From NCBI GenBank assembly GCA_964035545.1, contig OZ037767.1:29818128-29882127 (forward strand): a stretch of 64,000 nucleotides of DNA. Reading direction: 5' to 3'. The notes under the pieces are model-generated. The model was not told the DNA's origin and made no database searches. It saw only the letters and a program-made list of their open reading frames with translations. Shown one piece after another: positions 1 to 64,000 of the stretch. Both the position numbers and the translations under genes were made by a program. The number at the start of each line of letters is the position of its first letter. Positions within the stretch are counted from its first letter, which is position 1. This stretch comes from Bugula neritina (taxonomy: Eukaryota > Bryozoa > Gymnolaemata > Cheilostomatida > Bugulidae).

Positions 1-45
1 ACTCAACGGGTATTCAAGAAGGCAGCATTTTCAACTCAATGTAAA

Positions 46-270
46 TCAATAACCTTTGAACTTCTTAGCTTCAATGATATCAATTAACTTATAGATACTA
101 ACATATATATCACTTGTCGTCTCACGCTGTACATAGAGAGATAAAGATGTTGCGTCATTCTCTTGTTGATCAAAACAATTCAAAGGTTTTTCACGTGCTG
201 TTGACTCATCGCATCTTTTGATGTCGGAGTTGAGGTTCGGTGCTGAGAAGTTTTTGAACACACCCATCAG
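46..270 (-). CDS. Candidate 3'-terminal exon of an unknown gene
   Basis: On the minus strand a good acceptor (a T-rich tract ending in CACTAG, just above position 270) opens a frame of about 74 codons ending in a stop near 46. The peptide is hydrophilic, with no membrane segment and no family I recognise; it contains a Cys-Phe-Asp-Gln-Gln-Glu stretch and a Lys-rich C-terminus. If real, the rest of the gene would lie further along the minus strand (higher plus coordinates), but I found no linked upstream exon before the retrotransposon. It could be a chance open frame. Confidence 0.25.
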   Translation of the reverse strand: MMGVFKNFSAPNLNSDIKRCDESTAREKPLNCFDQQENDATSLSLYVQRETTSDIYVSIYKLIDIIEAKKFKGY

Positions 271-696
271 CTAGTGAAAAAATAATAACAAATCTACAAG
301 AGTGTAATTTTGTAAACTTATCATCAAAGATACTAATTTACTGTGGAAATATGTATTAGTCATTTATTTATTACAATGAATTTACTACTTTAAGTGATGT
401 AAAAAAATAATTAATGATTATGCAGTGAACATTTTAGATACATTGATTAATGCAACTGTAATGCTAATAATTACAACAACAGGCTCTAAAATAGTTATGT
501 AGGCTATAGCCAAGATAATTTATTAGACTTATAATTTTAATTGCTCTTTTCTTTTGAATTTATTTTGTTGAAGCCAAGCAGCTTATAGACACAGAAATTT
601 CGTCTATGAATGAATGAATTAATGAATGAAAGAATTTGTTTATCCTTTGCAGTTTTAATTATCTGAATATTTTGTTTTTATAATTAACAAATAATA
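271..696. other. AT-rich intergenic stretch, nothing recognised
   Basis: No coding exon, RNA gene or clear repeat is visible apart from a short GAATGAAT-like run at about 608-632. It flanks the left target-site duplication of the retrotransposon. Confidence 0.5.
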
Positions 697-701
697 AGGA
701 C
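697..701. repeat. Left target-site duplication
   Basis: AGGAC immediately before the 5' LTR is repeated exactly after the 3' LTR. Five bases is normal for this retrotransposon class. Confidence 0.9.
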
Positions 702-1008
702 TGCTATGTATTGAAATAGCCTTGTCAATACACCACATAGATGCATATTATGACATACCACATTTTATGTGCTCGGTTACTTTTTATTCTAATGTCTATT
801 TGTTTAAACTCATTATATACAGTTTTTGCCATATCAATATACAAGCCAGTTGTTATTCTGTCACTGTTTATCTACATGTATTTTTATGTCAGTTACTTGT
901 TAGCTTCAATACAATACAGTCATACATTCTACTCTACAGCCAATCTTACTTATACGTGCTTAAAGTTACTGTTTACTCTTGTTTAACATAAATAACAAGA
1001 ACACAACA
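702..1008 (+). repeat. 5' LTR (307 bp)
   Basis: It begins TGCTATG and ends ACA, and matches the 3' LTR base for base except for one missing G four to six bases before the end. Short open frames inside it are repeated in both LTRs and are not genes. Confidence 0.95.
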
Positions 1009-1010
1009 AC

Positions 1011-1028
1011 TGGTGTCAGAACTGGGAT
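1011..1028 (+). other. Primer-binding site
   Basis: TGGTGTCAGAACTGGGAT starts with the TGG expected opposite a tRNA CCA end. It sits two bases after the 5' LTR, where minus-strand synthesis would be primed. I did not identify the tRNA. Confidence 0.8.
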
Positions 1029-1051
1029 AAATACAACCATATCATTTTGAA

Positions 1052-4000
1052 ATGGAGGAAGTTATAAAACAACTTGTAACAACAATGCAGCAACAACAGC
1101 AGCAGCAGATGGAGCAATTCGCTCAAATACTGGGACAATTTACTACAGCTGTAAAGCCTGGTGAACCTGCACAAAATAAATCTGTAACTGTGCCTAGATT
1201 CGACTCTTATGACAGAGACAAGGAATCATGGACTCAGTATTTACAGCGGCTCAATCAGCACTTTACCGTTTACAACGTAAGTGACAGTGAACAAAAACGA
1301 GCTTGCTTACTTTCATGGATTGGCTCAGAATGTTATGAATTGCTGACAAAACTGTATGGCTCGGAGGACATAACTACCATGTCGTTCGATAATCTAGCAG
1401 GTAAGCTTAGCACACATTTTATTGAAACAAAACATGTGCAAGCAGCTAGATATCAGTTTTATAACTGTAAAATGAAACCTAACCAGTCATACTCAGATTG
1501 GGCAGCTGATTTACGGGGTTTAGCTCGTAACTGCAATTTTACCTGTAAAAAGGAAGACTGTGGTGAAAGTTATGTTGATGATCAAATCCGTGACATAATT
1601 ATTAAAGAAACTCCACATGCTGATGTACGTAGACAATGCTTATTGGATCCAGATCCTACACTGGAAAATGTGTTAAAGAAGGCAGCTACATACATTCAAA
1701 CAGCAGAAACTGATAAAGTTTTGAAGGGTGAGACCTCTACACCTGTTACCACAAATCAAATGTCCTCAACATACAAACGTCAAAACAAAGGTAGTCAGGG
1801 CAAGAGACCACAATTTCACAAGTCTGAAAACCAGACTGCTATGCCAACACAGCCTTCCAAGTTGAAATCGTGTCCACAATGCTACATTAGCCACGATTGT
1901 AAACAATGTCTTCACCGTAACAAACAATGTAAGCTGTGCAACAAAACAGGACATATTTCTAGCGTCTGCAAAACTTCATCAAAATCAAGTGGGAACAACT
2001 CTCACTTCGTAGAAGAATCTTCAAGTAATGTTTACAATATATATGAACGCAAGGGGAAACAAATATGGATTAACACTACTGTGAACAACAAACAAACACA
2101 ATTTCAGTGGGACACAGGCGCTACTTGCTCTATGGTAGGGAACAAAGGCTACGAAGCCCTAGGCTCTCCACCATATCAACAGACAGACACGACCCTTCAT
2201 TCATATGGAAATACCGCTATGCAGGTACGTGGTGAATGCTATGTAACAGTAACCATTGGTCAGACTACAAAAAACAATCTTCGATTATTAATAGTAGACT
2301 CAGATGAAGGTGTCAACTTACTAGGTGTAGACTGGAGTGACAGTTTTGGACTATCACAACAGGGTCTATCTGCTGTAGACAGTGACACTGAGGTTACTAA
2401 CGCAGTACACAATGTTGATACCAAGGTCAAAGTTCTCACAACAAAATATCCCGATGTTTTCAAACCTGGAATAGGACATTGTAAAACATTCAAAGTACCA
2501 ATTTACCTCAAATCAGAACATAAACCTTGTTTTTCTAAACCTAGAGAAATCCCCTATTCTCAACATGAGGCCACTAGGGCTGAATTAAACAGGCTTGAAG
2601 CTGAAGGTGTCATACAACGTATTAACTTCAGTAACTGGGCCGCTCCTATAGTAGTGGTTACCAAACCGTCTGGCAAAGTTCGCATCTGTGGAGATTTCAA
2701 GCGACTCAATCAGTGCATCTCCATAGATCAGCATCCACTACCAAAACTGGATGATTTAATGAACAGGCTTAGAGGAGGTAAATTCTTCACCAAACTTGAC
2801 TTGGCTGATGCTTACCTACAACTTGAGCTAGAAGATGATGCCAAACAGCTGTGTGTGATAAACACTCCATTCGGATTATACCAATATAATAGAATGTGCT
2901 TTGGAATTGCCCTTGGTCCAGCTCAGTTTCAACGGTGTATGGATACCTTGATTCAAAAATTACCAGGAGTTGCTGCATACCTTGATGATTTAATCATTAC
3001 TGGTAAAACGGAGGAAGAACACTGGACTAATCTGACAAACCTGCTTTCAACACTTCAAGAGCATGGTTTTCGAATACGATTAGACAAGTGTGAATTCTTT
3101 AAGCACTCTGTTGAGTATCTGGGTCACACCATCGACAAGGATGGCAAACGACCAACAGCTGCTTCCATGGCAGCTCTCTCTCAATTACCTCGACCACAGG
3201 ACTTGCACCAACTGCAAGCATTTCTAGGAAAGGTTAACTACTATGGGCGCTTCATCTCTAATCTTGCGGATAAAGCAGCTCCACTGTACAAGCTCCTCAA
3301 GAATGATACCACATTCACATGGTCAAATGAATGTGAACAAGCCTTTACCCAGCTGAAGAATAGCATTATCAATGCTACTAGCCTGACACACTATGATGAG
3401 ACAAAACCCCTAATTCTTGCAGCCGATGCGTCATCCTATGGATTAGGAGTTGTTCTCTCGCAGGATACTGATCAGGGAGAAGTTCCAGTGGCTTACGCCT
3501 CAAAAACATTGACTGACACTCAAAAGAACTACTCTCAGATTGAACGTGAAGCTCTCTCTATTATATATGGTGTGACCAAGTTCAGACAATTCCTATATGG
3601 TCGACATTTTACGCTAGTCACAGACCATGAGCCTCTCACTACTATTTTTGCACCAGGCAAAAATATTCCAACTTTAACAGCACAGCGTTTACAACGCTGG
3701 GCTCTCACTCTGATGGGTTTCCAGTTTACTATCAGGTACAGAAAGACCTCCCAACATGGGAATGCTGATTGTCTTTCGAGGTTACCATTTGGTCCTGATA
3801 GCAATTTTGACCGGATCGAGCAGCAGGACAACAAGGAGATATCCCATGCAATACAAGAGCAAATATTTACATCACCTGTTGCTGGATACAATGAGGTCAG
3901 ACAGGAAACTGTCAAAGATCAACACCTTCAACGTGTCATAACATGGATTCAGCAAGGTTGGCCAGTCACAAAACCAGATGACAAAGAACTGGGCACTTTC

Positions 4001-5095
4001 TGGATTCACCGTGACTCCCTGCAACTTGAACAAGGTGTATTGTTGTTGATACGCGAACAAACAAGTCGTGTAGTTATACCTCGTTCACTTCAATGCAGAA
4101 TACTAGACACACTTCATTCTTCACACTGGGGTGTAGTCAAGGTAAAGCAACTAGCTCGCCGCTATGTGTGGTGGAGCACCATCAACACGGATATTGAGCT
4201 AGCTATAAAATCTTGCGAAGTATGCCAGGAGTCAGCAGCTGCTCCAGACCAGAAGTTTCAAAGCTGGCCCAAGACAGACAAGCCATGGGAACGCATACAT
4301 TTAGATTTTGCTGGACCTTTTAGAGGAAAAATGTGGCTTATCTGCATTGATGCTTGTTCAAAATTTCCATATATTGGACGCATGGAAATAGGGCAGACAA
4401 CTTCTCGCCAAACGGTACAAGTATTAAAGGATATCTTTGCTATAGAAGGTGTACCTGCTACTATAGTTACAGATAATGGCCCACAGTTTTCCAGCCAGGA
4501 ATTTACTAATTTCTGCAACAGTTTCCACATCAACCATGTCTTGTCACCTCCATACCACCCACCTTCAAATGGTGAAGCTGAACGATTTGTCAGAACTTTT
4601 AAAAGCTCTGTGGACAAGAATTGTGAGGAAGGAGCATCTCTAGACGAGAGTATCAGACTTACATTAGCATCATACAGAACCATTCCACATCCTGCTTTGG
4701 AATGGAAAACACCTGCAGAAGTCCTGCATGGCCGCCAGCCCAGGGGCTTACTATCCCTTCTCCAACCTACTAATCACAAATACCCTAAACATGACAAGCC
4801 ACAGACAACACAGTTCACTATTGACTCACTAGTGTACGCTCGTAACTACAGTACTGGTCCAAAGTGGATCCCAGGAACTATTATATCAAAACAAGGAAAT
4901 GCTATCTACATAGTACAAACAGACAGTGGCAACTGGAAGAGGCATGCTAATCAGCTTCAAATTCGCCTTCCATCTACAAATATGAACAAATCAGTGGTAC
5001 CCAACACACCCCAAGCTGATAATAATATTGTCCATCCTCATGAGAGGCGCTATCCAACCAGAGAGCGCAGACAGCCAGATTGGTACAAGCCATAA
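1052..5095 (+). CDS. gag-pol: Gag-Pol polyprotein of the Ty3/gypsy element
   Basis: One 1347-residue frame encodes capsid-like Gag and all Pol enzymes, without a frameshift between them. A Gln run lies near residues 12-20. A CX2CX4HX4C zinc knuckle is at 293-306. The aspartic protease motif DTGA starts at D354. Reverse transcriptase carries YLDD at 643-646. RNase H starts around the ADAS motif (D792). Integrase has the zinc-finger residues H1022, H1025, C1055 and C1058, and the catalytic triad D1085, D1141, E1177 with 35 residues between the last two. The C-terminus is basic and lacks an obvious chromodomain. All catalytic residues I could check are present and the frame has no stops, so it looks potentially active. 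It is bounded by near-identical LTRs. Confidence 0.97.
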   Translation: MEEVIKQLVTTMQQQQQQQMEQFAQILGQFTTAVKPGEPAQNKSVTVPRFDSYDRDKESWTQYLQRLNQHFTVYNVSDSEQKRACLLSWIGSECYELLTKLYGSEDITTMSFDNLAGKLSTHFIETKHVQAARYQFYNCKMKPNQSYSDWAADLRGLARNCNFTCKKEDCGESYVDDQIRDIIIKETPHADVRRQCLLDPDPTLENVLKKAATYIQTAETDKVLKGETSTPVTTNQMSSTYKRQNKGSQGKRPQFHKSENQTAMPTQPSKLKSCPQCYISHDCKQCLHRNKQCKLCNKTGHISSVCKTSSKSSGNNSHFVEESSSNVYNIYERKGKQIWINTTVNNKQTQFQWDTGATCSMVGNKGYEALGSPPYQQTDTTLHSYGNTAMQVRGECYVTVTIGQTTKNNLRLLIVDSDEGVNLLGVDWSDSFGLSQQGLSAVDSDTEVTNAVHNVDTKVKVLTTKYPDVFKPGIGHCKTFKVPIYLKSEHKPCFSKPREIPYSQHEATRAELNRLEAEGVIQRINFSNWAAPIVVVTKPSGKVRICGDFKRLNQCISIDQHPLPKLDDLMNRLRGGKFFTKLDLADAYLQLELEDDAKQLCVINTPFGLYQYNRMCFGIALGPAQFQRCMDTLIQKLPGVAAYLDDLIITGKTEEEHWTNLTNLLSTLQEHGFRIRLDKCEFFKHSVEYLGHTIDKDGKRPTAASMAALSQLPRPQDLHQLQAFLGKVNYYGRFISNLADKAAPLYKLLKNDTTFTWSNECEQAFTQLKNSIINATSLTHYDETKPLILAADASSYGLGVVLSQDTDQGEVPVAYASKTLTDTQKNYSQIEREALSIIYGVTKFRQFLYGRHFTLVTDHEPLTTIFAPGKNIPTLTAQRLQRWALTLMGFQFTIRYRKTSQHGNADCLSRLPFGPDSNFDRIEQQDNKEISHAIQEQIFTSPVAGYNEVRQETVKDQHLQRVITWIQQGWPVTKPDDKELGTFWIHRDSLQLEQGVLLLIREQTSRVVIPRSLQCRILDTLHSSHWGVVKVKQLARRYVWWSTINTDIELAIKSCEVCQESAAAPDQKFQSWPKTDKPWERIHLDFAGPFRGKMWLICIDACSKFPYIGRMEIGQTTSRQTVQVLKDIFAIEGVPATIVTDNGPQFSSQEFTNFCNSFHINHVLSPPYHPPSNGEAERFVRTFKSSVDKNCEEGASLDESIRLTLASYRTIPHPALEWKTPAEVLHGRQPRGLLSLLQPTNHKYPKHDKPQTTQFTIDSLVYARNYSTGPKWIPGTIISKQGNAIYIVQTDSGNWKRHANQLQIRLPSTNMNKSVVPNTPQADNNIVHPHERRYPTRERRQPDWYKP

Positions 5096-5114
5096 CTCTT
5101 AAGTCTAAATTTGT

Positions 5115-5124
5115 GAGGGAGGAG
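5115..5124 (+). other. Polypurine tract
   Basis: GAGGGAGGAG directly abuts the TG of the 3' LTR, the expected place for plus-strand priming. Confidence 0.8.
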
Positions 5125-5432
5125 TGCTATGTATTGAAATAGCCTTGTCAATACACCACATAGATGCATATTATGACATACCACATTTTATGTGCTCGGT
5201 TACTTTTTATTCTAATGTCTATTTGTTTAAACTCATTATATACAGTTTTTGCCATATCAATATACAAGCCAGTTGTTATTCTGTCACTGTTTATCTACAT
5301 GTATTTTTATGTCAGTTACTTGTTAGCTTCAATACAATACAGTCATACATTCTACTCTACAGCCAATCTTACTTATACGTGCTTAAAGTTACTGTTTACT
5401 CTTGTTTAACATAAATAACAAGAACAGCAACA
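5125..5432 (+). repeat. 3' LTR (308 bp)
   Basis: It is identical to the 5' LTR apart from a single extra G near its 3' end, and is followed at once by the target duplication AGGAC. Confidence 0.95.
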
Positions 5433-5437
5433 AGGAC
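5433..5437. repeat. Right target-site duplication
   Basis: AGGAC copies the five bases before the 5' LTR. Confidence 0.9.
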
Positions 5438-8170
5438 AAAATATAAAAACTCAAGACATGCAAACTTTTCTGTAGTTCATTAAAATGTCTTCATGCAATG
5501 TACAAGAAAGTAGCTAGCAGTCTATATATACTGTCTAAGTTGGCAAAACCACGCGCAGCTGTTAAAATGTGAGTTATAAGTCCTTACCTTTTGTCTCCCT
5601 TTGAGCTTTCCGGAAACTACCCGCTGAAACTTTCTGAACTGCTCCATCTCAGCGCTAGATTAACTCTTCAGGTATTTTAATTCTGAACACTGATATTTAA
5701 ATTTTTAGCCAATGCTCTGTTTATTGTTGTTGTGATTGGTTAAAGAGAGTCCTTCGCATACTGCAAAATGTTCTTTATTCAAATGAGAATTCAAGTTGGG
5801 TTGAGGCTGTACTATCTTTGACCGTTATCAGAAATTAGGAGCTTATCAATACTATTATGATTAAATGTAAGGTTGAGATACTTCAGGAATTGTCTTATCT
5901 TAACTCTATTGCTTTTAGACCACACCTCTTGTGTGCAACAGCAGATATCCTAAGAGTTGTTTTCTCTTTCGTGTAGACGTGCAGATAACTCTGAATGTAT
6001 CGACTAAAAATAGAAAATTAGCTAAAAAGGCCTTAGCAGCCCCTGCTTAAGCTATGCATAACTACCAGTGAAATAAATATATTAGCTAGTTTTAAATACG
6101 AAGCTTGACTTTTAGCTTATCCAGCGTTTTAAAAGAAAAATGAACGGCATATTTCACATCTTTCTTGGCCTTGGTCCATAGGAGAGGTTAGCAATTGTCA
6201 CTAACTGTTAATTGTGCGGTTTGAAAATGCATTTTTTTATTTTAGTGGTTCTCTTAGTACGACCATACTCTACCGCAGTTCAATTATATTCTGTTCTATC
6301 GTCTCCCCTGCCACCATGTCTCATATGCTCTACCTGATCATAATTGGTACTGCATTAAAGGCTCCAAACACTTTGTATTTGCATATATATGTAAATATTA
6401 GAGTCCACAAACATGAAATATTTTTTATCATATTTGGTTGCGACATTATAGTGTCTAATCTAACTTTTGAACTAAAGCCATGCTGAATAACACAGAGCTC
6501 TCTTACTAATTACAATCTGAACGCCATGTATGCCTGAATTATAAGTCAAGCTTGAAATATCAAGTCAATACTTTATGAATAAAATCTAAACGATATATTT
6601 GATGAAATATGAAAAACATATTTTCTGGCCAGGAAACACTTAATGGCTTAGATAAGGGCTATTACTGTTAATGTATTGAAAATACAGCTTGATATTGTGA
6701 GTGGTAATCAATATTGATATAGCAGCGAAATACATGCATACAGTATATAATTGACGTGATTATTATATGCACGATTAATGATTGTTATATGTTCTCACTA
6801 TACTTGGCATTGCATTGTTCACTTGGGACTGGCTAATAAAGTGAATAATAAAGTATTCCACATCAAAAGTATTTGGGCTTTTATATCTACACTGATTATT
6901 CATTTTCCCTGCTACACAATTCTGTGTTAGGACTATATACCTGATTCGGTCATTCACCCAGTGTCAGCTGGTGCTGAAGCAGTGTGGCTTCCACTTATCA
7001 AGTAAGTTGAATATTTATCAATAGAAATCATAAACAAGTTTGCTCTTGTGTATCTTTATAAGCATATTGCTTTTGTTAAAATATGTTTAGTAGCTGCATA
7101 TATAAGTGAAAAGTATTGGTGATTTGTATTTGAAAAGTTTTGATTTTAAATTTTGTGATAGCATCAAGATCATACCGATAACTTCATAGGCTACATGACA
7201 TCATCTCAACAGATAGGGACATCAACAGGTATATACTAACTACTATATCAACAAGTAGGTTAAAAGCAATATGGTGAGAGCAAACGAAATAGTGTGTAAA
7301 CAGTAAACACTGATTCCAATTATAATGAGTGACTCAACTACATTCTGTATGAATTTTGTACAACACAAACATTGGATGACGCAACAGACTTGTTTGTCTA
7401 CTAAGTAATATGCTGGTAGAATTATATTTTAACCTGTATTGGATAAGCTGTAGCTACTGGTGAACAAGAAAGTGAAAGAACTTAGGCTATCTCAATTTTC
7501 CACTGCATGATTGCACCTAACTAAAAACATTTAAGTGCAGGTTTTGTGGCTTTTGAAAATGCAGTTTATCAGCATTCATTTTGACTGACCAAATTGCCTT
7601 GGTTAGCCAGTGCACCAAATCAAGAGACCCAACTCTAATATAAGAAATGAAGCTATGTCAGAACTGGTTAATAGTACAAAAGTATATATAAAGCCCACTT
7701 CCCATATATCACATTACAGTTACTGCCATGTTATTGCTGCTAAAGCAATCAAAGTGCATATCTATGACTAAAAGTCCATAGTGATTGGTTGAGCAGTTGC
7801 TGATAGATTTAACGGCCATGATTGGGATACAAACAGAATGTGAGAAGTCCCATTAGTTGGCAAAAGTAACAAGTTTAGTAGGCGTTGGGCTAGTTTTAAA
7901 ACTTAATTTTACTAATTTTGAACCGTTCAGAGAAGTGCCTGAGTGAGCATTATTAATAGGAAATTTAAAAGTCAAAACATATGATTTGGGGGTGAGTGTT
8001 TAATACTAATGCTGTCCATAATCTTTTGCTTCGTTTCTGATTCAAAATGAGTAACAATTCCATAATGTAAGTCAATGATAATAATATATTGCAATAAAAT
8101 AGTAATTTATTTAATGCAATACAGGTGTAAGATCTCTTGTAAAATGGTTTTTGAAAAGTCATGTGATATT
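5438..8170. other. Gene-free AT-rich stretch
   Basis: I found no exon chain with consistent splice phases. The only recognisable item is a relic around 7465-7512 that is an inverted partial copy of the left part of the MITE at 8209-8364 (shared GAGATAGCCTAAG-type core). Confidence 0.5.
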
Positions 8171-8208
8171 AAAGGCAGGTGCTCCTTTTAGCCTTTAAAC
8201 ACTTAGGG

Positions 8209-8364
8209 GCAGTAGTGAAGAAATTGAGATAGCCTAAGCCCTAAGTTCTTCAATTTGCTTTTTAAATTTTAGTTTGGGCTAGGTGAAATTTTCTCGCGAG
8301 CATAACTTCTTTTGTCACATTTCTAATCTAGAACACAGGCTTTTCTCAATTTCTCCATTACTGC
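8209..8364. mobile_element. Short MITE-like element with 20-bp terminal inverted repeats
   Basis: Positions 8209-8228 and 8345-8364 are inverted copies of each other with two to three mismatches (GCAGTAGTG... against ...CATTACTGC). The internal part has no coding capacity. Its right half recurs at 36254-36342 at roughly 85% identity by eye, so it is a dispersed family. Confidence 0.65.
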
Positions 8365-9002
8365 ACCTACCACTCTATAAGGTTGCATTTATTAAATGAT
8401 AAATTTGCTTAAATTTTATTTCTTCTATCATTTTTGTAGAATATATTAGAGTTGATTTTAGTTACATTTCGTTTACAAGAACAATGATAACAGTATATGA
8501 GTTAAAATTTAATTTCGAATGCATATGGAATAGTATGCTTCACCGTGACTCTCAATAATTTATTGATGAGCTTGTCTACTCATACACAGATCCTTGCTTG
8601 CTAAGTAATCAAATCAACAATGATTAAATACATGCCAACAGAAGAGCTCAATTGTTCCCATATCCTCAAGTAATGAGGTGTAGCCAACAGGTAGAAAGTC
8701 CATACACTCGGAGTCTAATTAACTATTGTTTGTGCAGTAATTAATACAATAGACTGTGTTTGTGTCTATTAGCATGCGAGATGTCTGTGTGTAAAGTGAC
8801 ACCATTGATAATTTCTGATTGATTTTCAACCTTAGATTGCTTGGCTTATATTTACAAAGCTTAGCTGAACAAATTAAACTTTATTAGATAGGATGAGTAG
8901 TTTGCATCTGAAGGCTGTAAATGTTTACCTAAAGGTTAGCAGCTGTTGTTTCTTGTCACAGCATAGGAAGAATTCTAAAAAGCATACAGTCAAGCTTTTT
9001 CT

Positions 9003-9290
9003 GACGCCAGTCATACTCTCTGCTGACACCGGTCTTACTCTCTGCTGACACCAGTCATACTCTCTGCTGACACCACTCATACTCTCTGCTGACACCACTC
9101 ATATTCTCTGCTGACACCAGTCATACTCTCTACTGACACCACTCATACTCTCTACTGACACTCATACTCTCTACTGACACTCATACTCTCTACTGACACC
9201 GGTCTTACTCTCTACTGACACCAGTCATACTCTCTACTGACACCGGTCATACTCTCTGCTGACACTCATACTCTCTACTGACACTCGGAG
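9003..9290. repeat. Minisatellite, about 22-bp unit
   Basis: About 13 tandem copies of a unit like TACTCTCTGCTGACACCAGT plus CA. Some units are shortened by three bases and there are CCAGT/CCGGT/CCACT variants. It is intergenic. Confidence 0.9.
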
Positions 9291-10100
9291 CTGCCAATGA
9301 AACAACTGCTGTCTACTAAAATTAAAACACAGAGGTTGAGCCAACAAGTCTTTTGTCTGAAAAAAGCTATTGAAAGCTTGCTATATGTTATAGTAATCAC
9401 TCTTATAAACACTTCAACTTAGTGTCTGTTTCTCTCTGTCAAACATATGCAAGCTAGTCTTCTCATCTGTGTGTTTGGTTTGTGGAATTTATAAATATAA
9501 ACTCTGAATATAAATTTGAACTTTGAAAAATGTGTTTATAAAGTTGATAAACAGGGTACAATTGTAACAGTTTTGTTGAAAACTCTGTTTTACCTTACAG
9601 TTGAAAGCTGTTTGCAGTAGTAACTAGTAACCAAAACACCACAGTACTTAAATGTAACAATATAAATATTAATCACTTAATTTGTTAGGAAACAAATCAT
9701 TTGAAAGTAATTCTGTCCCTTGGCAATACTAAACTGATCTTTTATGGGAACACAAGGTGAATAAAAACAGAGATAAGGCTAACGTTGTTATGCCACATAA
9801 TCACTTCAAGAGCTTCTTAGAAGCATAATAGCCATATCGGCAATTTGAACTTTTTAAGCCTCTCTAGCATAAACAAATTTTTATTTAGAATATATATAAG
9901 CAAGCAAAATTTAAACCCAATTTTAGACTTCAATAAAGCAAAGTTTTGCATTCATTTTAAATAGGCAGCAAAATGGGACTTTTTGGTGTGAATTTTATGG
10001 AATATGTATACATGAACATGTGAATATATTATACATATATGAGTATATACATGTACATAATACTTGCACATATCCCACATTGCAGCACCATGTGAAGAAA
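9291..10100. other. Upstream region of the orphan membrane protein gene
   Basis: AT-rich with no clear exon. An acceptor-like TTGCAG ends at 10085 and the frame stays open from there into the ATG at 10101, so an additional 5' exon cannot be excluded. Confidence 0.4.
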
Positions 10101-13089
10101 ATGCATTCTCTCCAGTATAAGGGCATTGCTGCTATTACTATGAATATAATGGTGCTGATGGAAGTGTACAACTGTCACGCTGTCACAGTTAAAGGCAGCA
10201 CCATCTACAAGTCTTTTCCCCTCACCAGTACTTCTGTAGCTCAAGGTGAGTTCTTTGACAATTCATCGATTAATTCATATAGTTTGATTTTTATGAAGAA
10301 AAACCGTTGATTTCAACAAAAAGTTGGCACCTGTGACTAATGCACCATTTTACTCGCCTATAAAATATTGGAACTTCTTTGCACTACTTAGATGTTATAT
10401 TTTTAGTATACAAGTTAGCCTACTTTGTGCATTTAAGTCAAGCATTTGATGGTACGTATCATTTATTGTCAACAATTGGTTAACTTTGCAGGTACCCACC
10501 AAATAAATGTGACGAATCACACTCAATATTACAAGCAAGTAAAAAATAACTCAATGAATGTACCAGTTATAGAGGAAGAGTTAACCAATCAGAATGTAAC
10601 GCCATTATTTTCATCCACAATGACTACCAACATTCCAGCAACAGCAGGCTTCTCAGGTGAACTGGCAACTCAGTAAAATTATCAACTATACTATCACTTC
10701 GAGAATAAAAATAGACGTGTATTAGAAGTTGCCTTACCATGAATTGAACAGCCATATTAGTAGGAGTAGGAAGTATCTGTTTCTATCAAAGTAGTAAACA
10801 ACTTTTTGAAAATATAAAATATAACAGAGGAAATTAAAAAAGTTTCCAGATAATTATTCATCAAGATTTACGTTTTAGCTTGTTATGTTTTGACATTGCT
10901 TTAGCTTTTGCTTAAAAAATAGAGTATGAGATGATAGCTACAATAAGCACAGCTATGACAGAGAGTAGCTATTTTTCAGAACTAACTGCAGCGTATTGCC
11001 AGAAATGTTGTCATTTTGTATATTCACATTTTTCTACAATGAGGCGCAGATGTGTCTGGCGGTGGTGCCTGCATATTTTCTTCTGCAAAAAACTAATCGA
11101 GTTGGATTGAGTCATCAACATCAAACAATTTTTTTTCTACTGTTTGTCTTGAAGCAGTAGCATACAGATATATGCAACTATATAGTAATGTATTTTCAAA
11201 TATACTCAGCCATGATGAACTTGAGTGGCGAATCATAATTTGTGATAAACTTCTGATTAAAAATAATCACAGGCTTATAAAAGTATAATTTTTACTTATA
11301 TTTATATTTCACCTAACTAATACAAATGTAGTTCAGCTATTGAAAATACTTATTTTGCGTTTATTTCTAAAACTATCAAATTATCACAATGTATCATTGT
11401 AAGTTGATTTCATACAGAAATATTTTTCCCCATATTTTGTTTTAAAATTGACAACTTTTAGCAAATGCTTCACATTTTACTTCCTGATAATTTGCATTAG
11501 ATTATATATAGAGCATTTTCATAGTGTAGCTTGTAAAACAACTAGTTATATATACCTATATGGTTACTGTGTATATATAAGTGTTTGTCATTATTTATAT
11601 GCATGTATTTCCAGCCTGGTCTGAAACTATAACCAATGTGATCATCATGGCTTTCCTGGGAGGAGTAATCTGTAAATATCTTAAAGTTACCAAAGTGGTC
11701 AGGTTTGTATACATTCTACTCTTGACTAATTCTACTTAGTATTGCATAATATCACAATATTATGATAATCATATATCCTAACAGAACTGGGTCTGTTGGT
11801 TTGAGCTTCTCAACAATCACACATGGTGTTGTTGCTCTATATAGTATGTATTACAAATATAAACGAATAAGCTTTGAACAAAACTATATTATTTACACAT
11901 CACAGCTAACATAAGCCATAAAAACAGGTTCTAAACTGAATAATATGTTATAAATTTGGAGCAATTTTATGAGTTTAGAGGCTTATAATAAAGTTTTGTA
12001 TAACACTGGGGATTAGTTATAATGTCATTGGTGTATGTGATTATTACGAATATCTTCTGCCCCATTGGTTTATATAAAAAGTGTGAAACTTAGTATTATT
12101 TATTATGTTTAATGCTTGCAAACGTGAATTCAAAATCTAAAGGGCTCTTTTAGGTTTATTGAAAATATTTACTTAATATTACGCTTCTATGATATTTTGT
12201 TACGTAGATGTTACTTGTTATGATGGCAAGTGACGTAGGATGTGAAGATAAACAACTCAATGTATTAGTAATTTAATACTTGTTTACACAAATATATATT
12301 TTACGTTAGACTTGTCAATAAACACTATGTGTCTACAGCTTATAACATTAGTTAATGAATTTACACATGCAGACAAATTGCACTCTTACAAAAGACTGCT
12401 TATATGAAAAGCAGTCTTTCTCCTTTCTCTTTATCTGTGTGTAAAACATGACGAGGTAACTCCAATACAAGGAAACATCCCTGTAACATGTGACTGTGTT
12501 CACTTTAGCCTTGGTTACCTATTCTTATATTCTGAATTTGATGTGTTTTAGAAATTTGACACTAGCAGCACAAGAGGCTTTATCTAAACCAAAGGCTAGT
12601 CATAATGATACAGTAGAAGAGGAAAGTGTTGAAGACAGCAGACCTCTAACAAATGATCTAGCTAACACTCCCTCCATAGTTATTCATGATGCAACCGGTT
12701 CAACATACAGCTGTGTAACCTGCAATCATAACATGCATTCCTCACAAACTACTGATGTTCACAGTAACTCTAGAAAGCCTGAAAACCAGACATTAACTGC
12801 TCACAACCCAATATATGAGTTCCGTAAGACCTCTCAGTCGCTGGGAGGCAGATCTCAGTCTACCCCGGTGTTATGCAAATTGACAAATGATCATCACTTA
12901 ACTTATGAGATTATAGATAATATTCAGCCACCTGATAGGTGCAATCGTACCGAGTCAGCTGACCAACAGCATTCTAGTGGAGGAACTTCAAGGGAGTGCA
13001 ACTCCAACTCTAAAAGTTCAATAAATATGCAACAAGACAATGTAGAAAGCTTGACTAGTGATAGGGAAGCAGATTCTGAGTCTATATGA
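10101..13089 (+). CDS. Orphan single-pass membrane protein, 4 exons, 311 aa
   Basis: Exons 10101-10245, 10492-10656, 11615-11702 and 12552-13089 join in phases 1, 1 and 2 with GT-AG borders. Exon 1 has a hydrophobic leader (about residues 9-21). Exon 2 encodes a short ectodomain rich in Asn/Thr with several N-glycosylation sequons (NVT, NHT, NNS). Exon 3 carries one membrane segment (about residues 109-125), followed by lysines. Exon 4 is a 179-residue Ser/Thr-rich tail with tyrosine motifs NPIYEF and LTYEII, suggestive of a signalling or sorting tail. I recognise no named family. The start is chosen because it begins the leader; an upstream exon is possible. A candidate AATAAA lies about 250 bases after the stop. 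It is probably a surface receptor-like protein; the function is unknown. Confidence 0.6.
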
Positions 13090-13334
13090 ATTTTAAACTC
13101 GCATAATATAATCTGTGAGAATTGGCATGATGCATTTGGTAAGCTTACGGTAATGAGATTGTATGCAATCTGAAAAGCATATGGCATTTGTCTGTTGATC
13201 TCTTCAAGTGTTACAATTTGTTACTTATATTCAGTATTTGTAAAAATATATAAAGTACTAAAACACTGGTTTGGGTATTGCACATGATTTAAAACTTTGG
13301 CCATTTGACTTTGCTAAAATACAAGAACTACAAA

Positions 13335-13340
13335 AATAAA
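13335..13340 (+). promoter_or_regulatory. Candidate polyadenylation signal of the orphan membrane protein gene
   Basis: AATAAA about 245 bases beyond the stop at 13089. It is the first canonical hexamer I see on this strand. Confidence 0.4.
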
Positions 13341-13593
13341 GCTAATAAATGGTTCCAAAAGAATTCAAGTTAATAAGCATATAGAAAATAATTTCAAAAA
13401 ATAATACGCAGAAATTGAAAAGTATAACATATTTAGAAAGTTTGTTACAAGGCTGATTAAACATTTTAACAAGACTTTAATTAATCTACTTGAACTAAAG
13501 AATAATAAACTTCTATTATTATAGTTGACATCTGGTAAAAACTTAGTATTGGACATTATAGATATAATATAGTGGTGAGCTATAAAATATTAA

Positions 13594-14097
13594 AGGTTAT
13601 CTGCTACTATATTATCACATATTGATCTATGCAGGACTAGCTATGCAATATGACACACATGAGCATAGCATTAGCTATGCATTGCTGCCCCCAAATTCTA
13701 TTATGAAAACTCAACTACATACACATAGATGTGTGTCCCTCTTATCTGGCGCTACTAAAGGAGGGGGGGGTTGAGGCTACACGTTCATGTGTATGTCGCA
13801 TAGTTTTAATCCAATGATAAAATCAGACTTGTTTTATAAGCAGCTCGGAGTTTGGGGTGATAAGTGCAATATTTTAAAACTCTCGAAGTTGGAGTTACAG
13901 GGCCCCCAACTTCTAACTCAAAAATTTCAAACTATTGCACTCAATTAACCCCAACTTCGAAATGCTTATAGAATGATTCTAGAATTTGGGCGCAGCAATG
14001 CAAAGCCATGCCAACAGCTAATGTGTATCATATTACATAGTTAGTCCTGCATAGAGCAATAAGTGAATATGTAACAATAGTAGCAGATAGTCTTTCA
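13594..14097. mobile_element. Long hairpin (foldback) MITE
   Basis: The left arm from about 13594 (GGTTATCTGCTACTAT) pairs with the inverse of the right end at about 14090 (ATAGTAGCAGATAGTC). Pairing continues inward over more than 100 bp at high identity, and resumes around the centre, where the palindrome GGGCCC sits at 13900-13905. The left arm carries about 110 extra bases (about 13703-13825) with no partner, including a G7-8 run. There is no coding capacity. This is best explained as a non-autonomous DNA element or a foldback. Confidence 0.75.
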
Positions 14098-14099
14098 TG

Positions 14100-14720
14100 A
14101 GAGTGACTAAAATGGGTGACTAAGTCATACAGACTAAGTTAAACTTAGAAGTAGGTCAAAAACTATTTCATTCACTATGTGTATGACTATGAGTATGAGT
14201 ATGACTATAACTTAACTTATATTTATAACTTACAAGTTATAACAATTAATGAATTATAAGATTAAGCTATAACATAATGAACATTAACTATAACAGTATA
14301 ACTATAAGTATTAGTATAACTTATAAAACTAAGTACAACTTAATTTAATAGTAATACTAATATAAATATTTATATTAATGCTGATAGTGATACTGGTAGT
14401 TATAATATTTATTAACATTCACTAATTTTAGTAATTTAGAAATTGAAAGTTTTAATTTCATACTCATAGTCATAGTGATAGTCATTGAGTCATACTAATT
14501 TTCATAGTCATAGTGAGAGTCGTATTGATAGTTATACTGATACTCAGTACTCCGCATAAGTATTAGTATCAGTATAAGTATCACTGCATCAGTATCAATG
14601 TCACTATGACTATCAGTATCAGTCACTGATAGTGATACTATCAGTGATGTAGTATCAGTATCACTATCAGTATGAGTATGATGCTTCTACTGATACTGAT
14701 AGTGATAATCTATTCCTAAC
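14100..14720. repeat. Degenerate TATAAC and GATACT/AGTATC simple-repeat block
   Basis: First a TATAACTTA-like region, then (about 14455-14705) interleaved GATACT, AGTATC and TGATAG words on both strands that make many local palindromes, for example around 14620-14650. There is no gene in it. Confidence 0.75.
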
Positions 14721-15118
14721 TAAAAGGTAAAGACATCGCCGTTGCGAAATTGAATTTGAATATCAATTTGAATTACTAAATCATTAAATATCAAATTCAA
14801 TATAAATATTTATATCAATACAGTGAATATGTAAATACCATTAAGTATGAATATAATTGATAATTATAAAATTAAAATTTTTCATATTTAAAATTTATTG
14901 AAGATTTACTTTAGAAATAGATTTATACTCATATTGATATTGATATTGATCTTACTATTCATTTTGCAGATATAAATATAAAAATATTAACCATTTTTAT
15001 CATGATTAACTTAAACTAAATGTGAAACATGAGATAAAAGTCTAGTATTGATGATGTATTGTGATTCGTATTGCATTCTTTCATCTTAATTTGTGTTATG
15101 TTGTTTTTTTATTTATAG
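14721..15118. other. AT-rich upstream region of the type II membrane protein gene
   Basis: It contains AAATTCAATAT-like inverted words (about 14750-14815). It ends in an acceptor (T-rich then TTTATAG) just before the ATG exon, implying a 5' UTR intron whose upstream exon I could not locate. Confidence 0.4.
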
Positions 15119-15121
15119 AGA

Positions 15122-18100
15122 ATGAGGCAGAAAACTATTTCTGTATATTTATTTGTCCCCGTTGTAATGCTTTTGATATATATATGGCATCTTGTCTCCA
15201 AAACTTCTCCAGCCCTACCAATGGGTATGTCTAGCTATTGCATAATATTCTAAACTATTTACCGTGTCGTGTCATATATAACTAGATCATTTCAGCGGTT
15301 AGTGTTGTGAAAATTGTAAACTTTCCAAGTGGCAATCATACTTTTTGTTAACAATGATCCATAAGATTAGCTATTCTTCCTCTTTATGATTTTCTCAAGA
15401 TGGTATTATTATATGCAATATATATTATATGTATATTCTATATTATATAATATATTTTAATATATCTAATCAGTGTCTGTTGTCATCCACTGCAATGTTT
15501 GTGTATTTAAAGCATTCTCAAAACCAGGACTGACCAGGTGGAGTATAAATAGCACCAAGAATGAGTTCTATGTAATTACTATGCTTTCCCTTTATACTGG
15601 TAAGCTTCTTTTTATTTAATAAACTGTCTTTTTTAACTCTTTGCTAAGTTGAATATTTTTTTTATTAAGTATAAACTTTGATTCCCTTCTCTTATTGTTA
15701 TTTTCTGATAACAGAAAACAGTAAGATAGGCTAGCACAAATCAGGTACTAAAGTTTTTTGTTTAAATCTACACGACCATACAATGTTGAATAAACCACAC
15801 CTGTTGAGATTGTAAATAAGTAGGAAAGCATACCATACATTGCCATGTGTTATTGTATACATTGTATGTATGTCAGGTCATAAATGGCCTGGTTATGAAA
15901 GATTCACAGTAGAAGAATTAAATGAAAGAGACAATGAATACCTCCTGGCACTGGAGTCTAATATTAATCATCCTTTGATAAAAGAAGTTCACTTGTTCTA
16001 TACAGAAGAAGAAGCTCTAACAGTATGTCTTCACTTCACAGACAGGATTATTCTTACATAGTATTATTTTGTTTTTCTTTAGCCAAATTTATATTTGTTG
16101 AGAAAATCTAGAATTTTAAAAGTTGAGAAAAGGGAGATGACTCACTATTATGTAAAGTTTGATTGAATTATCGAAAGCTGTTGGCCATTTTCTTCTACTT
16201 CAATTGTAATTTTTCTCTCTAAATTAAGTTAATTGCTAATTTATTTCCTTCTCTTTCTTCACAGGTTGTTAAGCAACAGAAATTTCGTAATCAAGATAAG
16301 ATAATTCCAGTTAAAACAGAACGAAGAATTCATATGATGGATTTCTTCTATTATGCATCTAAACATCTATTGGATAAAACAATTATAGCTTTAAATGGAG
16401 ATATAGGTAATGATTTTGTTCTTTTCTGTGTGAATGTAGTATGGGTACTCTTAGTTATAACTGCTGCAGGCCATTTCTTGTAGTTGTCTCTCCTAGTCAG
16501 CTAGTGTGTTAGGTTCCGCTCGTCCCAGGAGTACCCTGCTAGTACTTTAGAAAAGAGTATCGGTTGCTTTGTCTGTTTGCAACATTTCTCAAGGTATATT
16601 CAATAATAGAGTACTGTTATAGCATGTCAAATGATGTTGCAGTGTAAAGCACAGTTGGTAGTGTTTGAAACTCTCTGGACTCTCTAATGGCGATCATAGG
16701 CTTAAAAAGTTGCGAAACACGGTTTCAGAGTAATCTTTTCTTGCCAAATCTCTTGAAGATATTTTTATACATTTTATATGATTTCAGTGGTTGGCGAAGG
16801 TTTTGACATCATAGACACTGTCAAGTTGCGAGACAATCGTGTTCTGTACAGTTTGACTAGACACGGACACCAAAGAGGAAACTGCACTGTTGAGAATTAT
16901 TGTCTGGATAAAAAGTACCAAGGTAGGAGTCATTCTGTTTTCAGTTCTCCCGCAACTACTTTGACTGGTGCATAAGAAACTTTTGTGAAACTCATTAATT
17001 ATATCAAGTGTTGTCCTCCCTTGAAAATATAAGTATTAGGCAGACAACTTCTAGTTATTAAACTCTGTTGCTTGTAAGAATTAAACCTAATTTATGTAGA
17101 TAAGAAAGAAGCAAGCTACTATTCTATGACACTGTAACCCATAAACCTGTTGGTGTGTTCAGTTACTGTGGCTTCTTCACTTATCTATAAAATCGGTGAA
17201 TTGTATTAAAAACTAAAACTATCAAAAATCTTGTTTATTACATAATTTACAGATAAACTATACGTTGGCCTATATTGATGAATTTTTTTTAACCCAATGC
17301 ATAGGGCATTTCTAACCAAATGCCTTTTTGGCATAAAAATAATTTAGTTCCCAAGTGACTTATGTTTCTAAGTGACTTTCGTTCCCCAATAATTATGTTT
17401 TCTTTGAACAGGATCTCATGATACACATGTGTTTCATTTGGCTCAACCATTAGATCACAAAATACTGCTCAAACTGGACTATCCTATCAATATGTGGCAA
17501 GCTGAAAATGGTATGTATTTTGCATCGGACCTCATTTCCTTTTCTTTGCTGTATGTTTTTTACTACCTAGCATGCATGCATGTTCGCTATAGCATTGCAA
17601 CTTATTTATCTTAAATGTTGTGTATGATATTTATAAAATAATGAGTTATAATATAACATGGCTATGTTGATACATTCATAGAATATGTCGAATATTTGTT
17701 AAATACAATTTAGCTGAAGACCCTGTAACTAAAATAGAAGGCATAGTTCGAAAGTAGTTTAAAGTGGACTAAACACACAAGAATTTTGTTTCTCGTAAAG
17801 ATGGAACGTTAAATATCTAAGCATGTGCCTGGAAAAAACCTGACCTAGTTTAATCCACTTTGTTTGCTGATGTCCTGCTCATGGTTTTGCTCAAAAAAGC
17901 TTAGTGTTGTCTCCTCTACACACTTTACCACATATAATGATTGAATAAAATTTGATTTACTTGTAGGCATGTTGGGTGTGTTTCAAAATGATTTGAATTT
18001 TACGCTACATAACCCGTGTCGTGTCCTAAAAACCTACCACCATCATTGTTCTCATGTGCACAAGCAAGGGGCGCACAACTCTATAAAGGATCCTCCCTAT

Positions 18101-18157
18101 AACTTTCTACATTCTCAGCTTGCTAAATCGCCACCTGCTGGCACTCTACTCTATTAA
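15122..18157 (+). CDS. Type II membrane protein, putative Golgi glycosyltransferase, 7 exons, 295 aa
   Basis: Exons 15122-15224, 15528-15599, 15877-16022, 16265-16406, 16788-16922, 17412-17510 and 17967-18157 keep one frame (phases 1, 1, 0, 1, 1, 1). A five-residue basic N-terminus precedes a membrane anchor (about residues 6-27), the usual Golgi type II layout. The lumenal part has an YVITM strand, a stretch about long chains and EVHLFY, the ALNGDI motif at 149-154 and a C-terminal TYHHHC segment at 255-260. From memory this order resembles a family of putative nucleotide-sugar transferases with an 'ANxDI' acidic motif; that assignment is inference. The ATG follows an acceptor by three bases, so a 5' UTR exon probably exists. 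It converges with EXOC8. No substrate can be named. Confidence 0.7.
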
Positions 18158-18544
18158 TTGTTACTTTTTATATAGGTTTATACTTTTATTCAAGCCACCA
18201 GTCTGTAAGCTGTCTTTTTCTATCAACTAACTTGTTTCTGACATTTTATGCAATCATAAGACCCCCCTCAGCTTTCAACTGAATCCCAGTCTATTGTGAT
18301 ATGTTTATACTTGACTTAGACTCTCATTGTTTTAGCTTAAGTTCTGTAATTTTTTTTGTAATCTCTTACTGTGCATTCCACTGACTTGCGTTATCCCTGA
18401 CCAAATTTTTCTACATATTATTTTGTATTTGTATGCTGGGCATTCCCCTAATCAAATTACTGCTCCCAGGTATGATTATAATGAAATTTTTTGATGACTA
18501 TTGTATTTAAAAAATATGTATTTATACTCGACTAGTGACCCACT

Positions 18545-18550
18545 TTTAAT
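18545..18550 (-). promoter_or_regulatory. Candidate polyadenylation signal of EXOC8
   Basis: ATTAAA on the minus strand, about 110 bases after the EXOC8 stop. It is the nearest acceptable hexamer. Confidence 0.4.
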
Positions 18551-18552
18551 GT

Positions 18553-18571
18553 AATAAAATAACTGAATAAA
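18553..18571 (+). promoter_or_regulatory. Two candidate polyadenylation signals for the plus-strand gene
   Basis: AATAAA occurs at 18553-18558 and again at 18566-18571, about 400 bases after the stop at 18157. They lie beyond the opposing EXOC8 signal, so the two 3' ends may overlap. Confidence 0.4.
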
Positions 18572-18660
18572 ATCTTTTTAGAAATGGTTATCATAAATTA
18601 GTATAAATAACAGCAACATATGACTTTAGGAATATGTTAGTATAAAAAGAGGTTAGTGTC

Positions 18661-21600
18661 TCAAACCAGTTCAGCTTGGTAGGCCATAGCTAAGGATTTT
18701 AGTTTGCCAAATGACCTGTGTACATGCTTCATCTCAGTGGATGCGTACCCAACACTGTCCATGTATCTAGCCTCTGCCACAGCCAGCACCTTCTCTTCTA
18801 GCCATGACGCGTTCTTTAGAATAAACTTGTTGCGGTTCTACAATATGAGAAAATATGCAGACCAAAATAATTTCAACTGATCTATTAAGCAACATGAGAA
18901 TAAGCCTTTAGAAAATCAATGTGTGAAACCATCTCAATTCAAATGAAATGCTGTTGCATGTTTACAGGCAAAAATAATGCATTAAAACCCTCAAGCATCT
19001 GGTACTATTCTTTGTCTAAGGTCCTGTTATGTCAGAGTGAATACCAGCTTGTCTCAAGTGACCCTATACTCTGATAATGGTTGGCTAATAGTGGCAGCCG
19101 ATAGAATATGTCTGACTAGTCGTCAATATCTCCGACAGCAACCAGAGTTGCCAGAGACGTCTGCTAATATAAAGTGTGGCCAGGAAGTGAAAATATCACA
19201 ACCACCGCAAAGTACCATTTACACGCTTTTACCACACGAAGCTCTACTGCAACCCTCACTGTTCTCCATTATGTAGGGTTACATATTAGGTAGGGTTCTC
19301 TATTACTTACGGGGCATATCTATTACGTATAGGGATTTCGGCAATTGCTTACCTCTTTAATGTTAACAACAGAGGTGAGGGAATTCTCGATGTGTAGTAC
19401 AAGACAACTCCACATCTTCTGGATACCAGAGTCAACCAGATACTGAACACTCGGCTGATTCATCTTCAACAAATCCTCCAGGAAAGTAATGCCTGATTTA
19501 CAGAAGGTTAGACTGTGCTCCGTCAGTGATATGTACAGCTTGTCTGATTCTACAAAAGGAACATAGGCTACACGTTGTACGCACTCAGTGGTGGAATAAA
19601 TGATAGTAACTCAAGCCATGTGATTAGAACCCCCCTAGCAGATGAAGAATTGACAGTGTCATCATTTCCTAAATAAATAATGCTTAAGAAAAGTATAGCG
19701 TTCATAGCTCTACTATCTCCAATTCAAGAGAATAAATCAATAGTTGGAACAGCTTTCACTGCTACAGTACTACAGTAGTCATAGTAGGAAGTTATAGTAC
19801 TACCAGTAGTCAAAGTAATGAGTCATAGTACTACCAGTAGTCGTAGTAGAGAGTTATAGTACTACCAGTAGTCGTAGTAGAGAGTTATAGTACTACCAGT
19901 AGTCGTAGTAGAGAGTTACAGTGCAGAGTCACAGTACATACAGTAAACACTCACAGTGACTGTATAGAGCATATTGAACACCCACCATGAGACACGTGAC
20001 TCTCTATGTCTGTGAAGCCAGCGCTAATCATACTGTCTAACAGAGAGTTTAACTTGGATTTACTCTGAAAGTGTTTTGGCTGCCAATCATCACTCTACAG
20101 GACAAGATGCAAGACTGTTACATGTCATTACTGAAGAGAATAACACTAACATTGTATGAGATAGTAGATGAAAACAATGCTAAGTTGGAGTTATAGGCCC
20201 CTGAACATGAGGTGTGAACAACTGCTTACCAGTTCATTCTAGAGAGTGTCTAGGATAAAGTGACATCACATTAAAGGTAATGAATCAATTCAAAATAAAT
20301 TTATATTACTAGAAGAGAATAAAATAGACGTCAAAAAATGAATTTCATCCAATTAAAAAACATGTTTGTTTTGGTTTCATACATGTCCAAATAAATTATA
20401 TTGAGGATAACTTCTGCAGAAATATATTATTATGATCCAGAGGGGTTAACCTGAACAAATAACTCTAACCTCTGCTCTTTTAGCACAGGAGTCCAAAAAG
20501 TTGTGGATGTGTTCTTCAATTGATCTCTCTACATCTTCGTGTATCAGAGAATTGAACATAAACTCTAAGTCTAAACCAACTTCTTGTAGCTGCAAAAACA
20601 TTTAAAAGTTTCAAATGCGATCATAGACACAACATTCAATTTTACGTATTACTAGTTTGCTTGGGTTGTTTCATTAGTGATTTACAAAAGTACTTTGAAT
20701 AAGTAAAAGCTTGAAAAAAATCATACTTTTCCAGGGAAGGTACAATTGATGAAACCAACACATGCATAGTTATGGACTTACAATAACCAGAATAAAGGAA
20801 ATGGGTTGATAACTACTGATACACCTATAACTCTGAAGCATCAGTGAATTCTAATGAGTGAAATTAGAGCAGCGAGTCTATTTACTAAATGCTAGAGTTG
20901 CATTGGAATCATAGCATTTGGTTGAACATCATAACTGATACTCCAACACATTCTTATGATACCATCACTGATACTTCAACACATACTGATGACATCATCA
21001 CTGATACTCCAACACATACTGATGACATCATCACTGATACTCCAACACATTCTTATGACATCATCAAAGTCCAAACCGATGATGTCATAAAGATTAATCA
21101 AGAAAATCAAATTAACATTTGAAACGCATCTGGTATCACCATACTCATTACAATTGACCTCTCCAGTTGATCTGAACACACTTGAAGACATAAACCTGAC
21201 GCTCACCTTTGTACACGAGGTTCTGGCTATATACACACAGTCAGCTATAGCAGATATTCCTGACTTACTACCAAATACTTGTCTCTTGTACACCTCTACA
21301 AAGCTTTCTAGCTCCTCTCTAGCCCACACAATCACACCTGCAGCATATAAACCCAGGCTATTGTATGTGTCACCTACACTAAAAGGCCTGTGGTATATTG
21401 TGTTTAGCTCTTAATCTGTCCTGTAGCCACTCTTTACAGCTCAGAGATATCAAAACAAATCATCAATACAAACTCTCAGCTAATATATTAAAACATCAAA
21501 TCACACAGAAAAAGAAATAATATAAAGAAGATATAGAAATATAAGAATCTCTGTCCAGGAATGGATAAGAAAATATTGAATTTTGCAAATTTGTCAAAAT

Positions 21601-24600
21601 AAATTTCATCAGGTTAGGACTGAACTCTCCACACTGGATGGTGATACGATTTATAGAGTACATCTACCACAGTGTTTATACGATGCTGCTGTAATAAAAA
21701 TTTTCCATATAAATAGACGGAGTTGACTATTTCGTAGTTTCACCTGAAAAACAGCCATAGAACTGCTGAGGAAAAGCCTTGTAGAACTCCTTGCATGTCT
21801 CTTTGAGTGTATCGAAAAATACTTCACAAAGTCGTCTGATATATAGGCTGGTGGCGCCCTCTATCTTCAACTGTCTCATGTTATATCTAATCACTATGTC
21901 TCTATTCTTCAGGAAGAGTCTACATGCCTGTGGGTAAGTAAAAATTCATAAGAAATGTCAGCTGGCCAGATGTCTGGACTTGTATTAATAAAACTAGAAC
22001 CACAGCCAAGTAGTAAGTTGTGATCTTGAAACACTTCCAGCTCTTTGAGTAATTATTCTGGACATTAACATCCTTGGAAACTAATCTGAAGACATGCAGC
22101 TATAGCTTTAAATCTCCTCCATCAGACACCTTTCAATATTCCAGCAAAAAACTAGAGTACGTAAAGTCCAATACTGGAACTATTGAACATTTACTTTCTA
22201 GTAACAACCTGAGGTACTGAGTCTTAAGAGTTGCATTGCGGTTTCAAGCCTCCTTATATGGTATTTTGTCATATATCATATATTATATCATCTCATTTGT
22301 AAAGATTTAATCAGACATACTAGGTAACTAAACTGACACTAACCTGTGCTGACTTGCCGAGACGTATGAGCTGAGTGACAGCTGTGCGGGCACTGTTTGT
22401 CCCTGACCTCATTGTTCTCTCGGGAGGAGCGAGCAACTCCTGCATCAGAATATCCGTGAGCTGCTTGACTCGGTGATCTACTCTTGCACTGTGGGTAAAT
22501 AGAGAGAATTGTGGGTAAATAGAGAGAATTGTGGGTAAATAGAGAGAGCATTGTGGGTAAATAGAGAGAATTGTGGGTAACTAGAGAGAGCATTGTGGGT
22601 AAATAGAGAGAATTGTGGGTAAATAGAGAGAATTGTGGGTAAATAGAGAGAATTGTGGGTAAATAGAGAGATAATTGTGGGTAAATAGAGAGAATTGTGG
22701 GTAAATAGAGAGAATTGTGGGTAAATAGAGATAATTGTGGGTAAATAGAGAGAATTGTGGGTAATACAGAGAGAGAATTGTGGGTAAATAGAGAGAATTG
22801 TGGGCAATACAGAGAGAGAATTGTGGGTAAATAGAGAGAATTGTGGGTAAATAGAGAGAATTGTGGGTAAACGGAGAGAGAATTGTGGGTAAATAGAGAG
22901 AGAATTGTGAGTAAATCTGCAGCATCAATAGATCATTCACTACATTGACCTCTACTCACCTGTACTCATGCAGCACTGGAGACTTCACCATGACCTCACT
23001 GAGTCTAGCATTGACCTCTTCAATCTGGTCAACAGCTCCTTCAAAGTCCCGCTGAGCAATGAGCACATCCAAGTCTTCGGGGACCTCCTTCAACCCCTCC
23101 ATAGAGAACAACTCTCCCTCGGCAGTCGCCTCGGAATCAAAGGCTAAACATGAAAGTCAAGGTCAAATACAAATCAAAAGCAAACAGAATGAATATCATA
23201 AAATCTACATTACAAAATATGCTGTGAAATAAATTCAATAGAGCAATATTAAAACAAACAGGTATTAAAATAACTAAGCAGGTGCAAAAACTATAAAACA
23301 AACACACGACGTGAGGTGAACTTCTTGACACATGAAGCACATGAACACATCACGTATAATTAGCTTACGGTTGTAGCTCGGGTTTTTGCCTTCCGGACTA
23401 GCGAGTTCCTTTCTCTCAGTAGCTGCCAAAGCTTCTCTCCGTGCTTTATCTTTAGCAGCTTTCTTCTTTTTAACTTCTTCCAAATATTCCAGCCACTGAC
23501 GCTATTAATCATCATAGACCAGTCATACAATATGTAGAACACCTCGGAGTAAAGTACATGCTTGATGATAGATTCTACGTGAAACTCCACCGGTTTAAAG
23601 TGTATACCGTTACCCAGGGAAAAATAATTATATTTGAATAGTTATGAAAAATGCTTACCTTAGCCTTAGGATTTTCAGCCTGGTACATCCTGGTGTCGGG
23701 AAACATGAGTACTTTGAAAGCATTCTTCACGGGGCCAGCATCCCTGACGTTGACCACGGCTAGGCTATCCAACTCGTATAGAGCCTGGAACTTGTATTTT
23801 ATTGGCCCTCGTCTACCAAACAGGTACATAGTATACAGTCTACAGTGTACATAGTATACAGTCTACAGTGTACATACAGTCTACATTGTACATCGTAATA
23901 CATCACAAGAAATCAAGCATACTTGTTGGCGTTGGGTTGCCATGTGGCCAGCATTAAACTGTCGTTGAGGAGAAACATGTGACATTTCTGAAGTAGAGAA
24001 AACGACTCCGGTTCTATTTCCACAACATCCCCATCGTGTACAAGATACCTTCCGGATACTTCCATTACATGCTGTCGGATTGTTAACATAAAATATAATA
24101 TTTAATAATGCAACATAAATAACATATATCACATAGTATATAATACATAATAATATAGCATAAAATAATATTATGTTACATAGAATATAATATTTATTAA
24201 TATATAAAAAGTATATAACACATATCATATAACATAAAGCAATATTATATATTAAAGCATATAATAATATAATAATGCATAGGATAAAACATTTAATACA
24301 TAGGGTATAACATAAAATAATATAATTTTAGATAATAGATAGCATTTAATGTATGAAATAGCCTTATAACACAAAACAGTTTATGGCTGTAAAATCATTT
24401 TATAATATCGTATATAAATAAATATCTGAAGTACAAGTTTACAGAACTTTAGTATTTCCAAAAGAAACCAGTTTATAAACACAGTTACCAGAATGCTTCA
24501 TAATATAGCTTGGATAACAAACTAAACTCTTGCTATTCAACTCGGAGCTTCCAACAAACACAATTAATATGATGATCACATGACAGGAAATTGTTGCAAG

Positions 24601-25705
24601 CCTATAGTTTTTGCTAGAGGAAACTTTTAATTCTCAACTCACATGCATGTCGAGTATAAATAAAGGAAACAGTGACTTACAGAGCAACCTTCAACTTTTT
24701 CCATCAGAAAAGCTAAGTTTTTCCTTGAGTCTTGTTCATCTGTGGGGTCCACTTCAACTACAAGTAAGTTAGTTACCAGTTCTCAGGCTAAACATTACCA
24801 TACAATATGAATGAAACTTACGAAACCAAACAGAGTTTCTTACAATATATCTCTATAAGAACACAGATATTATTTGACATTTTACTAGGACAGTAGAACA
24901 ATATTGAAGAAATAAACAAATTAGGAGCAAAATATTCAACTTTAGGTATTGCTTCACATACTCTTGTCAGATGCGATTGAATTCTCCATTATGTTTTCCA
25001 TTACATTCTTCTGCTCTGTCAGCATGTGGTTAAGCTGATACATTTCTCCCTCCAGAACTAAAGAATATTTTATTATTAATTTTAAAAACTCTGTTTAATC
25101 AGGATTACTTTATTAATACACAAAAAATGAAAAAAAAAATTTCTAAGGACCTACAAACTAAATGAAACTACTTCTATTTAAAAAAATGTAAAGCTTTGCC
25201 TTGGCAAAACTTTATAAACGAAGATAAAATACATAAAAGCTATACCAGGAAAAAAGTTGAAAAAAGGATTAATCACAAAAAACAAAACTTTAAGAGAAAT
25301 TACAGGCATGCAATATCAACCATAAGTAGGAAACATACTGTATATTGCAACATCAACCATAAGTAAGAGACATACTGTATATTTCTTTAGCAGCTTCAAT
25401 AAACTTGAGATAATTCTCATAGACATTCTTCTTCAGCGCCCGTCTGGTCTCGTCCCCTAAAGCCTGAAGTTTTTGTCTTCCTTCTAGCAACCCATCATCC
25501 CCTTCTACTGTTAGGGTGTTCACATCTGTAATTATAAATGCACATAGCAGCTTAGGTTCCTTTGGGCTAATGAGCAGGAAATTACAATATTCTAGAAATA
25601 TCCATGTGGCAACATAAAAACATAACTTATTTCATTGAAATACTTACACTTCTCTAAATCAAAATTTTCACTTGTCAGTGCCTCTAGTAAACTACTACCT
25701 TCCAT
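18661..25705 (-). CDS. EXOC8: Exocyst complex component 8 (Exo84), complete, 15 exons, 687 aa
   Basis: Exons in coding order: 25705-25648, 25525-25376, 25057-24962, 24757-24681, 24071-23923, 23812-23659, 23501-23369, 23143-22960, 22488-22344, 21927-21744, 21337-21207, 20589-20470, 20094-19986, 19549-19353, 18837-18661. All phases agree and the length matches animal EXOC8 (about 725). Exo84 is a subunit of the octameric exocyst that tethers secretory vesicles to the plasma membrane. The N-terminal helix carries KNVYENY and EGEMYQLNHML. The PH domain (about 128-235) has the signatures KYKFQALYELDSLAVVNV and FPDTRMYQAEN. After an acidic/Lys linker comes EDLDVLIAQRDFEGAVD (from about 293), then TAVTQLIRLG, RQLKIEGAT and VWAREELESFV in the helical C-terminal domain. 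In the family the PH domain binds Ral GTPases. Several introns carry minisatellites. Confidence 0.97.
19757..19970. repeat. Minisatellite, about 31-bp unit, EXOC8 intron 13
   Basis: Five or so copies of a unit like AGTCGTAGTAGAGAGTTATA followed by GTACTACCAGT, degenerating at both ends. It stops about 15 bases before the exon 13 donor. Confidence 0.85.
20934..21063. repeat. Minisatellite, about 33-bp unit, EXOC8 intron 11
   Basis: Four copies of a unit beginning ACTGATACTCCAACACAT and ending GATGACATCATC. It lies between exons 11 and 12 and does not touch a splice site. Confidence 0.85.
22491..22916. repeat. Minisatellite, about 20-bp unit, abutting the EXOC8 exon 9 acceptor
   Basis: About 21 copies of GTGGGTAAATAGAGAGAATT (plus strand), with a few units expanded to 22-24 bp. 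In gene orientation each unit reads as a pyrimidine-rich tract ending TTTACCCACA; the copy next to the exon ends TTTACCCACAG, which is the used acceptor. The whole array therefore looks like a multiplied 3' splice-site region. Confidence 0.92.
23821..23893. repeat. Short tandem repeat next to the EXOC8 exon 6 acceptor
   Basis: Roughly 2.5 copies of a unit containing TACATAGTATACAGTCTACA, starting about nine bases from the exon 6 acceptor. Confidence 0.75.
24075..24330. repeat. AT-rich low-complexity (ATAATATA-type) tract, EXOC8 intron 4
   Basis: Long runs of ATAATAT, ACATAAA and similar words with no unit stable enough to call a period. There is no coding content. Confidence 0.7.
25313..25380. 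repeat. Imperfect tandem duplication over the EXOC8 exon 2 donor
   Basis: A block of about 37 bases (CAACATCAACCATAAGTA... through CATACTGTATAT) occurs twice in a row. The copy adjoining the exon supplies the GTATGT donor; the second copy contains the same potential donor inside the intron. Confidence 0.7.
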
Positions 25706-28700
25706 TGTAGTGCGATATAATAGTTAGAGCTACAACAATACAAATAGTTAGTTAGTTACTAAATCCAAATCGATGCAAGTTTACAGTTTCTAAAAATTCA
25801 AAGGCATGAACTTTTTGAAAAACCAGTCCCTTAGAAGAATTAGTGCACTTAAGTGCGGACAAAAATAGCCATAGTGCTAAGTAAAGTTGAGTCCATTTCT
25901 TCTTAAAAATAGAGATATTTTCACATTGTGAATTCAAATGTGCAAGTTAAGCATGAGTATGATGTAATGTAATGTTATAATTATTATAGTTATTACTTAT
26001 TAACTTCAAGTAGCAGCGTTACTTATTAGTTATTAGGCTTAGAAAAAAGTTTACTATTATTAGTTATTACTATTATTACCATTGTGATTACATAAATTTA
26101 TTATCATTTACATCATGATTGTCAGCATGATTATTATTATTTATCATGATTTAGATTATGATAAATTAAAATAACTATAAGTTTTAGCTAATAGCTACGC
26201 CTACTGTTAGTGTTATTAACAGCAGCCAAAGCTTAAACACGTAGTTTACCATTAACTTAGAATCATAGTTATAATTATTTAAATATTAACTTTAAGATAA
26301 TCAATATCATAAGAGTAAGACTAAGTCATAACACTAACAACAGCACTAACAAAAAAGTGCCATAGTTTAAGCCTTAAAGTTAAACTTAGAGTTACACTTA
26401 CTGTTTGTTAATCTTATTTTTATAGTTATGATTTCAGATACTCATATTCTGTATTCACTTATAGTTATTGCCTATGGGCTATGGCTATTGATCATCTTGG
26501 TTAATATTTTAGTTTTTCATGATATTCCTAGTAATACTATAACTAGTAAGTAGCCTACTATTATCAATTTTACAATTATTTATTGTTAAATTACTTTAGC
26601 TTTAGTTTACTGACTTACCGATAGTGATACTGATAGTGATGGATTGAAAATCAAAATACAGAATCAAAATGATTTAGATTAGTAATAGTTATAGTATTAG
26701 TAATAGTATTAGCATACTAATAGTTACTTTCATGAACTATAAGTCATATTGCCACAATAATTATCATTATAAATAAAACGATAATAATACGTGTGCTAAT
26801 TATTGTATTTATAATTTTAACATAATATTGCATTTGATATTCATATTCACTTTCAGTTCCACAACTTTCAATTCATTACAATTTATTACAATAACAGTGT
26901 CAATGGCTGAGATTATCGTTATTTTGGGTATTAAAGCATGGCGTTGATCAGACTAAAATTTTCGCAAAGTGTACAAATATATGAGGAAAGACAACTCAAT
27001 AGTAAACAGTATAAACAGTGAAGCTATAACTAAGTCAAAAATCAAACGATGGTGTTTTTATTTATCTGATGATATTTCCATATTCAACCCGATATTTTTT
27101 ACTACCACAACTCTGCAAGGCCTAACTACTATAATTCATTACTTGCTTGCTACAACACACTTCTAAAACTAATAACTATTTGCTGCTGCTCCAGATTAAG
27201 GCCCTAACAAGTAATGCCTGCAGTTATATGGAGAAAAACCTTAGGTTGTAGATGAACAAATTTTTGCATTCTCATCAAGATTTTTGGTAATTTTATTTAG
27301 CTAGCAATTTTTTTCACAGTACATGGCTTATATTAAGGGGTGCAATGGATAGATCATGAGATGAGGTAGTTCACATTGGCTTTCGTCTAGACTCTAGATC
27401 AACATAATATAACTCCTCGCTTCAAGTTTATTCTTAGAATGATAATATGGTTGGTAATGCAAATATATATAGAAAAATGAATATATGTTCTAAAATTAAA
27501 ATTTAGTTGAACTGGTATGTAGTGCATTACAATATGATTATGTAATAAAATCTAGAGCCATGAAAAACGTCTCTTTAGCACCCAATAATTTTGATCTGAA
27601 TAAAGAAATAGTCACTAAACGTCATATTAGTTATATTTCCTGATGATAAGGGTCATCATCTAGAATCTTTATAAGGTGTAGCCTATCAAATAGTGGCACA
27701 GTACTTTATGGAAGTCTTATTAATTCTAGTAAAACTTTTTATGCACAATTTTGTCTATAGCCTATATAATTTGAGTTAATAATCAAATGTTATGATTTAA
27801 ATAAGGTAGAAATAATATTCTAGAACAGTGAATATATAAGATAGTGAATGTGCTAGAACAGTGAATATATAAGATAGTAAATTCGCTATAGGTATAGTAG
27901 ATGCGCTAGAACAGTGAATTCTGTTGTAATCTCGCTACATCATTACATCTCATGAATTATGTAATCAGCTGTCTAGTTGTTGCCAAACAACAGTCAATCT
28001 ACAGCATGTCAAGTTAAAATTAGTTGTGACTCAGCCAATTTCTTTCTAGTAAAGGAAGCAGTAAGCTGTGCAGTAGCACACCTCGTACACATAAACTGGT
28101 GCATATATTATGTTAGACATCACTTTATCTCGTGCAGGAACAAAGCGCTTCTAGTAGCAATGCCAGCTCATTTTAATTTAAATTCAATATCTTTGCCAAA
28201 CTAAACTTATTTTTAACAATTTTAGGCAATCTAGAATAAAAATTTCAAACATGAATGCTTGTTTCAAAACTATATAGGTATTATATGCAAATACTCGGAA
28301 ATTTTGCCCTATCTTTACATTAATTGCATGTTTTACATATATATTTTAAACCTTAAATGCTGAAAATACTTTCATATGAAATATGTTCTGGAAACAGTAC
28401 AATTTCATTATATTATACTTAGTATCTGAAATGACAGTTCATTGCCATTAACTGTATGTATATGCAAATTAGGTTAGTTATATGTAACACAAAGCCAGTT
28501 GCTGACTATAAAGACTGTTTTTAGAAATCCATTCTGGCTGGGATTATCTGTTCACTCATTGCACACTCCCAGGTCTCACGTGTTAGCTGTTATATGAGCA
28601 CCTGCACAGCCTGTCAGGCACTTATAGCATAGCCTGACACATAATAACCTGATTTCACCTAAACTATTCTAACTATATTTGCCGGATTAATGCATAACCG

Positions 28701-30142
28701 AAAACCTAAATGAGCTACAACAAACTGTAACACGATATTGTGGATATAGAAGTAACTGACTAGTTTAACATTGCTATTGGATATACAGTTATCCAAGACA
28801 ACTTTTCATTGCTTTGAATAATTATTTCTTTCTAAACTGAGGTTTCAAGACTGTCAACTAGGAACATATTAATTAGCACTAATACTATGTCTAAACATTG
28901 CTATTTGTGTATATGAAATTTAGCATTAGGTAATATAATATCATAAACTGAATAGAATAAATGCATATAGTTGGTGCAGATCTTCATTAAATTTGGTAAA
29001 TTAAGAAACCTACATCATAAAATATGGTGTTTCTGTATATTATGTAATATACACTAGTTATAGTTTTAGTTGTCATTCTATTCTAAAAGCATTTCAGATA
29101 TTTAACCAATTCTTCCCATCAATGGTGTTTTTTAAATACTAATGAAACTATAACTTTTAGAGAAAAACTATATTATGCATGCTGTAAAACAATGGTTAAT
29201 AGAGCAAGATAAAGCTTCAGTATGTCCAGTGTCATTATACCATTGAAGAGGTATAAATTGAGATGAACAATATAAGATACATATAAGATGGAAGAATTTT
29301 GCCCATTGCAACTATTTTATAGTGACTATTTAAAAAGCTGCAATAGAAAGCACATGTTTAGTGGTTTTAAATGTTTTAGCCGGCTGAAAAAGAATTCTGG
29401 ATAATAATTCTAATCGATGAAACTACCCATTGACTTAGAAAAAAAAGTTGCATCATAAACTCAACATTTAAACCAACAACTACATTTCTAAACTTCACAA
29501 AAATAGCATCTTTTTTAAATGAGTTATTCTTTGGCAAAATGCATAAGCATTATTATATTGTTTTAAAGCAAAAGCTCAAAATAGTTATGTAATATATTAT
29601 ATATAGTGTAGCGCAATTTAGATAAAAAGTAGCATGTTAAAAATATTAAAGTTTATAACAGCTACAAATATTTTTTCCTTTAGCCGTAATGCATAAAAAC
29701 ATGAAACCAATATTCAATGATAATAGACTTAAATATGATGCCAGTTAACATAGTTATACTAGTAACTAGAAGCCAGTAGATGTAGCTAATGAATGTCACT
29801 AGTGACCAGTAACTGTAACTAGTAGCCACTAACTATACGTAATAACTATAGTAAAACAGCAAGCTATAGTTGTATATCTATAATGCTAGGCTAATAATGT
29901 TGTCTTTTTTACATTTCGACGAAGTTAGGTATTTAAAGTGTTTATTAGTAAATAATATCGATTTTAAAATCTTCAATGCTGAGGTATAATAAATTATCGA
30001 AATTTACAGATTTGGATGCAGGCTATTTTCTCATATGTGCATGCAATGTAAAGTTTGCTAGCACTCAGTTCAACGCAGCAATATATTGTTATTAATATAT
30101 TGTTAACAATACTGTTGGTGGTTGCTTTCAACTCAATATGTT
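25706..30142. other. 4.4 kb AT-rich region between EXOC8 and the channel gene
   Basis: It holds the presumed EXOC8 promoter at its left end and the channel 3' UTR at its right end. About 25940-26760 is low-complexity TTATTA/AGTAATAG sequence. About 27830-27925 is a short repeat of CTAGAACAGTGAATATATAAG-like units (two to three copies). I saw no exon chain. Confidence 0.5.
29941..29946 (-). promoter_or_regulatory. Candidate polyadenylation signal of the channel gene
   Basis: AATAAA on the minus strand, about 200 bases after the stop at 30143. Confidence 0.4.
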
Positions 30143-33100
30143 TCATACATCACTACTTCCGTTCTCATTTTCATTAATGTGGACTTTGTTATGATAACTG
30201 TGGTTGTTTTCTTCTAGCTCAGGTTCATGAGTTTTCTTTAGGCTCAATTCTCGCTTTCGTTTTGCAGTTTTACAATGTCCCAATGTGCTCATGATAATGC
30301 ACTCTAGAAACTCTACAGCTGTGAGAACTGAGCATCCAATGAATAATCCAAGATGGCCGCCAATACTTCCTAGAAAACAAAGGCCCTTTCTTAGTAAGTC
30401 ATATTATGATGTAAAAAAATATAAAAATATGAATAATGAAATGCTGTTACTAACTGTTACCAAGTACATCCACTTTTGTAGTTGAAAATCTCAAAGCTAG
30501 ACAGAATGTGGGTATGATAGGAAGTATATTGTCTAACAGAAATAGCTTGGAAAAAGAAGACAGCCTATAACGGCCCTAATCTTTTGCTATTTTTATTGTG
30601 TTTTAATCTTGACTGATTTTGTGCAATAATTTTACTTTATCCTTGTCAATCTGACCACATCAATCACATCAAACTAGGATATTGATTGCAAACTCATTTA
30701 TATAAAACTGTATATTAAAATTTCAGTTCTGTAAGTTGGGAAACATTCATTTTCATCAGCCAACGAAAGTTGGTAAAAGAGTTTTATTAGCTTATTATTG
30801 CTGGCTCACTATAAATGAATAGTTATGAAATTTATTAAGTTGTGTGTTCAACAAGTGACTTTTTCCAATAGTTTAATAACTAATAACTATAATTCTTACC
30901 TAGTAGCGCTGTGCTGTCCATTGCCTTGTTCTGCACAGTCTCAGTTTCTGACATAGACTCATAATAAAGATCTAAACTCACCACGTTACCTCTAAAAATA
31001 CAAATAAAACATATTGGTACCACGAACCTAAGAGCTAAAACATAGCAGTGTCACAGCATGGGTTGTGAGTTTGGAATTGTTTATATTGTAGTACCAAGTA
31101 TGGCGGGAGTTCGTCAGCATGTAAAGTTATATAAAAAGTCACATTGAGTATGATCTCACCTGATATATTGAACTTGTGTGCCGTATTCTGGAACACCTGG
31201 TTGTACTTCTGGTAAAGTTATTTTAAACTTCTTTCCAAGATCTCCGCCGTAAGGGATATTAGGAAAGCTTGCATACGACAACTTGACGTCAAATTCTTCA
31301 TTCTTGCAGGCTATTGGACAGTCACATTCTTCGCCAAAGTTAGCATTGATTTTAGCTGAAGCATAAATATTGCAACAGTATGATAAGACATTTGTTTTCA
31401 ATTATATATTTATATTGCTTGGGTTTTTATACTGGTTGCCTAAGTCCAAATCTAAAACAATGTGAGTGAGTTTAAAAAGTTATCCATAGAAAATAATGTA
31501 TTTAAGTTATAAAGTAGTTTATATGTAGTAATGGTAATTGACCTTTAAAATTATTTCAGCAATATTAGTTTGGTTAATAACTACGTGATCAAATTTATAT
31601 AAATTTGAGCTAATTTAAAATCTATGCTAACTTGTTTAAATTTTCTATACAACCACTTACACAAACTTGTAATAAAGAGATTTCTGAGCTGCAGTAAATA
31701 AAAAAGATAAACTTGCTTATGACAGTTTGTTTACCTATTTCAATGAAAGCACATTGGCCGAGCTGCTCATAGCTGCAATCATCAAAGTCGCCGGGAAAGT
31801 AGTAGGGTTTGCATTGGCACTGTGCCACAACTCTGCTTAGTTTGCACTCTATTGCACAGGCTTCTACAGTGTAATGGTCTGCATATGTCAGCTTTCTCTT
31901 TGGGTTACATTTACCCCACGGTGGATAAAGATTGGATACCTAGTGCATGTAAAACATTGGGATTAGGAATAAAGAAAATACAAGCTCTATTTGACTATGT
32001 CAACGAAATGCAACAGCATTTAAAATGGCAGTTCTGATAGAAAACTACAATCAACAGAATCTGCACTAAAATATATTCAATAAAAAACTGTAGCTACTAA
32101 ACTATGCTGAAAATAATAAATAAATTTTAATTTCTAGTGGATTTCTAACCAAGTTTAATGACTCAAATCTGTTAGCTGCTGAATTATATTATATTGCAGC
32201 AGGCGATCTTACTCTGTTTTTGTTGAACCCAACGAAAGCCTTTTGTCCAGGTCCAGTTGAGTAGCCCATAGCATTTATCACTGGGGTTTGGTAGGGAGTG
32301 TGAACTATGAACTTTAACCCCAACTCACTGTTTCCTAACAGCTCCATAGCCTCAGCGTATTCCCACTACAATTGTTCACCAAATAATTAATACTTGTATA
32401 GCTCAACAATATGCAATATTTGTATGTTCAGCATATGATGAGCATTTCGACAGCGTGTTCTAAACAACAAAATACTTTTAGAGAATATATAAACATGCTT
32501 TAGTAGATATAACATTTTAAATATTATCTAATATTGCTTTTTATTTTATTGATAACTTGAATAAGAAAAAAAGATACTAGATTATTATTCTCTTTTTGCA
32601 TAACATTGTTTTCGAGTTTTTTTTATAGAATTTATAATTTATTTACCACTCATGTGTTAATCAACATTTTATTTGAAAGATACTACTTTTAGATATATAA
32701 TCATATTTTGTAGATTGTTTAGCTACACACTCTACTGTCTGTGCATGTTCATTTCTCTGTATGATATGACAACTCCACTTACTGTCTGAATGTCCAGCAT
32801 GATCTCTAACCCTCCAATTGGCCCAGCACTGTCTTGAATGAGAGGTAGGTTTACACCTTCTTCCTTGGCTAATGATTCAGGGATTTTATGGTTGAATGTG
32901 TAACAGTTTCCATAAGCTCCAAATTTATGGTCAAACCACTAAATAATATAACGTAAACATTCACAGATATATTGGTGTGCGTCACAATTACAGTTGGGCT
33001 ACATCTTTAAGCTAAAGGAACAGCCGATATCTAGGGATTGGAACATTAACCTAGTAAACATGGAGTCATGAGTTTAAACTCCAGTAAAGGCCATTGGTGA

Positions 33101-36100
33101 TGTTAGGAAGAGCATTCAGTCATAATAAACATTGCTGTTTTTCTTTTTGCTATTTGCATATTCACAGCATTCACACTAATTGCTTTTGCTAAATTATGGG
33201 GCTGTCGCCTTCCAAAGAGACCAGAAGATAAAATTACTTTACTGAAACTACTATATAAATATTATTTAAATGAAATGAATCAAGATTATCAATGTTGCAA
33301 AAAGCTGTTTTCATCTATAATTCAACATAAGAGACAGGAAGTTTGAAACCGAGTGAGTGAGAGTGAGAGAAATTTTGTAGGGACCACATAAACAACTGAA
33401 AAAGCACAAAATAGTTTAAAAACTCTGACAGGATTGTACAAACATAACTGACTAAATTATTGACTAATAAGGAGAAATTCAATATATTAAGTAAAAATTT
33501 ACTGAGTTGCATGCAACACAAAATCCTTTTTAGAATTTCTGTTGCGTTTCAAGTAGTTTAATAGTTTTTTACTAATTACCCGAGAGTCGCATTTCTTTCC
33601 TCGATATTTACAGTGTAGTAAAGTCTTAGGCTCTTCTGGGCCGTGGGATGAGTACTTATCAACCAGTTGCCAACCAGCCCTGCGTGTGAACTCAGCAAAG
33701 TTGAAGGTCTCGTTCCCACTTGCTGTGTTGTTTAAATTATTTGTGAAATTCTCTGCTGTAGTGTTGGACAAGGGTTCTACTGTTGCTGTGTCGATGACAG
33801 CTTGTCTTTTCACTCTCAAGTTAGAATGGTCTGAAATTATATTTCAAATTAAGCTGACTAAATTTGAACTAAAACGGCTACTATCTATATAACTACTATG
33901 ATTACTAAAACTACAGTTACTGCTACTAACATGCATTACTGTTACTAAATCTACTAACAATACTGCTACTGCCACAGCTGTTACCAGTATCATTACTATA
34001 ACTGCTAATATAAATAATAACTAATACCACCATAAGTAATACTAACACTACTACTACTAGTATGACATGACTATTACTACTACTGCTGGTGCTGGTGCTA
34101 CTGCTGTTACTATTATTGTTACTACTACTATTACTACTGTAACCCACTACCATTACTATTTATAGCAAGCTTGGTTCATTGATGTATAGAGATTTTTACT
34201 TTTCAATTACAAATGCTTTAAAAACTCACCATTTGAATCGTATTCAATGTCTTTGCCAGTCACCGAGCCACTCAAAGAAATGAGGTTGTTTTTCTCCATA
34301 CTGTACACATTTCCATTCCACAGCATTCTGTTCATAACATCGATCGAGAGCACACGATCCCACATATTGACGTTGGCAATTTCTGAGCCAGAAGATGCTG
34401 GGAGGGTTAAGTTGCCTGCTGTAAAATCAAATTAAAATTGTTTTGTGAACCACTTCTATTTTGAGCTATATATGAGTTGGCATAGCTCCTATTTCATAAC
34501 AAGTTTTAAAAAATTGACATTTATATTAAATACTGTTTTATAAACAAGACATTGGCATAATTATAATTATATTCATGAATGTTTACTAATGTTTGCCACA
34601 TTAGATTAATATGGCATTGGTTTCATCAGAATTCCTTTGAACTGTATTACCTAATCAGTTTTAATGTATTTTCAAAACTTCTACGATTAAGTAATTCTAA
34701 GAAAGGTTTTAAGGAATTCTACTAAGCTTCTTGCTAGAGACATTTATAAGCATAGACAGTTAGTAAAGGACTACTACTTCTTCAGGTAGGGTAGAGTTAT
34801 CTAGTGAGTGAAACTCATTTATCTCCATTGATTCTTTAGACTACCTATTAGAACAGTTACCATAGTAACAACAGACTTGTTGCACGCATCACACGTGCTT
34901 ACTTCTCACGTTGTTATCTGATAATTATTACCTTTTTATATAGCTCATCAAACAAGCCATGGAACTTTTTCAAACTATATTACCATTACAAGAGAACAAT
35001 ATTTATGATATCTTCTCAAAACTATCTTCAAATAAAATAATAATGGGCTAAGAGGCCCCTAACCCCTCTCATTTCAAATTCTATCTCAACCAAAGAACTT
35101 TTCATGTCATTCATAGAGCGATTTTTTCTAAAATCTAGTAAGCACTTTGGGACAACAGGCTTTATTCGGTAGAGCTAGGTAATGCATATTCACATTACAA
35201 TACTTGAGTGTGAAACTTTTAATCTAGTTCCAACATTTTTCAAATATTATCTAAAGTAAAAGTATAATATAAAAATTGTTTTTTACCTTGTAAATTCAAA
35301 TAACTTTCATATTCATTGAAAAACACCATTTTTCCAGTAAACGAGAATTCTTTGATATCAGCGATGGTGTCGTCTCCATATATCTCAAACGTATCTTTAT
35401 ATCCAATTAGGTACTTGTAAAGCTGAAAGTTAATAGCATGTAAATTACATAGGTAAGTGCACTTAGTTTATTATCTGTAATGGTATGTGAAAGATTTTGC
35501 TTAGTCTGTGATAAGAAATAGAAGGCTAGTAAGTGTGTTACTTGCAGTAGAAAGGCTGTTGGTGTAGCAAGCATAAATTCCATATTTAATGAGCTAGTTA
35601 GTCTGGGTTCAGCATTAATATTTCAGCATCTTCAATATTGGTTTTGGCTTTGTGGAAATCAATGCATTTGTAAAGTTTCATGATTTTCTTCTCAATTATT
35701 AATATTATAACCTTCCTTGGTCATTCAATAAATACTTTCAATACTCCATAAGTTGTATTTGAAATATGTTACACTAAAAATGCCAACAATACCAGCAATA
35801 GGATAGAATAGCAAAAATGTTAAGTTTAGTACTTGCAGTATTCCCAATACCAGCTCAGCACTAATATGATTGGTTTAGCATTAACATTTACACAATGGTT
35901 AGCTCAGCACTAATATATGTATGCAATGCCTTGCATCTAGAACTCCCAACTAGTATATGAATATTATGTAAGCTAATTTCTCACCTTCATTCTGTGATGC
36001 TATAAAAAAATAAAGCAGTAAAAATAAAATACTTATAATATATAATATATTTAACTTTTTACTAACTATAAACTCTCAGAAACTTTCATCATACTTAGTC

Positions 36101-39100
36101 TATTTATTGAATACAACAACTTAGGGGGTTGTATTCAATGCCAGTTTAATAATAAAAAGGTTACTCAACTATGTCTATGGTGGTCATAGTAAATAAGTGC
36201 TAAGGTTTCTTTCATTTTAAATTTATGCAGTCCTACAATACCATCATATATGGGTTAAAATTCTCGTGAGAGCATAACTTCTTATGCTGCATTTCTAATC
36301 TAGAAAACAGGCTTTTCTTAATTTCTCTATTACTGCACCTACCTCGAGGGGCTGCCTAGTTAAATTTACATGGTATTAAACAATCCAGAACAGTCCTAGT
36401 TATTCAACTGTGACTGAGGTGAGTGAATAGTACTAAAGTTAAAACAGTGAATAGTGTTGAAATTGGAAAAGTGAATAGTGATGGAGAAGTAAACTATACA
36501 TACATGGGAGCCTGTGTTGGTAGTGTAGTACTGGAGACAGACTGGATACCAGCTGTTGAAACTGTTGAGCAACACAGTACCTCCCTCAGAGCCAAAGAGT
36601 GTATACTTGATACCATAAATGTCAGGGGTGTCTTCTTGCTCTACTTGCTGTACTGAGAGTATTGTCTCATCTGGAACACAACAGAACATGTGGAATACAA
36701 CATAACTGCTGGAACACAACATAACATGCTGGTGGAATATAACAGAACTGATGGAACACAACAGAACTGGTGGAATATAACAGAACTGGTGGAATACAAC
36801 AGAACTTCTGGAATACAACAGAACTTCTGGAATATAACAGAACTGGTGGAATACAGCAGAACTGGTGGAATATAACAGAACTTCTGGCATACAACGATAA
36901 AAGTTTTGAGAAAGCAATAACCAACTCTGTGGCATTAATTATTATTCTGTTTCAGTCGAGCGGGCTTGGAGTTGAGCCTTTTGGAGAATATTTCCAAAAC
37001 CATAACAGCTTTTATATTGTTACTAATGACTGATTTATGATGATCATGGCAGAAAGCTTTCGTGACAGCCTATGCAGTCATACCATGTCAGAACTGTGGC
37101 TCAGGTGAAGCTAACAAAAAGTGTTTAGTTCCAGCTGCTCAATCAGTAATGTTAGAATTAAATTTCAATCAATCATACGTGCTCAGGTATGGTGAAAAGG
37201 GGTTAAGCATTTTAGCATGCACAGGCAAAAATATGCATGGTATTGGTTGAATGTAGTGTATAGTATAGTACTGTTTTTCGTCTTGCCTGTAAATTCTTAA
37301 ATCTTTGCATTATGTTGGCTGCAATACCAATCATTTATAAATATATTTTATTGCTGGTTAAAATTGGTTATCACCTCCGGGCTTCTAAACCACTGGCAAT
37401 AGTGAAAGCATGTGCTTGCTGGCAAAATAGTTAGCAATTTTCAAACATTATTTCTATAGCAACTCAGTAAAATAGCAGAGTGTTCAAAGCAAATTAATTG
37501 CTATCGAGACCCATTTGGTCAAGAATTTATATATTCGCTTGATTAATCCACAACTGATAGCCCATAAATTAATGTGTTGCTAAAAAATGAAGATGTCATA
37601 GAATTTAGTTGGCTTCCATCAAAGTGATTGGCGGTCAATGGTTGACAGTAGATAATGAACAATTTCAATTGTAAAAGTTATTTATATGCTAGAATTTAAA
37701 TTTGAAAGCAAATGATTAATTGGTAAAGCAAACCTAAATTTTCAATAAACACTTTAAATAGCTGAAAGAATTATTTACTTGTTGATCCCTTGTTCAAATA
37801 ATGCAATTTGTATTGCTCCATCAATAGATAGGTAACAAATTAAATTTCCTGAATTAAAAAATGACCGTAAGTTATACTGAATAAAGTTTACATATTCTTT
37901 GTTAAGCAGCCTACTTTGAATTATCATAACTTTTCATAATTTCTTTGGAGTTTGGAACAATTTTTAGTTTTTTAATTGATTTATTGCCCACTTTAATTTG
38001 ATTTATAATATTCCACAACTAAAATAAGCTGGCATATTTTCCAATCAAAAAATATGAATGAATGCAAATGAAAACACTTCAAAAAATATCTTTGTTGATA
38101 TTGGCTATGTCAACGCCCAGCTCACATAATTTACTAATCATCAAATTAAGTTTTTAATTCTGGCACAGATATTATTTCAGTGTAACAGATATTTCTGCCT
38201 ATAAAACATTTTTTCCTTCTTGCATGCACTTTAAGCATTCCCACAATATGTAAGGATAGGTTTTGAAGTGATGCAGCCTCATTGAATAATAATCGAGGCC
38301 AAGAGTTACTACTGCTAGAGGTACAGCTAGATTCACTGCTAGATTCACTGCTAGAATCCATGGCTCCATAACAGCTGACCTACTGAGCACTTGACTTATA
38401 TACTGTTTGACCTATATAGCACCTGACCTACCTAGCACTCTACCTACATAGTACCTTGTTAGTTAGTAATCATAACAACTGAAGATATTCATATTATAAT
38501 ATTATTTTAAGTCTGTAACTGTAACCTAGACTGCAGTTAGCAATTGCATTCAGAATGTTACCAATCAAATGTTTTTAACCATATATAGTTCCAAAGATCA
38601 TTTCACCTCTATATAACTACAGATCGGCTTGCAAATGAATTTAATTATATTATTTATGTACTCGGGCAGTAACTAAAATCTTACGTCAAGCAACACAAGT
38701 TAATCACATCCTAATCTTTTAACCTGTAATATATGAGCCCGATACCAACTTAACACCCATATAGTATAGGCTATCAAGCCCTAAACACTTATACAAGATG
38801 CTTAAACTCTCAGTTTTCTAATGACATCATTGCACTGTTCACGTTGACATGCGAACCTCTGGTGGTAAAGTTATATATATCTGGGATATAAACTCCGCCT
38901 CCAGCCATGCTGGTAGCTTGACCTAAGAGCTTTTAAAGTAAATCATAAGCTCTTCTTGACATCGGCAATGACCATGATAGAATTTGATTCACCCATGCAG
39001 CTATAGTTGAGCTATAGTTGCACTGCAGTTTAAACCTCTGTCTATACCGTGTCATAGCTGCTCTCCGATATCATTTTAAATGAACATATCTTGGCACGTA

Positions 39101-42100
39101 TTATGTGCTCTATGTTTGACAACTTATAATTCATTGTTGATCCTGGAATCCCATGTATATCCTGAATATAACGGTTTTCAGGTTCTTACTAGTTCAAACT
39201 GATCATTATTCGAGTATGTATGTGTTTCAGGATGTAGAATTCATTCCTTTTTGTCAGTCATAAAACTCATAATGATAATTTATGAACCTAATTTAGTCAT
39301 TCTGTCTAGCAATCTTAAAACTTGGCGTTTAACTTCTTGGCAAAATACAAACGGTATATAAACTACTCTTTTATTAATGTCTGGTTGAAATACCGTTATG
39401 TAATAATTAAGTTTCACTGCCTTTTATGTTGAGGAGATATATTTTATGTCTGTGACCACGATGGTAGTCACGTGTATGCACTAGACCACGTTACTTCGAA
39501 ACAAACAGCTAATTGCAATACGATAAACAGTCTCTTCAATTTAAGTAAGGCTAAACTCTTAAACTCTATCAAATGTGAATACGTGAACATTTAGCTGCTT
39601 GAGCATGTGCTGGAGCCAATCAACTCACTTTAGGCTATTCTTTTCATTGGTAATGGCTATCATCCTTACAAATTTTAATTGCATAATTGAGGAGACTCTA
39701 AGTTACAGAAATTCAAAATTTAAAATTTGATCAAGTTTTTGATGTCAACGCAAAAGCTGAAAAAGTAATATAGTGTTATAAAAGTTGGTCAACTATTGGA
39801 TTATAAATTAACACAGGAAAAAAATTTAAACTAAAAGTAAAAAATCGCAGCAACAGTCATGATAACAAAGTATTAGAACGCAAGACTACACAAATCTTTT
39901 GGTAGCACCCAACTTTGCTGCAAAAAGTGCTTAAATTTATTATAAATAAAAGACCAGGTAATCATATCTTTTCAACAACGTTTTACATAAATAAAGTTAG
40001 GTACCAAAACGTTTCACTTGAAACTTTTGCATACTGTTTTTATTACCAGTTTTAGGCTGCATTTTCTCTACATGATTGTTTGTAAATCAACACAGTTCTA
40101 AGTTGCATTTAATCCGAATATAATTTGTACTAAGTTACATACACTTCAATATCAAAAACTTCACACTTTCACTTTCAAAGGAGGATAATGCTAAGTGTCA
40201 CTATTATAGGAATTTCCATCGTACTTCTTAGCAAGTTTCACTATAGTTTCAGTTTTCACTCACCTCCAGACCCGTAAGATAGGACAGTTCCCAGTTGACT
40301 CCGTCTCAAAGTTTTCACCCAAAAACAAAGCGTCATCCCATTGCTTACTGACGAAGAGTTGACGTACCGAAAGTTACTGGATATGGCCATAGGTGTCAAA
40401 GATTGTTCATGGCTCACAGAGTATATTAATCCGGTTTGGGCCACTACAAACCATCAATGAAAATCAGCTACCAATATTATTAGATAGAATTGAGCACAGC
40501 AGTAATTGACTGACCGTGTAACAACTGAATTTTAAACTAAGCTTCAATAGTAAAACTGTAAAAGCTTCAAAAGTTTAACTTGCAAGCTACTCATTGCACT
40601 ATAGGGGCTCAACTCAACCTATATTCTCTGGCACATTTACATAGTATAGCGTCAGTTTTTAAGTTAGAGTTCAGCTGAAGCAAGTTGGATTTGAGTAGAA
40701 AATCTGTGCTCTTATATATAATCTTCACTGAAATCTACATCCATAACCTATGTATATAGCATAAGCTTTCTACTTGATGCTATTATATTGAAGGTTGGTA
40801 GAGTTCAGGGCAAGGTTTATTACTGCACACTTTTCCAGACAAAGTTAGTTGCAAAAAACTGCTTAGTGACTGGAAGTGGTTTGCAATAATATCAACCTGT
40901 ACTTGGCAAGTGATAGATAATCAGCATTTATCTCCAGGTTTGTTCATACTAAGAATAGCATATTAATTTAATTCTTGCTGTAAAATCATCCGTATAACTT
41001 TATACCAGCCAAACAGGAATTATTTGACCGTAGATATACGGTTGGGCAAGCTAGCTGGAAAAATCTATCTGCCTTATGAGTAGTAAGTAATTAATTTTTT
41101 GTAGAAGCAAATTATTATAATGCGGCTCAGTAAAGATCAGAGTGTATTATAATACACAGGTTTAGGTGATTTAACAGCCAAAGTGCTTGTCTAATATTAG
41201 TTTCATTCTCAGCCTTTGTATGTGTGAACTACATTTTTATGCACAAGAAAAGATGCGGTTAGCTTTTTAGTTATTGGTTTTGTAAGATAAATTGGTACCA
41301 ATTTTCTCAAGAGTAAATTTACATACAATCAAAAACCGTATTATGATATTGAAAATGTACCACCTGTTTTATGCTATTTATAACAAGATTAGAAAATGAA
41401 GATGCATACACAAATCATCATAACTTTTAGAAGATGTGGTGGAAGTAGAATGTGTCTTCTCAGTCTATGACTGAAAACAATCATTCAATAATTATAAAAA
41501 AACTTATTTTTAAAAAATGGATAAACAATTGTTTACTAGGGTTTCAACATAGACCACATTTGATTTATTGACATTATTAGAATAAAATTTACATGACAAA
41601 TTTCTTGCATAGTTTCGTAATATATTATTGACCAAGCAAAATAATTAACCAATTTGCTTTAATAGCCTGCCAGGCATAAATGTGTTCCTGGAGCAGAAAT
41701 GTGATTGTGCTGAGTGGGTAGGCAATTCATGCTGGGTGGAGGCTCACCTACATGTTCCAGTTAGCCAATCACCAGATATATATTGAGCAATGCTGTAATG
41801 TTTCAAACGTTATCAGTGAAAGAGCTCCATGATTACAGCTATATACTCAAGCTGTGCGCGATCTTGCATTTACATTATATACAAAAACTTGTTTGGTAAA
41901 AACTGAAACTTTTTTTACGCAAAGTTATAGTGTAGTCCTACTCTGTTATTCTAAGTAAGGTTGAGTTATATATATGCAGATCTTACCTAAACTTACAATG
42001 GATTGACGCAATAAATTCTATAAACACTAAACATCGAGGTTAAAAAAGGCAGTCAAATGTGTGTTAACTGCACAGGGTGTCACCTTCACAGTATTTCATC

Positions 42101-45100
42101 TGCAAAGGGTGTCAGCCTGCATGTGTGTCACCTGCATATAGTGTGTCACCTTCACGGTGTGTCACCTTTACAGTATTTCACCTGCAAAGGGAGTCAGCCT
42201 GCATATGTGTGTCACCTTCACAGGGTTTCACCTTCATAGTGTCTATTTAAAAAAACTGCAGTAGATAACCATTTTGTTCTGAGTAATATTTTCCAACTCA
42301 CTGTTTACACAAAGTGGTGGTTGATCACTAAAAGTTCCATTTTCGGTACAAGTCTGTTCTAAGGCCCCATCCATGGGTACAAAGTTGTTCCCCTCGCAAT
42401 AAAAAGTTATGTTGGATCCTTCACTGGTTGCGGTACGTTCCACGTTTGAGTAATCACCATTCAGGTGAAAGTTCAAACCATTGAAAGCCAACGGAAGCAT
42501 GCAGATTGACTTAGTTGCCAGTGTAGTAGTTGTAACTATGGGTGCAGCTGTTGTCTCTTCTTGATCTGTAAAGCAAAGATTAAAAAAAATGTATATGCAA
42601 TAATGATAAAAATAAAACTAAGTAACAGACGGTTGCTGCATTCAGTCTGTTTTTGTTATTCTCTACTAATTTCAGTTTTGCTAAAAGCATTGTTTCTGAG
42701 AGCAGTATTTGCGTTTGATGAATACAAAGTTAGGCATTAAAAGCTGCCATTTAAACTAGCATGTATCTACTGCATGTAATGTAAATGCTGGAAGCTGTAA
42801 GTGTCAAATGTTCATTCAAATGATGCACGCAGGTAAAAATGTTTCACAAGTCAAGCTCTTTATTTTATCAAAGTTTACATAAAATAAATTGAATCATCTG
42901 TCAAATAGTCATTGTATTTTCTAACATAACTGCAGCAGTATATGTGCATTTGAAGCAAAGCAAAGTTACTTTAGCTGCCCAGGTAAGCTAACCAAAAACT
43001 GTCAAATCTATCATAGAAATATGTTGGTTTTTTGTTGATTATTTTCAAGTTAATTGTCATATAAGTTTATAGCCGCCATGCAGTGAGCTTATTCATCAGT
43101 TTATTGACACATGTCTTGCTAGTTTCTATTTTCAAGTAGAATTGGGTTTAATTATAAAATGAAGTATGATTGATTTATTTAGTTCTTTTGATTAGCAACT
43201 CTCTATTAGTTGTAAATATACAGATGTAAGGGGCCGGTGCTGTAACTTTCTGATGTTTCTTGAATCAAATGCCATCGCTCAGTTGTGAGAGGAAATATAA
43301 AGTGCTTTAATAAATTTCCTTACATGAGAATAACATATTAGCTAATCTTGGGACTGCACTATTATAATACACTAGTTTGCTTATAACCAAGTCAGTTCGA
43401 TCTATCCAAACAATTAAAATGTGCATGACTAGGGCCAAAGCTGCTGTAAATCTTTCCCATGATACTTTTCACTTATTTAAAACAAATTTTGTGTTTCAAT
43501 ATATGAAGCACATCAATGTAAAATAATTACAGTAAATTAACTAAAAGATTCTGCTATCTTTAAATTGTTGGTTACCTTATTATTTATTGACCAGTTTATT
43601 GATTACGGAAGAGGTCATTGATAATCAACTCAAATTATTGATTCAAGCTCAAAACAGTGTACTTACTCAATGCTTATATATGCAAAACTCTAGAGTTGTC
43701 TAACAATTAACAAACTTCATAATGATCTAAAGTTTGTATGTTAGTCCTTCATTTGCAGTTAGTTTGTATACTTATGATCATGATACATCTGATAAGTCCT
43801 TTAAATGACATGCATGTACATAAATCATTGGCATCATGCATGCACTACCATTCCTAAAATCCTGTTAAATTGATTACTATAATTTGCCAACAGTTCCTAA
43901 CATCACTTACCCACTTTATACTCAATTTTATATCCTGTCTATTTATAACCCAGACTTCGGTCACTACTTGTTAAGCTGTCTAGAGAGCATTAGTTTGTTG
44001 AATGCCAAGACACGAGACTGCCAATGCCAGTTTGAGCTGTCAAATACCGGAGCCTCTCTTTGACTTACCGAGTAGAGAAGCCAGATTGGAGACCTTCACC
44101 TGGTCAGATGAGTCACTCAACTCCGGGATCACGTAATCATAACTGTACACAGACAGTACTTTCCGCAGATTTGCCAACGCCTCTTCTGTTAAATGTGATT
44201 TTCTCCACCTGCAGAAATATATTGGCACTAAAATTGGTAGCTCATTTGCTTTCAATCATTACTGAGTACTAGGTCATGCTCACTTTGCTTGTGGTGACAG
44301 CTAACCGACATAAATCTGGAGTGATTAGGTCACATTAATTGTGGCTTACAGAAGATGACGCTTATATATTGAAGATGTAAGAGCACCGATCTGGTTATCA
44401 CTTTTGCTGTTATTTATTCTACTTAGAGAAATTCTGAGTCATCCAAGACTTTTCACTTTAAAGCCAATCAAGGCAAATGTTTTGTGAGCAGATTAATTTA
44501 GTAACAACTACGTATGTTAATTCTTATAGTGTGCTAAAACAACTTTTGCTGAAGATTCGATCTAAAATGTATAGCTACTGATAAATTGAAAGTCTATAAT
44601 TGCTTACTTGTACAAACTATGGTATGCAAAGCTGATTGCTTGCCAAACTAGCAACATCTTTAAGGTTACGTCACTTGTAACAGTCAGGGCTGTTTTTCTA
44701 CCCCCAATGTAATGTCACCTTTTAGCTCAAATATGTGACTCAAAAGGACAATTCGCTGTTTGAATATAAGTGCAATACTTGTTTGGTGTAACTGTGACAG
44801 TGCTATTTTCAGAGTTATTGCCAATAAAGTATTGCCTAACTTTATTTGAAAATAGTTCGTTTTAGTCGCCTTAGTTAAAACTCTATCTTAGGATTTTAGC
44901 AAAGCCAGGCGCAAATGTAAGATCTCTAAAACTTTTACTTAGAATTATATAAACTTCTATAAAGTCTAAGAGATAGAAAACCTAAAAGAATTAATTTTGT
45001 TCTGAATAAAACTTTATTGGAAGCCAATTATAAAATATCTTTCGATACAATTTACAACACGATTATAAAAGATAAAAATTGCAGTCGGAAGTTATAAACA

Positions 45101-48100
45101 TCAGAAGTATGACATGTAATAAGCATTTAAGAACCAAGATCTGACGTATGGTGTTGCAACATCAGAAGAATTATAATCAGACTGCAGAAGATTATTTATA
45201 CAGTTACCATGACGACCTGTCTGGAGCAGTGTATCTCCAGCAGCTGATGTTATTCAATGCAATCTTCAGTGTATAAATTTGCATGCGAGAAGATTTTAAT
45301 GACTATTAGGTGACCGCTGCATAAATTTTTTACTTTTTTAAATAAAAGTATGGAAATCAAACTTCCTCTAGCTTTGCCATAGCAATCTTACTTCCTTTGT
45401 TCTTTTTCACACCACAATATTGTTTTATTTTTCCAGTTTTTACTCTCCAGTGAATTTTGTAAGGAAGTAGACATTTATCATTTCGCTTTGCCTATTCTTT
45501 CATCCACACTAAAGCCATTTATCTTTTAATTTTAAAATATAAAGACAAAAGAGATAGATTTTGAGCATCATAAATTTATTATCAGTATCTTTCCAAGTGG
45601 ATGCCTAAATTTATCTAGTTAAAAACCTCGTCTTTTTGCTCACCAGTTTGGAAATACTTAGAGAAAATAGCAAAACTTTTCACATTTTGTTATATTTATA
45701 GCTTTTGTTTTTAAAATCTATAGAGAAGCTTTTTTGCAATACGATAACCGAAGCCTAAAGCATTTATTACTTTAATGCGTAGGAGGCCCACCCATATAAT
45801 GACCATATTAATATTTCTTAAACTCATTGATGGCAGATGTATACAGTTAACGTTTCTTTCAAGTTCAAGATTTATAACAACTTTCGAGGTTTAAATAATG
45901 TTTGATAGTAAAACATCAAATTATTAAAAATCATCCAGAAATTAGTAAAGTTGATTTATAATAATTATATCATCTTTTATATCCATATTCTCAATTTACA
46001 AAAATTACGTAGGTAGTATAAAAATTATAATTATTAAATAGTGACTTATGAACATTAATTAGTTCAATAGTTTTCTAAAAGCTTAGATTGTTAATATAAA
46101 TTGGATTATTTAAAACTTTTTCAATAACTGTAACTATACATCATTTAATAATTAGATAGAAATAATACAGCAAAATGAAGATAGTTTTGTTGTAAATTTA
46201 TAGCTTCAATTAGTTTTGAAAAACAATTCGAATGTCAAGTTTATTGACGTCTTAAGCTGTATTTGATTCATACAGGCCATTATGGTGATTATGCAATACA
46301 TGCACAGTAGAGAATATATTTTGCAGTCAATTCAGATAAATTGATTTAGCTTTGGAAATAAATCGATTGCAAAACTTTAAATTGCTTACTCTCAAGTTTG
46401 CAATCTAAAAGTGGGTAAAATAAGTAGATGCGTGGTATGTGGGTGGTCAAACAGCATTTTATAGTTTAAAATGACCAGTTTTGTAACAATATACGTCTTT
46501 TGAAACGAAATTAAAAGCTTTTCAATGTCATATTAACATATTATAACAAGACAACTGAATTTTTATTTAATTTCAAAATTTAGGTATTTCTATAACCTAA
46601 ATTTTGAAATTAAATAAAAATTCAGTTGTATCGTTATCAATTTTTTTAACCTAAAAGTTTTAGTTTTAGTTATACTTTTACTAACATAAAATCATATTAA
46701 TAACAATTTGCAAAAATAAAAAAAAAACAAAATTTGTTTACCCAAATGTATGGTGAATTTACCAAACAAAAAGTATTTTACTGAATACTTTGTGGTTCAA
46801 CTCTTAATCTCACTACTTTACTCGCACTTCTAATAGTGGTCAGGAAAATATTTGTATGTAAACAATATGTTTAGTGCTAGCTATATAAAAGACATTTGAA
46901 ATTCTACTTATAGCAAATTAAGGTGAAACTTGGGCACATTGAACAATAATGAGTCGAAGAAATATTAGAACATTAAAATACAAGCACAGAAAGGGATAGC
47001 TACTACATGTAAAAACATTTGCCTTCATCAAGGATTGAATTTTGAGACCTTCAACTTGCAAGCCCATATGATACCCATTGTACATATTATAGATACTATA
47101 GGGGAATATTTATTTAATTCTACTACCACACTACCAACACATGTGCAACATTTTCCAATTAAATCAGTGCAATCATAAAAATGAAACCTGTAAGGTTTGA
47201 TTTATAGTTTTTGTGTCTTTCAGTCTGTCTTCAATGACTGATTACTTATGGGAGGTGATTACAGAGAGCATGTGGGCTTAATAGCCTATGATCTTATTAG
47301 AATGTTGGACACTACTGTCAAAGCCTGGTGATGGATTACTGAATAATTGAGTCAGATTATAATAAATAACTCGACTTAATTCAGCTTAACTGATAAAAAA
47401 GTTGTTTGTCATCTGAATAGATTCACTGGTTTTTTGCAGTGTATAGTTATCTAAAAATTGTACAGTTCACTCTAAGAGGGAAAAATGTTTTGAAACTGTT
47501 GATATTTGAATTAACTCACCTGTTGAAATTGCAGAATGTCACAGCTGGGAACTCAATTTTTTCCTTGTTGATTTTAGATATTTCTGTGGTGGTGAGAAAT
47601 TGATGGTACGTGTGAATGCTCTGATATATTTCATAAGTAACGTACACAAAGCAAGCTGAAACAAGAATAAAACCAAGGATACAAAACTGACCAAAAAAGA
47701 GTTAATGATTGCCACAGAACATTGCATAATAATTTTAATAAATATTGATATCATAAACATATTAGTAAGAATGTTAATTTCTCAAACTAAGTTGAAGGCA
47801 AGAACTTTGAAAATTTGTTTATTAGAAACAACTTTAAGGAAACAAAAACTGGTTTCCCATGTTTGAGGTGCAACCAGATGTTATAAGCATATCAAAGATA
47901 CAGATTGTGCTAGTTTTAACATAATTTTAGTTTGCATACATTTTAGAGTGATAGTAATTTTTGAATCTAGTTTTTAGTTGCCTGATTTGTGCAGCTTTTA
48001 CTTGCAAATGCTGTAAAAATTTACTATTTTCGGAGCATAAATGAATTTGTGCTGCTACTAACTTTTGTTTGACTTTCAAATGTTATGGTATTTTATAGCT

Positions 48101-48382
48101 TAATGATTGTCTAGATCAGTATTTAAAAAGCATGCAACGGAAATTTTTATTGATGTTTTCACCAAATTTTTTTTGTGTTCTGTTTGCAGAACATTTGATT
48201 TGATTTGTGACTGAAAATAAAGAGTTGATCATACCAGCTAGAACTACAATCCACACAGCTCTTTGTACTTTAGCAGTTGATATAATTCTTGCTACTCCAT
48301 GAGCTGATGTATTCTGTGCCCAATATAACTCATATATTTCTTCTTCTTCTGCAGTTTTCACCTCTTCTTCTTCTCGAGACAT
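30143..48382 (-). CDS. DEG/ENaC ion channel with inserted Sushi and pentraxin-like domains, 15 exons, 879 aa
   Basis: Exons in coding order: 48382-48235, 47655-47520, 44208-44069, 42565-42302, 40443-40264, 36670-36504, 35422-35287, 34418-34230, 33830-33580, 32938-32783, 32365-32213, 31939-31735, 31355-31160, 30991-30900, 30369-30143; all phases agree. DEG/ENaC subunits form trimeric Na+ channels gated by peptide, acid or force. The conserved parts are the gating His-Gly (28-29), TM1 (about 41-63), FPAVTFCN (85-92), CKYRGKKC, GNCYTFN, YPPWGKC, CQCKPYYFPGDF, CDCPIAC, and TM2 with IGGHLGLF and the G-x-S filter (GCS, 816-818). Between the post-TM1 segment and the finger/palm region lie a Thr-rich linker, a Sushi domain (Cys163, 198, 214, 227) and a pentraxin/laminin-G-like fold (about 230-450; FWVK, NVNMWDRVLS), then RVKR (459-462). 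The usual family length is 500-700, so the insert explains the extra size. The cytoplasmic tail is Glu/Asn-rich without PPxY. Confidence 0.94.
33017..33140 (+). mobile_element. tRNA-derived SINE, copy 1 (channel intron 9)
   Basis: The head shows weak A-box (ATCTAGGGATTGG) and B-box (GAGTTTAAACTCC) similarity. The body has CCATTGGTGATGTTAGGAAG and CATTCAGTCATAAT, which match copy 2 at 60744-60588 read on the minus strand. It is more diverged than copy 2 and lies inside the channel gene in opposite orientation. Confidence 0.75.
33890..34160. repeat. Degenerate ACT/AGT trinucleotide block, channel intron 8
   Basis: Interspersed ACT, GCT and ATT triplets give a Ser-rich open frame on the minus strand; this is compositional, not a gene. 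Confidence 0.75.
36254..36342. mobile_element. Partial copy of the 8209-8364 MITE
   Basis: TTTCTAATCTAGAA, ACAGGCTTTTCT and ATTACTGCACCTACC align with the right half of the element at 8283-8371. The left half is missing. Confidence 0.6.
36671..36895. repeat. Minisatellite, 16-19-bp unit, abutting the channel exon 6 acceptor
   Basis: About 11 copies of CTGGTGGAATATAACAGAA or CTTCTGGAATACAACAGAA on the plus strand. In gene orientation each unit reads TTCTGTTGTATTCCAG, essentially the used acceptor (TTCTGTTGTGTTCCAG before the exon at 36670), so many units present a potential alternative AG. Confidence 0.9.
42058..42245. repeat. Higher-order tandem repeat, channel intron 4
   Basis: Words such as GTGTCACCTTCACAG, TATTTCACCTGCAAAGG and GTCAGCCTGCAT recur in the same order about twice, with shorter internal copies. 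It lies 57 bases downstream of the exon 4 donor. Confidence 0.8.
46551..46629. repeat. Perfect 35-bp inverted repeat (hairpin), channel intron 2
   Basis: The left arm 46551-46585 (ACAACTGAATTTTTATTTAA...) is the exact reverse complement of 46595-46629, separated by the nine-base loop ATTTCTATA. Outside the arms pairing decays quickly. Confidence 0.93.
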
Positions 48383-48802
48383 CTTCTCTCGCAACTAATT
48401 GTCAATCTTATGCTCACTAAAGTAGTTGCTAAAAGTTTACAGTTACTTAAAATCACACTTATGCGAGTTGATTGATCTATATATAACTTACAGCGTATTA
48501 GTTTGAAGATAGCCTGACTTGCTAACACGACCTCACTAGTCCAAGTGCTCTGGTGAAGGTAACAAATTACCTTTTTGAACTGCATCAGTGAATAATTGTG
48601 ATTAATTTATTTCTGCGATGCGATTAGCTTGTAAAATATGGGCATATATGTGCTACACATGACTAGCTTAAGTATGGAAGATAAAACACTGAACAAGACA
48701 CTAAGATTTGGCTATAGGAGCATGTTATATAAGAAAGTAGTTATATAAACAAGGATAGTAGCTGTAGTCTAGTAGAAAGAAGCTTAGTGTGACGCACTTG
48801 TA
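48383..48802. other. Upstream region of the channel gene
   Basis: The frame stays open four codons above the chosen ATG but has no earlier ATG. I see no strong TATA element or other exon. Confidence 0.4.
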
Positions 48803-49119
48803 CTAGCCTGGTGGTCCAACTCCTTTAGCAAGAGTTACTGGTGGTGGTGTGGAGATAGCACCCAGTAAAACAGCTGCTGCTATACTTAGAAGCTCTGTTT
48901 AAGAATAACTTTAAGCGAAACAAGTCTACGGCTTTGGAATAACTTACCAATCGACTCCCACAAAGAGTCTGTGTTATTTTAAGCAAGAAAACAAATTATC
49001 TATTAGACTATAGATATATATTCCACCATTTTATATAAAGTATATAATATACCTCAATCTGTTTACAGCAACTGTTTTAGGGTTTGTCCCATTGTCAGCA
49101 CAAAGTTCAGTGCCCCCAT
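48803..49119 (-). other. Coding-like block with three candidate mini-exons
   Basis: On the minus strand 49119-49053, 48968-48948 (21 bp) and a segment from about 48883 down to a stop at 48803 have GT-AG-like borders and higher GC than the surroundings. The first reads as an open segment containing TELCADNGTNP and is compatible with entry in phase 1. Frames at the third segment are ambiguous: one frame gives a Pro-rich end, while the phase-consistent one gives a Cys-rich end. It could be alternative 3' exons of the neighbouring small membrane protein gene, a decayed gene or an old repeat. I do not recognise it. Confidence 0.25.
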
Positions 49120-49735
49120 CTATGTGCAATGAAATAAACTTATGTTTTTACCAAAGCATATTAAAAAGGTGTGTCAATTGAAGCCAAAAAGCTCAAGTAA
49201 CTCTTAAAAATAGTAGCTTTGCACAATGCCCAGCAGCCTCAGTTCATAGCTATGGTTTGAGAGCAGAATTTTACTGCTAAGCATAAAATGAAAAGCCTTA
49301 TAAATCAATCAAGGTTATAGTGTATCACTAAAGAGTGCTCAAGTGTAAAGCTACATTGTAATGCAAAGCTAAAGTTTTGCTATTACCGTAATACATAAAA
49401 ATAGAAGTTACAAGATTTGTGTAAAACTAATCTTGAATGCATGCAATATTTCGAGTTTAGTATTTATTATATTAATATAAATGGCAGTTTGAAGATTATA
49501 AATTGAAATTGTATAAAATAACGTTGTTGTTGCACAAATATATAAAAAATCAAGCTATAATACTATTATATTAAAGCTTGTCTAAAAATAAAAATTTTGA
49601 ACTTGAATTTTCAAAGCAAAGCTTAATAGATCTTTTTGTAAGCTGCCTTACAATCACAGTGTGTAAAATTAAGGCTACTGTGATTGTGTCAAATGAGTAA
49701 TACAATATCAGATGATAATAAACAGCTTGAAAGTA

Positions 49736-49741
49736 TTTATT
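49736..49741 (-). promoter_or_regulatory. Candidate polyadenylation signal of the 52847-49772 gene
   Basis: AATAAA on the minus strand, about 30 bases after the stop. Confidence 0.45.
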
Positions 49742-49771
49742 TATAAATTTTCTGTTCCTAACAGCTATTTC

Positions 49772-52700
49772 TTAAAAATTCATCTTTGCTGAAGGTGCCA
49801 GCAATGTTACTGTTTCATAGCTGGGTAATGCATCATCTATGTTAGCAGGTGCTCTGTCTACTGGACTGGAAGGATAGAGAGAGCTATTGGCCATCACCTA
49901 CATGCAAAGTGAAACATAATTCAGTGTCATACAATCTTTGGGCTTCGTGACTGTATTATAGAACCTATGGCCGGGGATAAGCTAATAGGCCGTTAAACAG
50001 TAAACAAGGGAAACCAACTCCTAAACATATCAGAGTATACAATTGAGGAAGATAATTTAATGAATTTGGAGGCTTTCCTGGTAAAATTGATTAGAAAGTC
50101 AATAGCAAATAATAAATGTGTAGACAAATCTTACAACAAGATTTTATTAATAGCCGACATTATTGAACTTCTTACCTTTACAATTCATAAAAGGTAAATG
50201 TTGAATTGGTGCCAATAAACTAAAAGTTTTTAACCTGGCTTTTGAGAAACAAGGCTAAAACTATAGTCAAATCTTTGAGTACCATTCATAGCTGTTAACT
50301 CTTTTATTGCTAAAAGCTGTAAATCTACCAACCCTGTTATAAGCATGACAGTAAGCACTCTAAACATATGGAGTCCGAAAGCACCCATTAATACATCAAA
50401 TGTTTATACATACATCACTATACTGAGGTGGTAGAAAGGCAACTTCAGAGGGAATCTCCAGCACTGTTTCCTCTGGTGCAGAAGGTTGGCTCTCATTGGT
50501 TGAAGGAAGTAATGCTGGCATCGTGAGTGAATAGGAAGATGTATTGTCTCCATGAAGAGACTCAACGCTGTTGTAGCTGCGCTGACTAGATCGGGCATGG
50601 AATCGTAACTCCTCTATAGATTCATGCCGAGAAATGTTGTGCAATTCTCTTTCATCTAAGAATATTTTTAAATAATACTTTGGAATATTCGATATGCAAT
50701 TATTGGTCATTTTAATGTGATTCACAGCACATGGCCACTTACACGATGACTACTGATAACCAGTCTCTCTAGTTTTAACAACAAATCTCTAAGGCTATGT
50801 TAGAATGTGGACTAAAGTAGCACATACTATAGTTGTGTATATGCTATTCCTAAGTTTTATCACTTTAGTACTTAAACTTATGTGCTTTCCTCAAAATCGG
50901 TTTATCAATTTACCCAACAGTTACCCTTAATTATACGAAATTATGTACAATAACAATAATCAGCTTTGTATGCAATGTCTGCCATTTTATAGTTCTGCTC
51001 ATATTATTTATAATAATTAATTATAGACTTATGAGTTATTCTTAATACAATATAGTGAATATGTTATAAATAGGATTTTCTAATCAATACTTATTTTTAG
51101 GATTTAAAAAAAATAAGATTTTTTGCAAAAAGCTAATTAATTGCATTGCAAGACTAGTACAGCTACTGCCAATACAAATGTCAAAAATCATTGTAATATT
51201 TCAGATTCTTATAAACTCATTTCAATACAAAATTACAAAGTACTCTTCAAATATTTCTTTTTAAATTGTATGCCATTTCGCAAGTCTTCAATATTTTTCA
51301 ATTCTAGAGTTGGTTTGCTTACAGAGTATGCAATAAGTATAGACTTAAATCAACAGCCACAAGAAAGAGGGGCCCTTACCAGCAACGTTGTTGATTTCAT
51401 GATCAATCCTCTCAGAGCTCTTGCAATCCCAGCAGTGGTCAAAAGAGGAAGCGTTAGCGCTGATAACACAGGCTAATATTACTAACACAACCAGAATGAA
51501 GGCTCCTGCAATACCAATGGTTGGCAGAATTGATTCAACCTTTGACTCAGCCTTAGTGCTCTCAATCCTACAAATGTACAACCAGTATATATACATGTAA
51601 AATCAGTGTATATATATGTAAAATCAGTGTATATATATGTGCAATCAGTGTATATATATGTACGACAAGCGTAAAAATATATGCATGTGCAATCATTTTG
51701 TATATACATGTACAGTTAGTGAATGCACAAGTACAATTAGTGTATATATACATGTTAAATTAGTGTATATACATGCATGTACAATTATTGAACTATTGTA
51801 TACACATGTACACCTGGTGCATATACATGTACAACCAGTGTGTATTAATGTAAAACTATAATATGTGTACATACATACATGCTAAATTAGTGTATATATA
51901 TCTACGAATGCAAACTTGTAAAATTGTGTGATAACCACAGGCATACCATGTGTATGTTCCTGTAGTGACCTCAGCAGATGTAGATGGTGCTGCCGATGTT
52001 GACTCACAGCTCACTCCACAATTCAGCACTGATGTCCTGTAATCAAAACAGCAGTCGTCTCTCTCTTCAGCCACAGACCAGCAGTAAGACGTATATTTAC
52101 AGTAGAATCTCTCAATAGTAGCTGCATTTACTATAAGGTAATCAAATATGCTCTTGGACAATTCTAAATATCTAAATATCTTTTGCCAAGTCAATTGGCT
52201 TTAGCAAATAGCAGCACAAGGTCACACAACTTCTGTAAGAGTTATTTAGTTTAGCCTGAACTACTAATCAACTTATCAATAAGTTCAGCTGTGCTCGCAT
52301 AGATGAAAGTAGTTGAGGTTTCTTAGTATTAATCATGAATCACAGTCTTTCTAGTTGTGTGTGTGTGTTTCCTATATTAATAAGAGGTCAAGGCTAACAG
52401 CTCTATCTGTTAGTAAGAGATACATAGAACATGTAGCCTAATGCACGAGTATGGCAGAAGTTACATCGGCCTAAATTCACACACATCTATCAATATGATA
52501 TCTGTAGATAGTAAAGTACTCCAGGTAAAGGTTTTATTTACAGGTACAAACAATAAACAGGTTATTTCTAAAACAACTTGCCTAATAAAAATGTAAGTGT
52601 AAAATTAGCATGAATCTAGTTAAATAAAGATTCTTCAAGTTTTTCATGTTAGCTGAATGTACTCTTGCAGTTACTGGTAGCCATATTTAAAATCAGTAAG

Positions 52701-52847
52701 TTCAACTTGGTCAAGTAAATGAAACACAAAACCATCATTTTTTGTTTTCTAACAACCACAAGTTTAGAAAAGAGTTCTACTTTAGCTTGTTATGCCATGC
52801 CTACCTGCCAATAACAATATGGTGATGACGATAAGTCGTATGACCAT
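49772..52847 (-). CDS. Small Cys-rich single-pass membrane protein with PY-type tail, 5 exons, 257 aa
   Basis: Exons in coding order: 52847-52805, 52121-51947, 51567-51380, 50655-50414, 49897-49772 (phases 1, 2, 1, 0). Exon 1 is a signal peptide. Exon 2 is a compact ectodomain with six cysteines (22, 28, 38, 39, 49, 53, including an adjacent pair). Exon 3 has the membrane segment (about 86-108). Exons 4-5 form a Ser-rich tail with PPQY (211-214) and LPSY (240-243), motifs that in other proteins bind WW domains of NEDD4-type ubiquitin ligases. The plan 'signal, six Cys with a CC pair, one TM, PY tail' is reminiscent of the Shisa/CYYR1/WBP1-like group, but the last two cysteines are not adjacent as expected, so this is only a suggestion. 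A paralogue lies at 58829-60472 with the same intron phases. Confidence 0.8.
51568..51900. repeat. Minisatellite, about 20-24-bp unit, abutting a 3' splice site
   Basis: Copies of GTATATATATGTAAAATCA and related units (GTACAACCAGT, GTACAATTAGT variants). It begins in the acceptor region of the exon at 51567 and fills the intron towards 51947. Confidence 0.85.
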
Positions 52848-54199
52848 GCTACTAAAACACTGCTTTGTAATAGACAGCACTGAGTCCAGTGGTAGCAGTT
52901 ATAACTAATGAATAGTCAAACTTAGTTTATCTTATAGCATAGTATTGATTATTGGAAAAGAGGTTATTGCGTAATTGTCAGAATGCTAGTCCCATAGTGC
53001 CCAGAAGTGTATTTCAATATAGACATCTTTTACTGTCAATAGCTACACTAGTTAAGCACTATAGCCACTATAAAAATAGAAGTTGTTTGAAACAAAATAA
53101 ACATGCTATAAATAGAAACTTATAATAGAATACATTATAGAATAATGTTGCAATAACAACTAAAGTTTATGTCTTGAAGTAAATTGAAATATTTTATTTA
53201 GAATATTATTATATAATTGAATGTTGGTGTATGTTCATATATTGCATTATAGCTTTGTTGTTATACAGGCTTTAAAAGAAAAAACTATGTATAGCTTGGA
53301 GATCAGAAAGCTGATGTTTTTTGCACATGTTGTTATATGCACTCTTTTTCTATGACTCAGTAACATGTTAAACGATCAATAAAACATATTCTCATAATAC
53401 TAGAGTACTTGTATATAATTAATTAGATTGCATACCAGTTGTAACACAGATGCAGTAGCTTTTTAGAAATGTTTAATTGTTATGCTCGTTTATAATTCTA
53501 GCTTTGAACACACAAAAATTGATATCTAATAATCACATTCATAGAAATTCAAGTATTTCATATATTTTGCTTAAATTGATATCTATAAATAATCATATTT
53601 ATAGAAATTCAAGTATTTGATATTTGCTATATGTAGAATTTAGGCTAGAATTATTAGGAGTCTGTTTTCAATTGAGTCTTTACATGCTTTGTGCTTCAAA
53701 TTAGTTTATTTTTCTACAGTTTATTGCAGATTAGAAGTGCTTCAACCAAGTGTTGAATAATTTACTATAATTAAATACATTTGAGCAATTAACTGAGACT
53801 ATATTTTTGGTAGCACATCAATAGACCAATTATTTCACTATACTTTTTATTGATAGAAAAGGCATTGCACATAGAAAACCAAAACAATATTTTAAATTGA
53901 AAACAAATATATAAAGTTGGGGCGCGTACACTAAAAAACAAATTACAGAATAATATTATAAAGTTTAAGATATATTGAACTTATAATTAGCTGATAACTA
54001 ATACCTCTGTTAGTTCATTAATACAAATTCTATGTGTAACAAACCACAAACAGCCTAAACCTTGTCAACTATACTACAGTTTGTAATAAACTGGCACAAC
54101 AGTGAACACTACTACTAAACATACAATATATCTAATTTGTTACGAGAGCCATGCACCCTACGCAGACAAGCTCAGTTTCATGCTTTCAAACATAACCTG
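52848..54199. other. Intergenic AT-rich stretch
   Basis: It contains a direct repeat near 53515-53615 (AATTGATATCTA and AATTCAAGTATTT words, twice) and the 3' UTR of the upstream secreted-protein gene. There is no exon chain. Confidence 0.5.
53846..53851 (-). promoter_or_regulatory. Candidate polyadenylation signal of the PAN-domain gene
   Basis: AATAAA on the minus strand, about 350 bases past the stop at 54200. Confidence 0.35.
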
Positions 54200-57100
54200 T
54201 TAGCAGCTATTACTTGGGGCTTCCACCTTCATATAACATCTCTCAAACTTATCATTTTTCATGAGTTTTCCCTTGTTTCTGGTACTGTAGAACAGAATAC
54301 AGCCACCATCAGCAGTATAGCCAAAGCCAGAGCAATCATGTGGGTAGTCAGTACATAGAATACCACATTCACTAGCCATATTCTTAGCAGGGACGCGCAG
54401 GGCTTTCCTTAAAAGCCGACCAAACCTCAAGCCTGTTTGAGGGTTAAAGTGGCACCTTTCAATGGTCATGAATCTGTATCTTATCATATTTAAATGGTTG
54501 ACTTCACTTCCAGCTGGGTTGTTGGGTGGACTGGGAGCAGTTGAAGATACTGTAGGCAAAACATCAGTTCCAGGAGGAGGAGGGGTTAAAATGGGTTCTT
54601 CCATTTGTTCTTCTGCTTTTTCTTCCTTGATTGTTATGTCATTAGCGTCTAAACAAAACAGAGATGGTGGCTAACTGTAACTTTCTATTAAGTGTAATCT
54701 TATAGTAATGGCAAGTAGCATATATTCAAAGCGGTGTTACTTAAATTAGATGAAACAAAAGGAAACTTATTCAGTTTTTTAATCAGGCTATAGGAATGAA
54801 TTTCATTTACCAAATAATTGGACACATTGGCCATCTGTTACAGCAATAGCTCCAGCCCCAGCGACAGCTTCTAAAGCTGCTTCAGGGTCTATCTCACATT
54901 CTTTGACGCCACACGAGTCTTGTTCAATCAAGTGCATGTCACAATAAATTACATCGTCAACAAACAAAATGCAGAGTTGAGATTGGATTGAAGCTGTTTT
55001 TCCAACAAAAATTACACCCTTCTCGGTCACAGTGCAGCTTTTCAACTCCAAATATCTATACTTTGTAGGGTCTAAAATTAGCAGACACAGCAAATTACTA
55101 CATTTGTTTTGTAAAGTTAAAACTTTTCAAGAATTTTGAGTAAATGCAGAGATTGCTTGAAATTGATAAGTTAAAAATTAGTTATCTAAAAGCCATTCAC
55201 TGCCACTTTTGTTTCAAAGAAACAAAGTCTCTAACTTTCTAGTAACCGTCTTGTGATAAAGCATAAAAAAGATCAGTTACAAGAGAGAGTCAAGGTTTTA
55301 TACTGCATGTTAATAGTTTAAAGGAAAGTTGCTAGAAATTTTAGCGGATCATTGTACAGTGGTCAAATTGTAGCTAGCTAGCACGTACTTTTGGGTTGTA
55401 ATGAAAAAGTTAATTGTCAACCATTTATAGAATAATCCGTGCCAGACTATATATACTTATAGGTAATAACAATTTCTAGTCTAATGCTTTAAAAAGCAAA
55501 AATAAAATTATTTGAAAAATAGCTTGAATACCACAAAGTAGCCTAGGTTAAGAGAGTTGAACTGTTTAACTCCTTTGCTGTTAATAACTGTTATGAATTA
55601 TTATGAGCTTTTAAATTCTATTTATAGGCTTTACATATTTTAGTTGTTAAAATTTCACCTTGATACTTGAAAATACGGGTATCCCCCATGCTCAGTCTCG
55701 TATTTCCATTGGAATGAGGAGTCAGGTGACCATAAATGAACTTGATATAATCAGACTCCAGCTTAGCTCCAATGATATCTCCAGTGTTTGTTGCCAACAA
55801 ACAGACATCATTGGGAAAGTCTGACTTGACTTCAAGCTTCTCTGAGTTTCTCAAGTCGTAAAACATAAGCAGTAAAGTATTCTCTGCTCCTTCAGCGGTC
55901 AACACCATGTGACTAGAATTGTAGTTGATTAGCTAAAATTGTCAATGGTTCAGTGAATATAATAATGGTTAATAGGATTATAAATGTTATCTTAATATAA
56001 ACCAAGCAATATGCTAGCTCTATCACTATTTGTTTGCCTCATAGAACATATGAAGTAGCTGCCTAGAGATTTCAACCTGAATCCATCAAGTGAACGAGAA
56101 ACTAGATAATGGAAAGTCTGTTCAATCCGGGGTTAAATTTAAGCAATCATATCTGCTACAGGCACGCTTGTTTTATTATTGTTTTAAAGCTGTGGTGCAA
56201 TATTCTTGTCTTTTGGAAATGTTTAAATGTGTTAAAAGATTAGCCTTCAGTCAGCTTTAACCATTATGACTACCAATTTTGATTTTGTATCATTTAATTT
56301 TGGCTAGCACTGCATCTTTTTTTAAAAAATGCTATAATTAAACAAAGAAGATGAACTTATCTGTTACCCAATTTTAGTTCAAACTATCAATGTCAGCTGC
56401 TATGTTAGCACTGACAGCTACTTTACTTTATTTAACATTCTTGTGTTTTTTAAGTCTATGGCAGTCATGACTTGAAAGCGTCCAGCTAAATCTACTGGTT
56501 TCATCCTTTTTTTTATTTTGCGTGGTACCATATATAGTAATATACCTATATATCCCTATATTACTGCGGTATTGATTGCTAAATAGCTAATATGCTAATA
56601 GCTATGATAGCTAATATAAATTATCTGGAATAATATTCCAATGTTCACAAAGTTGTGCGAGACAAAAAAGCCAGTAATACAATTATAATAGACCTTATAT
56701 TTAATGAATACTTATTAACAAAATATTTTTTCAAGCAACAAGAAGTATAGAAGATGCAAGATTAATAAGTTAATGCAGATCAAAGAAATGTAGTTATGTG
56801 CTAAATAACAAGCAATTGATCCAAGTTTATTTAAAAATGCATATATTTCAATAATATTCAAATAAATTGCACATAAAATATGTATTGTACCAAAATAAAT
56901 AAATAGCTTTTAATAGAAATTTTGATGTGAGTTTATTTAACTTACTTGGGAAATTTCTTTCACAGAGAATTTGTCCATAACAGTAGCTGATACACCATCC
57001 ACACCTTGAATATTCACCAGTATTAGTTGGCCACGGTTATCCAATAAGGTAACTGCTGTAGAGTTTATCATTGCCAGTTTTCTATAACCTTAAAAGTAGT

Positions 57101-58093
57101 ATTAACTTTGTTTTTAAGAAAATTCAAATTCTGTTAACAAGTAAAAACATAATAGACACAATATAAAATTTGAGTCATTCAGCCATATTTGAAAAAGTTC
57201 AAAATGAATATTCTAACAAATTAAAGACAAGCTATATGCACATACCACAGTCTAAGAACTGGCATAAATTATTGCCAAGTATAATGTGACAGCTTTTATC
57301 ATCTTTTTCTCTCTTAAAGCAACTCCAGAGTTTTTCTTTGGACACTAACAGAGTCATGTCCTCAAGCAGAGCTAGGTCATCCACTTCTTTAGCAAAGTTG
57401 AAGGAGGAGAGTGCAGCACAAGTATTACTCACAGCATCCGAGGAAAGCCCAGCATGTCCAGGTTCACCATCTGAATTTCTTTGTTGAAGGGGTGGTATCC
57501 CAACTTAAAAATAAATCACAGCATCTTTGAGCAGTTTAGGGAAACACAAACTTTATCTATTTATTTAAGATATACAATAGAAACTGCTTTATTTATACCT
57601 CCCAACGTAGCTTGAAGACGTAATGTACTTAATATATTTTCATTTTGCATTACATCATTGATTTGAAACATTGTTTTATTGCCGTTGCAAAGAATGGAAG
57701 GCAGTTAAATTGAAACAATTCACACATTGTTGAAACTAAGTTGATCATCTTCACTTATATTAAAAATTGGCAGTTCTTTTGTTCGAATAGTACTTAATAG
57801 TTAATGTTCTAGGTTTTATATATTAGTACATATAGTTTCAAAAAAGACTTTCAGTCCATGGTATATTTATAGTTGACTGTTAATTAAATGAGTATATTAC
57901 AAACTTATTTCTTAATAACGCTTTTAGTGCTACCTGATGTATTACACACATTTCAAAAAATTATGTAAATAAAACTTTATTATTTTATGTTTTTCTATTT
58001 CATTCTCAAGTATTTTAACTCACCTGCCCTGCAAGTCAGAAAGGATGTCACCTCTATAACAAGAAAAACATTTATTAGTTTAGTTAGCTTCAT
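54200..58093 (-). CDS. Secreted protein with C-terminal PAN/apple-like domain, 6 exons, 484 aa
   Basis: Exons in coding order: 58093-58024, 57503-57246, 57088-56946, 55932-55659, 55071-54811, 54648-54200 (phases 1, 1, 0, 1, 1). The first exon is a signal peptide (MKLTKLINVFLVI...). There is no membrane segment elsewhere, so it is probably secreted. The middle 300 residues have scattered cysteines and hydrophobic strand-like patterns (LLLMFYDL, CLLATNTGDIIGA) but no family I recognise; a beta-propeller or jelly-roll fold is conceivable only. A Pro-rich linker (about 354-385) precedes a Cys-rich module with the pattern ECGILC...DCSGFGY...GGCILFY (about 392-477), which is typical of PAN/apple domains used in protein or glycan binding. 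It sits between two paralogous small membrane protein genes. Confidence 0.82.
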
Positions 58094-58604
58094 GGTAGAC
58101 GTCTGTGGCAGCTCGACATCATCTTCTACTTATATACTTAATGACAACCGTTTACTCATTACTTTGTAAAGTTCAAGTGGCAAATGCAATCTAATATTTG
58201 TTTTTGAAAGTTCTATGACAAGGTTATAGAACGAGAAGTCTATTAACCATTGCTATATTATTATATCATAGTTTTGCATGAAATAGTGTCATCAACTTCT
58301 ATCTTTATATGAAAGTTTTATTTCTAACGACTTAATTTAAATTTATATCACAAAGTTTAGTTTTAAAAAGCACTTATCATGTTAAATATTCTCATCATTT
58401 TCTTGAAATTAAAAGCAATATTTAAATAGAAAATCTTGGTTTTAATGAGAAAGGCACGATGCTGATAGTATAAACTGGTATCTTATAAAGATACACAAAT
58501 ATTTTATATAACAGTCTGCTTTGATGAAAGAACATTGCCTGCAAGCAAGCAATCTTGCTTTTGTAAATCAATATACTGGCTGTTGTAGTATACAGTGTAT
58601 AGAT

Positions 58605-58725
58605 ACACACACACAGACACACGCACACACGCACACATGCACACACGCACACACGAGCACACACGAGCACACACGAGCACACACGAGCACACACGAGCAC
58701 ACACGAGCACACACGAGCACACGCA
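58605..58725. repeat. ACAC/CACACGAG microsatellite-minisatellite
   Basis: A (CA)-type tract grading into seven copies of the 10-bp unit CACACGAGCA. It lies just downstream of the candidate polyadenylation signal of the next gene. Confidence 0.9.
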
Positions 58726-58769
58726 TGTTTATTCCTTTACATTATATTATATATGCATGTGTAGGCTAC

Positions 58770-58775
58770 TTTATT
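58770..58775 (-). promoter_or_regulatory. Candidate polyadenylation signal of the 5'-incomplete membrane protein gene
   Basis: AATAAA on the minus strand, about 55 bases after the stop at 58829. Confidence 0.45.
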
Positions 58776-58828
58776 AATATAAAAATACAAACTATAAGCT
58801 TTCAATTTTCAGTTATAGTTTATTGGTG

Positions 58829-60472
58829 CTACAACTCAGTTGAAAAATGAGACTGAACAACGCTGTCATAGGTAGGAAGGTCATCTAATGCTGCCGCTCC
58901 AGAATGACCATCAACTCGTTGCTGACTTATAACCTAGACAAACAAAGTAACATTATAGATTGTTAGCATATTATTACTACAGAAATTATTTAGGTGCTGT
59001 TGCTATATAATATTTATATGACTTTGAAACTCTGACAAAATTATTTTCTGGTTATTTGTTTTATTTAGTTTAGGCTCAGAGCATAATGTTTAAACTACTA
59101 GTTGAGTTGGGTATGCAAAACGCAGCAAAGACTTAAACAGATATGGTGAGAAACAGTGATAATTTTTAAACGAAAAATTTCCAAAGTTCAGATTTAGAGA
59201 ATTCAGCTAAAGCCGACACCTGGCCAAAGTACTGTTCAGATTTGCTGCTGACCCAGTTGCATCAATCGCTGCCACAATTATATCAAATTCAAAGCAGCTT
59301 GCAGAAAATAAATTCAAAAGTGTAATTGATTAATACAATTTGAACTAATAGTTAAAATTATTAGTCTAGTTCAACTGGAGTTTCAAGTATGATGAAATAC
59401 TGCTGCTAAAACTAAATTTAATGTCATCGGTTGAAATCAGCCACAAATAACAAAACCAATCAAAGTAAACAACAAAAAGTCAAAGAAAAAACTTGACTTT
59501 ATGATGGCATATAAAAGTTTTCTAGTTTTTCAACTGGGTTTAGAGTTATATAGTTTAACTTAAATGAAATAGTTGTATGGTAAGTCATGTTAACATCAGT
59601 GTGGTGCACCCACTTGATTATATCCAGGAGGCGGAGCATTAGGAGTTATTTGTCTAGTGGAGGCGGGGCTATATGCATCAATCACAGCGTTATACTCATT
59701 CTCGAGCTGGGAAGGGTTAGCAGCCGTAGAAGAGTCTAAGGGGAAGTCCGGTGAAAGTCGGCGGTCTGTAGGAGATTCCGCATAGTTTACTATTGTGAAG
59801 GAATTGTTTGATAGACTAAGTTCCCTGCGCCTATGAGGTGAGACTGGGAAGTGTACAGGTCTTAGTCTTGTATCTGCTGAAATTAAAAGAAAACATTACA
59901 ATATACTTAACTAGCAAGTTATTTCTGTCCTTTACTTTCAGTGTAACTGAGTCTATAGTGAATTAAATATATTATATATAACATATTTTATATATATAGT
60001 ATTGATAGTATATGTACAGTATGATAGTATGCATATAATATATATAATATGTAATATAGTATAGATATTATATTATATAGCATATATATAACACATATAG
60101 CGAATATGGTATAGGTAGTATAATTATATAGTAGTCTACCTATATAAAACATATATTATAGTAGCCTATATACGATATAGATAGTATATATAGCATATAT
60201 ACTAGATTTAAGATTGATAGCTGTGTTGGTATTCTTTTACTATATATTATGTATTACTATTATGTTAGCTAAAAAGTTGTAATTCAGTGACTAAAAGCTT
60301 TTCACCTAGGTTACCTGATTGTTCACTGGAGTTGTCCCCCTCATTCTGAGGAAACTGCCGAGACTGACGTCTAGTGTTGGGATGGGTTTTTTCTTTAACT
60401 ATGCGATAACAGACACAACCCAGTAGCAAAATACCCACGAGAATACCAGTTGGCACCAAAATCTGTACATAC
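58829..60472 (-). CDS. Small membrane protein with PY-type tail, 5'-incomplete, paralogue of the 52847-49772 gene
   Basis: Secure exons in coding order: 60472-60315 (membrane segment plus basic juxtamembrane), 59876-59614 (Ser/Pro-rich tail) and 58933-58829 (end). Phases 2, 1, 0 are identical to the last three exons of the 52847-49772 gene. The tail ends are alignable: PPPGYNQV with LPTYDSV here, PPQYSDV with LPSYETV there. These are PPxY/LPxY-type ligands for WW domains. The ectodomain and signal peptide are not found with confidence. A 47-base open exon at 61517-61471 has good borders and the right exit phase, but its cysteine content does not match the paralogue. The remainder may lie beyond the (CA)n tract or outside the window. 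Confidence 0.72.
59940..60205. repeat. TATATAGTATAG-type low-complexity tract
   Basis: Irregular TATA/GTATAG repeats inside the intron between the membrane exon and the first tail exon. Confidence 0.75.
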
Positions 60473-60587
60473 CTGTTGTATATAAAACGACTCATCAACT
60501 AAACTAAACTCTCACGCAAATTTATAGTCACTATCCCTGTGAGAAACCCCTGATAGAAAGGGTTTTTGTTAAAGCGGGCTAAGGACT

Positions 60588-60744
60588 TATTTAAATGAGC
60601 AATTATTTAAATGAGCAATTATTTAAAGGAGCAATTATGACTGGATGCTCTTCCGAACATCACCAATGGCCTTTGTCAGGGCTCAAACCCATGACTTCGT
60701 GTTTACTAGGCAAACGCTCTAACCCCTAGACCACGTCTGCTCCC
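60588..60744 (-). mobile_element. tRNA-derived SINE, copy 2
   Basis: Read on the minus strand, the head has a good A-box (GGTCTAGGGGTTAGAGCG) and B-box (GGGTTTGAGCCC), followed by CCATTGGTGATGTTCGGAAG. The 3' end is three tandem 16-base units like AATTGCTCATTTAAAT. This is the layout of a tRNA-headed SINE rather than a tRNA gene. The body matches 33017-33140. Confidence 0.82.
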
Positions 60745-61470
60745 TTCATCAACTAAACTAAAAAGATATGAATTGCAACATTTATGGTCATTTTTTGCAT
60801 GCAATAAAAAAGTTATTGAAACCGATTATTTGAATTTAAAAGTTAAAAAAGGAAATAAAAATATTTTTTCAAAGGTATAATAGATTTTTTGCTGTGAATA
60901 GCAATTAGGTTATCCATTTGTCTTTAATTCTGTTATTCACTACTTAAAATTGGATGTAAATAGTTCAAACAGATTGAGCAAATTGTAGATTCAGTATTAT
61001 TGTAAAAAAGAAACTGCAAATATCTACATTTATATAAGATTCTACTATAAATATTATATGAATTAAGTAAAAAACTGTGCTAAGCTGGTAAAAAAATTTT
61101 TTCCTCAAATTGATTGGAGACAACCATTAACAAATTTTTACAGCCTGCATAGACATAAAACTTTAATTTTTTTTAACCTAGGCATAAAAGTTTATTAAAA
61201 AGTAAGTCCCCTAGCCAGTGCTGTTTAAGTCAAAGTGAAAGCACCTAAAAGGCACTTGGCACTCAAGTAAAGATTGAAATAGTAAAATTATTCCTTTTGA
61301 ATCTGTAACTTTTTATATAATGAAATTGTCAATAAAGTGTGTATCTTGCATAATATGATTATAAAATAGCAATTTTAAAATCTTACATTACAGTAGCGTT
61401 TTAAAATGGAATGGAAATATCAGCTCTTTGGCCATAGTCACCTCAACAAGTGATAGTGAACTGGGCTTAC

Positions 61471-61517
61471 ATATCCTCACAAAAGATAACGCTACTGGTA
61501 TAAGTTATAGGCAGATT
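61471..61517 (-). CDS. Candidate 47-bp upstream exon of the 5'-incomplete membrane protein gene
   Basis: The acceptor (T-rich then TTTGTAG) and the donor GTAAGC frame an open segment that exits in phase 2, exactly what the next exon at 60472 needs. It encodes about 15 residues with one Cys. The entry phase (0) differs from the paralogue's ectodomain exon, so it is uncertain. Confidence 0.25.
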
Positions 61518-61647
61518 CTACAAAAATTAAAAAGTAGATGAAGGTTTCATGTTGTTCAATTCTAAAGCTTAACAGTGCAGTCTATATTGTAATCTATATA
61601 TAATCTATACCGTTATCTTTTCAGCACTAACAGATCAGATATTTGCG

Positions 61648-64000
<2,353 letters not shown>

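Follow-up and report, generated by a model that had tools for sequence, protein, structure and literature searches.

A predicted bryozoan DEG/ENaC subunit carrying a Sushi and pentraxin-like module within its extracellular domain

The window, a 64,000-nucleotide stretch of the Bugula neritina genome, contains a gene in which a Sushi and pentraxin-like module is almost certainly a genuine part of a DEG/ENaC ectodomain, as judged from comparison with two homologous sequences. Such modules are otherwise usual in adhesion proteins or secreted proteins. The explanation that we favor, and regard as probable when taken as a whole, comprises this architecture, its origin, and a mechanism in which the module lies at the channel periphery.

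Gene model, channel family and homologues

A scripted rebuild of the gene from positions 48382-30143 of the minus strand gave 15 exons in a single open frame, with GT-AG boundaries at 14 of 14 introns, consistent phases, and a product of 879 amino acids followed by a stop (Table 1). This rebuild bore out the frame- and phase-consistent chain proposed in a preliminary description of the window, and the order given there (channel half, Sushi domain, pentraxin-like domain, channel half) was also right and is common to the three proteins compared below. The window protein contains the HG motif, FPAVTFCN, NVNMWD, and a G-C-S filter motif.

Table 1. Predicted exons and furin-type site of the window gene (positions in the window)
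Feature	Position	Strand	Content
Exon 1	48235..48382	-	N terminus, HG motif (48296-48301), start of TM1
Exon 2	47520..47655	-	Remainder of TM1, FPAVTFCN (47528-47551)
Exon 3	44069..44208	-	First part of finger; phase 1 at end
Exon 4	42302..42565	-	Thr-rich linker and putative Sushi/CCP domain; 264 nt, phase 1-1
Exon 5	40264..40443	-	Pentraxin-like part 1, first conserved Cys (C269); phase 1-1
Exon 6	36504..36670	-	Pentraxin-like part 2, second conserved Cys (C334)
Exon 7	35287..35422	-	Pentraxin-like part 3
Exon 8	34230..34418	-	Pentraxin-like part 4, NVNMWD; phase 1 at end
Exon 9	33580..33830	-	Furin-type site, Asn-rich linker, last part of finger
RVKR furin-type site, residues 459-462	33805..33816	-	Sequence motif in exon 9
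Exon 10	32783..32938	-	Channel ectodomain (YGNCYTFN)
Exon 11	32213..32365	-	Channel ectodomain
Exon 12	31735..31939	-	Cysteine-rich ectodomain; two copies in paralogue
Exon 13	31160..31355	-	Channel ectodomain
Exon 14	30900..30991	-	Channel ectodomain preceding TM2
Exon 15	30143..30369	-	TM2, G-C-S filter motif (30329-30337), cytoplasmic tail, stop

The window protein gave a strong Pfam ASC match (E=1.8e-82, 278.2 bits vs a cut-off of 23.6). SAHGVAR (the HG motif), FIGCS (the G-x-S of TM2), and the cysteine-rich ectodomain all align with ASIC1. Among solved structures, those most closely related to the channel part were ASIC1, ASIC2, and ASIC5 (BASIC), at about 1e-55 (best 1.9e-56), with ENaC (1e-26) and FaNaC (1.5e-25) more distant. 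When the channel half of the Watersipora subatra homologue was compared with a protein database, 14 proteins were returned, the nearest being an ASIC5-like protein of Antedon (35%), and a tree of 15 sequences, with ENaC and vertebrate ASIC1-4 left out, placed the bryozoan channel beside lamprey BASIC (0.80). The window protein belongs to the DEG/ENaC family, probably to its ASIC/BASIC-like side. A Thr common to all three bryozoan proteins aligns with the palm His of ASIC1 'PHVTKLDE' (H73), which we take to be the proton sensor, and ASIC-type proton gating of these channels is doubtful because of this substitution.

The same domain order in another invertebrate, which the preliminary description had proposed as a check, is present in an uncharacterized Watersipora subatra protein (941 amino acids, isoform X2) with 46% identity over 98% of the window protein. 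This protein was the only match among a capped set of 8000 scored candidates in a whole-protein search of 5.77 billion proteins; that search did not list ordinary DEG/ENaC channels either, so that the absence of further carriers from its results says little. Used as a query, the Watersipora protein matched all 15 window exons in collinear order, and its module alone retrieved only itself among 4282 protein-database candidates scored. Within the 215.8-Mb Bugula neritina assembly (295 contigs), a second copy of the module was found on the same chromosome (C3:17194558-17197968) with ASC matches on its flanks, and each of the 10 candidates scored in this genome search was an exon of either the window gene or this paralogue. 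The paralogue could be modeled as 15 exons with phases as in the window gene, giving a protein of 964 or 965 amino acids depending on which of its two copies of exon 12 is used.

Identity among the three proteins was 63-68% in the C-terminal ectodomain, 50-54% in the N-terminal part, 38-43% in the pentraxin-like part, and 28-42% in the Sushi domain. In the 15-sequence tree, the Watersipora protein grouped with the paralogue and not with the window gene (0.816), and therefore we do not claim one-to-one orthology between the Watersipora protein and the window gene. Twenty regions were fetched around part of the genome's 78 ASC matches. When module profiles were compared with open segments of 22 loci (L019-L040; 4375 segments), the exons of the paralogue were the sole matches. 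In these searches, predicted module-bearing DEG/ENaC proteins were found only in two cheilostome bryozoans.

These homologues bear directly on whether the predicted model wrongly joins two genes, a channel gene and a Sushi-pentraxin gene that is nested in it or intervenes. The length of introns 2 to 5 (1.5 to 3.6 kb) would suit such an error, but the identical join is found in the protein of a second species, Watersipora subatra, the paralogue repeats it with identical exon phases, and all 15 exons of the window gene are collinear on one strand. Because two Bugula neritina genes and the Watersipora protein share the join, a false fusion of neighbors is very unlikely, and the same evidence makes it unlikely that exons 4-8 belong to a separate mRNA.

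The inserted domains

Assignment of the first inserted domain to the Sushi family is moderately supported. Its four cysteines (C163, C198, C214, and C227 of the window protein) lie at matching columns in all three proteins, and Pfam listed Sushi for each of the three modules (best E=2.7e-4). The score depended on the length of the query: 17.5 bits for the full window protein (E=5.7e-3, below the cut-off of 20.7), 19.1 bits for the 293-residue window module, and 23.0 bits (E=1.1e-4, above the cut-off) for a 69-residue piece cut to fit the domain, with 14.7 bits for the full Watersipora protein. Among the best PDB matches of a profile built from the three modules were complement factor H, C2, and CR1, with E-values that are weak (0.01 or higher), and NPTX2 (E=0.017).

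For the second domain, the family assignments were less clear. A 223-residue piece matched Pfam Pentaxin with E=0.0087 (16.2 bits vs a cut-off of 25) and Laminin_G_3 with E=0.039, both below cut-off; each family was listed for one of the three modules, and with the full window protein as query neither family was reported. Thus, of the families that the preliminary description had named for checking in the 879-residue model, ASC was recovered, Sushi exceeded its cut-off on the 69-residue piece only, and Pentaxin and Laminin_G_3 stayed below theirs. A profile of the pentraxin-like part gave seven PDB matches up to E=10, led by NPTX2 (0.0051) and NPTX1 (0.012) and followed by three DNA polymerase delta chains (0.8) and CRP (1.1 and 1.3). 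The NPTX2 match consisted of two blocks and the NPTX1 match of three, in the correct order, although single-block i-Evalues were 0.46 and worse. A cysteine pair (C269/C334 and equivalents) is present in all three proteins; the block with the first cysteine aligned to both NPTX1 and NPTX2, and the block with the second to NPTX1 only, at -1.8 bits.

Because block order, spacing, and the cysteine pair agree, although each number alone is weak, a pentraxin-type fold is likely, if not proven. The sub-threshold Pentaxin and Laminin_G_3 scores, together with the loss of two Ca2+ ligand positions, would also suit a different LamG/ConA-like beta sandwich, but the collinear blocks shared with NPTX2 and NPTX1 (the middle NPTX1 block being the one with the negative score) and the conserved cysteine pair argue against this assignment, which we consider improbable.

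The preliminary description had further suggested that the channel could be gated or clustered by a ligand, glycan, or Ca2+ through a built-in lectin-like sensor. CRP positions 147 and 150, which we take to be Ca2+ ligands, align with T and A, and an 'EYE' stretch of the window protein and its paralogue is 'SYQ' in Watersipora. The idea of a Ca2+ or glycan lectin is not supported by these residues, and we set aside a Ca2+-dependent lectin reading of the module.

Position in the finger and origin of the module

To place the insertion, the window protein minus its module was aligned with ASIC1, which it leaves at residue 138 and rejoins at residue 144, so that the insert replaces about five ASIC1 residues in an interval that falls within the finger. 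On the basis of this alignment to ASIC1, the interval probably corresponds to that of the ENaC GRIP domain. The GRIP domain is described as containing protease-sensitive tracts and as being situated between finger helices 1 and 2 (PMC6197857).

A furin-type motif follows the module on its C-terminal side in all three proteins. RVKR at 459 of the window protein and RVRR at 458 of the paralogue share an alignment column and are the only such sites in these two proteins. Watersipora has two, RVKR at 500 and RSKR at 482, both behind the module and in the same linker, but displaced by 60 and 42 columns toward the C terminus. Tandem sites flanking an inhibitory tract, as in ENaC, were not found. For ENaC, functional consequences are reported to require double cleavage of one subunit (PMC8791634); because two of the three bryozoan proteins have one furin-type site, the module would not be expected to be released.

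The exon structure points to how the module was acquired. Exon 4 is bounded by phase-1 introns on both sides, as are exons 5-8 taken together (672 nt), and omission of exons 4-8 keeps the frame. If such 1-1 exons were inserted into an old phase-1 intron, module-less relatives are predicted to have a phase-1 intron at this position, as appears to be the case at two loci of the same genome, L024 and L025, which encode DEG/ENaC relatives and in which no module was found. The finger interval of L024 contains an apparent phase-1 intron (donor 2438, ACAAAG|GTGAGA; acceptor 4084, TTTCAG|GACAGG), and so does the matching interval of L025 (donor 6564, acceptor 6844). These two were chosen from the 20 fetched regions for their recognizable finger exons, and their splice sites were picked by frame and partly by eye, the donors from 6 and 15 GT sites. 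The L025 donor, GTATCA, is not strong. We conclude that the module very probably arose by exon shuffling, with phase 1-1 exons entering an existing phase-1 intron; no source of the Sushi-pentraxin module was found in these searches.

Possible roles of the module and comparison with known proteins

By analogy with other family members, from which the transmembrane and trimeric arrangement is taken, the subunits would form a trimeric Na+ channel with three modules at its periphery. The motif suggests that a furin-like protease may cut behind the module, and a single cut would leave the module tied to the TM1 half while freeing it from the rest of the finger. A partner in the extracellular matrix, the cuticle, or on a cell surface could then bind the module, move finger and thumb, and bias the gate; alternatively, the bound partner might merely hold the channel in place. 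Control of gating by a ligand or by adhesion is a tentative proposal, which we consider somewhat less probable than its negation. More speculative still, and rather improbable as a package, is the idea that these proteins form a channel class specific to bryozoans: a Sushi-pentraxin module would independently have come to stand where ENaC has its GRIP domain, furin would nick the finger next to it, and a partner in the matrix, the cuticle, or a neighboring zooid would gate the channel by binding the tethered module.

Two other readings of the module were considered. We regard a module that purely anchors or clusters the channel, in the way that certain secreted CCP or pentraxin proteins act on other receptors, and that has no gating role, as about as plausible as control of gating. 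Among solved structures, neuronal pentraxins match the pentraxin-like part best, one neuronal pentraxin binds AMPA receptors (PMC12799932), and synaptic proteins with CCP domains have been reviewed (PMC9083331), all of which we count in favor of anchoring. Against it, the module is located in the finger, a region that moves during gating according to a model that its authors call speculative (PMC6197857), and a furin-type site lies behind the module in every one of the three proteins. A further possibility, which we rate as somewhat unlikely, is that exons 4-8 form a cassette that some transcripts skip, giving an ordinary DEG/ENaC subunit, so that the module would serve one isoform only. The shortened protein would have 567 amino acids, with both ends aligning to ASIC1, and the isoform X2 label of the Watersipora record means that its annotation includes at least one further isoform; however, the furin-type site and Asn-rich linker of exon 9 would then remain in a protein that lacks the module.

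In the open-licence PMC literature, we found no paper describing Sushi, pentraxin, or laminin G domains in a DEG/ENaC or ASIC protein. An earlier paper reported a putative ASIC in the bryozoan Membranipora (PMC9949801), and its main text contains no occurrence of sushi, pentraxin, LamG, or furin; likewise, sushi, pentraxin, and EGF do not occur in the main text of PMC9822975, nor sushi and pentraxin in that of PMC10507113.

The predicted architecture would mean that, in a lineage far from vertebrates, the DEG/ENaC finger can accept a module of adhesion type, about 290 residues long, at or close to the interval of the protease-controlled domain of vertebrate ENaC. Convergent control of the DEG/ENaC family by proteases or ligands would thereby become directly testable, and, as an example of exon shuffling that adds to an ion channel, the gene is a clean candidate.

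Several known proteins share part of this design. Neuronal pentraxins 1 and 2, the best profile matches of the module's second domain, are secreted proteins and, in contrast to the predicted module, are not part of a channel polypeptide. SVEP1/polydom has Sushi beside pentraxin, and adhesion GPCRs carry a pentraxin domain on a membrane receptor, but neither is an ion channel. ASIC1, ASIC2, and ASIC5 are without a Sushi-pentraxin module and have the proton-sensor His where the bryozoan proteins have Thr. The alpha and gamma subunits of ENaC resemble the bryozoan channel in having an extra finger domain and furin-type sites, whereas the GRIP domain differs in having few beta strands and is described as unique to ENaC (PMC6197857, PMC8791634), and an ENaC subunit needs two cuts where the window gene and the paralogue offer one site each. 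Added domains in the DEG/ENaC family already have a precedent in the EGAS channels of C. elegans, which combine EGF and ASC domains (named in PMC10424705); these are likewise DEG/ENaC proteins with an added domain type, which is EGF there and not Sushi-pentraxin.

Exon 12 and the post-furin-site linker of the paralogue

In the paralogue, the second gene of the same 15-exon plan on the same chromosome, exon 12 is present as a tandem pair, and both copies (2 of 2) have GT-AG sites and compatible phase, whereas the window yielded only a single copy. As judged from sequence, the two copies are candidate mutually exclusive exons encoding part of the cysteine-rich ectodomain. The linker behind the furin-type site is also longer in the paralogue and is rich in N-x-S/T sequons, with 11 at residues 483-558.

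Putative neighbouring gene or genes, and repeats

Inspection by eye of the putative gene or genes upstream of the channel gene revealed PPQYSD and PSYET motifs at one end, a stretch of transmembrane type and a cysteine-rich exon that resembles a PAN/apple domain. The microsatellite had shown up as open frames.

Coordinates of features (window coordinates unless stated)
Feature	Position	Strand	Remarks
Putative upstream gene(s)	49790-50500, on to about 55100	minus, as channel gene	by eye
Paralogue exon 12 copies	12163-12364 and 12642-12846		joined coordinates of fetched regions L019/L020 (G000:C3:17189000 onward)
(CA)n/(TG)n microsatellite	61630-62540		about 0.9 kb
Short imperfect tandem repeat, TTCTGTTGTATTCCA-like units	36680-36870		channel gene intron 5; by eye
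Short imperfect tandem repeat, GGTGACAC-like units	42080-42240		channel gene intron 4; by eye

An ASIC5-like protein of Antedon

The N terminus of P0002, the ASIC5-like database protein of Antedon, matches reverse transcriptase at residues 26-99 (2.4e-6, just under Pfam's cut-off), and its start is perhaps mis-annotated.
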